In this document: piece by piece, positions 1 through 45,835 of the stretch
Numbering within the stretch: position 1 is the first letter of the stretch
Layout of the letters: the number at the start of each line of letters is the position of its first letter
Source: an uncultured Bacilli bacterium
GTDB taxonomy: Bacteria > Bacillota_I > Bacilli_A > RFN20 > CAG-826
Direction: 5' to 3'
DNA length: 45,835 nucleotides
NCBI GenBank assembly: GCA_944358865.1
Contig: CALVRV010000011.1
Span: 1-45,835, forward strand
Translations under genes and position numbers: made by a program
The notes under the pieces: model-generated
Told to the model about the DNA's origin: nothing
Databases searched by the model: none
Seen by the model: only the letters and a program-made list of their open reading frames with translations

Positions 1-143
1 TTAGAAATAATGATATTAAAAATATTTTAGATGTTGAGTTTTAACACCACAAAATAGGGTTATCGTCTAAAGTCAGGTTATACACATTAATTAAATATTG
101 GTAAGAAAAAAAGAGCAAAGTAACAATTATTTACATTTTCGAG

Positions 144-171
144 TGAATTTTTACATTTTTGTTTAAATTCA
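144..171. repeat. Left copy of a 28-bp inverted repeat flanking the AAA ATPase gene
   Basis: This 28-base segment begins TGAAT and ends ATTCA. It matches the reverse complement of 1440-1467 at 26 of 28 positions, by hand alignment. It lies 25 bases before the ATPase start. The motif TTTACATTTT occurs inside it at 150-159 and once more at 130-139, exactly 20 bases earlier. It could be an operator, a promoter element or a cassette boundary. Confidence 0.75.
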
Positions 172-196
172 TACGTTAATTTGATATGCTAGAAGC

Positions 197-1432
197 ATGG
201 AAACAATAAAAAGAGAAAATTATTTGTCAAGAATTAGACCTTATTATGATTCACCTTTAATCAAAGTAATTACTGGGATACGCCGCTGTGGTAAATCTGA
301 GATTTTAAAGCAAATAATGAAAGAAATTGAAAATGGTGGTGTTGATAAAAATCACATCATTTATTTAGATCTTGAAAGCATTCAATGCAGAAATATCAAA
401 TCAGTAGAAAAATTAGAAAATGCGGTGGTTTCATTAATTAAAGATGAGAATAAATACTATATTTTTATTGACGAGATACAAAATATTCCGAAATTTGAAA
501 TAGGAATCGCAGCAATTAGAAACAGTTTAAATTGTTCTTTATTTGTTACAGGTAGCAATTCGAAACTTTTAGCAGGTAAACTTCAAGACAGATTGACTGG
601 ACGTGCTAAAGAATTTGAAGTTTATCCTTTTACTTACAATGAATATTTAGAATACAAAAATATTAATGGTATTAAATTAACACCAGATGATTTTCGCGAT
701 TATCTTCGTTTTGGCGGAATGCCTCAAAGATTTGAAGAAGCTAATGAAATAGAAATTAGAAAATATCTTATTGGACTTCACTCATCAATTATAAAAAAAG
801 ATGTTTATGGAAGTCATAAAAGGATAGATAAAGTACAATTCAAAACTGTAGCCGAGTATATATCATCAACATCGGGGAGATTGTTTTCGGCATTATCTGC
901 AGCAAAAAAATTGAAAGAGAATTTAACAAGGGAAGAACAACGTTCTTTTTCAAATTTAATCAATAAATATGCGGAATATTTAAAAGAGTGTTATTTAATC
1001 ACTGAATGTAAACCGGCATACCTTAAAGGTAAAGAACGACTTAACGGAACACGTAAGTTTTATCCTATTGACGTTGGAATTAGAATGGCTCTTGGAAATG
1101 CATACGATTATGATGATACATTTGCACTTGAAGCAGTCATTTATAACGAGTTGTTGGCAAGAGGATACGAAGTTTACTATGGGAAATTAAGAGATAATTC
1201 TGAGATTGATTTTGTTGCAATGAAAAATGGCAAAAAATGTTTTATTCAAGTTGCATATGTTATTAATAGTCAAGAAGTTAAAGATAGAGAATATGGAGCA
1301 TTTGATACCATAACTGACGGATCGCCACGTTATGTGTTATCATTAGACCAATTTGATTCATCGACAAATGGTGCAACTCATCTTTATATCATTGATTTCT
1401 TACTTGGAAAAGTTGATATACATCTATCATAA
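197..1432 (+). CDS. AAA-family ATPase with C-terminal DUF4143 domain
   Basis: The 411-residue protein has a Walker A motif GIRRCGKS at residues 27-34 and a Walker B segment IFIDEIQ around 89-95, followed by a sensor-like VTGSNSKLL near 117-125. The C-terminal part carries the DUF4143 signature with EIDFVA around 336-341. DUF4143 is related to restriction-endonuclease-like folds, but the usual acidic-x-Lys after it is replaced by IQVAY at 350-354, so nuclease activity is doubtful. Such ATPases are abundant in host-associated bacteria and their role is not established. The gene stands alone, is preceded only by a weak AGAAG, and is bracketed by the inverted repeats at 144-171 and 1440-1467. A second, diverged member of the family lies at 35577-36761. 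Confidence 0.85.
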   Translation: METIKRENYLSRIRPYYDSPLIKVITGIRRCGKSEILKQIMKEIENGGVDKNHIIYLDLESIQCRNIKSVEKLENAVVSLIKDENKYYIFIDEIQNIPKFEIGIAAIRNSLNCSLFVTGSNSKLLAGKLQDRLTGRAKEFEVYPFTYNEYLEYKNINGIKLTPDDFRDYLRFGGMPQRFEEANEIEIRKYLIGLHSSIIKKDVYGSHKRIDKVQFKTVAEYISSTSGRLFSALSAAKKLKENLTREEQRSFSNLINKYAEYLKECYLITECKPAYLKGKERLNGTRKFYPIDVGIRMALGNAYDYDDTFALEAVIYNELLARGYEVYYGKLRDNSEIDFVAMKNGKKCFIQVAYVINSQEVKDREYGAFDTITDGSPRYVLSLDQFDSSTNGATHLYIIDFLLGKVDIHLS

Positions 1433-1439
1433 TAACTGA

Positions 1440-1467
1440 TGAATCTAAACAAAAATGTGAAAATTCA
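1440..1467. repeat. Right copy of the 28-bp inverted repeat flanking the AAA ATPase gene
   Basis: The segment starts 7 bases after the ATPase stop codon. Its reverse complement equals 144-171 except at two positions. Outside the repeat, the next bases (TACGYTAA) are conserved in direct orientation with those that follow 144-171. The middle is therefore inverted while the right-hand flank is direct, because the repeat ends are themselves TGAAT/ATTCA palindromes. Confidence 0.75.
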
Positions 1468-1660
1468 TACGCTAAACTATACGAGTTTTAAACTGAACGA
1501 TATAGAGAATTCTATTTACGATTCTGCAAAGAGGCACGCTAGTAGAAAAACTAAGAGTATACATTGACGAGAGTTATTACTTTAGTAAAATAAAAAACAA
1601 CCCAGTTAAATTTGTGGATCAACTGTATACCACAAGTTTATCTAGGCATTATAGTGCACA

Positions 1661-1690
1661 AAGCTTAATTCGTCGAAATTAGGCTTTTTA
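1661..1690 (+). terminator. Rho-independent terminator
   Basis: AAGCTTAATT pairs with AATTAGGCTT (one G-T wobble) across a six-base loop and is followed by a T-rich run. It would terminate rightward transcription coming from the ATPase gene. Confidence 0.6.
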
Positions 1691-1847
1691 TGTCTTTTTA
1701 ATATTTTTGTCCGGGTCCCAAATACCCAAAAAATGCAAAACAGTGGTATTATTCGAGTGTCAGAGAAAATTTTCCCGATTTAATTTGGTATTATTTGGGT
1801 TATTGGAAGACATTGATGGCGGTAATATAAAAATAACCAAAAGGGGA

Positions 1848-3405
1848 TGCGGATATTTTTTCGGACTAATATTGATTATAATTTAACATAAATTCTTTTG
1901 GGGATAAATATCCTAATCGTCTCTTAATTCGTTTATTTTTAAACCAGATTAAATATTTTTCTAATTCAGTAATAAAATCATCACATGTTGTATATTTCCA
2001 ATCATTTGGATAAAAGAACTCATTTTTAATTGTTCCAAAGAATCCTTCACACATTGAATTGTCTGGAGAACACCCCTTTCTAGACATAGATCTTTTATAA
2101 CCATATTGTTCCATTAACTTTATCCAAGAATCTATTCTATAATGGAAACCTCTGTCGCTATGAATTAGTATCCCGCAATCACCAATAATTTCATGTGCTT
2201 CCTTTAACATTTTATTAGTTAATTCAGAATTCGGAGATTTACCAATTCTCCAAGTAATAGGAGAACCATCAAAGCAATCAATAAGAGGAGACAAATAGAC
2301 TTTACCATCTTTTAATGCAAATTCAGTTATATCTGTAAGAGCTTGTTTATATGGTTTATTCACAATAAATTTTCTATTAACTATGTTTTCAACTTGTGGA
2401 CTTATTTCTCCTTTATAAGAAGAGTACTTGAGTTTTGATTTTGGCATATAAACAAATAGTTTTTCTTCTTTCATTAACCTAATAATCACTTTTTCAGAGA
2501 TAACAATTCCATATGATTTAGACAGCTCTTGTTTTACTCTTCTATATCCATAACATTCATAATTATTAAAAAATATTTCTTTAATGATTTTCCTTGTAGT
2601 TAAGTATTTGTCAAAGTTTAGTCTTTTTATTTCATAAAAATATGTTGAACGTTTTAAATGAATTATTTTAAGCAACTCATTGATTTTATATTCTTCTTTT
2701 AAGGCGTTGATTATTTGAGTTTTTTCCTTATTGCTTAATAGAGAATAATCAACGCCTATTTCTTTTTTTAATATTTCGTTTGCTTTTTTTAGAACTTTAT
2801 TTTCAAGTTCGAGTTTTAAATGTTCTTTTCGAAGAGCTATTATTTCTTCTTCGAGTTCTTGTTTTGATTTATCTTTCTTTTTCATAATTGGTTCACCAGT
2901 TAGTTCTTTTTGCCATTCATATAAAGTAACTCTAGTAACATTATACTTATTAGCAACAGTAATTGCTGACGAATCTCTTAAAACTAAATCAACAATTGCT
3001 TTTTTCTTATCTTCATCATTTAATATCGTTGGCTTTTTATGAACTTTGTGTTTTCTAATCCATCTTTTATCTTTTTTTACCCATGCTTTTAATGATGAAG
3101 CGGATGGATAACCAAATTTTTTACATGCTTTAGTTATGTTTTCACCATGACTAAAGTAGTATTCTATTACTGACTCTTGTTCCTCTTTACTCCATTTAGA
3201 TGATTTATTCCTCGTCCTTGAAATTAAAGGTTCTCCTTTTTTTCTTTTGTCTCTCCAAGATCTTAATGTATAGCGATTAATCCCTAATGCTCTTGCAGTC
3301 TTAGATAATTGTCCATCATAGGTATCTAATAAATTTAATGCTTTTTTTATTTCTTCTATTTTGTGCATACTTGTCCTTTCTATTTAGTCCAAGTTTTTGT
3401 CTGCA
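1848..3405 (-). mobile_element. IS3-family insertion sequence (IS150-like), apparently complete
   Basis: The element has one transposase gene and imperfect terminal repeats. The left end starts TGCGGATATTTTTTCGGACTAA; the right end, read inward, starts TGCAGACAAAAACTTGGACTAA. The shared TGC-GA and GGACTAA blocks with TG termini fit IS3-family ends. I see no clear 3-4-base target duplication. The right end touches the left end of the IS21-like element, so the IS3 probably inserted at or beside it. The outer boundary could be off by a few bases, because the TGCA at 3402-3405 could belong to either element. Confidence 0.75.
1866..3368 (-). CDS. IS3-family transposase, single-frame OrfAB fusion
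   Basis: The 500-residue protein joins OrfA-like and OrfB-like parts without a frameshift. Helix-turn-helix segments are visible at about residues 6-42, 62-98 and 120-153. They are followed by a leucine-rich coiled coil at about 168-203, an HTH_21-type region at 255-310 and the rve catalytic core. The catalytic triad reads D346 (TDITEF), D405 (HSDRGFHY) and E441 (SMCEGFFG), which gives the 35-residue D-E spacing of the IS3 family. The C-terminus has the usual IKRRLGYLSPKEF. Most IS3 elements make the fusion by programmed frameshifting; here it is encoded directly. The enzyme is expected to move the element at 1848-3405. No damage is visible. Confidence 0.92.
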   Translation of the reverse strand: MHKIEEIKKALNLLDTYDGQLSKTARALGINRYTLRSWRDKRKKGEPLISRTRNKSSKWSKEEQESVIEYYFSHGENITKACKKFGYPSASSLKAWVKKDKRWIRKHKVHKKPTILNDEDKKKAIVDLVLRDSSAITVANKYNVTRVTLYEWQKELTGEPIMKKKDKSKQELEEEIIALRKEHLKLELENKVLKKANEILKKEIGVDYSLLSNKEKTQIINALKEEYKINELLKIIHLKRSTYFYEIKRLNFDKYLTTRKIIKEIFFNNYECYGYRRVKQELSKSYGIVISEKVIIRLMKEEKLFVYMPKSKLKYSSYKGEISPQVENIVNRKFIVNKPYKQALTDITEFALKDGKVYLSPLIDCFDGSPITWRIGKSPNSELTNKMLKEAHEIIGDCGILIHSDRGFHYRIDSWIKLMEQYGYKRSMSRKGCSPDNSMCEGFFGTIKNEFFYPNDWKYTTCDDFITELEKYLIWFKNKRIKRRLGYLSPKEFMLNYNQY

Positions 3406-3476
3406 CTCCCAAAAAGGGAAAATAATATTCACCAATTTGGGTAATATTTTATAATTCATTCCGAAAGGAGTGATTT

Positions 3477-4685
3477 ATGGAATTAAATTTAATCGGCACT
3501 TTAAATGTTTTAAAAACGATGAAAATGATGTCTAACTTTAGTGAACTTGCTCGTACTTTTGGTAAAGACAGACATACAATTAAAAAAATGTATGATGGAA
3601 AGGAGGCAAAAATCAAAAAGAAAAAGCCATCAGAGTTAGATCCTTATAAGGATGAAATAGTTGAGATTTTATCTCATCCTGGAGTCAAAGTGAAAGCAGC
3701 ATACTGGTATTTTAAAAACGAGAAAAATATAAAATGCAGTTATGATAATTTCAAATCATATGTAAATAAATTCAAATTATTTGAACAAGCAAAGACATTT
3801 ACTCCACATCCATTATTTGAAACCGATCCAGGAAAACAGCTTCAAGTAGATTGGGTTGAGTCAATTAAAATTACAACTATAGAAGGCGAAATAATAAAAT
3901 TTAATCTTTTCAGTGCAACTTTAGGATATTCAAGATTTCATTACTTTGAATATTCAGAATTTAAAAGTGAGTCTGACTTTAAAAGATGTCTAATTCATTT
4001 CTTTAAAAAAATAGGTGGGACTACAAAAGAAGTATTAACAGATAATATGTCAGCAATTGTTAATATTAAGGAAGCAAAAAAGCAAATACATCCATCTATA
4101 ATTCAATTTTTTAAAGATTTAGGAATAAGATTAAGACTATGTCAGATAAGAACACCTCAAACTAAAGGAAAAGATGAAGTATCAAATAAATTTGCTCAAT
4201 GGCTTAATGCTTATCAAGGGAAAATTAAAGATAAAAATCACTTATTAAAACTTATTGATAAATTAAACATCGATATTAATAAACAAAAGAATACTAGAAC
4301 AAATATTCCACCTATTCTTTTATTTAAAAAAGAAAAAGAATATTTAAGTCCTCTTCCTAACAGCGAATTATTAGATTCTTACGAAGATGAGATGCGTTCT
4401 TGCAAGGTACCATCAACATTTCTTATCGAATATAAAGGAGCTAAATATTCTGTACCTCCTTATCTTATCAATAAAACAGTTAAATATAAAGAGGTCATGG
4501 AAAAACTTTATATTTATTATCAAAACGATTTAGTAAGTGAACATCAAATTAATAAAAAGCATACAATCAATTATTACCAACACGATTATAAAAATGGTTT
4601 AATTGGAAAATTTAAAGATGATGAAGATATTGAAAAAATAACTAGTGAAAACCTTGCAAAATTTAAAGATTTAGGAGAAAAATAA
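3477..4685 (+). CDS. istA: IS21-family transposase IstA
   Basis: The 402-residue protein starts with a helix-turn-helix (about residues 18-38, FSELARTFGKDRHTIKKM). The DDE integrase core shows D125 (LQVDWVE), D189 (EVLTDNM) and E234 (TKGKDEVSNKF). The Mu-transposase-like C-terminal domain runs from about residue 310, with YKGAKYSVPPYLI and KLYIYYQNDLVSEH. A good ribosome binding site (GAAAGGAG) precedes the ATG. Its stop TAA shares a base with the ATG of the ATPase-helper gene, as is usual for istA-istB. The length is near the lower end for the family, but all catalytic residues are present. Confidence 0.92.
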   Translation: MELNLIGTLNVLKTMKMMSNFSELARTFGKDRHTIKKMYDGKEAKIKKKKPSELDPYKDEIVEILSHPGVKVKAAYWYFKNEKNIKCSYDNFKSYVNKFKLFEQAKTFTPHPLFETDPGKQLQVDWVESIKITTIEGEIIKFNLFSATLGYSRFHYFEYSEFKSESDFKRCLIHFFKKIGGTTKEVLTDNMSAIVNIKEAKKQIHPSIIQFFKDLGIRLRLCQIRTPQTKGKDEVSNKFAQWLNAYQGKIKDKNHLLKLIDKLNIDINKQKNTRTNIPPILLFKKEKEYLSPLPNSELLDSYEDEMRSCKVPSTFLIEYKGAKYSVPPYLINKTVKYKEVMEKLYIYYQNDLVSEHQINKKHTINYYQHDYKNGLIGKFKDDEDIEKITSENLAKFKDLGEK

Positions 4686-5438
4686 TGTCTAATTATATAA
4701 AATTGATTAATAATTTTGATTCTTTAAAATTAAATACTTTTAGAAATAATATTGATTCATTCATTGATGAAGTTAATAGTGGCAAAATTAATGTTGTTGA
4801 TGCGTTTTATTCTTTAACAGAAAAAGAAATGGCTTTTAGACAAGATAGAGTTAATAAAGCTATGATTACAACTTCTCATTTTCCTTATGTAAAAACATTC
4901 GACGATTATGATTTTTCTTATCAGCCAAGATTAAATAAAGATGAGATATTAGATCTTAAAAATCTTAGGTTTATACAAAATAATGAGAATATTGTTTTTA
5001 TGGGAACTCCTGGCGTAGGGAAAACACATTTAGCGATTTCTGTTGGAATAGAATGTGCAAAAAATCGATATCAAACTTATTTTATTAATTGTAATGAATT
5101 AATAATGCAGCTTAAAAAAGCTAAACTTGAAAATACTTTAGCTAGAAGGCTTAAGCATTTCACTTCTTATAGTGTTCTTATTATAGACGAAGTAGGATTC
5201 CTTCCAATTGATGGAGATGATTCTAACTTACTATTTCAATTAATATCTATGAGATATGAAAAACATCCTACTATATTTACAACTAATAAAAGTTTTAATC
5301 ATTGGGGCGAAGTATTTAACGATTCAGTTATAGCAAATGCAATGTTAGATCGTATATTGCATCATTGTAAAGTTTTTTCAAATTATAGGTCCTTCTTATA
5401 GAATGAAAGGAAAGGAGGAACTATTTAAAGAAGACTAA
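4685..5438 (+). pseudogene. istB: IS21-family helper ATPase IstB, frameshifted near its C-terminus
   Basis: IstB is the DnaC-like AAA+ helper of IS21 transposition. The intact frame shows Walker A GTPGVGKTH at residues 107-115 and Walker B VLIIDEVGF at about 164-172. This frame ends at 5401 with NYRSFL after HHCKVF, an unusual ending. Reading one base later after the T6 run at 5373-5378 gives QIIGPSYRMKGKEELFKED and a stop at 5436-5438, which is the normal IstB tail (HH, then a hydrophobic patch, then SYRMK). A one-base T insertion therefore explains the truncation. It may be a real mutation, a slippery site or a sequencing error; the ATPase core is untouched, so partial function is possible. 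Confidence 0.82.
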
Positions 5439-5478
5439 CCAATATTGGTAAAAGTTATTTTCCCTTAATTGGTAAAAA

Positions 5479-6042
5479 TTATATTGCTTTTATCATAATG
5501 ATAAAAGTTACCATAATTAGAGCAAAAACAAGTGCGAGATAGTAGAGCTCTTTCCATAATTTTTCCCATCTATTTTCGAGATTGCGAAACCAACTTTTGC
5601 TTATTTGTTCTCTTAAGTCGCTAGTTATAACTTGAAGAGTAGAAAAACAAATCTCCCCATTGGTGATTGGAATATTTTTGAAAACATTTTCGTACATATC
5701 TTCGAGGGTCTCTTTTATTTTTCTATATATGCTTTGTCTCTTATACAAGCGATAATGCAAAATTATATTTAATATCACCACTAGAATGAAAGCTGCCCAT
5801 GAAACGATTGTGATAGCAAGGTTAGGAGGGTATGCAAAACAGCAACAAGAAATATATGCAGCAACAAAAGCAACATATGCGGCAAAGAAAAACGACATAA
5901 ACAAATTGGCTTGTTTATAACAAGCGGTAGATGAATTATTTATAATAGTATCTATGCTTTGAATTTCTCTTCTTATTGAGTCTTCGACATAAGCTTCTTC
6001 TCTTGTTAAAGGAGTATGTTCAACAGTTTCGATAATTTTCAT
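5479..6042 (-). CDS. Multi-pass membrane protein of unknown function, divergent to the Thoeris-like genes
   Basis: I do not recognise the family with confidence. From the preferred start (ATG at 6042-6040, nine bases after AGGA) the protein has 187 residues; an ATG six bases upstream sits too close to the AGGA. After a charged N-terminal helix it has two hydrophobic segments at about residues 47-67 and 76-98. These are followed by a charged helical stretch and a last hydrophobic segment at about 164-186. Two TM helices plus a cytosolic helical tail recall the SLATT class of defence-associated membrane proteins, but this is only a topology resemblance. The gene faces away from the TM-macro gene across a short shared promoter region. 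Its stop codon sits at the edge of the IS21-like element, so the natural C-terminus may have been altered by the insertion. Confidence 0.6.
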   Translation of the reverse strand: MKIIETVEHTPLTREEAYVEDSIRREIQSIDTIINNSSTACYKQANLFMSFFFAAYVAFVAAYISCCCFAYPPNLAITIVSWAAFILVVILNIILHYRLYKRQSIYRKIKETLEDMYENVFKNIPITNGEICFSTLQVITSDLREQISKSWFRNLENRWEKLWKELYYLALVFALIMVTFIIMIKAI

Positions 6043-6048
6043 AATCAT

Positions 6049-6150
6049 AATTCCTAATTACTGTAAGAAAATATTAACAACTGTTTGTTTGGGTATAAAA
6101 AAACATTATTTATAACAAACAAGGTCAAATGACGTATAATAGTTTTATAT
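6049..6150. promoter_or_regulatory. Divergent promoter region of the Thoeris-like locus
   Basis: A TATAAT box at 6135-6140 lies only ten bases before the ATG at 6151. There is no Shine-Dalgarno sequence between them, so the rightward transcript may be leaderless or nearly so. The same interval must hold the leftward promoter of the membrane-protein gene. An ATAACAAAC motif at 6112-6120 is also present in the palindrome at 11577-11594. Confidence 0.45.
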
Positions 6151-6993
6151 ATGTGGAAAAAGAAAAATGCAATCAAATCTCTAAATTGGTCTTTATCTAT
6201 TTCTTCTTTTATTGGGGCACTTTTGTCTTTTATATTACTGCCAAGTAATTTTTGGTGGATTGGGTTAATTATATTTGTAACAACATTTATAATAGTGTTT
6301 TTCACAATATATTTAGTTTTGAGATTCAAGAAACGCCACAGAATTTCGGGAAGAGGATCGGTTTTTATTGAATCTAGGTATGGTAATGTTCTGAAAATCA
6401 AAAAAGATAAACGCGAAAAAACAAAACCGGTTGTTGTGATTCCTGTTAATTCTTCGTTTGACACTATAGTAGAAGATAGCCCAAGCATTGTAGACAGAAT
6501 TATTGAGGGGACTTCGATTCATGGACAATGGTTAAGACAATATGCTTCAACACCTGAATTATTAGAAAAACTTGATAGGGATATTAGTCAATTTATTGCT
6601 AACAAACATTTGATTCCTATTAAAGTGCTAGACAATAAAAGAGGTAAGAAGGATGTTTATCCTCTAGGAAGCTATGTATTCATTGAAACAAACGATTGTA
6701 TCTTTTTGTTATTCGCGCTAACTGAATTTAACGAACATAATAAAGTTGTAAAAAAAGATGCCGAGGAATTTACTATCTTAATGAAAAAACTTATGGATAT
6801 AACTGATGAATGTGCTGGTAAACACGTCTATATTCCTGTAATGGGAACAAAAATTGCTCTTTTTGGAATTAATGATTTAGCTTCGTTTGAATATATAAAG
6901 AATGCAGCCTTAAATAAAAAATGTTCCTTGAGGGCATCTATATCTATCGTCATCTTTGAAGAGTCTAGAGATAAAGTCTCTATCTATGATTAA
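6151..6993 (+). CDS. thsA: Two-TM macro-domain-like effector, type II Thoeris ThsA-like
   Basis: The 280-residue protein begins with two hydrophobic helices (about residues 15-31 and 36-58) followed by the basic stretch RFKKRHR. The soluble part resembles a macro (ADP-ribose-binding) fold: the strand and loop VVVIPVNSSFDTIVED (94-109) replaces the usual NAAN region, and YIPVMGTKIALFGIN (227-241) looks like the phosphate-binding loop. TM helices fused to a macro domain, directly before a TIR gene, is the arrangement reported for type II Thoeris. There the TIR enzyme makes a histidine-ADP-ribose signal that the macro domain senses, and the TM part damages the membrane. Assignment rests on architecture and context; I could not run a structural search. 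The start is the only ATG near the TATAAT at 6135. Confidence 0.72.
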   Translation: MWKKKNAIKSLNWSLSISSFIGALLSFILLPSNFWWIGLIIFVTTFIIVFFTIYLVLRFKKRHRISGRGSVFIESRYGNVLKIKKDKREKTKPVVVIPVNSSFDTIVEDSPSIVDRIIEGTSIHGQWLRQYASTPELLEKLDRDISQFIANKHLIPIKVLDNKRGKKDVYPLGSYVFIETNDCIFLLFALTEFNEHNKVVKKDAEEFTILMKKLMDITDECAGKHVYIPVMGTKIALFGINDLASFEYIKNAALNKKCSLRASISIVIFEESRDKVSIYD

Positions 6994-7004
6994 GGAGGCA
7001 CAAA

Positions 7005-7631
7005 ATGAGCCATAGAGTATTTATAAGTTTTAAAAAAGAAGATTCTAATTATAAAGCAAAAATTGTTGAAAGACTTAAAGAAAAAGAAATACAAGTTAAC
7101 CACTTAGATGAAACAATTCAATCAAACAACATTGACTATGTAATGCAACAAATTCGTGATAAATGGCAAGGTTCAACGACAGTTACTGTATTTTTGATTG
7201 GGTTACATTCTTCAGAAAATGAGGGCGTTGATGCATACGGAAGAAATCACCAAAGCTTTATTATTAGGGAATTAAGATCGGCTCTTTCTGATAGAGATGG
7301 TAATCCTCGCGATGGTATTCTTGGCGTAGTTTTGCCAGAAATGGAGCAGAAAATCTATGGCGGTTCATATAAATGTGAGCATTGCCAACAGCTTATAAAT
7401 GTCGTCAATATAGATGATTCAACTGTGATTAGAGAGTTCTCTAAGAATTATTATTTAAAAGCAGATAGATGTGGACATTATAGCGAAGATGGTCGGTTTT
7501 GTGTTTTGTGTCGATATAGCGAATTTATGAATGACCCTGAAAAATATATTGATAGAGCATATGATAAGATTAATGAACCAATTGCTAAGTTTGTAACTTA
7601 TAAAGGAATTAATCATAAAGGAAACTATTAG
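7005..7631 (+). CDS. thsB: TIR-domain protein (MTH538/DUF1863-type), Thoeris ThsB-like
   Basis: The 208-residue protein opens with HRVFISFKKEDSNYKAKIV, the TIR-like first strand and helix, followed by TVTVFLIG (59-66) and the helix FIIREL with E89 near the expected catalytic glutamate. GILGVVLP (104-111) is another conserved TIR-like strand. In Thoeris such proteins detect phage and convert NAD into a signalling nucleotide. It follows the TM-macro gene by 11 bases with an AAGGAGG site, so the two are co-transcribed. An unusual insertion after residue 120 carries CEHC (124-127), C156 and CVLC (166-169), which could bind zinc. The TIR call is strong; catalytic activity is inferred. Confidence 0.8.
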   Translation: MSHRVFISFKKEDSNYKAKIVERLKEKEIQVNHLDETIQSNNIDYVMQQIRDKWQGSTTVTVFLIGLHSSENEGVDAYGRNHQSFIIRELRSALSDRDGNPRDGILGVVLPEMEQKIYGGSYKCEHCQQLINVVNIDDSTVIREFSKNYYLKADRCGHYSEDGRFCVLCRYSEFMNDPEKYIDRAYDKINEPIAKFVTYKGINHKGNY

Positions 7632-7656
7632 TTCACTATTCAAATAGGAAATTATT

Positions 7657-8631
7657 ATGGCAAATTCAAAAGAAAGAATAGGTGTTTATCGTGTTGGCGA
7701 AATAGCGGAAAACAACGGATGGCTATTTCGTGAGCAACCAATAAACGACATTGGAATTGACGCTCACATAGAATTTATTGACTCATCGAATAAACCAAAG
7801 CAACTAATAGCGTTGCAAATAAAATCTGGAAGTAGTTGGTTTAAAGAAAATATTAAAGGCTGTGTTATTTTTCGCGATATTGATGAAAATCATTATTTGT
7901 ATTGGACGATGAATTCTTTGCCTTGTATTATAGTTTTACACAATCCTGATGACAATATTTGTGTGTGGCAAGAATTGTCTAGAGATACAATTAAAAAGAC
8001 CAAACACGGCAAAGGGAAAGGATATTATGTCCAAGTTCCTCTTAACCAAATCTTCTTGGATGCATCATCTAACAAAAAGTTATTATCATTATCTAACCTT
8101 CCCGAACATATTGTGAATTACAATTTTTTGTTGTCTCAAAAACCATTTATGGAAGCAATTCAAAATGGTGGAATTGTAAAACTGCATTCTTTGGAATGGG
8201 TGAATAAATCTAGCGGTAGAGGTGATACTGAATTAATAATTGATGATGGCAGAGCGATCAGGAAGTATTCTTATCCTTATTGGTTTCCGTATACGCCATA
8301 TGTAGATGTTTTTCCTCGTTTATTTCCGTGGGCCGCTTTTACTGCTGATAAGGATTTTTATGAAGATAATGATAAAGCATTATGGAAAGATTTAAACTGT
8401 TGGTATGACAAAGAAGAAGATGATTGGATTGTGGTGGGTGAATCATTCAAAGAATTCTGTGCAAGCCTTAATCCAATGAGGAGCATCGACCATGCTGGTG
8501 AAGTTGCTGAATATATGCTCGTTCTTACATTAAATGATTTAGGAAAAGCATTTTTAAAGATAGATGAATTTGTATCGAATGTGCAACCATATAATTCCGT
8601 CAGACCCAGAGGAGGGGACGAAGAGGTATGA
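7657..8631 (+). CDS. DUF4365-domain protein, predicted PD-(D/E)XK-like nuclease
   Basis: The 324-residue protein shows the DUF4365 pattern at its N-terminus: an RVGEIA helix with E15, then NDIGIDAHIEF (D31, D35, E39) and IALQIKSG (52-58) with a QxK in place of the classic acidic-x-Lys. This is the layout of a PD-(D/E)XK-type fold with a variant active site. The domain is common in phage-defence and mobile regions; its substrate is not known. Residues about 130-324 have no recognised domain but are rich in Trp and acidic residues (for example DDWIVVGESF). It lies 25 bases after the TIR gene and overlaps the next gene by four bases (ATGA), so it belongs to the same operon. It may extend the Thoeris-like module or be an independent defence gene. 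Confidence 0.72.
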   Translation: MANSKERIGVYRVGEIAENNGWLFREQPINDIGIDAHIEFIDSSNKPKQLIALQIKSGSSWFKENIKGCVIFRDIDENHYLYWTMNSLPCIIVLHNPDDNICVWQELSRDTIKKTKHGKGKGYYVQVPLNQIFLDASSNKKLLSLSNLPEHIVNYNFLLSQKPFMEAIQNGGIVKLHSLEWVNKSSGRGDTELIIDDGRAIRKYSYPYWFPYTPYVDVFPRLFPWAAFTADKDFYEDNDKALWKDLNCWYDKEEDDWIVVGESFKEFCASLNPMRSIDHAGEVAEYMLVLTLNDLGKAFLKIDEFVSNVQPYNSVRPRGGDEEV

Positions 8632-9026
8632 ATATTAAGTTATCCGAGTATAGAAATCCAAATCCAACTGATGGCAGATATGAATTGGATCCAACGCAAA
8701 AATATGTATTAATGGATTTTGAATCAGAGTTAAAAATGCAGTCTGCAATTATGATGTCTTTTCAGATAATGGGGGCTCCGCCAGCCATCAAAAATTATCA
8801 CGCATGGTTATATAAAAATGGTTTCGATATTAATTCGCCAAATCCAACCAATGCATTTGTATCTTCTTTTTATGGAAATAGGCCTTTGTGGAAGACGGAT
8901 TATTCACAAGGCATTGTTGTAAAAGTTGATGGAGATGACGATTATTATATTGTTATGGAATGTAGTTCAAAGAATAAAGGCTACAGACATACGAGAATAG
9001 TGTTAACTCTAGGTGGATGTTTATAA
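8628..9026 (+). CDS. Small protein of unknown function, last gene of the Thoeris-like operon
   Basis: I do not recognise this 132-residue protein. It has no signal peptide or membrane segment. The middle (about residues 43-65) is a helix-rich stretch, and the C-terminal half alternates strands with acidic turns (DGDDDYYIVMEC, then HTRIVLTL), suggesting a small alpha/beta domain. Its ATG overlaps the stop of the DUF4365 gene as ATGA and is preceded by a purine-rich GAGGGGACGAAGAGG. Tight coupling to the nuclease-like gene suggests a partner such as a regulator, an immunity subunit or a second subunit; nothing in the sequence decides between these. Confidence 0.6.
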   Translation: MNIKLSEYRNPNPTDGRYELDPTQKYVLMDFESELKMQSAIMMSFQIMGAPPAIKNYHAWLYKNGFDINSPNPTNAFVSSFYGNRPLWKTDYSQGIVVKVDGDDDYYIVMECSSKNKGYRHTRIVLTLGGCL

Positions 9027-9194
9027 ATGTTTTATAACAAAAATGCTAAGCCTAAACTTTGATTAACAAATAACAATTTTCAAGCAAAAAATCCAATTTG
9101 CAATCTGGAGTGTATTGCTTTACATGTTTCGACAATAAATCTTGCTACAAAATGCCACAAAAGAATTATTGCAAAAACAATTTGTATATTGTTA

Positions 9195-9207
9195 GAACAA
9201 AATGTTC
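9195..9207. promoter_or_regulatory. Palindrome GAACAAAATGTTC upstream of the XRE gene
   Basis: A perfect 5-3-5 palindrome lies 66 bases before the GTG start of the membrane XRE regulator, and a further GAACAA follows at about 9215. It is a plausible operator for that regulator. The rest of 9027-9272 shows no gene. Confidence 0.35.
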
Positions 9208-9272
9208 CGTGAAAAGAACAATCAAATTTGTTTATTTGGAGTTATATTTTAAGAGAAAGGAGGCTATGCATA

Positions 9273-9863
9273 GTGAAATTTAGCGATAATCTAAAGGAGC
9301 TTAGAAGAAAACATAATTTAACTCAAGCGGAACTGGCTTCTAAATTGTTTTTATCTCGTAGCGTGATTGCAAAATATGAAAGTGGTATAACAAAACCTAC
9401 AAAAGAGAATATAGAAAAGATTGCTTTATTTTTTAATGTCAATATACGCAATTTAATTGGTGATGATGAAGTCACAGGCGTAGTTTTAGATAATGATAGT
9501 ATAAGAGAAAAAACTAAAATAACCTTGCTTATTTTTTCTATAGTTGTTTCGCTTTTATTTTTAATCATTTTCTTTCTACCAATATTTAAAACATATGAGT
9601 ATAAATATCCAGTTGCTGTAGGGGAAACTCCCGAAAGAATAATTGGCTTTAAAAGTTCTTTTCAACTGCTTTTAGAAAACAATAAGCCTTATGGAATAAT
9701 ATCTTTTGTTTTGTCAGTCTGCGTTTTGATTTATTCGTTGCTTTGTTTAACTATTTTTAAGAATAAAAGTTTTACATGCAGACTTATTGATTATATTCTT
9801 GTAAATATTTTATTGTTCTTTACTTTTTTAACTTTCGCTTTTACATTCGGTTATGCATTTTGA
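9273..9863 (+). CDS. XRE-family regulator with C-terminal membrane helices
   Basis: The preferred start is GTG at 9273, nine bases after AAAGGAGG, giving 196 residues; upstream in-frame starts have no ribosome binding site. Residues about 1-60 form an HTH_3 domain (FSDNLKELRRKHNLTQAELASKLF..., then SRSVIAKYESG and a final NVNIRNLIG). The rest has three hydrophobic segments at about residues 84-104, 137-160 and 170-195, with an extracytoplasmic loop between the first two. Membrane-tethered XRE proteins often regulate adjacent secreted or transport functions. The stop overlaps the TTG start of the secreted cysteine-peptidase lipoprotein (TTGA), so the two are translationally coupled. Confidence 0.85.
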   Translation: MKFSDNLKELRRKHNLTQAELASKLFLSRSVIAKYESGITKPTKENIEKIALFFNVNIRNLIGDDEVTGVVLDNDSIREKTKITLLIFSIVVSLLFLIIFFLPIFKTYEYKYPVAVGETPERIIGFKSSFQLLLENNKPYGIISFVLSVCVLIYSLLCLTIFKNKSFTCRLIDYILVNILLFFTFLTFAFTFGYAF

Positions 9864-11566
9864 AATATATGAACACAATTATTTTGGCGTTAATGGCTCT
9901 TTCTAATATTACAGGTTGTGCCTCTGGTTCATATTATGAAACCACAAATGAACACTTGATGGACTGTGTTTTAGAGCATTATGGTTCAGTTACCGCAAAA
10001 GATGAAACATCAATTTTAAAGCAAATGGATGTATATAATTTGGAGGGAAGCAACGAATATTTACTTGTTCAGTTTGATGACGATAATGTTGCTATTTATA
10101 GCAAAGAGGGCTGTGAAATTGTAAAAACTTATTCAGAATTTAATTTCACCCAATTAGAGAATAAATTTGTGGTTTATTCAGATAGTGAACTTGGTTTTGA
10201 TTTCGCTTATTACGTTGAAAATTCGGATTCGTTTGAAGCATTAATTGGTCAAAATTTTGATGAACAAGTGGTAGCTACGTTCTATGATACCATGGAAAAG
10301 AAAGCTGGCGAATATTATAGGGACATTGACATTACATCGGATGCCCACGTCATTGATAATTCATTTTATTTTGAAAAATTACATTATCGTCATGCTTGGA
10401 ATTATAACGGAACTTGTACCATTGTTGCTTCCGAGATTCTTTTTGGGTATTATGACACTTTCCAAAATGATAATCTCGTAGATGAATCATATGACATTAT
10501 ATCTAGGCAAGCTATTTACAAGACAGATTTTAATGTTGAGGACTTTAACGTTTCACCAGGAGCAGATGATTATAGCACTGACACAAGTGATTTTCATGAT
10601 TATTTGTGTGAAATAGCAAGAGACGAAATACATGATGATCCAGAAATTGACGGAATGTCGACTGTTAATCAAATAAAATTGATTAAGAATTATCTTTCTA
10701 AAAGAAATATTCAATATACTCTTTCAACTTCTGAAGGCAACTGGGGAGATTTCATCACATCTCGTGCAGAGGCACTCATAAAGAATGCAATTAATAATAA
10801 TCGACCAATCATTTCAAATGGTAAATATCACTCAACTGTGGCGTTTGCCTATGATGATGATTATGTTTGGGTTCATACAGGATGGGGTTATGTTGCAGCG
10901 ACTCCTTGGTCTACCTATAGGAGTAATTTATTTACCAATTACACTAGCGGATGCATCGATATTGTTTCTCTTGGAGATGAGCATGTCCATTCCGATAATT
11001 ATTATGCTTACAATAAAAACCAATATATTTGTCCTTGTGGAGAGAAATTCACATCTTCGTTAATAACTCCTGAGGATTATGGATTTGAGCCACAGTACTA
11101 TTTTAATTCAAAATCAAAATCATTTGTGGCTGATAGTATTTCCGTTAACACCAATAGATTAAGATGCGGTTACATTGAAGAAGAATATATTAATTTATCT
11201 CCAAAAAGAAGCGGAGCAGGGACAGCTTATTTAGAATATTATTTCGACAAAGCGGTAAGAAAATTTGATATGAATTTATCTTATTGGCAATCTTTAGACA
11301 GGCTTTCAAAGTTAAATTCTTCAGCTGATTTTTATGTTTTAAAACATTATGTAGATGAGAGTATCGACTATTATTATTGGGAGCATTCGCTCGATTTAAT
11401 AGATGCAAATCTCACAACCGATAGATATAATCAAGATTTATTTAGTTTTAATTACGTAGGTAATGAAGTTTTCGGCTTCAAATTTTATCTAACTTCTTCA
11501 GCTACGGGAGATAGAAACTTGGGAAGAGTATCCATAGGCAATATCACGCTAGTTCATTCTCTATAA
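9860..11566 (+). CDS. Lipoprotein with C39-like cysteine peptidase domain
   Basis: The 568-residue protein begins with a short lipoprotein signal ending in the lipobox ITGC at residues 17-20. TTG at 9860 is preferred over ATG at 9869 because it supplies the basic Lys of the signal and couples to the upstream gene. The peptidase-like core has GTCTIVASEILFGYYDT with C186 as likely nucleophile, and GKYHSTVAFAY with H324, followed by VHTGWG. Next is a small motif HSDNYY...YICPCGEKF, then a C-terminal domain of about 150 residues (RLRCGYIEEEYINLSPKRSG to the end). The secreted protein at 12337-14187 shares the same order of parts. It probably acts on peptides at the cell surface; the substrate is unknown. 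Confidence 0.78.
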   Translation: MKYMNTIILALMALSNITGCASGSYYETTNEHLMDCVLEHYGSVTAKDETSILKQMDVYNLEGSNEYLLVQFDDDNVAIYSKEGCEIVKTYSEFNFTQLENKFVVYSDSELGFDFAYYVENSDSFEALIGQNFDEQVVATFYDTMEKKAGEYYRDIDITSDAHVIDNSFYFEKLHYRHAWNYNGTCTIVASEILFGYYDTFQNDNLVDESYDIISRQAIYKTDFNVEDFNVSPGADDYSTDTSDFHDYLCEIARDEIHDDPEIDGMSTVNQIKLIKNYLSKRNIQYTLSTSEGNWGDFITSRAEALIKNAINNNRPIISNGKYHSTVAFAYDDDYVWVHTGWGYVAATPWSTYRSNLFTNYTSGCIDIVSLGDEHVHSDNYYAYNKNQYICPCGEKFTSSLITPEDYGFEPQYYFNSKSKSFVADSISVNTNRLRCGYIEEEYINLSPKRSGAGTAYLEYYFDKAVRKFDMNLSYWQSLDRLSKLNSSADFYVLKHYVDESIDYYYWEHSLDLIDANLTTDRYNQDLFSFNYVGNEVFGFKFYLTSSATGDRNLGRVSIGNITLVHSL

Positions 11567-11576
11567 AAATATTTTC

Positions 11577-11594
11577 ATAACAAACATTTGTTAT
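11577..11594. repeat. Perfect 18-bp palindrome ATAACAAACATTTGTTAT
   Basis: Eight-base arms (ATAACAAA and TTTGTTAT) surround a CA centre just after the first peptidase gene. There is no strong T-run directly after it, so an operator is as likely as a terminator. The half-site ATAACAAAC also occurs at 6112-6120. Confidence 0.5.
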
Positions 11595-11750
11595 TATTTA
11601 GTAGAACAATTAATCGCAATTCTATTTGTCGTCAACAATAAAGATTCTGAGTTTTCACTGTAATAGACTATTTGAAAAGTGCCACACAGCGGCGATTTCT
11701 ATTTTGATTGAACAGGCCAAATGATAAAAAAAGAAAGGAATAACGAAATT

Positions 11751-12347
11751 ATGAAACAAAGTAAAGTTTTAGATTTGTTTTTTGGAGCAACCATTACTCT
11801 TTGTCTAACTTCATTAATTGGATGTGCTGTTAATAATAATTCTGAGGATTATTCAGACATTGATGGCGGTCCAAATTCCAGAATTGTTGGATTATATGAG
11901 TTTGATTCTTCGTCTGATTATTTGAATTTTTACGAGACTTTTAAAGAATATAATACAGAACGCTTTTTATGTCCAATGGACTTTCATAATAATTCTCTTA
12001 ATTATTATTTTAGGACCGAGGGGATTAACTATAACGATTTTCATTCTAATAGATATGACATCGACTTTGACTTGATAAATATGTTTTTCGAATTCGAACT
12101 AAATGATATTAAAATTAAATTTGAAACCTTTGATTTAAGTAATACTGATATTTCTTTTAACAATTTTTCGATTTCGTATGATTTTGCTAAATCAAACAAA
12201 AAAATACAAGTTAATTACTATATTAATGATATTTCTTTCGCTAAAACTCAATGGCTTTCTGATGATATTGTCAACAATTCTGTTTTTGCCAATAAATTAG
12301 ATAGCCTTACCTTATTCTTGGAGGAGGGGGTAAATTATGTTCTTTAA
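11751..12347 (+). CDS. Small lipoprotein of unknown function
   Basis: The start at 11751 is chosen because AAAGAAAGGA lies 11 bases upstream; an in-frame ATG at 11721 has no such site. The 198-residue protein begins with MKQSKVLDLFF, a hydrophobic stretch and the lipobox LIGC, so it should be lipid-anchored. The rest is rich in Asn, Asp, Phe and Tyr with alternating polar and aromatic residues, as in beta-rich surface proteins. I recognise no domain. Its end overlaps the next gene (the second peptidase) by 11 bases, and a very strong GGAGGAGGGGG lies in the overlap, so the two form one transcript. It may be a partner or inhibitor of that peptidase. Confidence 0.72.
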   Translation: MKQSKVLDLFFGATITLCLTSLIGCAVNNNSEDYSDIDGGPNSRIVGLYEFDSSSDYLNFYETFKEYNTERFLCPMDFHNNSLNYYFRTEGINYNDFHSNRYDIDFDLINMFFEFELNDIKIKFETFDLSNTDISFNNFSISYDFAKSNKKIQVNYYINDISFAKTQWLSDDIVNNSVFANKLDSLTLFLEEGVNYVL

Positions 12348-14187
12348 AATATTCAATCTTTTTGTGCTTGCTTTGACAAGTATTTGCTTTGCTAATTCTA
12401 ATGAAACGATTGGTAACAAAGGGTTTACTAACGATGCTCTTGAGATGGATAATTCCGGACTTTATGATCAAGACATACTTGAATTATATAATTCAACAAT
12501 CAATATTAATGATTTATATTTAAGAGATACTTTTCAAACATATTATTTCAGTAACCTTGCAGATAATATTGGCAAGAACACAAAGGGTTCGTGTGGTTTC
12601 GTTGCAGTCGGAATGATTCTATCTTTCTATGATACTTATTGGGACGATAGTACTATTCCAGAAACCTATGATAGCCCTTGTGAATTGTTTTCTGAAAGCA
12701 TACTACAAAGCACATCTTCACCAGGAATAGTAATGGAACCAAACAGCATAGCTTACGCCAATCAGCAAACATATTATTCAAATATATCTATTAATGGAGA
12801 AAGTTATTTTCATTTTAAGTTGATGGATTTATATAAAAACAATATTTCAGATTTTCCTTATGATTCTGGAAAAATGGCTTATTCTTATGGGCTTGGTTAT
12901 AACGATTACTATAATTTGTTTCATTACTACCTTACCAATTATTTAGGCCTTCCAAATAGTGCATATACTATTCACAGAACAACTAGTTCGGTAAGAAGCG
13001 AAGCAATTAAGTTAGTGAAACGAGGCATACCGGTGAGATTAAGTATTAGAGATAGTGAAAAAGAACATGAAAACCATTGTGTAGTAGCTTATGACTATGA
13101 TTCGGTCACCGATTCTCTCTTTTGTAATTTTGGATGGGGCGCAAATTCTACCCATGTTACAATTGAACAAATGGAATATGAAGGTTATGCTTCGTTAACC
13201 GCAATTGAACTAAAAACCAGCCACTCACATTCTAATAACTATTTCTTTTTGGATGAAAATAATCATGAAGTATCAAAATGTTCTTGTAGTACAGTAATAC
13301 CAACAGAAATTTGTGTTTTAAATGATTATTTAGATACTGTTCCAACATTTAAATGGAATTCGTTGATTAAAGAAAAATGGTTCCAAAGCATTGGGTTGCA
13401 TCACAAATTTAGCATATTAAGATCTAATCATTATGAGGTTTTTACAATTGAAGATATTTATGATAATAAAGTCACTCTTGATTCTACCAATTGGGAAACT
13501 ACGATTAATATAGCGACGCCTCGTTATTATGCTTATGTTGGTCTAGCATCTGACATCGATCCATATTGGGATGACTATTATTGTTTGCAATTGTTTAGAG
13601 AACCAAATAGATATTTGAACAAGTCATCATTCTTGCCTTCAGATTGGGGGCTTGCTGCTAGGTATTATTTCTCTAATGAATTAGATTCATATCATCTTTC
13701 AATTGAACCAGAAAGAAGATATGCAACCGCAACAATCAATGGTCTAACAGTAACAACCGATAGATTAAGATGTGGTTATATCGAACAATCTTATGTTGTT
13801 TTGTCTCCAAGAAGAGAAAATGCTGGTAGAGCCTATTTTGAGATGAATTTTAACACCGCTGTTTATTCGTTTATGTATCGTGCTTGTATGTGGAGCTCAT
13901 CTGAAAACCTTGATGGTATTGCGATAATTCAAATAAAAAATTCTAGTGGTGTTTGGACAACACTAAAAGATATTCCTGTTTCTTCACTTCCGACAAAAGC
14001 AAACGGAGTGGCGCAATTTGTTGAACAAACCTCGCAAGGCATCTATGGATTGAGATTTGAGACGACAGCTACAGCAACAGGAACAAGAAATAAAGGAAGA
14101 TTGTGTTTGGATGATATTGTCTTTAGTACACAATCTGGAACACAAAATAATTCTTATGCTAGTTTTGATTACAGTACAAAAAATTAA
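12337..14187 (+). CDS. Secreted C39-like cysteine peptidase, paralogue of the upstream lipoprotein
   Basis: The 616-residue protein starts with a signal peptide (MFFKIFNLFVLALTSICFA) with likely cleavage after residue 19. The putative active site is GSCGFVAVGMILSFYDT with C86, and HENHCVVAYDYD with H247, followed by CNFGWG. The motif HSHSNNYFF then CSC follows, parallel to HSDNYY/CPCG in the first paralogue. The C-terminal domain again opens with DRLRCGYIEQSYVVLSPRR and ends with a TATGTRNKGRLCLDDI segment matching SATGDRNLGRVSIGNI. It lacks a lipobox, so it should be released or wall-associated. The gene is last in its transcript. Activity on peptides is inferred from the C39/papain-like motif only. 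Confidence 0.78.
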   Translation: MFFKIFNLFVLALTSICFANSNETIGNKGFTNDALEMDNSGLYDQDILELYNSTININDLYLRDTFQTYYFSNLADNIGKNTKGSCGFVAVGMILSFYDTYWDDSTIPETYDSPCELFSESILQSTSSPGIVMEPNSIAYANQQTYYSNISINGESYFHFKLMDLYKNNISDFPYDSGKMAYSYGLGYNDYYNLFHYYLTNYLGLPNSAYTIHRTTSSVRSEAIKLVKRGIPVRLSIRDSEKEHENHCVVAYDYDSVTDSLFCNFGWGANSTHVTIEQMEYEGYASLTAIELKTSHSHSNNYFFLDENNHEVSKCSCSTVIPTEICVLNDYLDTVPTFKWNSLIKEKWFQSIGLHHKFSILRSNHYEVFTIEDIYDNKVTLDSTNWETTINIATPRYYAYVGLASDIDPYWDDYYCLQLFREPNRYLNKSSFLPSDWGLAARYYFSNELDSYHLSIEPERRYATATINGLTVTTDRLRCGYIEQSYVVLSPRRENAGRAYFEMNFNTAVYSFMYRACMWSSSENLDGIAIIQIKNSSGVWTTLKDIPVSSLPTKANGVAQFVEQTSQGIYGLRFETTATATGTRNKGRLCLDDIVFSTQSGTQNNSYASFDYSTKN

Positions 14188-14815
14188 TTTGATTTTTAAA
14201 TTATCTGATTTGACATGAATTCACGCCATAAATTCTCTATGTCGTATTCCACTTATTGACGTTAGAGATTGATTGCTGATAGCAGATTAATTGTTTATGA
14301 AAGAGTTTTTCAGGTGCTTCTAGAATGTTATTAGACACTTAGTTATCTATTTATTCAATTACTTAAAAATGCGTCTATACGCAAAATATTCGTAAATTCT
14401 TAGGCTCTCTGAAATCTAGTGGGGTTTAGCGGGGAGTCGTATATAAAAAGCTCCAAACTATGAAATCTGTATTCGACAGTTTTTTGCTTAATTTACTCTT
14501 CTGAGCACAATTTAGCACACTTTGTTTCACTGAGCCGAATATGCAAATTGATAATGCCAAACTAAATATGTTGTAACGCCAAACTCAAAATGCGTGTTTT
14601 ACAATATTCCACTAATGGCTTGCTTGTCTCTGCGCCAAAAGAAGATATCTAATGACTAACGGAAATCCTAAAGCCATTGAAGCTATTCTTGATGAGTCGG
14701 GTCTTTAACAGTTGAGACCCTAGTTAACTTTAGAGGTATTGAGATATATCCTTAAGGACATTTTTATTTATATTATCAAATATTAAAAATAAAAATGTGG
14801 TAACTTTTTGAAATT
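14188..14815. other. 628-base region without an intact gene
   Basis: The region is less AT-rich in places than the neighbours, and no frame looks like a real gene. It holds a short frame at 14652-14708 (MTNGNPKAIEAILDESGL), a GGGTCT/AGACCC hairpin at about 14699-14720, and an ISL3-type terminal repeat at 14718-14737. It looks like decayed mobile-element DNA between two accessory modules. Confidence 0.45.
14718..14737. repeat. Solo terminal repeat related to the ISL3 derivative at 16393-16863
   Basis: CCCTAGTTAACTTTAGAGGT matches the right terminal repeat of the ISL3 derivative (16844-16863) at 18 of 20 positions. No partner in opposite orientation is visible nearby, so it is probably a remnant of a lost element. 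Confidence 0.55.
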
Positions 14816-15229
14816 TTGTATTATAATAAATCATTCGATTTATTAAATGAAGATTTTAAAGTTATGGGCACTAATATTGATTATATTAATAAAGTATATA
14901 GTGACTTTAGTAAAATACACAGAGCCCAAAAAAGATATTCATATTACAAAGGAATTATGACTAATGAAATATTGTTTAATGTCAGGAAAACGACATTTAA
15001 GAAATATCAGGTTTGTTTAGATGACGGAAGACTGTTATCTAAGGCCGAATATGATATTTATAACTTTATAAAGGATAGGAACGGTGCCTCATTGTCTCTA
15101 ATAGCAGAGGAATTTGGTTATTCATTTGTTAGATCTGCACTTTACCATGTTAATAAATTGATACAATATGGTTTAGTGCAATTAATTGGTGGAGTCGGCT
15201 CTCATAATTCTATATACAGAATTAAATAG
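14816..15229 (+). CDS. Small protein with C-terminal winged-helix-like domain
   Basis: This frame opens with TTG at 14816; no ribosome binding site is seen there, and an in-frame ATG at about 14862 is an alternative. It could also be the 3' part of a longer, decayed gene. The 137-residue product ends with a winged-helix-like pattern: LSKAEYDIYNFIKD, then LIAEEFGYSFVRSALYHVNKL as recognition helices, and YGLVQLIGG with a short wing. DNA binding is therefore likely. It lies 59 bases before the metallo-beta-lactamase gene in the same direction, so it may regulate or act with it. I cannot name the family. Confidence 0.5.
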   Translation: MYYNKSFDLLNEDFKVMGTNIDYINKVYSDFSKIHRAQKRYSYYKGIMTNEILFNVRKTTFKKYQVCLDDGRLLSKAEYDIYNFIKDRNGASLSLIAEEFGYSFVRSALYHVNKLIQYGLVQLIGGVGSHNSIYRIK

Positions 15230-15288
15230 GTTCATAGAAAATATCATAGATAAAAACTTGATAAATTTATAAAGGAAGGATTTAAATT

Positions 15289-16335
15289 ATGAACTTTTTC
15301 AACTTTTTCCCAGTAGGACAAGGACTATTCTATGCGGGACTATTGAATGATGGTGATTACTCATTCGTTTATGACTGTGGTTCTGAATCTAATCAGCGAA
15401 CACTATCAACATATATTAACGAGCTAAAAAGATGGAACAGGAATGATAAACTCGATTTTGTAGCAATATCACATTTCCACAATGATCATATCAATGGAAT
15501 CAAAGAATTGAATGATAAAATTGGTTTTAAGCACCTGTTCATGCCATATGTTTGTTCAGATGTAGAGATACGTTGTTTATATATTGCCGGTAGTTATGTT
15601 GAAAGCCTTTCAGAAAACGAAATTGGAAACGATGCATATCGTGATAATTTAGTTTTTATTATTGAAAAAGCTTTAGAAATAGATATAGATCATTCTAAAG
15701 ATTTTGCTTTGTCCACACAGGATTGGGTGTTTATTTTTTTCCAAGGAGCAATAGATAATGCAACATTGGGTGAATTGAAGAGAAAGTTGGATGAATACAA
15801 AGAAGCGAATGGATGCTCTAATATCATTGATGTTATTAAAAATGGTGGAATATTTGATATTAAGAATATTTATAGGAATGTTTTTGGAAATAATTTAAAC
15901 AAATATTCTCTTATTCTGTTGCATTATCCAATTGCGCCCAATACTTTTAGAAGAACATATTTTTATCCTAATCAATATGCACTAGCCCATTATTTGAGAG
16001 CACATCCTTTATCAAGATATTATTGGGAAGGATTTTATCCATATACATTATTGACAGGTGATGCTGAATTCGATTCAGACATATCTTCTAGAATATCAGC
16101 AAGTTTTCCAATGGGGATAAGTGGAATAATTCAAGTTCCACATCATGGTTCAAAAGTCAATTGGGATTTATTTAAAAAATACTTTGCATCCTGGAATATT
16201 TTTAATGTTTATGTTGTTCCATTTGGTACAAGAAATCGTTATGGTCATCCACATATTTCTATTGAAAGTGATGTTACTTCAATTAAATATTACAGTGTTA
16301 ATGAATATTCAGGATTTCCTTATTGGATAAATTAA
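15289..16335 (+). CDS. ComEC-type metallo-beta-lactamase-fold hydrolase
   Basis: The 348-residue protein has the metal-binding HFHNDH at residues 62-67 (H62, H64, D66, H67). It also has the strand SFVYDCG before it, LLTGD with D258, and VPHHGS (284-288) typical of ComEC/Rec2-related metallo-beta-lactamase proteins, followed by GHPH around 319-322. No signal peptide or membrane segment is present, so it is a soluble cytoplasmic hydrolase. It is likely a nuclease, phosphodiesterase or other phosphoester hydrolase. Free-standing proteins of this type recur in defence islands, for example beside STAND ATPases in Avs1-type loci. AAGGAAGGA before the ATG supports the start. Its only visible partner is the winged-helix gene upstream. 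Confidence 0.8.
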   Translation: MNFFNFFPVGQGLFYAGLLNDGDYSFVYDCGSESNQRTLSTYINELKRWNRNDKLDFVAISHFHNDHINGIKELNDKIGFKHLFMPYVCSDVEIRCLYIAGSYVESLSENEIGNDAYRDNLVFIIEKALEIDIDHSKDFALSTQDWVFIFFQGAIDNATLGELKRKLDEYKEANGCSNIIDVIKNGGIFDIKNIYRNVFGNNLNKYSLILLHYPIAPNTFRRTYFYPNQYALAHYLRAHPLSRYYWEGFYPYTLLTGDAEFDSDISSRISASFPMGISGIIQVPHHGSKVNWDLFKKYFASWNIFNVYVVPFGTRNRYGHPHISIESDVTSIKYYSVNEYSGFPYWIN

Positions 16336-16426
16336 ACACTAAAGTAAGCAAATAATATTGGGCTTTAAATTTTCGTAGGGGGTAAGTGAATTACCTTTAA
16401 AGTTAAGTAGGGGCTCTTCAATAGAA

Positions 16427-16453
16427 AATCGTCAAGTTCTGGCGATTTTTTTA
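16427..16453 (+). terminator. Rho-independent terminator inside the ISL3 end
   Basis: AATCGTC pairs with GGCGATT (one wobble) around a seven-base loop and is followed by seven Ts. It would end rightward transcription coming from the metallo-beta-lactamase gene. Such terminators near IS ends block read-through. Confidence 0.65.
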
Positions 16454-16764
16454 TATTTTCCCCTCTTTCTTTGAAATTTTGTTATTTTTTTATCAACAGG
16501 AAAGATAATAGCCTTTTTCTTATAACAGTGCATTACTCTATTCCGAGATCTAATGAAATTTGAGAATCCGTTTCCTGCTCTCATTAGTTTTTTAATCTGT
16601 GAGTTTGCTCCTTCTGTAGGACCATTTGAAAGTCTTTGATCATCAACGATTAAATATATATTTAAAATATAGTCTTTCCGATTATTAAACATTCTAAAGA
16701 CAGGGACAAATTCATTTATAAATATTCCATTCATATTAAAAGCTTTATTAAATTGTCCTACTTA
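16432..16764 (-). pseudogene. ISL3-family transposase, C-terminal fragment
   Basis: The minus-strand frame (closed by a stop at about 16765) encodes the C-terminal end of an ISL3 transposase. It is recognised by SNGPTEGANSQIKKLMR followed by GNGFSNFIRSRNRVMHC, which corresponds to the conserved SNGxxEGxNxxIKxxKR and GYxNFxxFRxRI of that family. The catalytic N-terminal and middle parts are missing. It is a remnant, not a working gene. Confidence 0.8.
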
Positions 16765-17020
16765 TAAATTGATAAGCAAAACTATAATAAAGGACTACTT
16801 TTTCTTTTTTTATTAACAACATTAAAAAAGACGGCATTTTACTCCCTACTTAACTTTAAAGGTGTATCAAATCCCTACAAAACTTTAGAGAACTTAATTA
16901 GTTAATTTATTCGAGAATTAAAATAAACAAACTGCTAAACAAACGTTTTTGTTCATGATTGATAAAAAACTTTGTTTATAAATTTAGACTTTATTTGATT
17001 TTATTTGATAAAATAATGGC

Positions 17021-18288
17021 ATGTGTATTAGATGCATTTATTGTAATTCAAAAAAAGATATAACTATCTCTGACATTATTCCATATTCGATGACTTCTGC
17101 AAAGTTTACAAATAAAAATGTTTGTAAACTTCATAATAATTTAACGAATTCTGCTTTTGAAAATAAGTTTTCAAATTTGTTTCGTTATTTTAGAAGTCAA
17201 CTTGGATATGTTGATCGCAGAAATGGCGAGGCAATTAAATTTAAGGCTGATATTTACGCTAATGATGAATTGGTTTTGCAAAACTGTTCAATGTCAAGTT
17301 TGAGAGATTTCTTTGAAACAAAAATTGCTGGTGATGGCGACGGAAATTATCACCTTGTCAATGTAAAACCTGAATTCACAAAGCTTATTAATCCTCATAT
17401 TTTTTATAGAGTAAACATAAACTGGGTTGAATTATTTTTATCAGAAATAGCGCAAAAAACCATTGCTAAAATTGCATATGAATTTCATTGTTACAATAAC
17501 GATATTAAGCAAAAGGAAGCTAGATATGATAATATTGTTAACTTTATTTTAAATCATAATGATTCGAATCCTGTTGAGATAATTGATGATGTTGTTTTTG
17601 ATGAAATCACAAAAAGCTCATTTAGTTATGTAGAAGGTGCTCATGGCTTGTTCGAATATGCACAAAACGGGAAAAGATACGTAGTTTGTTCGTTGTTTGG
17701 AGCGGTTTGGTACAGAGTAGAAATTAGTGATGAATTTGAATCTAATTACGATGAAAAAATGTATTTATTTTTGCTTGATGGTACTAGCGAAAACATGAAA
17801 ACACAGCTATCGGAGTGGCGTGTTCAATTAATGGTGGTATTGGGCCAATACAAAAGAATTTATTTTTCAATCCTGTAACAACAAAAATTTATGATATTCA
17901 AGAATCGAGAAAATTTCTTGAACCTAGAATTAAAATAATGAATTCTTTGATTAATGGAGCTATTATCACGATTAATCAGTTAAAAAAATATAAAGATATA
18001 TTATTAAAGACTGATGCTGATATGATAGATGACATTGAACTAAAAAAGATATTAATGTACCAAGAAAATATTAAAATTACAGCACTTTTGAGTTTTTATG
18101 CTTTGCAAGATTTAGAGATTAAATCTATGAAAGAAAAGGAACTCTTAGATTTCTTTTCAAATAAATATGGGAAAATTATTAATTCGAATGTTCCTGATCT
18201 CATTTTATCCGATGGTTTCATATCACAAGTAAAATCTGGCATTGAAAATTTTGATGCTTTAGAAAGAAATAAACTAATTATCAAATAA
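17021..18288 (+). pseudogene. HNH-like endonuclease gene disrupted by a frameshift
   Basis: The first frame (17021-17878) begins with CIYC (C5, C8), ISDIIPYSM and NVCKLHNNLTN (C35, H38, N39). This is a zinc-type HNH-like pattern in which the usual EHxxP is SDIIP. A second frame, open to 18288, continues with ACSINGGIGPIQKNLFFN and a helical tail, and has no ribosome binding site of its own. Removing one AC from ACACAG at about 17801-17806 joins them as MKTAIGVACSINGG, giving roughly 420 residues. A two-base insertion (or equivalent one-base loss nearby) therefore splits one gene. The start ATG lies seven bases after a TAAAAT, suggesting a leaderless transcript. It could be a defence-type nuclease; the family call is moderate. 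Confidence 0.62.
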
Positions 18289-18422
18289 ATGTTTGCTGGT
18301 TTAACAGTTTAACCCCAGTGTCCCTGCAGTTTTTATCAGGGTTTATATTTTTAAGTCCAAAATAGTGGGGCAAGTGTGGTTTGCTCAAAATCCCTGTTTT
18401 CCTACGCCTGAAATGGATTGTT

Positions 18423-18443
18423 TTCTACTATAGAATAGTAGAA
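18423..18443. other. Perfect 8-bp hairpin upstream of the tRNA terminator
   Basis: TTCTACTA, loop TAGAA, TAGTAGAA. It lies between the accessory island and the terminator of the tRNA-Ser gene. It may be a recombination-site feature or chance; the rest of 18289-18440 shows no gene. Confidence 0.35.
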
Positions 18444-18476
18444 ATAAAAGAAAAGGCACGCATTAGTTTGCGTGTC
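18440..18476 (-). terminator. Terminator of tRNA-Ser(GGA)
   Basis: Read on the minus strand, GACACGCA pairs with TGCGTGCC (one mismatch) and is followed by TTTTCTTTTATTT. It lies 15 bases after the tRNA 3' end. Confidence 0.7.
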
Positions 18477-18490
18477 TTGACATTTCAGAA

Positions 18491-18581
18491 TGGCGGAGGA
18501 AAAGGGATTCGAACCCTTGCATCCTGTTACAGATCTACGAGCTTTCCAAGCCCGCCCCTTCAACCACTTGGGTATTCCTCC
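18491..18581 (-). tRNA. tRNA-Ser(GGA)
   Basis: The 91-base gene folds as a class II tRNA with a long variable arm. The acceptor starts GGAGGAA and ends TTCCTCC, with GCCA encoded. The anticodon loop TTGGAAA carries GGA between CGGGC and GCTCG. The T loop reads GGTTCGAATCC. The 3' end faces the accessory island, a common integration position for mobile DNA. Confidence 0.95.
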
Positions 18582-18660
18582 ATTCAGCGTTATAAATTAT
18601 ATCAAAGTATAATTTTATTTAAAATAGTTTTTTTATGTTTGTATATTTTATAAAATATAA

Positions 18661-19638
18661 GTGTCTATGCAAACAAGAATTGTTTCTAAATTTGAAGAAG
18701 GGTTGACGATTGAAAAATATGCTCGTAAAGTACTTGTAAATTGTCCTTTATCTTTGATATATAAATATTTTAGAACCAACTGTATTAAGATAAATAATAA
18801 AAAGACTAAATTAAAAGACCGTATTAAAGAAAATGATACGATATATTTTTATATTAATGATGAACAATATAACTCATTTATATCGAATGAACCTTCTAAA
18901 AAAGGGTCTGATTCTATTAAAAAATATATATATTATGAAGATGAAAATATCATTGTAATAAATAAGCCAAGAAAGATGCTTGTTCAATCAAAAGATAATA
19001 AAGAAAAATCATTGACTGAATTAATGCAAGAATATACATATTATTGTATGAAAACAAGTAATGTTAATTTCTTTTTCTCGCCTGCTCATCGTCTTGATAG
19101 AAACACTTCTGGTTTAGTAGTGTTTGGTAAATCTGTCAAAGTTATGCAAAAACTTGGTGAAATTTTTAAAGACCACGAACAAATAGAAAAACATTATTTA
19201 ACTTTAGTGGAAGGTAATTTATATGGCGAAGGAAAAATAGATATACCTTTACATAAAGATATAAAAACTAATATGGTTAGAGAAACTCCGATTAATCAAG
19301 GTGGAAAAAGTGCAATAACGCTTTATAAAGTTTTAAATAATTTTAAAAATTATACCTTTTTAGATGTTCAAATTTTAACAGGTCGCACTCATCAAATACG
19401 GGCTCATATGAAAGCAATTGGTCATCCAATTATTGGTGATCCAAAATACGGTAATTTTCAATTAAATAAATATTTTGAAAAAACATATGATTTAAAATCT
19501 CAATTATTGCATTCTTATCAAATCATTTTTAAAATTAAAGATGGTGAATTATCTTATTTAAACAAAATAAAATTTTCTTGTCCATTAGATGAAAAATTTA
19601 AACAAATTATTAGTCAAATAAATACTAAAGGAGAATAA
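18661..19638 (+). CDS. RluC/RluD-family 23S rRNA pseudouridine synthase
   Basis: The 325-residue protein has an S4-like N-terminal domain (about residues 15-65) and the RluA-type catalytic domain. The signature HRLDRNTSGL places the catalytic aspartate at D146. GRTHQIRAHM around 239-248 and PIIGDPKYG complete the family pattern. Such enzymes convert specific uridines in large-subunit rRNA to pseudouridine. The start is GTG at 18661 or ATG six bases later; neither has a clear ribosome binding site. It is followed after three bases by the phosphoglucomutase gene. The exact target positions cannot be told from sequence alone. Confidence 0.9.
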   Translation: MSMQTRIVSKFEEGLTIEKYARKVLVNCPLSLIYKYFRTNCIKINNKKTKLKDRIKENDTIYFYINDEQYNSFISNEPSKKGSDSIKKYIYYEDENIIVINKPRKMLVQSKDNKEKSLTELMQEYTYYCMKTSNVNFFFSPAHRLDRNTSGLVVFGKSVKVMQKLGEIFKDHEQIEKHYLTLVEGNLYGEGKIDIPLHKDIKTNMVRETPINQGGKSAITLYKVLNNFKNYTFLDVQILTGRTHQIRAHMKAIGHPIIGDPKYGNFQLNKYFEKTYDLKSQLLHSYQIIFKIKDGELSYLNKIKFSCPLDEKFKQIISQINTKGE

Positions 19639-19641
19639 ATT

Positions 19642-21348
19642 ATGGCAAATGACATATCAAAAAGATTAAACAAATGGCTTAATAGTGAAAAAGTAGAATC
19701 AAAAGACAAAGAATTATTAAAAAGTATGACTAAAGAACAATTAGATGATGCTTTTTATAAAGATGTCGAATTTGGAACAGCTGGAATGCGTGGTGTCTTA
19801 GGTCCTGGTGATAATCGTTTAAATGATTTTACCATTACTAAGGCTAATTATGGTTTTGGCCTATATCTTTTAAAAAAATATCCAAATGTTAAAAAACAAG
19901 GTGTTGTTATATCTAGTGACAATCGTCACCAATCTCGTCATTTTGTCTTATTGTGTGCGAATATATTAAATGATTTAGGTATAAATGCTTATATTTTTGA
20001 TAGTTTAAGGCCCACTCCTGAATTATCTTTTGCAGTTCGTTATTTAAAAGCTTGTGGTGGAATTATGATTACAGCAAGCCATAATCCTAAACAATATAAT
20101 GGTTATAAAGTTTATGATGAACAAGGTTGCCAATTAGTGCCTGAGAAAATTAAAGATTTAGTGGATATTGTTAATTCTTTAGGCGATGCTTTAGATTTAA
20201 AAATTGATGTCAGTGATAAAAAAGGTGAAACAATAACATTAAATGATGATATTGATAAAGCCTATTTAGAAAATGTTAAAAGTATACAAATAAATCCTTT
20301 GCTTCCTAAAAAGGGGTTTAAAATTGTTTATTCTCCTCAACATGGCGCGGCTTCAATGCTTGCTTTAAGATTATTTAAAGAATTAGGTTATGATTTTTAT
20401 CCTTATTTACCTCAGTGTAGCGATGATCCTGATTTTAGTAATACATTATCACCTAATCCAGAAGATCCTAAAGCCTATACATATTTAATTAAATACGCAA
20501 AAGAAATAAATGCAGATTTAATTTTATGCAATGATCCTGATGGTGATCGTGTTGGTGTTGGTGTTAAAAATAAAGATGGGGAATATGTTTTAATTAACGG
20601 CAATCAAGGTGCGTGTCTATTAATGGAATATATTTTCTCAAATTATATTCAAAAAAATATCATGCCAAAAGATCCTATCATGTATACAACTGTTGTTTCA
20701 TCTTCTTTAGGTTTAAAAATTGCTGAAAATTATCATGTTAAAGTTGAACAATTTTTAACTGGATTTAAGTTTATTGGCGAACAAATACATCATTATGAAG
20801 TTTTAGATAATGGTCCAACTTTTGTTTTTGGTTATGAAGAATCTTATGGTTGTCTAATTAAACCATTTGTAAGAGATAAAGATGGTTTACAAGCTATATT
20901 AATGTATTCTGAAATGGCATTATATTATCATCAAAAAGGTCAAGATTTGCTGGATATTTATGATAATTTGCAAAGAAAATATGGTTATCATATCGATGTT
21001 ACTTTATCAAAAGAATTTGTTGGTTCCAAGGGCAATGAAGAAATGTTAAATCTTATGAAAGAACTACATGATAATCCAATCAAATCTTTAAATAATGTCA
21101 ATGTTTTTAAAGTTGAAGATTATTTAAAAAAGATTTCTATTTGTCATAATGAAATTAAGCCAATTAATCTTCCTAGTTCAGATTTAGTTAAATTATATTT
21201 TGAAGATGGTTCAATTATTTCAACTCGACCTTCTGGCACTGAACCAAAATGTAAATTTTATATTTCTACAGTTAAAAAGACTTATGATGAGGCAGTAGAA
21301 GCAAATAAAAGACTACAAGAAAATTTCTTTAATTATTTAAAAATTTAA
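19642..21348 (+). CDS. pgcA: Phosphoglucomutase/phosphomannomutase (alpha-D-phosphohexomutase)
   Basis: The 568-residue protein is full length for the long bacterial/PGM2-type family. TASHNP (144-149) contains the phosphoserine S146. NDPDGDRVGV gives the magnesium ligands D298, D300 and D302. FGYEESYG forms the sugar-binding loop, and RPSGTEPKCKFY near the C-terminus is the phosphate-binding loop. It interconverts glucose 1-phosphate and 6-phosphate, feeding nucleotide-sugar synthesis, including the UDP-galactose needed by the UDP-galactopyranose mutase at 39348-40469. AAAGGAGAA precedes the ATG. The stop region overlaps by four bases with the convergent HAD gene. Confidence 0.93.
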   Translation: MANDISKRLNKWLNSEKVESKDKELLKSMTKEQLDDAFYKDVEFGTAGMRGVLGPGDNRLNDFTITKANYGFGLYLLKKYPNVKKQGVVISSDNRHQSRHFVLLCANILNDLGINAYIFDSLRPTPELSFAVRYLKACGGIMITASHNPKQYNGYKVYDEQGCQLVPEKIKDLVDIVNSLGDALDLKIDVSDKKGETITLNDDIDKAYLENVKSIQINPLLPKKGFKIVYSPQHGAASMLALRLFKELGYDFYPYLPQCSDDPDFSNTLSPNPEDPKAYTYLIKYAKEINADLILCNDPDGDRVGVGVKNKDGEYVLINGNQGACLLMEYIFSNYIQKNIMPKDPIMYTTVVSSSLGLKIAENYHVKVEQFLTGFKFIGEQIHHYEVLDNGPTFVFGYEESYGCLIKPFVRDKDGLQAILMYSEMALYYHQKGQDLLDIYDNLQRKYGYHIDVTLSKEFVGSKGNEEMLNLMKELHDNPIKSLNNVNVFKVEDYLKKISICHNEIKPINLPSSDLVKLYFEDGSIISTRPSGTEPKCKFYISTVKKTYDEAVEANKRLQENFFNYLKI

Positions 21349-22154
21349 TTAATTATTTCTTTTAAAGTATCGACAATACCTTCGTTATTATTATCATTTT
21401 TTGTAATATATTTTGCTACTTTTTTAACTTCTTCAATTGCGTTATTCATCGCAACACTATGAAAAGCCCAATTTAGCATTTCGATATCATTAGAATAATC
21501 GCCAAACGCAATTGTGTTTTCTTTATTGATATTATAATATTTTCTAATATGTTCTAGACATGTTGCTTTACTTGTTTGATTAAAAATAATTTCACCAAAT
21601 TGTGAGCCATACCACAATCTTAAAGCGCTTGTTTTATATGGTTTTAAAACTTCATTTAAATAATTTATATCTTTAATTTTATATAAAATCAGTGTCATTG
21701 GATCTTCATTTATTGTGTCATTAAAATCTCCATAGATGATATCTCTATGAATTCCATGTGGCCACATTAAATCAATTAATTCTTGATCGTGTTTTATCAT
21801 CCAAATTTTATCGTTAGATTCAACAAAAATATTATCACAATATTTTGGACATAATTTATGAGCAAGTTCTATAGCAAAACTTTTATTAAAAGTTGTTTTA
21901 ATTATTGGAAAATCATCATCTTTTGGATTAAAACAATAAATTCCATTAAAGCAAACAAGCGGGGAATGTAATTCTAATTCATTATAATATGGCATTAATT
22001 CGCTTTTAGGTCTTCCACTTGCTAAAACTATTATATGACCATCTTTATTTAATTTTTTTAAATATTGTTTTGTTAATGGTAAAATCTTTTTATCTTTATC
22101 GTCTAATAATGTTCCATCCATATCAAAAGCAATTAGATATTTTTGGTTATTCAT
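21345..22154 (-). CDS. Cof-type HAD-superfamily phosphatase
   Basis: The 269-residue protein has motif I FDMDGTLL with D11 and D13, motif II VLASGRP around 43-49 with the Ser, and the late motif IAFGDYSNDIEML around 226-238 with the Mg-binding GDxxND. The C2 cap domain between motifs II and III is typical of the Cof/YkrA group, which dephosphorylates sugar phosphates and related metabolites. Its start overlaps the end of the tryptophanyl-tRNA synthetase gene by eight bases, so the two are co-transcribed. The substrate cannot be assigned. Confidence 0.9.
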   Translation of the reverse strand: MNNQKYLIAFDMDGTLLDDKDKKILPLTKQYLKKLNKDGHIIVLASGRPKSELMPYYNELELHSPLVCFNGIYCFNPKDDDFPIIKTTFNKSFAIELAHKLCPKYCDNIFVESNDKIWMIKHDQELIDLMWPHGIHRDIIYGDFNDTINEDPMTLILYKIKDINYLNEVLKPYKTSALRLWYGSQFGEIIFNQTSKATCLEHIRKYYNINKENTIAFGDYSNDIEMLNWAFHSVAMNNAIEEVKKVAKYITKNDNNNEGIVDTLKEIIN

Positions 22155-23139
22155 CTAATAATCCAACCTTTTCTTTTACTCTTTTTAAGGTTTTACTAGC
22201 GATTTGATGAGCTTTTTCTTTTCCTATAGAAAGAGCTTTTTCATATATTTTATTTTCTAACATATAATGGTATCTTTCTTGCAATTTTGATATTTCTTGA
22301 CAGACCACATCAGCGACTTCTTTTTTAAAGTCACCATAACGATGACAATCTTTAAAATTATTGCAAGCTTCTTCAATTGAAATATTTTTTAATGAAGCAT
22401 ATATAGTTAATAAATTAGAAATACCAGGTTTGTTATCTATGTCATATGTAATATCGCTTCCTAAATCAGTAACCGCGGACATTATTTTTTTACGTATAGT
22501 TTTAATGTCATCTAATAAATATATGTCACCCTTTGGATCACTTTTAGACATTTTTTTACTTGGGTCAGATAAAGACATTATTCTTTTTCCTACTTTGTTA
22601 ATTTGCGCTTTTGGTACGACAAAAGTCTCACCATAACGATTATTAAATCTTATTGCTAAATTTCTTGCTAATTCAACGTGTTGAACTTGATCTTCTCCAA
22701 CGGGGACGATGTCACAATCATATAATAAAATATCACACGCCATTAAAACAGGATAAGTAAATAATCCTAAGCCAATTCCATTTTTATTATCAATTTTACT
22801 TGCTTTATCTTTAAATTGAGTCATTCTTGATAATTCGCCCATATACATATAATTTTGCATGATGGAATTTAAAATAGAATGTTCATCAACTTGGCTTTGT
22901 AAAAATAATATGCCATTTTCATAATCAAATCCTGCCGCTAAATAAAAGCAGGCGATATCGATGCTATTTTGTCTTAATTGTTCGGGTTCAATTGGCAAGG
23001 TTAAGGCATGCAAATCAGCAATAAAAAATATTGTATTTCCTTGTTTTTGTAAATCTTTAACATTTTTTAAAACACCAATATAATTACCTAATGTTAATTT
23101 TCCAGTTGGTTTTATACCAGTTAATATTGTATTTGCCAT
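22147..23139 (-). CDS. trpS: Tryptophanyl-tRNA synthetase
   Basis: The 330-residue class Ic synthetase is of normal length. GIKPTGKLTLGNYIG (8-22) holds the HIGH-like motif, VGEDQVQHVELARN (147-160) the Trp/adenylate site, and KMSKS (196-200) the second signature. It charges tRNA-Trp. AGGGG lies about ten bases before the ATG. No T-box leader (stem I or the TGGNACCGCG-like bulge) is visible in the 116 bases upstream. The downstream HAD gene overlaps it. Confidence 0.96.
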   Translation of the reverse strand: MANTILTGIKPTGKLTLGNYIGVLKNVKDLQKQGNTIFFIADLHALTLPIEPEQLRQNSIDIACFYLAAGFDYENGILFLQSQVDEHSILNSIMQNYMYMGELSRMTQFKDKASKIDNKNGIGLGLFTYPVLMACDILLYDCDIVPVGEDQVQHVELARNLAIRFNNRYGETFVVPKAQINKVGKRIMSLSDPSKKMSKSDPKGDIYLLDDIKTIRKKIMSAVTDLGSDITYDIDNKPGISNLLTIYASLKNISIEEACNNFKDCHRYGDFKKEVADVVCQEISKLQERYHYMLENKIYEKALSIGKEKAHQIASKTLKRVKEKVGLLDE

Positions 23140-23255
23140 ATTTTTTTACCCCTTATGATTTTACATTTTATTTGTTATTTTTTCAATTTAGTATTTATAA
23201 AATACTTATTTAATATTTATCACAAATGGAATAAAATATTAACTAGGTAGTTAAA

Positions 23256-23696
23256 ATGATTAAAATTTATACATCTCCTTCTTGTTCTAGTTGTCGAAAA
23301 GTCAAAAAATGGTTTGATGAACAACAAATTCCTTATATTGAAAAAAATATTTTTCAAATAAAATTAAATGAAAAAGATTTAAAAGAAATGCTTATCAAAT
23401 CTGAAAATGGCACGGATGATATTATTTCAACAAGAAGTAAAATTGTAAAAGAAAAGAAAGTTGATTTAAATTCCATGTCTATTAGTCAACTTTTAAAATT
23501 TATTGAAGAAAATCCATCAGTGTTAAAACGTCCTATAATGGTTGATGATAGAAAAATACAAGTAGGGTATAACGAAGAAGAAATATCAAGTTTTATACCA
23601 CGTGCGAAACGTTTAGCAATGTGGGCTTGTAGCAAAGAAAATTGTGAAAAATATGATAATTGTGACTACATTAAAGGATTAGAGGAAGAAAAATGA
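23256..23696 (+). CDS. spx: Spx-family transcriptional regulator
   Basis: The 146-residue protein follows Spx closely: TSPSCSSCRK with the redox switch C10/C13, NGTDDIISTRSK with G52, KRPIMVDDRKIQVGYNEEEI with R92. Spx binds the RNA polymerase alpha C-terminal domain and controls thiol stress genes. Compared with the 131-residue Bacillus protein it has a longer C-terminus containing three more cysteines (C125, C130, C136). These could add metal or redox sensing. It overlaps the NAD kinase gene by four bases (ATGA), which couples a thiol-stress regulator to NADP supply. Confidence 0.9.
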   Translation: MIKIYTSPSCSSCRKVKKWFDEQQIPYIEKNIFQIKLNEKDLKEMLIKSENGTDDIISTRSKIVKEKKVDLNSMSISQLLKFIEENPSVLKRPIMVDDRKIQVGYNEEEISSFIPRAKRLAMWACSKENCEKYDNCDYIKGLEEEK

Positions 23697-24478
23697 AAAT
23701 ATCAATATTTTCTAAAGACCTAGATACTTGTTTTCCTATTATCGAACAAATTAAACAAGAAGCTTTTAAAAGAGAAATTGAAATTAATGATAATGACCCT
23801 GATATCATTATTTTTATTGGTGGTGACGGCACTTTTTTAAAAGCCATTCAAAATAATATTGATCGACTTGACGATGTCTTGTTTTTAGGTATTAAAAATA
23901 AGAGGAATTCTTTAGGATATTTTTATGATTTTGATGTTGAAGATGTTGAAGATATTTTTGATTTATTAGATTCTGGTCTATTAAAAATTAATCGCGTTAA
24001 TTTATTAAAAGGTGTCGCATTTTCAAAAAAAGAAGAACTTGAATTTTACGCTTTTAACGAAATTAGATTATCTAATATGGTTGAGACATTAAGATGTCAA
24101 TTATTTATCAATGATGAACTTTTTGAAAAATACGCAGGAGATGAATTAATTGTTTCTACACCAAGTGGAACAACTGGACTTAATAAATCTGCCGGTGGCG
24201 CGCTTATTTTTCCAGATTTAAACGCTATTGAGATAACACCTTTAGCAAATGTTAATTCAAAAATATTTCATACCTTATCAAATCCTTTAATTATTCCTAA
24301 TAACTGTGTTATCAAAATTGATAATATTAATGATGGTGGTCTAGTTAGTTTTGATTATGTTACGTTAGAACAACATATAGATACATTAGAAATATCTCGT
24401 TCTAATTTATATGTTTCTTATTTAACAAAAAATAATATTTCATTTATTAAAAGAATAAAGGATAAATTTGATATATGA
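23693..24478 (+). CDS. nadK: NAD kinase
   Basis: The 261-residue protein contains IFIGGDGTFLKA with GGDGT at 43-47 (catalytic D45), FNEIRLSN at about 122-129, and VSTPSGTTGLNKSAGGALIFP at about 154-174, the NAD-binding region. It phosphorylates NAD to NADP in the cytoplasm. It starts inside the end of spx and its stop overlaps the next ATG (ATGA), so three genes are coupled. Confidence 0.94.
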   Translation: MKISIFSKDLDTCFPIIEQIKQEAFKREIEINDNDPDIIIFIGGDGTFLKAIQNNIDRLDDVLFLGIKNKRNSLGYFYDFDVEDVEDIFDLLDSGLLKINRVNLLKGVAFSKKEELEFYAFNEIRLSNMVETLRCQLFINDELFEKYAGDELIVSTPSGTTGLNKSAGGALIFPDLNAIEITPLANVNSKIFHTLSNPLIIPNNCVIKIDNINDGGLVSFDYVTLEQHIDTLEISRSNLYVSYLTKNNISFIKRIKDKFDI

Positions 24479-24855
24479 TTAATTTAATTTTTCTTATTTC
24501 ACCACAAGCAGATCTAACAATTGGTGAAATCGCTATATATATTTGTGTTGGCATTGTTTTTTTAATATTAATTTGCATTGGTTTAATTTTTTTAATTTCT
24601 TATTTAAAAAAGAAAAATAAAAACATTAAAAAAATTGATAAAAACGAATTATTTTTATCTCTTGGTAGTAAAGAAAATATACTTAATTTTGAGCAAAAAG
24701 GCTCTAGATTAAGCATATTTTTTAAAAATAAAGATCTTATTGATGTTAATAAATTAAAAGATTTAGGATTTAATAATTACATTTTACTTTCAAATAAAAT
24801 CACTTTTACTTTAGATGAAAATCTTAAAAAATATATTAAAGATTTCTTAAATTAA
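24475..24855 (+). CDS. Membrane-anchored PTS EIIB-like protein lacking the phosphorylated cysteine
   Basis: The 126-residue protein has one TM segment at about residues 19-43, followed by a lysine-rich linker. Residues about 56-125 resemble the glucose-family EIIB domain: LFLSLGSKENILNFEQKGSRLSIFF aligns with the LGGxENIxxxxxCxTRLRxxx pattern, and LIDVNKLKDLGF with the following V(D/N)xxxLKxLG segment. The phosphorylated cysteine is replaced by K75. It therefore cannot carry phosphate like a PTS enzyme. It might be a structural or sensory relic. The gene follows NAD kinase with an ATGA overlap and runs convergently into maf. Confidence 0.65.
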   Translation: MINLIFLISPQADLTIGEIAIYICVGIVFLILICIGLIFLISYLKKKNKNIKKIDKNELFLSLGSKENILNFEQKGSRLSIFFKNKDLIDVNKLKDLGFNNYILLSNKITFTLDENLKKYIKDFLN

Positions 24856-25401
24856 ATGGTGTTTTATTAAATCTTTTTTTATTTCCTCTAAGGGAAAACC
24901 AATTACATTATTAATTGATCCTTCAACATTTTTAACAAAATGATATTTTTCATCTTGTATGGCATAAGCACCAGCCTTATCGTAGCAAGTGTTTTCTTTT
25001 ATATAAGAAAGAATATAATCATCACTCAAATCATTAAAATAGACAATAGATTTAATTGTTTTATTAATTTCAATATCTTTACTTAAAATAGTATATCCTG
25101 TTAAAACGATATGTTTATTATTTGATAACGCTTTAAGCATATTAAATGCATCGTGTTCATCTTTAGGTTTATTAAAGATTTTATTTTGAAAAATAACAAT
25201 TGTATCGCAAGCAATAATTATATCATTTGGATAGGACTTAAAAACATCGTAAGCTTTTCTTTTTGATAAATCTTGACATAATAAATCATTTGGTAAAGTA
25301 ATCTCGCGTTCATCAATATTTGAAGGTGCGATAATAAAGTCATTTGAAATTTGCTTTATAAGTTCTTGACGACGTTTAGATGAAGAAGCTAAAACTATCA
25401 T
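24847..25401 (-). CDS. maf: Maf-family nucleoside triphosphate pyrophosphatase
   Basis: The 184-residue protein has the Maf signature ASSSKRRQELI at residues 5-15, IDEREI at about 29-34, LSKRKAYDV at about 45-53, IIACDTIVIF with the acidic catalytic residue near D71, and AGAYAIQD around 143-150. Maf enzymes hydrolyse non-canonical nucleotides such as dTTP/UTP or m7GTP and can affect septation. The gene lies one base downstream of the RNase J stop, so it is co-transcribed with it. Its 3' end overlaps the convergent EIIB-like gene by nine bases. Confidence 0.93.
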   Translation of the reverse strand: MIVLASSSKRRQELIKQISNDFIIAPSNIDEREITLPNDLLCQDLSKRKAYDVFKSYPNDIIIACDTIVIFQNKIFNKPKDEHDAFNMLKALSNNKHIVLTGYTILSKDIEINKTIKSIVYFNDLSDDYILSYIKENTCYDKAGAYAIQDEKYHFVKNVEGSINNVIGFPLEEIKKDLIKHHLI

Positions 25402-25402
25402 A

Positions 25403-27067
25403 TTATGCAGTAATAATAAGTGGAATAATCATTGGCTGACGTTTTGTTTCTCTAATGATTCTTGATTGTGCGACACTTTTCATTGTCGCTTTTAATTCAG
25501 CATAACTAGTCCTACCACTTAATAAAATTAATACCGATTTTTCTATTTCTTTTTCTATTTCACTAATTAATTTAACGTGTTTATCAAAAACAAAGCCACG
25601 TGTTGCGATATGAGGTGGATTAATTAAAGTATTTGTTTTAGGATTAATTCCCATGACAATTGCAACCATGCCATCACTTCCTAATAATTTACGATCGTTA
25701 ATAACACCTTGTGGGAGGCCAGAGATATCACTTCCATCAATATATGTAACTCCCCATGGTACGTTATAACCTCTTTCACATTTGTGTTTTGCTAAAACAA
25801 CAGATTCGCCATTACCTAAAATAAAGATGTTTTCTTTTTTCATTCCAACTTGCATCGCTACTTCGCCATGAATTGTTAGCATACGATATTCACCATGGAC
25901 AGGCATAAAATATTTTGGCTTTAATAATTTTAACATTAATCGTAATTCTTCTTTAGCGGGGTGACCAGACGAATGGATATCACTTAATATAGAATTAGTT
26001 ATTACATCCGCGCCACATTTAGTTAATTGATTGACAACATTATCTATTGATATTCCATTTCCAGGAATCGCGCTGCTAGAAAAGACAACCGTGTCACCAG
26101 GAACAATTCTAACATCTTTATGATCCCCATTTGCGATACGAGATAATGCCGCCATTGGTTCGCCTTGGCTGCCAGTACAAAGGATAACTATTTCATCATT
26201 GTTATAAAATTTAATGTTGCTAACATCAATAATTGTTGAATCTGGTATTTTTATATATCCATAGTCGCGTGCAATTGCTACTGCATTTTCCATACTTCTT
26301 CCAACTATAGCAATTTTACGATTGTTATTTAATGCACATTCACATATTTGTTGAATACGGGAAATGTTGCTAGAGAATGTAGAAACAATTAATCTACCCT
26401 TTGATTTTAAAAATATATCATTAATAGAATTAAAAACATTTCTTTCACTTGGTGTATAGCCTTCGTTTTCACTATTAGTGGAATCGCTTAATAATAAGTC
26501 AACACCCTCTTGACCTAATTTAGCAATTTTATTTAATTGAATATCAGGACCAATAGGTGTTAAATCAACTTTAAAGTCACCAGTTGTTACAATTCTTCCT
26601 TCTGGAGTGTCAACAACTATGCCAAATGAATCAGGAATAGAGTGAGTTACTCTAAAAAATGAAACTTTAAAATCATCAATTAAGACAGTGGTAGTCTCAT
26701 CATATTCAACGATTTTAACTCGATCAGTCAAACGATTATCTTCTAATCGATGCTTGATTAAAGCGGCGGCAAGTTTTGGTGCATATATAACAGGGATATG
26801 GACGTTTTGAATTAAATATGGTATGCCTCCAATATGGTCTTCGTGTCCATGAGTAATAAATAAAGCTTTAATTTTATTACGATTATTTTTTAAATGCGTA
26901 TAATCAGGAACTAAATAATCAATTCCAGGGAATTCATTTCCAGGGAATAAAACCCCAGCATCAATCAAAATTAAAGTATTTTGATTTTCTACACAGTATG
27001 TATTTTTTCCAACTTCACAAAGGCCACCTAAGGCGTAAATTGAAATAGGCATAGTTAATTTTGTCAT
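25403..27067 (-). CDS. rnj: Ribonuclease J
   Basis: The 554-residue protein has the metallo-beta-lactamase motif THGHEDHIGG with H73, H75, D77 and H78. It also has the beta-CASP segments STFSSNISRIQQ and GRSMENAVAIA, and SDIHSSGHPAKEEL and PVHGEYRML for the later metal and RNA-binding residues, then a C-terminal domain with RETKRQPMIIP. RNase J is the 5'-exo/endoribonuclease of Bacillota, central to rRNA maturation and mRNA decay. AAAGGAGGA just before the ATG fixes the start. Only one copy is present in this window, so J1 versus J2 is left open. Confidence 0.95.
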   Translation of the reverse strand: MTKLTMPISIYALGGLCEVGKNTYCVENQNTLILIDAGVLFPGNEFPGIDYLVPDYTHLKNNRNKIKALFITHGHEDHIGGIPYLIQNVHIPVIYAPKLAAALIKHRLEDNRLTDRVKIVEYDETTTVLIDDFKVSFFRVTHSIPDSFGIVVDTPEGRIVTTGDFKVDLTPIGPDIQLNKIAKLGQEGVDLLLSDSTNSENEGYTPSERNVFNSINDIFLKSKGRLIVSTFSSNISRIQQICECALNNNRKIAIVGRSMENAVAIARDYGYIKIPDSTIIDVSNIKFYNNDEIVILCTGSQGEPMAALSRIANGDHKDVRIVPGDTVVFSSSAIPGNGISIDNVVNQLTKCGADVITNSILSDIHSSGHPAKEELRLMLKLLKPKYFMPVHGEYRMLTIHGEVAMQVGMKKENIFILGNGESVVLAKHKCERGYNVPWGVTYIDGSDISGLPQGVINDRKLLGSDGMVAIVMGINPKTNTLINPPHIATRGFVFDKHVKLISEIEKEIEKSVLILLSGRTSYAELKATMKSVAQSRIIRETKRQPMIIPLIITA

Positions 27068-27163
27068 ATCTCCTCCTTTGTATACATTATTTATATGGAA
27101 CTAAAATGTACAATCAAATTATAAGAAATTTTTATATAAAATTTCAATCTATTTCGTTTAAAG

Positions 27164-27706
27164 TTAAATTATTACTTCGTTATTTTTTTCTTTAAACGGG
27201 GCAAATTTGTCAATACGATCATAGAATAATATTCCATCAAGATGATCGTATTCGTGTTGCAAAACGATACTTAAATATCCTGTTGCAGTAATAGTTTCTT
27301 CTTTGTTTGTTAATAAATTAAAAGCTTGTATTTTAATTTTGTAGTGTCGATGAACAAGACCTTGATAATCTTTTTCTACGCTTAAGCAGCCTTCGCCGTT
27401 TCTAAGTGCCGCTAATTTTGCGCTTGTTTCGATAATTTTTGGATTCACTAGAATGTAATTATAGATTTTGTCTTCATCTTGAACATAAACAACAAACATT
27501 CTTTTGTTAACACCAACTTGTGGGGCAGCTAAACCAACACCAGAGCGAATGTTATGTTTTAAAGCATATTCTTCATCTTGAGACAATTTTAAGTATTCAT
27601 TCATCGCATATAGCAATTCTATATCTTGACTAGACAAAGGCAATTCAACTTCTTTTGATTTTTGTCTTAATGAAGGTTTGTTATCTTTTACAATTCTTAG
27701 TTTCAT
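27164..27706 (-). CDS. def: Peptide deformylase
   Basis: From ATG at 27706 the protein has 180 residues. The three deformylase motifs are GVGLAAPQVG (56-65), EGCLS (105-109, metal ligand C107) and QHEYDHLDG (150-158, H151 and H155 as ligands with the catalytic glutamate between). It removes the formyl group from nascent proteins. An in-frame ATG at 27724 would add MCYINR, but a TATATT box lies between the two starts, so the shorter, possibly leaderless form is preferred. Confidence 0.94.
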   Translation of the reverse strand: MKLRIVKDNKPSLRQKSKEVELPLSSQDIELLYAMNEYLKLSQDEEYALKHNIRSGVGLAAPQVGVNKRMFVVYVQDEDKIYNYILVNPKIIETSAKLAALRNGEGCLSVEKDYQGLVHRHYKIKIQAFNLLTNKEETITATGYLSIVLQHEYDHLDGILFYDRIDKFAPFKEKNNEVII

Positions 27707-27796
27707 GCGATTAATATAACACAATTTTATAAAAATTGTAATCAGTTATAAGTAAATAACTTGCTTTTTTATTTTTACTTGTTAGATTATTTTTAT

Positions 27797-28123
27797 ATGG
27801 ATGACAAACTTTATCTTGATGTTATAAATTTAAAAAAAGCTTTAATAGAAAATAAAGATGTTAAACTTCTTAACAAATTTGAAAATGAAATGGAAAATAA
27901 TGATCAAGTTAAAGTATTAGCTTATCAATTTGATATTGCACAGGTAAATTATAATGATGCTTTAAAACATAATGATCCATTATTAAAAACTTATTATAAA
28001 AAAATGATTGATTGTTATTATAATTTAAATCAAAACGATGTAGTCAAGCAATATAATAAGCAATATGAAAAAGTTAAAATTTTATATGATAAAATAAACG
28101 ACTTATTAAATATAAAGGTATAA
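27797..28123 (+). CDS. ylbF: YlbF/YmcA-family protein
   Basis: The start at 27797 (MDDKLYLDVINLKKALIENKDVK) gives 108 residues; the longer frame has a hydrophobic, unlikely N-terminus. The protein is an all-helical Com_YlbF-type protein with alternating charged and hydrophobic positions and no membrane segment. In Bacillus, YlbF, YmcA and YaaT form a complex that controls RNase Y-dependent mRNA processing, competence and sporulation. It is the first gene of a three-gene run with RsmD and CoaD, spaced two bases from rsmD. The family call rests on size, composition and its place before rsmD-coaD, as in many Bacilli. Confidence 0.72.
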   Translation: MDDKLYLDVINLKKALIENKDVKLLNKFENEMENNDQVKVLAYQFDIAQVNYNDALKHNDPLLKTYYKKMIDCYYNLNQNDVVKQYNKQYEKVKILYDKINDLLNIKV

Positions 28124-28125
28124 TT

Positions 28126-28683
28126 ATGCGAATTATTTCAGGTACATATCGTTCAAGATTAATTGATTATCCAAAATCAAATAATGTTCGTCCTAGCAAA
28201 GATCGAGTTAGGGAAGCAATATTTTCTATTCTTCGTTATAAAATAGTTAATAGTGTCGTATTAGATCTTTTTGCTGGTTCTGGCGCTTATGGATTAGAAA
28301 GTTTATCAAATGGCGCAAAATATGTCTATTTTAACGATAATTTTAAATTATCATATGAGTGCATTATTCATAACATAAATTTATTAAAGCCTTCAAATCT
28401 TGGCTATTTTTTATTAAATTTAGATTATAAAGATGCATTAAATTATTTTTATAAAAACAATATTAAATTTGATGTTGTCTTTTTAGATCCACCTTATAAG
28501 TTAGATGCTTATCAATATTGTTTGGATTTTTTATTTGATAATGATTTATTAAATGAGGGTGCTTTTATTATTATTGAATGTGATTCAAGTTTAAAATTTA
28601 GCATTAAAAACGAAAAATTTTTAATGAAACAATATAAATATAAAGATACAATAGTGTATGTAGTAAAGGAAAAACAATTATGA
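28126..28683 (+). CDS. rsmD: 16S rRNA (guanine966-N2)-methyltransferase RsmD
   Basis: The 185-residue protein begins MRIISGTYRSR, typical of RsmD, followed by RPSKDRVREAIFSIL. The SAM-binding motif is VLDLFAGSGAYGLESLSNGA (about 45-64) and the catalytic motif is FLDPPYK (about 119-125). It methylates 16S rRNA during 30S assembly. Its TGA stop overlaps the ATG of coaD, a frequent pairing in bacteria. The use of TGA as a stop here is good evidence against the Mycoplasma code. Confidence 0.95.
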   Translation: MRIISGTYRSRLIDYPKSNNVRPSKDRVREAIFSILRYKIVNSVVLDLFAGSGAYGLESLSNGAKYVYFNDNFKLSYECIIHNINLLKPSNLGYFLLNLDYKDALNYFYKNNIKFDVVFLDPPYKLDAYQYCLDFLFDNDLLNEGAFIIIECDSSLKFSIKNEKFLMKQYKYKDTIVYVVKEKQL

Positions 28684-29156
28684 AAAAAATTGCAATCTAT
28701 CCTGGTAGTTTTGATCCAATGACTATTGGACATCTTGATATATTAAAAAGAAGTTTATCTTTATTTGATGAAGTTATTGTTTTAATCGCTGTTAATAATA
28801 GGAAAAAAAGTCGTTTCTCGGTAGAAAAACGTTTAGAAATGATTAAAGAAATTACAAAAAATATGCCTAATGTTAAAGTTGATTTTACTGATGGCTTGAC
28901 TATTGATTATGCAAGAAAAGTTAACGCAAAACATTTAATTAGAGGCTTACGCGCTGTGACAGATTTTGAATACGAATTTCAATTAGCGGCCGCGAATGAA
29001 TTTTGTGATTCTAATATTGATATGATATTTTTTATGGGTCATAACGATACTTCGTTTATTAATTCTTCTACAGTGATGGAATTATTTGAAAATGGTGTTG
29101 ATGTATCAAAATTAGTGCCCGCTCCTGTTTTAAAATATCTTAAAGAATTAAAATAA
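28680..29156 (+). CDS. coaD: Phosphopantetheine adenylyltransferase
   Basis: The 158-residue protein has YPGSFDPMTIGHLDIL (7-22) with the GH of the nucleotidyltransferase T/HxGH motif, KHLIRGLRAVTDFEYE around 85-100, and FINSSTVMEL near 125-134. It makes dephospho-CoA from phosphopantetheine and ATP, the fourth step of CoA synthesis. It is coupled to rsmD by an ATGA overlap and ends two bases before the convergent pgeF gene. Confidence 0.96.
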   Translation: MKKIAIYPGSFDPMTIGHLDILKRSLSLFDEVIVLIAVNNRKKSRFSVEKRLEMIKEITKNMPNVKVDFTDGLTIDYARKVNAKHLIRGLRAVTDFEYEFQLAAANEFCDSNIDMIFFMGHNDTSFINSSTVMELFENGVDVSKLVPAPVLKYLKELK

Positions 29157-29157
29157 A

Positions 29158-29886
29158 TTATTGTTTTAACATTATTAAAGATATCATTCGATTTTGAATT
29201 TTATCTTTTGATGCACTAAAAGTAAAATCACTTTTTAATGTGTCAAGCATATTTGTAAAATCAATCTGTTCTTTTTTAATATTATTTGTTAATAATTGAG
29301 ATAAATTAGCTTTTCTTATATCTATATAGATACCATTATCATTTTCAATAACGGAGTCTTTTTCATATTCTTCTAATCGATTTATATCTTCATTTTTTAA
29401 AGGAAAATAAGAAGCACTTGGCCCAAATGATATTTTTAAATTTTTAATATCAATTAATGATGATATTTGTTTGATGGCCTTACTAGTTATATGTTTTAAT
29501 GTACCTTCATATCCAGCATGAATAATAGCAATAAAATGATCTTGCTTTGAATATAATAAAATAGGTTGGCAATCAGCGTGAAAAATAACTAAAGGAATAT
29601 TATTTTCAAAAGTATATAAGGCATCACATCTTAAACCACTTTCAAAACTATCTTTTCCTTTACCTATGTCATCTTGATTAACTTTTAATAAAATGTCGCT
29701 ATGAAATTGATAAACATAGCAACAATTATTATAATTTATACCTATTTCTTTAAATAATGATATACGATTTTGATAAACTTCTTTTTTGTTATTTGTGACT
29801 TGATAAGCCATGTTTTTAGCATCTTTTAAAGATGTTATAGCAATAACATTATTATCAAAGTTATATTTTAAATATTTATTTTCCAT
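29158..29886 (-). CDS. pgeF: PgeF/YfiH-family (laccase-domain) protein
   Basis: The 242-residue protein has QFHSD with H62, FHADCQPIL with H103 and C106, and IIHAGYEGTL with H123. These are the three zinc-site positions of the YfiH family, except that the usual HAGWRG is HAGYEG. Members act as purine nucleoside phosphorylase/adenosine deaminase or edit misincorporated L-Ser in peptidoglycan precursors. A strong terminator separates it from the thioredoxin-like gene upstream. The family is clear; which activity applies is not. Confidence 0.88.
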   Translation of the reverse strand: MENKYLKYNFDNNVIAITSLKDAKNMAYQVTNNKKEVYQNRISLFKEIGINYNNCCYVYQFHSDILLKVNQDDIGKGKDSFESGLRCDALYTFENNIPLVIFHADCQPILLYSKQDHFIAIIHAGYEGTLKHITSKAIKQISSLIDIKNLKISFGPSASYFPLKNEDINRLEEYEKDSVIENDNGIYIDIRKANLSQLLTNNIKKEQIDFTNMLDTLKSDFTFSASKDKIQNRMISLIMLKQ

Positions 29887-29896
29887 ACGCTAATAA

Positions 29897-29918
29897 AAAA
29901 AGGCATCGCTGCCTTTTT
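29897..29918 (-). terminator. Rho-independent terminator after the thioredoxin-like gene
   Basis: AAAAAGGCA, loop TCGC, TGCCTTTTT: a nine-base perfect stem with A/T tracts on both sides. Read on the minus strand it follows the stop at 29930 and ends in a T-run, just upstream of pgeF. Confidence 0.85.
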
Positions 29919-29929
29919 GATTTTTTGTT

Positions 29930-30748
29930 TTATTCTCCTGCAAATATTCCTTTATGATTCCAACAATCAATTAAGGTTCTAGCAAGAGCATAACTTGTTG
30001 TTCCGCCATCACGGCCTTCAAAATTAAACAAGATATCGCTAATACCATAAGTCCATGTATCAGATTCTGGATCATCAAAATCAATCATAAATATGGTTGG
30101 AGTTTGGAAGTTTTCTGGATCAGAAATATCTTCTAATAAACCATTGTAATCGCTTTGTTCGCCACCCATATAAGTATAATAAGGACGATCGCTAACACTT
30201 GTAGCGGCTTGTTCGAAAATACCAGCATGATTTTCCCATAAATATTTAGTGAATGTATTTTCGTCACCGCTTAATTCAGCGTCAGTTTCTTCATCAACAA
30301 AAATTGTATAAAGTCTGAAATCATTTCCATCTTCAGGAACAAATTCAGTTGAGTTCCAATTGTTTTGTAAAGTTTCAAAACCAGGTTGAACAGTTTCGCA
30401 ACCAGAACATGATTTTTGAACGAATGCTAAAAAGAATTTTTTACCAAATTCGTTTTCTTGTTGGGTAGTTGCAGTTCCACTTTCTTGATTTTCAATATAA
30501 TCTAATAATCTGTCGGCTTGAGATTCTTTTTCATCCGCACCATCAATTGATTGTTTAAAATTATTATAATAACTTTCAGAAGCGTTACCAGATTCAAACC
30601 AACCTTGAACACCATCGACAATATATGGAATAGAGAAGATAATTGCAAAGATACCGCCAACAATTAATAATGGTTGAACCCAAGCAGTGTCTCTAATCCA
30701 TCTGCCTATCTTTGCGAAGAACCCTCCGATTGCTCTTAATATGCTCAT
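29930..30748 (-). CDS. Membrane-anchored thioredoxin-like protein
   Basis: The 272-residue protein has an N-terminal amphipathic segment, one TM helix at about 25-45, and an acidic extracytoplasmic part. FLAFVQKSCSGCETVQPGF holds the redox motif C114-S-G-C117, and QTPTIFMID near residue 214 supplies the cis-proline typical of thioredoxin folds. It probably acts as a thiol oxidoreductase or disulfide isomerase outside the membrane. GGAGGTC precedes the ATG. It is transcribed alone, ending at the terminator at 29897-29918. The sequence between the CxxC and the cis-Pro is longer and more acidic than in plain thioredoxins. Confidence 0.78.
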   Translation of the reverse strand: MSILRAIGGFFAKIGRWIRDTAWVQPLLIVGGIFAIIFSIPYIVDGVQGWFESGNASESYYNNFKQSIDGADEKESQADRLLDYIENQESGTATTQQENEFGKKFFLAFVQKSCSGCETVQPGFETLQNNWNSTEFVPEDGNDFRLYTIFVDEETDAELSGDENTFTKYLWENHAGIFEQAATSVSDRPYYTYMGGEQSDYNGLLEDISDPENFQTPTIFMIDFDDPESDTWTYGISDILFNFEGRDGGTTSYALARTLIDCWNHKGIFAGE

Positions 30749-30871
30749 TTAAAAGACCTCCTATATAAATATAGCGTTTAGATTTTAGCATTAGAAAAAT
30801 TGCTTTTCAACAAAAAATAATATAAACAATTGTTTTTTATTCAAGTATAGATAAAATATATATCGTAGAGT

Positions 30872-31891
30872 ATGAGAAATTCAACTTTAAAACGTTTTAA
30901 AAGAAAGACACATAATTTCTTCTTTGATCACATAAAATTAGGTGTTGCCCTTGATTATATTTATTCATTAATTGTCAGCGCCATATCAGCGTTTATTTTT
31001 GGTTTTGGCTTTTGCTGTTTTGCCACTGCCGCTAGTGATAACAGCATAACTATTATTACTGGTGGTGCTTCTGGTGTTAGCCAAGTTGTCTATATGATAT
31101 TTTTAATATTTGGTGTCAATGTACCAGGTAATATTATTCAATCTGTTTTCTTTTTTGCTGTTAATGTGCCATTAATTATTTTTGCTTTTAAATGTATTGG
31201 TAAACGTTTTGCTATTTTAACTCTTGTTAATGTTGCTTTAACTTCTGTATTTATGTCTTTATTAGAAGCTACGCCATTTATTCAAGATATTGCGAAAAGT
31301 GATTTAATTAGTAATTCAATTTTATCAAGAGCTTTATTTGCGGGTGTATGTACTGGTTTAAGCAGCGCTATTGCTTTTAAAGGCTATTTCTCTTGTGGTG
31401 GAATCGATATATTAACATATTATATTTCACTTAAAAAAAGCGCTAATACTGGGAAATATACAGGTATTACAAATGTTACCATCATTATTTCTTATACCAT
31501 CATGCATTTAATAAACAATGCAATTCATCCTGAATATGGTGATTTAATTCAACCAATAATTGGTATTTTATATGCTGCTGTTTATCTTGTTGTTGTTGTT
31601 TTAGTTATTGACTTAATTAATGTTAGAAACAAAAAAGTTCAAGTCCAAATTATTACAACTCAACAACACATGCGAGATATCTTAATTGCTAATTTCCCTC
31701 ACTCAGTAACAATTATTAACGCTAAAGGTGGATATTCTGGTAAGGATAGATATGTTATGCAAATGGTTGTGTCTTCTAGTGAAGTTAAAAAAGTTGTTCG
31801 CGTTGTTAAAGCTAGTGATAAAAATGTCTTTATTCAAATTAGCAATTTGCAACAAGTATATGGAAATTTCTTTATCAATCCTATAAAATAG
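30872..31891 (+). CDS. YitT-family membrane protein (DUF161/DUF2179)
   Basis: The 339-residue protein has about five to six hydrophobic segments between residues 30 and 255, including the YitT-type TGGASGVSQVV and FSCGGIDILTYYIS. A cytoplasmic DUF2179 domain follows at about 255-335 (VQIITTQQHMRDILI, then GKDRYVMQMVV and SSSEVKKVVRVV). Function is not established; such proteins are often treated as transporters or signalling membrane proteins. It ends seven bases before tRNA-Ser(CGA). Confidence 0.88.
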   Translation: MRNSTLKRFKRKTHNFFFDHIKLGVALDYIYSLIVSAISAFIFGFGFCCFATAASDNSITIITGGASGVSQVVYMIFLIFGVNVPGNIIQSVFFFAVNVPLIIFAFKCIGKRFAILTLVNVALTSVFMSLLEATPFIQDIAKSDLISNSILSRALFAGVCTGLSSAIAFKGYFSCGGIDILTYYISLKKSANTGKYTGITNVTIIISYTIMHLINNAIHPEYGDLIQPIIGILYAAVYLVVVVLVIDLINVRNKKVQVQIITTQQHMRDILIANFPHSVTIINAKGGYSGKDRYVMQMVVSSSEVKKVVRVVKASDKNVFIQISNLQQVYGNFFINPIK

Positions 31892-31898
31892 ATGGGCT

Positions 31899-31988
31899 GG
31901 AGGAATACCCAAGCGGTTGAAGGGATCAGTTTCGAAAACTGACAGAAGGTCATGCCTTGCAAGGGTTCGAATCCCTTTTCCTCCGCCA
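31899..31988 (+). tRNA. tRNA-Ser(CGA)
   Basis: The 90-base class II tRNA has acceptor GGAGGAA/TTCCTCC and encoded GCCA. The anticodon loop TTCGAAA between TCAGT and ACTGA gives CGA. Its last 31 bases are identical to those of tRNA-Ser(GGA) at 18491-18581 but in opposite orientation. Confidence 0.95.
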
Positions 31989-32046
31989 AATATTTAAAAT
32001 AGCGCCGTTTTGAAGCGTTTTTTGTTTAATTTGCACGATTTTTGAA

Positions 32047-32081
32047 TAAAAATTACAATAAAATAAGGTAAAAATTACAAT
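32047..32081 (+). promoter_or_regulatory. Tandem TAAAAATTACAAT repeats upstream of the GGDEF-EAL-like gene
   Basis: The 13-base word occurs at 32047-32059 and 32069-32081, 22 bases apart (about two helical turns), some 66 bases before the ATG. This could be a paired binding site on one DNA face. Confidence 0.35.
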
Positions 32082-32146
32082 TCAAAATATGTGCAAATAT
32101 TATATTGATTGAAATAATTTATTTCAAAATTTAAAATATTAGTGTT

Positions 32147-33922
32147 ATGAAGAATGTAACAAAAACCTTTATTGATTTATATTGGGGGGATTTTAATAAC
32201 ATCCCGTTTATTTTACTTGTAATCTTTTTTATTGTTATATCTTTGCTAATTATATTTTTTATTGTAAGTTTTTCTTTAAGCATCCATAGAAAGCATGTTT
32301 TTAAAAATAATCTTTTAAATGAATCAAATACGTTAAGAATATTTTCAATTAATTTAAATGACAATTCTGTTTATTATTTTGATCGTATCGATTTAAAAAA
32401 TAAAAAGAACATTCCGTTATCTGAATTTTATGATTTTTTTAATATTGAAGATGTAACAAAAATTAAACAATGGTTTACCGATATTTCTACTTTCCAAGAT
32501 AATATCGCCCCATTTTTAGAAGTTGGTACAATTGTTGATAATCAAGGCACTCATAATGTTTTTTCTTTATTAAAGCTTATTTCATATCAAAAAAATTCAA
32601 ATATTCTTCATCTTGAAATGCAAACATTAAAATATTTGTCATTAAAACCAAATACAAATGAGAAAAAAAATAGTCCTATTAGAAATACTACACTTTCTAC
32701 GTTTGGTGAAATAATAAACAATTCTAAGAATCTAAAAGGGTTTTTATTTTCCTTAAGATTTACTTATGTTAATCAACTAGCGTTTAAAGAAAGTGAAGAA
32801 GAAAGATTTATGATTTTAAAATTAAAAAACGCTATTTATCCATACATTAATGATAAAAGAAAAAATCGTTATATATGTGAATTAAATCCTAAAGAACTTT
32901 TATTAGTGGATTTAAAAATGGATAAAAAAGAAATAGCATATCAATTTGCTTGTTCTATTTATGAAGCAGTCAATAAAGTTATATTATTAAACGACTATGA
33001 AAAATATTTTAGATTTACTGTTGGCATTGTTCAAAAATCTCTTTTTTATAAAGACTTTAACAGTATGTTAAAAGCCGCTAATGAAGCTTCTATTATTGCC
33101 TTTAATGAAAAAAGAGCGTGTTCTTTCTATGAAAGAAATCTTACACAAGAAGCTAGTCAAGAAAAAAATAAAGAACTTATTGATTCACTTATTAAAGAAG
33201 ACAAAATACGTTATTTATTTCGACCTATTGTTGATGTGAAAGGCAAAAAAATCTTAGGTTATATTGAATCAATTAAAACATATGATTCTTCTTTTTCAAG
33301 TTACAATGAAATGATGCAATACGCTCATAGTTGTAAAAGAGATCGTGAATTATTTGCAACAGTAAGCAAAAATGTTATTCCGCGTTACGCTGATGAAAAT
33401 CCTAAACCTAAGACCCCATTATTTTTCCCTGTATCAATTTTAGATTTTGAAAATATTGAAACTATTCTTCCTCAAATAACACGTATCGATAAAGTACATC
33501 TAGTTTTAATTTTTGAAGAGCAAGAAATATCTCAAACATCTTCACATTTAAAAGAGTTGATGAATTCTTTATCCACTTTAAAATTACTTGGCTACGAATT
33601 AGCGTTATCAATGATGGATAAAAATCTTTTATTAGATGTTAATTTTTATAAGATTTTTGACTATTTTATTGCAGGTACTTCAATGACTGGAGAATTAAAA
33701 AAGAATAATGTTACAAGAATTTCTTTAAGAACTTTAATAGAATCTTTGTTAAAATTTAAAAAGCCAATTATCGCTACAGGGTTAGAAGGTTGGCAATCAG
33801 TTGAATTAATGGTCAAAAGTGGTGTAAACTTTGTTTCTAGTGAAGCCATTTCCCCTTCTAGCGAAATGGTTTTGCCTGTTGAAAAAAAGAAATTTGAAAA
33901 ATTATTAGATTTTACTAAATAG
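32147..33922 (+). CDS. Membrane protein with degenerate GGDEF and EAL domains
   Basis: The 591-residue protein has one long TM segment at about 19-45. It is followed by a linker domain, a GGDEF-like region (about 180-345, no GGDEF motif visible) and an EAL-like region (about 350-585). The EAL domain is recognised from YLFRPIVDVKGKKILGYIES, where the catalytic EAL triplet is replaced, and from LGYELALSM and KFKKPIIATGLEGWQSVELMVKSGV near the end. The acidic metal ligands of active phosphodiesterases are largely missing, so it should not hydrolyse c-di-GMP. It may bind a nucleotide or act as a scaffold. It precedes proS by 11 bases. Confidence 0.72.
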   Translation: MKNVTKTFIDLYWGDFNNIPFILLVIFFIVISLLIIFFIVSFSLSIHRKHVFKNNLLNESNTLRIFSINLNDNSVYYFDRIDLKNKKNIPLSEFYDFFNIEDVTKIKQWFTDISTFQDNIAPFLEVGTIVDNQGTHNVFSLLKLISYQKNSNILHLEMQTLKYLSLKPNTNEKKNSPIRNTTLSTFGEIINNSKNLKGFLFSLRFTYVNQLAFKESEEERFMILKLKNAIYPYINDKRKNRYICELNPKELLLVDLKMDKKEIAYQFACSIYEAVNKVILLNDYEKYFRFTVGIVQKSLFYKDFNSMLKAANEASIIAFNEKRACSFYERNLTQEASQEKNKELIDSLIKEDKIRYLFRPIVDVKGKKILGYIESIKTYDSSFSSYNEMMQYAHSCKRDRELFATVSKNVIPRYADENPKPKTPLFFPVSILDFENIETILPQITRIDKVHLVLIFEEQEISQTSSHLKELMNSLSTLKLLGYELALSMMDKNLLLDVNFYKIFDYFIAGTSMTGELKKNNVTRISLRTLIESLLKFKKPIIATGLEGWQSVELMVKSGVNFVSSEAISPSSEMVLPVEKKKFEKLLDFTK

Positions 33923-33933
33923 AAGAGGTTTTT

Positions 33934-35373
33934 ATGAAAGAAAATAATACAGTCAAAAATCAATCTATTACTCGTCAAGAAGATGATTTTGCTAAATGGT
34001 ACACAGATGTGTGCTTAAAAGCCGAATTAATGGATTATAGTGATGTAAAAGGATTTATTATTTATCGTCCATACGGTTATGCAATATGGGAAAATATTAA
34101 AGCATATTTAGATCATAGATTTAAAAAAAGTGGTCACGAAAATATTTATATGCCAATGGTCATTCCATCTAGTCTTTTTAATAAAGAAAAAGAGCATGTT
34201 GAAGGCTTCGCACCAGAAACATTAATATGCACGATAGGTGGTAAAAATAAAATTGAAGACCCATTAATTATTCGTCCTACAAGCGAAGTATTATTTTGTC
34301 AACATTATCAAAAAATAATTTCTTCTTATCGTGATTTACCAAAAAAATATAATCAATGGTGTTCTGTTGCTCGTTGGGAAAAAACAACTAGACCATTTCT
34401 TAGAGGAGCAGAATTTTTATGGCAAGAAGGCCATACTATGCATGAAACAGAACAAGAAGCACGACATGAAACACTTTCTATGCTTGAAATATATGATGAA
34501 TTAGGAAAAGATTTATTAGCTATTCCATTTTCTAAAGGAAGAAAGACTGATAAAGAAAAATTTGCTGGTGCACTAGAAACATATTCTATTGAAGCCTTAA
34601 TGCCAGATGGTAAGGCTTTACAATGTGGCACAACACATTACTTTGGACAAGGTTTTGCTAAAGCATTTAATATTTCATATCAATCTAAAGAAGGTAAATT
34701 AGAAACTCCATATCAAACATCTTGGGGCGTTTCAACAAGATTAATAGGAGGAATTATTATGGTCCATGGTGATGATAATGGACTTGTTTTACCTCCATTT
34801 GTCGCTCCTATACAAGTTGTTATTGTTCCTATCGCGCAACAAAAACCAAACGTACTACCAGAAGCTAGAAAATTATTTGAATTATTAGAAAAAGAAAATA
34901 TTCGTGTTAAAATCGATGAATCTGATAAAACACCTGGTTTTAAGTTTGCCGAATGGGAAATGAAAGGTGTTCCTATTAGATTAGAAATTGGCCCACGTGA
35001 TATTGAAAATCATCGCTGTGTACTTGCAAAACGTAATGATGGTAGAAAAATTGTTGTCGATCAAGATAATCTTGTTGAAGAGGTAAAATCTTTATTGAAT
35101 ACTATCCATAAAGAAATGTATGAAAAAGCATATAAATTTTTATTAGATCACACTACTGAAGTACATTCATTTGATGAACTTAAAGAGGTAGTTGATAAAG
35201 GTGGATATGCCAAAATGATGTGGTGTGGCGATCAAGAATGTGAAGATAAAATTAAAGAAATTACTAACGCTACTGCAAGATGTATTCCTTTTAATCAACA
35301 AGGTTTTGATGATACATGCCCAATATGTGGTAAAAAAGCAAAAAAAGTCGTTTTATTTGCTAAAGCATACTAA
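33934..35373 (+). CDS. proS: Prolyl-tRNA synthetase, archaeal/eukaryotic-type
   Basis: The 479-residue class II synthetase is the short type without the bacterial editing insertion. It begins with DFAKWYTDVCLKAELMDYS and GFIIYRPYGYAIWENI. Motif 2 lies in WCSVARWEKTTRPFLRGAEFLWQEGHT and motif 3 in TSWGVSTRLIGGIIMVHGDDNGLVLPP. The anticodon domain follows, and a C-terminal zinc-type domain ends with CGDQECEDK, CIPF and CPICGKKAKK. This form occurs in Mollicutes and several Bacilli. AGAGG precedes the ATG. No T-box is seen upstream. Confidence 0.95.
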   Translation: MKENNTVKNQSITRQEDDFAKWYTDVCLKAELMDYSDVKGFIIYRPYGYAIWENIKAYLDHRFKKSGHENIYMPMVIPSSLFNKEKEHVEGFAPETLICTIGGKNKIEDPLIIRPTSEVLFCQHYQKIISSYRDLPKKYNQWCSVARWEKTTRPFLRGAEFLWQEGHTMHETEQEARHETLSMLEIYDELGKDLLAIPFSKGRKTDKEKFAGALETYSIEALMPDGKALQCGTTHYFGQGFAKAFNISYQSKEGKLETPYQTSWGVSTRLIGGIIMVHGDDNGLVLPPFVAPIQVVIVPIAQQKPNVLPEARKLFELLEKENIRVKIDESDKTPGFKFAEWEMKGVPIRLEIGPRDIENHRCVLAKRNDGRKIVVDQDNLVEEVKSLLNTIHKEMYEKAYKFLLDHTTEVHSFDELKEVVDKGGYAKMMWCGDQECEDKIKEITNATARCIPFNQQGFDDTCPICGKKAKKVVLFAKAY

Positions 35374-35422
35374 TAATTATTGAAATAAATTGCCTATTTT
35401 GTTAATATAAATAGGCGCGATT

Positions 35423-35513
35423 GGAGCAATACCCAAGTTGGTGAAGGGGCGTCCCTGCTAAGGACGTAGGTCGGGTAACTGGCGCGAGAGTTCGAGTCTC
35501 TCTTGCTCCGCCA
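35423..35513 (+). tRNA. tRNA-Ser(GCT)
   Basis: The 91-base class II tRNA has acceptor GGAGCAA/TTGCTCC and encoded GCCA. The anticodon loop CTGCTAA between CGTCC and GGACG gives GCT, reading AGC/AGU. Confidence 0.95.
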
Positions 35514-35521
35514 ATAAAATT

Positions 35522-35547
35522 ATCTAGGATAGACCTAGATTTTTTTA
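35522..35547 (+). terminator. Terminator after tRNA-Ser(GCT)
   Basis: ATCTAGG pairs perfectly with CCTAGAT across a five-base loop and is followed by a T-run, nine bases after the tRNA end. Confidence 0.8.
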
Positions 35548-35576
35548 TATTAATAGTAAATAGATTATATTTTAGT

Positions 35577-36761
35577 TTATAACTTAAGCATAAGAAAATC
35601 TTTTATATTTTTATGATGAATACCTTCTTGAATCAAATCCATTCCATCCATAGTTATAAGGTATTTAGGATAGTTATCATTTATACGATTCATCAATTCT
35701 ACAGCAGCATTTAATTTCTTGTCATCCATTAAACTTGGATAAACACTAATATAAATTCTTTTGTTGTTTTTGCTTGCAACAAAACTTATTTCATTATCAT
35801 AAAATTTTCCAATAAAAACATCATAATCATTTTTTAATAAATGAACGAATATTATATTTTCTAAAAGACCTTTAATATTAGCTTTTTTATTAAAAAATAG
35901 AAGTTGTTTGAAAGATATATCAATAAAGTAATATTTATGTAATGATTTTAAAATTTGATTGTTTTTAATGTCAAGTCGATTAACCTTAAAAATCAAGTTT
36001 GCATCTTGCAAATATTCTAAATAACTTTTAATTGTTAGATGATTTGTCTTGTTTCCTAATAATGTTAAATTATCAGAAATTTTTTTAGAAGATAAAAAAT
36101 TAGATAAATTATCGCATAAATATTGGAATAAATTGTTTAATAATACGACATCGCTAACTTTCTTTTTTGCAATAATATTATTAACTAAAATAGCGTTATA
36201 TATTGATTCAACATACTGTTTACCGATATCAAATTCAGAAATATTTGTTAAAAAAGGTAATCCTCCAAATCGAAAATAATGATCAAATTCAATCCCTGTT
36301 TTTATATCATTTGAATCTGTATTTAATTCATCAAAAGTTAAAGGCAAGATGTTTATAAAATACATATGACTAGCAATAGTGTCATCGTTTTGGAGATTTT
36401 TTATATTGTCAAAAGTAAGATATAAATCAACATTTTCTTTAATTAAAAGTGATTGAATTATTTTGATATAATTATTAACTTTTTGTATCTCATCAATCAA
36501 AATATATGTGTATTCTTTCTCTTTTGATAATAATGAAATATGCTCATATAGCTTTTTATAATCTTTTAATTTTTCATTTTTTAAATCTAAAAAGTTAAAG
36601 TATAAAATCTGTTCATTTGAAGGTATTTTTTTGCTTAAAAAAGTCTTAAATTGATTTAATAAAGTAGTTTTACCTACTCCTGGAATTCCATAAATTACTT
36701 TAACTATATTTTTTTTGTTAAGAGCTATTAATTGTTTTATATATTTGCTACGTTCAAACAT
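35577..36761 (-). CDS. AAA-family ATPase with DUF4143-like C-terminus (second copy)
   Basis: The 394-residue protein has Walker A GIPGVGKTT at 25-33 and Walker B ILIDEIQ at about 87-93, matching the layout of the ATPase at 197-1432. A RFGGLPFL segment corresponds to RFGGMPQR there. The C-terminus keeps FIGKFYDNEISFVASKNNKRIYISVYP, where the DUF4143 acidic and lysine positions are further eroded. It is more AT-rich and divergent than the first copy. It stands alone. Upstream are a 13-base inverted repeat and tandem TTACATACAATTT repeats. Function is unknown; a role in mobile-element or stress biology is often suggested for this family, without proof. Confidence 0.8.
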   Translation of the reverse strand: MFERSKYIKQLIALNKKNIVKVIYGIPGVGKTTLLNQFKTFLSKKIPSNEQILYFNFLDLKNEKLKDYKKLYEHISLLSKEKEYTYILIDEIQKVNNYIKIIQSLLIKENVDLYLTFDNIKNLQNDDTIASHMYFINILPLTFDELNTDSNDIKTGIEFDHYFRFGGLPFLTNISEFDIGKQYVESIYNAILVNNIIAKKKVSDVVLLNNLFQYLCDNLSNFLSSKKISDNLTLLGNKTNHLTIKSYLEYLQDANLIFKVNRLDIKNNQILKSLHKYYFIDISFKQLLFFNKKANIKGLLENIIFVHLLKNDYDVFIGKFYDNEISFVASKNNKRIYISVYPSLMDDKKLNAAVELMNRINDNYPKYLITMDGMDLIQEGIHHKNIKDFLMLKL

Positions 36762-37064
36762 ACTTTTTTCTCCATATTTATATAATAATATAATAACGTT
36801 ATATGTTCAATAAATTTTAAACATATTTTCAAAAGTAAAAGTCCAAAAAGACTTTTGAAAATAAGATATAAAAAAATATTACATACAATTTGTCTTTTTT
36901 TACATACAATTTCAAAATTAATTAATGTAAATATTTGTTTATAAAAAAAGAATAAATTATTTTAAAATAAAAAAATCTTAGAAAAGGATGTTTTCTATAT
37001 CTATGCTAAAAGAGCATAAAAAAAAGAATAGTTTATTTACTATTCCTAAGGGTACGTTAATGGG
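36762..37064. other. Repeat-rich gap between the AAA ATPase and WYL genes
   Basis: No gene is visible. The gap holds an inverted repeat of 13-base arms (TATTTTCAAAAGT at 36824-36836 and its complement at 36851-36863). Its spacer contains a second possible pairing (AAAAGTC with GACTTTT). Two copies of TTACATACAATTT lie at 36879-36891 and 36900-36912, 21 bases apart. The right end carries the terminator of the WYL gene. Confidence 0.65.
37015..37045 (-). terminator. Terminator of the WYL regulator gene
   Basis: Read on the minus strand, GAATAG, loop TAAATAAA, CTATTC is followed by an eight-base T-run. It begins about 20 bases after the WYL stop codon. Confidence 0.7.
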
Positions 37065-38078
37065 TTAATTTTTATATTTTTCAATGATTTCTTTTGCTGC
37101 TTGTATAACTCTTGTTTTCAATGGTTCAGGAGACAAAATTTTTACTAAATGACTATATTGCATTAGCCAATAAAATAGAGCGTTACCATTAGATCTAATT
37201 TTTAAAAACATTCTATTGTTCTCTTTATAAAATGATGCATTTTTTCCAAACCAATCATATATGTAGGTTAGGGTATGTGGATCAAATATTTCTAATGTAG
37301 CTTCAATTATAGGACCACCAAACATATATATGTGGTCGTTTATATACTGGGTAATATTTTCATAATCTTTAAATTCATTTAGTTCATTTAATGGGATTCT
37401 TTCTCTTTCCTCCATAATATATATGTCTTTGATATAATCAACACGATATGAATTAACGCTGTTATATTTATAACGATAACCTAGCAAATAATATCTTCCT
37501 TGACTGCTTACAAGTGCACAAGGTGAGGCGTGGAACACATATCCGTTAAACCTAAAAGAAGGATTACCATCTTCATCATAGGTCATATACTTAAATCCAA
37601 CCCACTTATTTTGCTTTATAGCGTCATTAATTATTTCGATATTTAAAAACACTTCTTTATTTTGAGTTCTATTAATTTCTTTAGAATTTTCAGCATAGTC
37701 ATAATATGCAGTTTCTTTTATTGATAATGTATTTTTAATTTTATTTACAATACCTAATGCATGATTACCACTTAATGATCGACTTGAAAAAACTAGATCA
37801 ATAAGATATTTTGCTTCACTCTCATTAAACATTCTTTCTACAAGAGCTACGCCATGAGCTTTTTTATAAATGATGTCATGGCCTAAATCTTCTAAAGTTT
37901 TCAATGAAGCAGCAATACTTTTTCTTTCAAGTTTTAATCCATATTGTTCAAATATTTTTTGAGCAATCTCATTTTGAGTTAAAAATGTTGTTTCATCAGA
38001 AAAACGTCTTAAAATTTCTAAAACTAAAATAATAGACGATTTTTTCGAATATTTAGTTGGATTTTGTTTGTTTTCCAT
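37065..38078 (-). CDS. WYL-domain transcriptional regulator
   Basis: The 337-residue protein has an N-terminal winged helix (about residues 12-72, with LTQNEIAQKIFEQYG and RKSIAASLKTLEDLG) and a WYL domain at about 145-225 (KWVGFKYMTYDEDG, then RYYLLGYRYKYNSVNSYRVDYIKDI). A C-terminal WCX-like region follows. WYL proteins sense ligands, including nucleic acids or nucleotides, and regulate defence, DNA-damage and other genes. It is transcribed alone and divergently from the glycosyltransferase gene. The interval between them contains a TGTTCCG-TTTT-CCGGACA near-palindrome at about 38148-38165, a possible operator. Its regulon is not known. Confidence 0.88.
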   Translation of the reverse strand: MENKQNPTKYSKKSSIILVLEILRRFSDETTFLTQNEIAQKIFEQYGLKLERKSIAASLKTLEDLGHDIIYKKAHGVALVERMFNESEAKYLIDLVFSSRSLSGNHALGIVNKIKNTLSIKETAYYDYAENSKEINRTQNKEVFLNIEIINDAIKQNKWVGFKYMTYDEDGNPSFRFNGYVFHASPCALVSSQGRYYLLGYRYKYNSVNSYRVDYIKDIYIMEERERIPLNELNEFKDYENITQYINDHIYMFGGPIIEATLEIFDPHTLTYIYDWFGKNASFYKENNRMFLKIRSNGNALFYWLMQYSHLVKILSPEPLKTRVIQAAKEIIEKYKN

Positions 38079-38220
38079 TTTTCTATGCTATTTATAATAC
38101 GCAAAAAAAGATATTTTATAAATATATTCCTTTTAAAAAGGGAAGTGTGTTCCGTTTTCCGGACAGAAAAAGAAATATTGGGTTTGAAAATTGTATTATT
38201 AGATGATTAAATAGTGGTGT

Positions 38221-39351
38221 ATGCGTAGAATATTTTTCTTTTTAGAACAATTAGAATTCTTTGGAGGAAGTGAAACTGTTGATATTACTTTGATGAATGA
38301 ATTAGTAAAATATTATGAGATTCATTTAGTAATTTCAGACAAAAAACAAGAACATATTTCATATGATATTTTTCCAAAGATTAAAATCTATTATTTAAAT
38401 AATTCTGATGATGTACGAATTGATGAAAAAATTATTAAAAATTTTAAAGACAAACATTATTTAAGAGTCGTTCAAATAATATTTAAACTTATTTACTTTA
38501 ATATTTTTGGAAAATATAAATATCGTAAACTTATTAAAAATATGACAAACAATGACGACATTCTTTTAGCGTGCATGCCAGAGACGTATAAGATGATGCC
38601 TAAAGGACGAACTTTGATTTATCATTATCATTTTAATAGTAAGTACTTCTTTTCATTTGGAGAAAAGATTAATCGTTTACTTTTCCATAAACCAAAACAT
38701 TTTGTTTTCCTTTCCAAAATTATTTTTGAAAACATTGTAAAAAAGAAGAAAAAATTAAAAAACTCTGCAATTTATATTGAAAACCCCATAAAAATCGAAC
38801 CAAATTTAAATATTAATTATTTTAATAATAATCTTATTTATATAGGTAGACTAGCTGATCAAAAAAATCCATTACTATTAATTAAAGTTGCAAACGCACT
38901 TAAAGAAATGGATTTAAAATTCACTTTAGAAATGTATGGGAAGGGAAAATTAAAAGCCGCTCTTGAAAACGAAATTAAAAAATACAAATTAGAAAATTAC
39001 GTTATCTTAAAAGGTGAAAATAATGATGTCGCGTCTATATTTAAAAATAAAGATTTGATGATAGTGACATCAACATATGAAGGAATGCCGCTTGTTATAA
39101 ACGAAGCAAATAGTCAAAGTGTTCCTGTTGTGACAACTAATTTTGGTGATTCAACTTATGACTCTGTGCCTAATAATTGTGGTGTAGTGGTTGAATCTTT
39201 TAATCCTAATGAGATTGCAAAAGAAATTTTTGATTTGTTAAATGATAAAGAAAGATTATTAACATTAAGAAAAAACGCTTTTGAAAATTCAAAGCGTTAT
39301 TCTAAAGAAACTATCATAAATAAATGGTTAGATTTTTTAAAAACCATTTAA
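38221..39351 (+). CDS. GT4-family glycosyltransferase
   Basis: The 376-residue protein shows the GT-B fold of family 4. FFGGSETVDITLMNEL near the N-terminus holds the glycine-rich loop, LIYIGRLADQKNPLLLIKVANAL opens the C-terminal Rossmann domain, and STYEGMPLVINEANSQSVPVVTTNFG carries the ExxxxxxxE-type donor site. It likely adds a sugar to a cell-surface glycan or glycolipid. No signal or TM helices are present, so it acts at the inner membrane face. It converges with the UDP-galactopyranose mutase gene with a four-base overlap, and the two may contribute to one glycan, although they are on opposite strands. The sugar specificity cannot be read from sequence. Confidence 0.88.
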   Translation: MRRIFFFLEQLEFFGGSETVDITLMNELVKYYEIHLVISDKKQEHISYDIFPKIKIYYLNNSDDVRIDEKIIKNFKDKHYLRVVQIIFKLIYFNIFGKYKYRKLIKNMTNNDDILLACMPETYKMMPKGRTLIYHYHFNSKYFFSFGEKINRLLFHKPKHFVFLSKIIFENIVKKKKKLKNSAIYIENPIKIEPNLNINYFNNNLIYIGRLADQKNPLLLIKVANALKEMDLKFTLEMYGKGKLKAALENEIKKYKLENYVILKGENNDVASIFKNKDLMIVTSTYEGMPLVINEANSQSVPVVTTNFGDSTYDSVPNNCGVVVESFNPNEIAKEIFDLLNDKERLLTLRKNAFENSKRYSKETIINKWLDFLKTI

Positions 39352-40469
39352 TCTATTACGATATTAAATTTTTTTAAATCATCAAATGCAAGTTGGATGA
39401 CATCATCCATATCATAATATTTATATTTTCCTAATCGACCAGAAAATAATATATTTTTTTCTTTTTCAGCAAGCTTAATATATTCTTCATATAGTTTATT
39501 ATTCTTATCATCATTTATTGGATAATAACGTTCTTTTCCTAAACTATAATCGGTAGGATATTCTTTTGTAATCCATGTTACATCAGATTTATCGTTTTCA
39601 AAATATTTATGTTCAATAATTCTTGTAAATTTTACATCACTATCAGTGTAATTAATAACACAGTTATGTTGATAAAATTCTTTATTTATTTTTTCTAAAT
39701 CGAAAGTTAATGAGCGGTATTCTAACGCTCCTAATTGATAATCAAAATATTCATCTATTGGTCCAGAATAAATAATAAATTTTGCTATTTTAGTCAAGTT
39801 TTGCTTATTTTTTAAAAAATCTGTATTTAAATTAATATCTATTCCTTCTATTAATTTATTAATCAAATTAGTGTATCCGCCAATAGGAATACCTTGATAA
39901 ATATCATTAAAATAATTGTTATTGTATTCAAATCTTAACGGTATTCTTTTAATAATAAATGGTGGTAGGTTTTCACATTTATTATTCCATTGTTTTTCGG
40001 TATATCCTTTAATTAATTTTTCAAAAATTGTTCGACCAACAAGTGAAATAGCTTGTTGTTCTAAGTTGGTTATTTCTTTTATATTTTCTTTAGATTTTTC
40101 TTCTTCAATTTTTTTAATTGCTTCATCTTTAGTTTTAACACCCCATATTTCATTAAAGGTATACATATTAAAGGGTAGATGATAGTATTGACCTTTATAA
40201 AAAGCTAATACTTGATTAACAAAATTATTAAATGGAACAAAACTATTTACATAGTCCCAAATTTGTTTTGAAGAAGTATGAAATATATGCGCACCATAAA
40301 TATGAACATCAATATTATCTCGATATTCAGTGTATACATTTCCGCCAACATGATTTCTTTTGTCTACGATTAATACTTTATAGCCTGCTTTATTTAATTC
40401 GTGTGCCATTACAGATCCATATAAACCTGCACCTACAATTAAAAAATCGTAAATTTCTTTGTTTTCCAT
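39348..40469 (-). CDS. glf: UDP-galactopyranose mutase
   Basis: The 373-residue flavoprotein is full length. FLIVGAGLYGSVMAHELN (9-26) is the FAD-binding fold and VDKRNHVGGNVYTE (35-48) the next conserved block. IYGAHIFHT (58-66), GYTEKQWNNKCENLPPFIIKRIPLR and YPINDDKNNKLY cover the substrate site. It converts UDP-galactopyranose to UDP-galactofuranose, the donor for galactofuranose in surface polysaccharides. The adjacent glycosyltransferase is a possible user. Confidence 0.95.
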   Translation of the reverse strand: MENKEIYDFLIVGAGLYGSVMAHELNKAGYKVLIVDKRNHVGGNVYTEYRDNIDVHIYGAHIFHTSSKQIWDYVNSFVPFNNFVNQVLAFYKGQYYHLPFNMYTFNEIWGVKTKDEAIKKIEEEKSKENIKEITNLEQQAISLVGRTIFEKLIKGYTEKQWNNKCENLPPFIIKRIPLRFEYNNNYFNDIYQGIPIGGYTNLINKLIEGIDINLNTDFLKNKQNLTKIAKFIIYSGPIDEYFDYQLGALEYRSLTFDLEKINKEFYQHNCVINYTDSDVKFTRIIEHKYFENDKSDVTWITKEYPTDYSLGKERYYPINDDKNNKLYEEYIKLAEKEKNILFSGRLGKYKYYDMDDVIQLAFDDLKKFNIVID

Positions 40470-40509
40470 ATTTAATATTTTATGTTATATATTGTTGATT
40501 TTAAAGCAA

Positions 40510-40713
40510 TTAATTAACTGTTTCATAGCCTGCATTTTTAACAGCATTTTCAAGGTCTTCAATTTTAAGATTTTTACCTTTTACGATAGCTTTATTATTA
40601 GTTAATGAGACGTTAACAGATTCGACGCCTTCAACACTTTCTAAAGCTTTTGTTACGTGCATAACGCAGTGGTTGCACATCATTCCTTTTACATTTAATG
40701 TAATTTCATCCAT
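40510..40713 (-). CDS. Possible internally initiated CopZ-like copper chaperone
   Basis: An ATG at 40713-40711, in frame with copA, has a strong AAAGGAGGA seven bases upstream (40721-40729, minus strand). Initiation there would give a 67-residue HMA protein with GMMCNHC and a NAGYETVN ending, the size of CopZ. This would supply a soluble chaperone and a CopA-fused copy from the same gene. It is inferred from the ribosome binding site; no expression evidence is available. Confidence 0.5.
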   Translation of the reverse strand: MDEITLNVKGMMCNHCVMHVTKALESVEGVESVNVSLTNNKAIVKGKNLKIEDLENAVKNAGYETVN

Positions 40714-43017
40714 TTTAATTTCCTCCTTTATATTATTTTTTATTCCAATGGAATCATTTTTCTTAAATTTAAATAAATTTATTGTTAAAGCATTTAAAAC
40801 TACAAATACACTTGAAAATGACATGGCAAGTGATCCGATCATTGGATTTAAAACTAAATCATTATTTAGCGGATAAAACATACCTGTTGCTAAAATAACA
40901 CCAATACAGTTGTAAAAAAACGCCCAGAATAAATTACCTTTAATTGTATTAATAGTTCTTTTAGATAACCTAATAGCGTTAACAACACCAATAAGATCAT
41001 TTTGTATCAAAACAATATCAGCACTTTCCTTAGCAATATCACTTCCTCCGCCTATTGCAATACCTAAATCTGAACTTGATAATGCAATAGCGTCATTAAC
41101 TCCATCACCAACCATAGCAACTAAGTGTTTATTATCTTTCTTTAAATTTGAAATGACATTGGCTTTGTCAGTAGGTAAAACCTCACTTATTACTTCATCA
41201 ATACCAACTTCATCCGCAATTGCTTTTGCACTTATTTTATTATCTCCAGTTAACATTATTACTCTAATATTCATTTTTTTAAGTAAAGAAATTGCATATT
41301 TTGATGATTCTTTTATTTCATCTTTAATAGCAATTATTGCTAATAATATATCGTTTTTGCGTAGATATAGAATTGTTTTACCTTGTTTTGCTAAATTATT
41401 TACTATATCTTCTTTTTCTTTATCAAGTGAGATATTTAATCCTTTTTTATTACCTATATAATATTTTTCGTTATCAATATTAGCGTATAATCCTTGACCA
41501 TCTTTAGAAACATAATTTTCTACTTTTAATTTATTATTTGCATTGTTTAAAATGCAATATTGATTAATTGCGTCAGCAAGAGGATGTTCACTCAATGTTT
41601 CAATACTATAAATAATATCAAGAAGATTTTCACTATTCTCAAATGTTATAAAGTCTGTAACAGATGGTTTACCATTAGTTATTGTTCCTGTCTTATCAAG
41701 CACAACTGTGTTAATTAAATGAGATTTTTCCAATATTTCTGCGTTTTTTATTAATAAACCGTTACTTGCGCCTTTTCCTGTCGCAACCATAATGGCAACA
41801 GGAGTAGCTAATCCTAATGCGCATGGACATGCAATTACAATTGTCGATATAGCAAAATTAAACGCTAATTCAAAACCATATCCAGCGCTTACAAAGCCAA
41901 TAAATGTTGCTAATGCAATAGCAAAGATAATTGGAACAAAATATAATGATACTTTATCTGCTAATTTGCTAATCGGAGCTTTAGAATTTGATGCCTCTTC
42001 AACTAATCTAATAATAGTGTTTAAAGAAGTATCTTCTCCAACTTTTTCGGCATTAATTTTTATATATCCGGTTGTTAAAATACTTGATGAGTAGACCTGA
42101 TCATTTTCTTTTTTAAATACTGGTATAGATTCACCTGTAATTGTCGATTCATCTATTGAGGCGGAACCATCAATGATTTTTCCATCAATTGGTATAGTTT
42201 CACCTTTTTTAACAATAACAACATCATTTATTTTAACTTTTTCAATATCAACAATTTCTTCTTTATCATTGACTAATATTGTCGCTTTTTGAGGCGCTAA
42301 ATCCATCATTTTTTCAACAGCTTTTGTTGTTCTTTTTTTAGCTAATTTTTCTAAATATTTGCCCAATGAGACTAATGTTAATATCATAGCCGCACTTTCA
42401 AAATATAAATTATGCATGTAAGTTCTAACGATATCAAAATTTTGTATGCCTAAACCATAACCTATTTGATATATTGCGTAAATTCCATATAAAAGTGATG
42501 CACTAGATCCTACCGCAATTAAAGTATCCATATTAGGCGACAATTTAAATAATCGTAAAAATCCATTTTTAAAATATTTGTTATATATAATTAAACTTGG
42601 AACAGTTAATAATAATTGTGTAAAAGCAAACGATAAAGCGTTTTTTTCTCCATCTAAGATAGGTATTTGTGGAAGCCCTATCATGTGTCCCATTGATATA
42701 TACATTAATAAAATTAAAAATAGAAAAGAAATTATTAATTTAATTAAATCAGAATCAATTTTCTTTTTGTTTGTGTTATCTAAAATTTTGTTATTGGTCT
42801 TAGTTTCGTTAGGTAAATACGCCTTATATCCTTGTTTTGATACACTTTCTTCAATTTGATTTATGCTACAAACATTTTCATCAAATTCAACATCCATTGT
42901 ATTACTTAATAAATTAACATTTACTGTTTTTGTACCTTCTAGCTTTTCTACAGCTTTTTGAACATGTGCTTGACAAGCTGCGCATGTCATACCTTCTACA
43001 TTAAATCTTTTTTTCAT
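40510..43017 (-). CDS. copA: Copper-translocating P1B-type ATPase with an additional C-terminal CopZ-like domain
   Basis: The 835-residue protein starts with an HMA domain (GMTCAAC, C12/C15), followed by TM helices and the actuator loop with TGES. IACPCALGLATP (around 395) is the CPx copper channel, VLDKTGTITNG (phosphorylated Asp near 441) the P-domain, and MVGDGVNDAIAL the hinge. After the last TM helices comes a second HMA domain from M769 (GMMCNHC, C781/C784). CopA exports Cu(I) using ATP. A C-terminal HMA is unusual; it looks like a fused copZ. The codon for M769 is preceded by AAAGGAGGA at 40721-40729, so the domain may also be made separately. The gene follows csoR by five bases. Confidence 0.95.
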   Translation of the reverse strand: MKKRFNVEGMTCAACQAHVQKAVEKLEGTKTVNVNLLSNTMDVEFDENVCSINQIEESVSKQGYKAYLPNETKTNNKILDNTNKKKIDSDLIKLIISFLFLILLMYISMGHMIGLPQIPILDGEKNALSFAFTQLLLTVPSLIIYNKYFKNGFLRLFKLSPNMDTLIAVGSSASLLYGIYAIYQIGYGLGIQNFDIVRTYMHNLYFESAAMILTLVSLGKYLEKLAKKRTTKAVEKMMDLAPQKATILVNDKEEIVDIEKVKINDVVIVKKGETIPIDGKIIDGSASIDESTITGESIPVFKKENDQVYSSSILTTGYIKINAEKVGEDTSLNTIIRLVEEASNSKAPISKLADKVSLYFVPIIFAIALATFIGFVSAGYGFELAFNFAISTIVIACPCALGLATPVAIMVATGKGASNGLLIKNAEILEKSHLINTVVLDKTGTITNGKPSVTDFITFENSENLLDIIYSIETLSEHPLADAINQYCILNNANNKLKVENYVSKDGQGLYANIDNEKYYIGNKKGLNISLDKEKEDIVNNLAKQGKTILYLRKNDILLAIIAIKDEIKESSKYAISLLKKMNIRVIMLTGDNKISAKAIADEVGIDEVISEVLPTDKANVISNLKKDNKHLVAMVGDGVNDAIALSSSDLGIAIGGGSDIAKESADIVLIQNDLIGVVNAIRLSKRTINTIKGNLFWAFFYNCIGVILATGMFYPLNNDLVLNPMIGSLAMSFSSVFVVLNALTINLFKFKKNDSIGIKNNIKEEIKMDEITLNVKGMMCNHCVMHVTKALESVEGVESVNVSLTNNKAIVKGKNLKIEDLENAVKNAGYETVN

Positions 43018-43022
43018 ATTAT

Positions 43023-43313
43023 TTATTGAAACCTCTTAAATAAATTGCTTATTTCATCAACAACTTCTTCATTACCATTTTTAATATTATCAATAATACA
43101 TGTATGAAGGTGTTTATCTAAAATATAATTCGCGCAAGACTTTATACTTTTATCTATTGCAGAAAGTTGAATTAAAATATCGTCACAATATCGATTTTCA
43201 TCGACCATTTTTTTGATTCCATTTAGCTGGCCTATTAGCCGATTTATTCTTGAATGTATTTCTTTTTTATCATTATCTGAACGTATTGTCATTTTGTTTT
43301 TCATAATTTTCAC
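43023..43313 (-). CDS. csoR: CsoR-family copper-sensing repressor
   Basis: The 96-residue all-helical protein has the Cu(I)-binding C-H-C set: C43 (NRYCDDIL), H68 and C72 (LDKHLHTC), with the same spacing as CsoR of Mycobacterium (C36, H61, C65). RINRLIGQLNGIKKMV is the conserved N-terminal helix. It releases DNA on binding Cu(I). It is the first gene of the csoR-copA operon, and a palindromic operator lies 15 bases upstream of its start. Alternative downstream starts (M4 or M8) are possible. Confidence 0.93.
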   Translation of the reverse strand: MKIMKNKMTIRSDNDKKEIHSRINRLIGQLNGIKKMVDENRYCDDILIQLSAIDKSIKSCANYILDKHLHTCIIDNIKNGNEEVVDEISNLFKRFQ

Positions 43314-43324
43314 CTCGCTTATAT

Positions 43325-43351
43325 ATTATACCCGGGTATGGTATATTTCAA
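43325..43351 (-). promoter_or_regulatory. csoR-copA promoter with CsoR operator
   Basis: On the minus strand TTGAAA (43351-43346) and TATAAT (43330-43325) are separated by 15 bases. The perfect palindrome ATACCCGGGTAT (43328-43339) lies in the spacer and overlaps the -10 box. This matches the TACCC-GGGTA type of CsoR operator, and repressor bound there would block polymerase. Confidence 0.72.
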
Positions 43352-43367
43352 TTAAGATGCTTAAAAA

Positions 43368-43396
43368 TTGTTTTTTATTTTTTTCTACATTAATAT
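43368..43396 (+). promoter_or_regulatory. Promoter of the CoA-disulfide-reductase-like gene
   Basis: TTGTTT at 43368-43373 and TAATAT at 43391-43396, 17 bases apart, point to the gene at 43414. A GAGGTGAG ribosome binding site follows. The CsoR palindrome lies about 30 bases further upstream, so copper could influence both directions. Confidence 0.45.
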
Positions 43397-43413
43397 AAAT
43401 ATGAGGTGAGAAG

Positions 43414-45039
43414 ATGAAAACTATAATTATTGGTGGGGTAGCATTAGGCGCATCTTGTGGTGCTCGTTTAAAAAGATTAAGACCATTAGATGAAGTTATA
43501 ATAATTGAAAAAGGAAAATATCCATCTTTTGCTAATTGTGGATTGCCATATTATTTAAGTGGAGAAATAAATAAAAAAGAAAATTTAATTGTTACTAATG
43601 TTGAAACATTAAAAAATAAATATGGAATTGATGTTAAAATCCTTACCGAAGTTATCAATATTTTTCCTAATGATAATAAAATTGAAATAAAAGATTTAAC
43701 TAATAATAAAACCTCTTTTATGAATTATGATAATTTAGTTCTCGCAATGGGAGGAAAGGAAATAACACTAGGATTTGAAAATAGAAATAATGTTTATTTT
43801 TTAAGGACAGTAGATGATGCAATTAAATTAAAAAATAGATTATTAAATATATCATCTATAACTGTTATTGGTGGCGGATTTATTGGCTTAGAAGCAATTG
43901 ATAATATTTTAAAATTAGGTATTAAAATAAATCTTGTCGAAGCTAAAGATCATGTCTCTAATTTAGATAAAGATATGGCAAATATCTTAAAAAAATTACT
44001 CATTAAAAAAGGTGTCAACTTATATTTAAATGAGAAATTAGAAGATATTATTAATATTGATGATGATAAGGTTTTAGTAAAGACTAATAAATCTAAGATT
44101 ATAAGCCAAGCTGTTTTATTAAGTATTGGTGTTAGACCTAATATAGATTTAGCAAAATCAGCAGGAATTAAGATTGATAATTTAAACGCTATTAAGGTTA
44201 ATAAATATTTACAAACCAATTTTAAAAATATCTATGCTGGAGGAGATTTGATTGCTAATACTTGCGCGATTAACAATAAAAAAATGTATGTTCCTCTAGC
44301 GGGTTATGCAAATAAACATGGTCGCATAATTGCTAATAACATTGCAAATCTTAAATATTTTAACAAAAAAATAACTCTTGCTAGTGTTTTTCAATTTGAC
44401 AATTATACTTTTGCAAGTGTTGGTTTTAGTGAAGAACTAGCAAAAAAATATGACATTAAATATCATTGTATTTATCAAAATGCAAATTCTCACGCTACAT
44501 ATTATCCAGGTGCTACATCAATTTATAGTAAAATTTTATTTGATGATAATGGCAAAATATTAGGAGGACAAATGGTAGGTTTAAATATGGTTGAAAAACA
44601 TATTGATGTCCTATCAAATGTAATTTTAAATAACGGAACATATCATGATTTAATGGAAATAGAATCAACTTATTCACCAATTTATGGAAGCGCTAAATCT
44701 GTTTTAAATTTTTCTGGATTTATGATTGATAATATATTAAATCTTCCTTTAAAAACTATTTCTCCTATTGAAATTAAAAAGATTGAAAATGATGTTTTTA
44801 TTATTGATGTTAGAGACCCTATCTCATATCAAAAAGGTCATATTGGTCATGCAATTAATATTCCTTTAGATCAATTAGAAAAAAATATCCATTTATTAGA
44901 TAAAACAAAAACAATCTATATTCATTGTCAGGTAGGAATAACTAGCTATAATGCTTGTTGCAAATTAAAAGCATATGGTTTTGATGTTGTTAATATTATG
45001 GGTGGATATTCTTTATATAAATTAATTAATGATGATTAA
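43414..45039 (+). CDS. cdr: CoA-disulfide reductase-like flavoprotein fused to a rhodanese domain
   Basis: The 541-residue protein begins with an FAD motif (IIIGGVALGASCGARLKRL). SFANCGLPYYLSGEI places the single redox cysteine at C42, as in CoA-disulfide reductase. A second nucleotide fold reads ITVIGGGFIGLEAIDNIL, and the FAD-binding IYAGGD follows. Residues about 450-541 form a rhodanese domain with RDPISYQKGHIGHAINIP and the active-site IHCQVGITSY (C505). CoADR-RHD enzymes reduce CoA disulfides or persulfides, or polysulfide, with NAD(P)H. The divergent position next to csoR suggests a link between copper and thiol stress. Confidence 0.92.
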   Translation: MKTIIIGGVALGASCGARLKRLRPLDEVIIIEKGKYPSFANCGLPYYLSGEINKKENLIVTNVETLKNKYGIDVKILTEVINIFPNDNKIEIKDLTNNKTSFMNYDNLVLAMGGKEITLGFENRNNVYFLRTVDDAIKLKNRLLNISSITVIGGGFIGLEAIDNILKLGIKINLVEAKDHVSNLDKDMANILKKLLIKKGVNLYLNEKLEDIINIDDDKVLVKTNKSKIISQAVLLSIGVRPNIDLAKSAGIKIDNLNAIKVNKYLQTNFKNIYAGGDLIANTCAINNKKMYVPLAGYANKHGRIIANNIANLKYFNKKITLASVFQFDNYTFASVGFSEELAKKYDIKYHCIYQNANSHATYYPGATSIYSKILFDDNGKILGGQMVGLNMVEKHIDVLSNVILNNGTYHDLMEIESTYSPIYGSAKSVLNFSGFMIDNILNLPLKTISPIEIKKIENDVFIIDVRDPISYQKGHIGHAINIPLDQLEKNIHLLDKTKTIYIHCQVGITSYNACCKLKAYGFDVVNIMGGYSLYKLINDD

Positions 45040-45041
45040 TT

Positions 45042-45557
45042 TTATTCAAAAGTCATGTGACTAATTATAAATGCGTGTGCTTGATCATAATTATAATTGT
45101 AAGCAAAAGAAACTGCTTCATTTATAATATGTTTTGCTTTTAATAATATTTCATTATCAGTAGTGGATAGATGTTTTTTTTCAAGTCTTAATTCAGATGA
45201 TTTTTTATTTAAACAAAATATTAAATTAATAATATCAAGGATATTATGTGATTTTAAACATGACATAAATAGTTCTTGTCTTTCACGTTTATTTGTATTC
45301 CAAGATATTTCTTTTGGTTTGGTTTTAATTGCAGTTAATATTTCCTCTTTATTTAATGGATTTAAGATGTTGTTCATTTGAAGAGGATTATCTATAGGAA
45401 TAAATACCTTAATAGCGTTTTTTGGATTTATAGCTTGCAAAATTAAATATTCTTTTTGTTCGTTATTAAAACCCATATTGACTATTTCAAGAACTTGACA
45501 TATGCCTAATGAAACATAATAGACATAAGATCCTATTTTAATCTCCTCTTTTTTCAT
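45042..45557 (-). CDS. CarD/CdnL-family RNA-polymerase-binding regulator
   Basis: The 171-residue protein has an N-terminal CarD/TRCF-type RNA-polymerase interaction domain (about residues 1-65: IKIGSYVYYVSLGICQVLEIV, then YLILQAINPKNAIKVFIPID). A helical C-terminal domain follows (RERQELFMSCLKSHNILDIINLIFCLNKK and a final long helix), typical of CdnL proteins that bind promoter DNA upstream of -10. It modulates initiation, often of rRNA promoters. GGAGGTG just before the ATG supports the start. It is transcribed alone. The following 278 bases to the window end contain no visible gene. Confidence 0.85.
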   Translation of the reverse strand: MKKEEIKIGSYVYYVSLGICQVLEIVNMGFNNEQKEYLILQAINPKNAIKVFIPIDNPLQMNNILNPLNKEEILTAIKTKPKEISWNTNKRERQELFMSCLKSHNILDIINLIFCLNKKSSELRLEKKHLSTTDNEILLKAKHIINEAVSFAYNYNYDQAHAFIISHMTFE

Positions 45558-45835
45558 GACACACCTCCATCTATCGCATTTGCGTTTTCATTAAGATTTT
45601 TTAAGGACCAAATCAAAGACATATTTATTATAACACAAAAATTCAAAAAATGTTTAAAAATCTAAAAAGTATGAATAGAACAACATAATTAATAGACAAT
45701 GTGTATTATAATAAAAATATCAATATTTAAATAAATTGTTTTATTGTATAATTTAAACAAGAGACTAACTATTAAAAAACAATAAGAATTTTAAAAAAGT
45801 TTATTCTTTAAAAAATCAGAGCATTCTGAAAAGAA

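What the first reader, a model, noticed from the sequence alone, without database searches (positions are those of the whole stretch)
144..1467. AAA/DUF4143 ATPase gene bracketed by a 28-bp inverted repeat
Segments 144-171 and 1440-1467 match as inverted repeats at 26 of 28 positions, placed 25 bases before the start and 7 bases after the stop. No transposase lies between. It could be a non-autonomous gene cassette, an invertible segment, or paired binding sites of the ATPase itself. This may relate to the poorly understood spread of DUF4143 ATPases.
Basis: seen in the sequence. Interest (0 to 1): 0.6.

Follow-up and report, generated by a model that had tools for sequence, protein, structure and literature searches.

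The report
Defence gene bracketed by repeated palindromes
A single candidate anti-phage gene that hops between gut bacteria carries the same small palindromic DNA site just before its start and just after its stop, and related genes do the same with their own versions of the site, which gives a first handle on how this very common but untested gene family is controlled and spreads.

Summary
The 28-bp repeat is real (26/28; 0 of 3000 simulations reach it) and is not a one-off. Near-identical gene copies (97% DNA, unrelated far flanks) in three other metagenome-assembled genomes all carry it, and a 63%-identical relative carries the same site type. Other branches of the family show the same geometry with a different palindrome: 19 of 85 homologues scored, against 1 of 195 other genes. 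The best-sampled branch has a 35-bp site, TGTCACAAATT-N13-AATTTGTGACA. In that branch the two copies are direct repeats of a palindrome (12 of 13). In the window branch the palindrome is inverted, but the bases after it repeat directly. There is no target duplication at the palindromes. One orthologous locus holds a single palindrome and no gene; another lacks gene and sites. The protein is an AAA+ ATPase with a DUF4143 domain that has lost the nuclease lysine; PADLOC names it PDC-S01, an untested defence candidate. Best reading: a horizontally moving single-gene defence cassette whose operator palindrome, at its promoter, is repeated after the stop and is probably bound by its own ATPase.

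The parts
144..171 (+). left 28-bp palindromic site; covers the probable -35 (TTTAAA 162-167)
   Evidence: the promoter assignment is inferred: the consensus scan does not list it
172..190 (+). start of the stretch repeated directly after the right site (TACGTTAA) and probable extended -10 (TG-A-TATGCT, 182-190), 17 bases from the -35
   Evidence: read; direct match 8/12; inferred function
197..1432 (+). AAA_14 + DUF4143 ATPase, 411 aa, PADLOC PDC-S01
   Evidence: Pfam AAA_14 8.9e-33, DUF4143 1.8e-14; PDC-S01 3.3e-120; structure model
1440..1467 (-). right 28-bp palindromic site, 26/28 to the left one in inverted orientation
1468..1475 (+). TACGCTAA, direct repeat of 172-179 outside the right site
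   Evidence: (D1)
1468..1540 (+). about 75 bases outside the right site shared by all four near-identical copies; found beyond the site itself only in G000 and G121 of 395 class genomes

Best explanation
This is a single-gene candidate defence cassette (PDC-S01 type). Shown here: (1) it moves horizontally as a short unit; (2) its promoter region holds a palindromic site, and a second copy of that site stands just after the stop; (3) the two copies are kept alike within a locus while the sequence differs between clades; (4) gene-free alleles exist. Inferred: the AAA+/winged-helix-type protein binds its own palindrome, the left copy being an autoregulatory operator over the -35. The right copy arose as a duplication of operator plus promoter. 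Both copies let the protein hold the gene's two ends (looping or tight repression), and as direct repeats they give a route by which the gene is lost, leaving one palindrome. The moving unit reaches tens of bases beyond the palindromes, so these are not classical transposon ends; how it inserts is not resolved.
For: Chance excluded. Same site at 97% copies in three other MAGs with unrelated far flanks, 3-4 aa and 26-36 nt differences from the window gene over 1233 nt, and at a 63%-identical relative. Paired palindromes in 19 of 85 homologues against 7 of 425 shuffled, 23 of 674 mismatched partners and 1 of 195 other genes. At least 7 changes of the pair state forced on a quick tree of 88 proteins. 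Within-locus site identity 30.9/35 against 25.9/35 between loci, 0 of 20000 permutations. Orthologous G118 site-gene-site against G112 one site, no gene, flanks 84-89% identical over 8 kb. Empty allele in G128 for the G264/G162 locus. G112 encodes no real homologue (best E 9.5e-4), so the lone site there is not kept by a present cognate protein. Upstream palindromes in many more homologues (34 upstream and 13 downstream hits at <=1 of 50 shuffles among at most 81 genes). Model pLDDT 85; best solved matches are the archaeal AAA+ ATPase 2fna (Z 16.7, rmsd 3.9, 267 residues) and STAND/ORC-type ATPases over residues 1-304.
Against: No binding or expression data. In 66 of 85 homologues no pair is scored, and 0 of 7 homologues outside the order have one, so the second copy is not essential to the family. 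No dispersed sites that would make a regulon. The consensus promoter scan does not list the inferred promoter. The boundary of the moving unit differs between copies (about 0-220 bp upstream and 53-180 bp downstream of the sites).
Confidence: 0.5

Rival explanations
1. The palindromes are the recombination ends of a one-gene mobile element and the ATPase itself (or a partner in trans) excises and inserts the segment between or around them.
For: Copies in unrelated flanks, gene-free alleles, lone intact sites in 7 of 29 loci found by the 35-mer pattern, lone site plus about 50 bp shared at 92% between two families with unrelated flanks (L110/L136), left and right sites kept alike.
Against: No target duplication at the palindromes (0-1 bp in 17 of 17 pairs). 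The only clean empty allele breaks 53 and about 117 bp outside the sites. The nuclease lysine is missing in 88 of 88 homologues. One pair of each site type per genome in the cases seen, no recent multiplication. At least 7 changes of the pair state are forced on the tree, so the second site comes and goes.
Confidence: 0.2
2. Host-encoded site-specific recombination (Xer/dif-like modules as in Acinetobacter plasmids) moves the gene between 28-bp sites.
For: 28 bp, gene between two oppositely oriented sites, single-gene modules; the window site can be read as 11+6+11.
Against: Site sequence follows the protein clade, not the host: genome G061 holds both a TGAATTT pair and a lone TGTCAC site. In the other branch the sites are 35 bp, half-sites 24 bp apart, in direct orientation. 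The left site is fixed at the gene's own promoter.
Confidence: 0.06
3. The palindromes are RNA hairpins (terminators or mRNA stabilisers) that insulate the gene on both sides.
For: Each copy can form a hairpin: -11.3 and -13.9 kcal/mol for L116 and L046; one lies right after the stop.
Against: Window hairpins are weak (-6.6 and -2.3 kcal/mol) although the DNA sequence is kept; no terminator-like site is found in 1-1900; the left copy lies at or upstream of the probable promoter; spacer bases are kept alike between left and right.
Confidence: 0.12
4. The right copy is only a leftover of a tandem duplication (second gene lost), kept by gene conversion, without function.
For: Operator plus promoter-like bases repeat in direct orientation; these genes often lie in clusters; truncated genes beside intact sites exist (L119, L161, L163).
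Against: Pair geometry is kept in 4 of 4 members of the window clade and nearly all of the 14-member TGTCAC clade over a wide spread of protein divergence.
Confidence: 0.1

Closest known systems
PDC-S01 (PADLOC single-gene phage defence candidate; COG1373 / AAA_14-DUF4143 ATPases)
   Same: The gene itself: PDC-S01 at 3.3e-120. Described in passages of PMC12988326 as ATPase fused to PD-(D/E)XK, fourth most common defence across prokaryotes, validation pending for most such candidates; the most frequent single locus in rumen genomes in PMC13356809. COG1373 is listed among the COGs most often shared between genera by transfer (19 genes, PMC10782964, Table 2).
   Different: In the passages I saw, none of these papers mentions flanking palindromes. 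Here the nuclease lysine is absent in 88 of 88 relatives.
pdif/dif modules of Acinetobacter plasmids (29 papers hold my four terms; listing and abstract starts of 15 seen)
   Same: Small gene modules between paired short sites; scars and rearrangement by site-site recombination.
   Different: Sites there are bound by host XerC/XerD; here the sites follow the cargo protein clade, lie at its promoter, and differ in length, spacing and orientation.
REP/RAYT units and IS200/IS605 elements (recalled)
   Same: One gene between two palindromes of matching sequence.
   Different: No Y1 transposase; the palindrome is not dispersed in the genome (2 copies only).
Integron gene cassettes (recalled)
   Same: One gene plus one recombination site, lone sites left after loss.
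   Different: Own promoter inside the unit, sites not attC-like by inspection; no integrase noticed beside the copies, though this was not searched for systematically.

Membership tests
PDC-S01 / COG1373 ATPases | AAA (Walker A and B) domain | tested here: met
   Pfam AAA_14 113.5 bits; K33, D92, E93 in 88 of 88
PDC-S01 / COG1373 ATPases | DUF4143 domain of the PD-(D/E)XK fold | tested here: met
   DUF4143 54.2 bits, cut-off 28.1; PDC-S01 3.3e-120
PDC-S01 / COG1373 ATPases | intact (D/E)xK catalytic motif (feature of the nuclease fold, recalled; not needed for the family name) | tested here: not met
   Q351-V-A353; no K at 353 in 88 of 88 aligned relatives; E312, D338 and Q351 kept in 86-87 of 88
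PDC-S01 / COG1373 ATPases | protects against phage | not testable with these tools
   no assay; next to Thoeris-like genes in the window
Xer/dif module | sites shared by different cargoes of one host, set by the host recombinase | tested here: not met
   G061 holds two site types; site type follows protein clade
Xer/dif module | 11+6+11 site | tested here: inconclusive
   the window site can be so read; the TGTCAC branch has 11+13+11
TIR transposon / MITE | target duplication flanking the inverted repeats | tested here: not met
   0-1 bp in 17 of 17 pairs
TIR transposon / MITE | transposase in the element (autonomous form) | tested here: not met
   only the ATPase lies between
REP/RAYT or IS200/IS605 | Y1 transposase | tested here: not met
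   Pfam scan of the only gene between the sites
REP/RAYT or IS200/IS605 | dispersed palindrome copies | tested here: not met
   2 copies in the genome within 3 mismatches
Invertible segment | both orientations relative to the flanks | tested here: not met
   5 of 5 copies with the shared right flank have it on the 3' side; no reads were available

The most novel reading that the evidence does not exclude
PDC-S01 genes of this kind are a new class of one-gene mobile element: the AAA+ winged-helix-type ATPase recognises its own clade-specific palindrome, holds the two copies together, and directs excision and reinsertion (with host enzymes or a lysine-free nuclease centre), so that the same protein-site pair serves regulation and movement, and lone palindromes are the scars of past visits.
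Probability: 0.15. Interest if true: 0.9.

Novelty: new variant of a known kind. Interest (0 to 1): 0.6.

Why it matters
PDC-S01 is reported as one of the most abundant defence candidates in prokaryotes and the most frequent single locus in rumen genomes (PMC12988326, PMC13356809; passages seen), yet its work and spread are unexplained. A clade-specific DNA site that sits at the gene's own promoter and again at its 3' end gives a concrete ligand to test, a way to delimit cassettes automatically, and lone sites that mark past losses.

Tried and rejected
Own-genome search for more 28-mers: only the two known; a loose degenerate pattern gave as many control as real hits. Viral contigs: none with the 28-mer, no relative of the protein confirmed. 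The shared 220-bp left flank of L043-L045 looked like part of the element; it resembles a tRNA/terminator surrounding (tRNA-Phe only in L045; similar sequence downstream of tRNAs in G107 and G111), so it was not taken as element. Xer/dif, TIR transposon, REP/RAYT and terminator readings were tested and downgraded (see tests). VIA-align lists no nuclease-domain match; its list is filled by the ATPase part (residues 1-304), so no fold claim is made for the C-terminal domain from that search. Solved-structure sequence search: no meaningful relative.

Homing into pre-existing palindromes was considered. The G128 allele has no palindrome, and in genus g17 only G090, G112 and G118 show the 35-bp site within 3 mismatches, so lone sites look like remnants more than targets. 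Polarity is not proven: G128 could also be a deletion between the 9-10 bp repeat TAAATAAGC(G).

Rows left out of counts: of the 29 loci, six (L126, L127, L129, L131, L132, L134) were set aside as probable chance or coding matches. L134 has only 1 mismatch but lies in a transporter-like ORF. In some searches, 3 of 88 genes at contig edges were dropped. L117 and L135 have pairs by pattern but are scored 'no'; L111 and L124 also have both sites or a decayed second site by pattern but were not among the 19.

Papers: DUF4143 gave 1 paper, COG1373 7 and PDC-S01 3 (listings only, except passages of PMC10782964, PMC13356809 and PMC12988326). Searches for palindrome-bracketed ATPase cassettes found nothing on point. 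This covers only the open PMC set.

Full report
What was checked. The inverted repeat at 144-171 / 1440-1467 exists as described (26/28) and exceeds chance: 0 of 3000 simulated flanks reach 26, and the best of the same geometry elsewhere in the window is 23. The window lies in a 1.19-Mb, 39-contig genome that holds six DUF4143 genes. The 28-mer occurs nowhere else in it within 3 mismatches, and the flanks of the other five show no matching pair of palindromes at this geometry.

The gene moves. A scan of the bacterial and archaeal contigs found 11 related loci, three of them 99% identical in protein: L043, L044 and L045. They differ from the window gene by 26-36 of 1233 bases and 3-4 residues, mostly synonymous. 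All three carry the 28-bp pair; in L045 it is 28/28. Away from the gene the four loci share nothing: L043 lies by an ABC-transporter-like ORF and a large repeat-rich ORF, L044 by a helicase-like (HsdR-type, by eye) ORF, L045 by tRNA-Phe, the window by IS genes and Thoeris-like genes. The shared block ends within about 5 bases of the left palindrome in the window, reaches about 220 bp further left in the other three, and runs 75 bp or more past the right palindrome in all four. The left extension was found at full length in 3 genomes (G061, G121, G228: the three just named, by flank sequence) of 279 in the order; the other 13 matching genomes have short hits only. The right part was found in G000 and G121 of 395 genomes drawn from the class, plus three short weak hits. 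The four copies belong to two taxonomic families.

The site belongs to the protein, not to the host. The exact window 28-mer (up to 3 mismatches) occurs in 7 of 279 order genomes, reversed control 0. Four of these are the paired copies. G224 has a 63%-identical protein between the same type of sites (left site intact, right one decayed). G144 keeps only the last 15 residues, the right site and about 110 bp of right flank at 95% identity. G095 has a 53%-identical C-terminal piece next to the site.

Other branches do the same with other palindromes. Among 85 homologues with both flanks, 19 have a left-right palindrome pair at the same geometry (left near the promoter, right mostly 0-8 bases after the stop), against 7 of 425 shuffled flanks, 23 of 674 mismatched partners and 1 of 195 other genes of the same loci. 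Sequences differ by branch, for example TGTCACAAATT..AATTTGTGACA (L015, L017, L018), TGCCCCAAATTC..GAATTCGGGGCA (L046), CCGCAAAAG..GTTTTGCGG (L078), GGGTGCAAAAC..GTTTTACACCC (L024). On a quick maximum-likelihood tree of 88 proteins the pair state needs 8 changes, at least 7 forced, against 17 for shuffled labels. It is clustered (window clade 4 of 4; nearly all of a 14-member TGTCAC clade) but arose or was lost repeatedly. Many more homologues have an upstream palindrome alone (34 upstream, 13 downstream at <=1 of 50 shuffles, of at most 81 genes). Seven homologues outside the order (Treponema, Lachnospira eligens, Methanosphaera, Lactobacillus, Peptoclostridium, two phage contigs) have no pair; three of them have an upstream palindrome.

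Direct, not only inverted. In the TGTCAC family 12 of 13 pairs match better as direct repeats (up to 35/35) than as inverted ones. In the window family 4 of 4 are inverted for the palindrome, but the following bases (TACGYTAA...) repeat directly. No target duplication abuts the palindromes (0-1 bp, 17 of 17). Within a locus left and right sites agree at 30.9 of 35 positions, between loci at 25.9; 0 of 20000 permutations reach this. They are therefore either renewed by duplication or kept alike by recombination.

Lone sites and empty alleles. The 35-mer pattern (up to 3 mismatches) occurs in 29 of 279 order genomes, reversed control 2. Of the 29 loci, 11 hold gene plus two sites, five hold a broken, cut or more distant gene with one or more sites (L109, L112, L119, L124, L128), 7 hold a lone site with no gene within 1.5 kb (L110, L113, L114, L118, L123, L125, L136), and 6 were set aside as probable chance or coding matches. 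L123 (genome G112) and L124 (G118) are the same chromosomal place, flanks 84-89% identical over 8 kb: G118 has site, gene (with stops) and a half-decayed right site; G112 has one site. G112 has no real homologue anywhere; six of the seven lone-site genomes lack a relative of at least 50% identity, G086 being the exception (54%). For the G264/G162 locus, G128 is empty: its sequence runs through one TAAATAAGC where G264 has two, bracketing 53 bp, the site-gene-site unit and about 117 bp. Polarity is not proven in either case.

Protein. Pfam AAA_14 and DUF4143; PADLOC PDC-S01 at 3.3e-120. The AlphaFold2 model has mean pLDDT 85. Foldseek's best solved matches are Orc1/Cdc6-type ATPases; realignment ranks the archaeal AAA+ ATPase 2fna first (Z 16.7, rmsd 3.9, 267 residues; ties within 1 Z unit) among STAND and ORC-type proteins, mostly over residues 1-304. 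The helix-rich stretch 184-275 is where these families carry a winged helix (family knowledge, not a separate test). Walker residues K33, D92 and E93 are invariant in 88 of 88; the DUF4143 core keeps E312, D338 and Q351, but no relative has a lysine at 353.

Mechanism. The left palindrome covers the hexamer TTTAAA (162-167), 17 bases before TG-A-TATGCT (182-190): a probable extended -10 promoter close to the start codon. This is read from the sequence; the consensus scan does not list it. In the other branch the right arm of the left site likewise ends about where a -35 would lie (by eye). The simplest account is an autoregulatory operator bound by the ATPase, repeated at the 3' end together with promoter bases. 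Shown: the arrangement, its recurrence, its transfer, and gene-free alleles. Inferred: binding, repression, bridging of the two ends, and loss by recombination between direct copies.

Known or new. The gene belongs to a family already named as a defence candidate (passages of PMC12988326 and PMC13356809), and COG1373 is on a list of genes most often shared between gut genera (PMC10782964). I found no paper on palindromes bracketing these genes in the searches (open PMC set only). I rate it a new variant of a known kind.

Noticed in passing
window 6151-7631: Thoeris-like pair beside the cassette: ThsA macro-type protein (PADLOC 5.2e-46, Pfam ThsA_Macro) followed by a ThsB TIR-like protein; the next gene (7657-8631) is a DUF4365 protein with a match to an Argonaute-associated nuclease model.
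   Followed up: partly
window 35577-36755: A second PDC-S01/DUF4143 ATPase (28% identical) on the minus strand with a strong upstream hairpin TATTTTCAAAAGTC...GACTTTTACTTTTGAAAATA but no paired site.
   Followed up: partly
window 1866-5401: IS3-like transposase (500 aa, minus strand) and an IS21-type IstA/IstB pair directly downstream of the cassette.
   Followed up: no
L066-L068, L070 (genomes G045, G040): DUF4143 ATPase genes lie in clusters; G045 has 19 and G040 17 matches to the window protein.
   Followed up: no
L110:1494-1584 and L136: A lone palindrome plus about 50 bp is shared at 92% between genomes of two families with otherwise unrelated flanks, like a tiny mobile remnant.
   Followed up: partly
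L111 (genome G062): A 126-bp stretch (the end of a neighbouring gene) is duplicated on both sides of the cassette at 98% identity.
   Followed up: no
plasmid collection: 175 Acinetobacter plasmid records encode a distant relative of the ATPase; whether they lie in pdif modules was not examined.
   Followed up: no

Follow-up and report, generated by a model that had tools for sequence, protein, structure and literature searches.

In Escherichia coli a single copA gene has two products, a Cu ATPase and CopA(Z), a free HMA chaperone of ~70 aa; the latter is the N-terminal domain, made through -1 programmed ribosomal frameshifting and an early stop (Meydan 2017 and Drees 2017, cited in PMC7558416; PMC5009743). 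In other systems an internal in-frame start yields the C-terminal domain of a protein separately, as for SctQ/HrcQ of type III secretion (PMC4295842, PMC8553256), and Cas11 is made from cas8 in the same manner (PMC11899642). The CopA of Archaeoglobus fulgidus has a C-terminal metal-binding domain, with HMA domains at both ends of the ATPase (cited in PMC7558416).

We have analyzed a 45,835-nt stretch of DNA from an uncultured Bacilli bacterium (the window), in which copA also encodes an HMA domain at each end. As in E. coli, the one gene would provide a pump and a free chaperone; unlike CopA(Z), the domain in question is C-terminal and related by descent to CopZ, and in-frame internal initiation is the proposed means of making it. 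The translational principle, i.e. a large and a small product from each gene (here predicted from sequence), would be that of SctQ/HrcQ and Cas11, although the proteins are unrelated and the small product of copA would be a captured, formerly separate gene.

The copA gene and its C-terminal domain

The copA reading frame runs without interruption from 43017 to 40510 on the reverse strand (Table 1). The protein scores 552.1 bits against the curated Cu-ATPase model TIGR01511 (cut-off 397), and the CPC, DKTGT, HP, YN and MxxSS-type residues occupy conserved columns of the CopA alignment. By sequence it is thus a P1B-1 Cu+ ATPase on both counts. The gene probably forms one operon with csoR. A flavoprotein that resembles CoA-disulfide reductase and ends in a rhodanese domain is encoded divergently from this operon (43414-45039, forward strand).

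Table 1. Features of the csoR-copA locus, in coordinates of the window.
Feature	Position	Strand	Basis
CsoR-type metal-sensing repressor, immediately 5' of copA	43023..43313	-	PF02583, RicR-like match
copA, Cu+ P1B-type ATPase, HMA at N- and C-terminus, 835 aa	40510..43017	-	ORF and TIGR01511
N-terminal metal-binding (HMA) domain, GMTCAAC	42823..43005	-	PF00403
Linker, residues 754-768, predicted disordered, contains embedded ribosome binding site	40714..40758	-	pLDDT <50 and sequence
Shine-Dalgarno AAAGGAGG, 8 nt 5' of internal ATG	40722..40729	-	sequence, duplex energy, conservation
Internal ATG start codon, M769 of CopA	40711..40713	-	sequence; conserved in relatives
Internal gene in the copA frame, predicted to encode a free 67-aa CopZ-like chaperone, GMMCNHC	40510..40713	-	PF00403, CopZ model, PDB matches, AlphaFold2

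A Pfam search gives two PF00403 matches above cut-off in CopA, one at each end of the protein. The second (40522-40701) lies within a complete HMA domain that begins at the ATG of M769, as had been proposed in a previous sequence-only reading of this DNA. In an AlphaFold2 model pLDDT falls below 50 in the linker, and a complete beta-alpha-beta-beta-alpha HMA fold starts at residue 770, with its strands and helices spread across 770-828. The domain scores 60.1 bits against PF00403 and has the HMA fold together with the CxxC motif. Its PDB matches include the CopZ structures 1cpz, 6ff2 and 2qif. The 67-aa protein falls below the cut-offs of the curated CopZ models, narrowly for NF047957 (81.2 against 85 bits) and clearly for NF033795 (58.5 against 91), and for this reason we term it CopZ-like.

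The same label had been given in the sequence-only reading, and it is borne out by a tree of 155 N-terminal metal-binding domains, 125 C-terminal domains and 39 separate HMA proteins (free CopZ). A single branch with a support of 0.989 holds all the N-terminal domains apart from the C-terminal domains and free CopZ, which group together. This rules out the C-terminal domain as a duplicated N-terminal one. The motifs are mostly MMCxHC in the C-terminal domains, and MTCxAC or MTCxSC in the N-terminal domains. On this sequence evidence the C-terminal domain derives from CopZ.

The Shine-Dalgarno sequence and start codon within copA

The 3' end of the 16S rRNA of the source genome reads GGATCACCTCCTTTCT, so that AAAGGAGG is a full match to the anti-Shine-Dalgarno (SD) sequence, and its 8-nt distance from the ATG agrees with the good spacing noted before. 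The calculated duplex energy is -12.0 kcal/mol, the strongest of the 22 in-frame ATGs in copA; the start of copA itself has a weaker SD duplex (-8.0 kcal/mol). When the linker was recoded synonymously so as to preserve NNIKEEIK, with codons sampled according to the usage of this reading frame (GAG for 4 of 41 Glu, AAG for 7 of 67 Lys), an SD of this strength was reached in 0.55% of draws (p = 0.0055). The strength of the site depends on rare synonymous codons. The calculated probability that the internal start codon of the window is unpaired is only 0.35, which counts against its use.

An ATG in frame and 6-21 codons 5' of the CxxC is present in 104 of 118 dereplicated fusions, mainly from Bacilli, and 99 of these 104 have an SD of -8 kcal/mol or stronger, as against 4.9% of 2835 in-frame ATGs elsewhere in these genes. 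Because the loci sampled are related by descent, these counts exceed the number of independent cases. Since the count of 99 takes the best start in the range, it was repeated with the first ATG upstream of the CxxC fixed beforehand. A strong SD was then found in 91 of 118, compared with 1.5% of control windows. The distance from SD to ATG is most often 8 nt (55 of 102 fusions), and the information content around the internal start is maximal at -14 to -9. Separate copZ genes have SD sequences of similar strength (mean -10.86). The RNA near the internal SD is predicted to be less paired than that around control ATGs (0.71 against 0.44 unpaired).

The relatives were also recoded synonymously, with 1000 draws that followed the codon usage of the gene concerned. 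For the mainly Bacilli set the observed mean SD of -12.15 compares with -6.70 ± 0.24 on recoding, the lowest of the 1000 values being -7.52. The GGAG core of the SD falls in codon frames 2, 0 and 1 in 75, 23 and 4 fusions respectively, so that a constant DNA motif encodes differing linker peptides (KEE, KGG or KRR). Occurrence in all three frames, with a strength beyond that of 1000 recodings, indicates selection acting on the nucleotides. These two results also rule out a chance SD arising from a Lys/Glu linker. In a set mostly from Clostridia the ATG is present in 71 of 74 loci, with a strong SD in 83% of those against 7% of controls; the synonymous test was significant overall (-9.48 against -6.76 ± 0.29) and weak for individual loci (20% at p ≤ 0.05). 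Judged from these sequences, the internal SD and ATG are conserved well beyond what the linker protein or codon usage accounts for. The orthologues thus conserve an in-frame SD and start at a domain boundary, as in internal initiation of the SctQ and Cas11 type.

Fusion of copA and copZ, and loss of the internal start

The sequence-only reading proposed a fusion of copA and copZ, in which the intergenic region had become a linker. There is no stop codon or frameshift between the domains in the window, and the same in-frame fusion is present in about 190 relatives. In the first survey, 144 relatives were searched together with 392 phylum genomes and named records. It gave 126 unique in-frame copA-HMA fusion loci, mostly from Bacilli (118 after dereplication, including a few from Clostridia), together with 39 copA genes having a separate HMA gene next in line. 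The matching genomes among the 144 relatives and 392 phylum genomes all belong, by their record titles, to the class of the window, Bacilli. A survey of Clostridia gave 74 fused loci, mostly from that class, of which 10 were shared with the first set. The fusion is also present in the isolate Roseburia sp. 831b, on a complete plasmid where a single long CDS is annotated (WP_075681447.1), and in a plasmid assembly of Subdoligranulum variabile, whose record carries no annotation. The arrangement is common among Bacilli and Clostridia alike, and far broader than had been supposed.

Stages between an intergenic region and a linker can be seen in the relatives. At five loci (L033, L035, L050, L060 and L069) copA, a stop codon and copZ lie in one frame. 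At two others (L158 and L168) the copZ start and the copA stop overlap in the sequence ATGA, and the SD lies within the last codons of copA; a sister of these (L165) is fused. Such separate copA-copZ operons (L033, L035, L050, L158 and L168) resemble the window in gene order, in the ribosome binding site before copZ and in the proteins; they differ in the stop codon or change of frame between the genes, and have no tethered chaperone. On the ATPase tree there are at least 14 changes between the fused and the unfused state; this tree is midpoint-rooted and so does not distinguish gain from loss of the fusion.

In L072 and L096, from the relative G004, copA is broken by a change of frame near residue 460, with the SD, the ATG and the CopZ part intact. 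In L198 a homopolymer of A where copZ begins puts the HMA domain out of frame with copA and so splits the two; this is either an assembly error or a real frameshift.

A few fusions are without the internal start (L032, L034, L056, L059, L070, L137 and L199). A further, free CopZ-like gene is present in 6 of 9 start-less genomes and in 5 of 44 genomes with the start (Fisher p = 0.0013), an association that is weaker when counted by genus (p = 0.07). In the start-less genomes the free gene lies in tandem directly 3' of copA (G127, G133 and G137) or away from it (G097, G102 and G244). Two of the five free CopZ-like proteins of the start-bearing genomes are membrane-anchored. The internal start lies further upstream in G106, and before the last HMA domain in G340, G422 and G380; these four are not counted among the nine. 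We note that the start-less fusions of L056, L059 and L067 are immediately followed by a second, separate copZ gene, which in L056 and L059 is followed by a CsoR-like frame.

In two loci (L144 and L148) CopA has three C-terminal HMA domains, and the only strong SD and ATG precede the last of these. HMA proteins of 122-127 aa with an N-terminal membrane segment (L210 and L213) occur in two genomes with such triple-HMA pumps.

Among the HMA genes examined in the source genome (G000) no other CopZ was found. The third HMA gene was rejected as a missing CopZ, as it encodes a small protein whose neighbor is a Zn/Cd-type ATPase, an arrangement shared by many relatives. It is a separate 77-aa protein with the motif GIDCANC, immediately 5' of the ATPase gene (L224, contig 26, 971-1201). 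The same pairing occurs in L208, L211, L214, L215, L218-L220, L223 and L225.

Proposed mechanism, alternatives and implications

We propose that copA and a downstream copZ were joined into a single reading frame, and that the ribosome binding site and ATG of copZ would have been kept in place within the new linker. Ribosomes initiating at the copA start would then make a Cu+-exporting ATPase whose C-terminus carries a tethered CopZ domain. Initiation at M769 would give a free 67-aa CopZ, which would collect cytosolic Cu(I) and hand it to the pump. Both products would come from a single CsoR-controlled message. On the sequence data it is very likely that the one gene provides a tethered chaperone and, via internal initiation at M769, a free one. 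Initiation at M769, its rate, any control by CsoR and copper, and the action of the product as a chaperone are inferred. Ribosomes arriving from upstream could interfere with internal initiation at M769. A separate transcript from an internal promoter was considered and rejected, since a scan of 40300-41300 gave 6 matches against 6.6 in shuffled sequences, with none just 5' of the start.

The SD and ATG might instead be an unused relict of the ancestral copZ, the fused protein being the sole product. Such a relict would be expected for some time, because the fusion arose from neighboring genes, and the few fusions that have lost the start are consistent with it. We nevertheless consider this improbable. 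The SD motif persists where the linkers no longer align and across genomes of 26-63% GC, synonymous codons are biased toward it, and loss of the start accompanies a spare free CopZ gene.

Free CopZ could also arise by proteolysis of the linker, with the SD-like sequence reflecting a composition rich in Lys and Glu. The linker is indeed predicted to be disordered, and it is Lys/Glu-rich in most relatives. Yet recoding the same linkers synonymously fails to yield such SDs, the motif is found in each of the three codon frames, and the ATG keeps a constant position ahead of the first strand, so that this explanation is very unlikely.

It is slightly less probable still that the C-terminal domain binds metal in a regulatory role, as in A. 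fulgidus CopA, with only the tethered form of importance. HMA domains at both ends have been described for CopAs (Agarwal 2010, cited in PMC7558416). Against this reading, the domain groups with free CopZ, and the conserved SD and ATG would be left unaccounted for. To our knowledge an internal start has never been reported for A. fulgidus CopA.

Erasure of a stop codon or frameshift by an assembly or sequencing error is the least probable of all; the source genome is a 39-contig assembly and L198 has a homopolymer frameshift at the copA/copZ junction, but the in-frame fusion in more than 180 loci from many assemblies, including the Roseburia sp. 831b and Subdoligranulum variabile plasmids, rules out such an artefact as its source.

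Returning to a tethered and a free chaperone from one gene, it seems likely that this is widespread in Bacilli and Clostridia, i.e. that copA and copZ have fused repeatedly and the copZ start has been retained under selection, so that each cell would make both forms in a ratio set by two starts on one message. In the literature searched (open-license papers only) we found no earlier description of an internal start in copA. Many of these bacteria seem to be without a copper chaperone gene because copZ is hidden inside copA. If internal initiation occurs, a second product would have to be added to hundreds of genomes, and there would be a second route to the one-gene pump and chaperone of E. 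coli, one that needs no recoding. The series from separate through overlapping to fused genes can be traced in the relatives.
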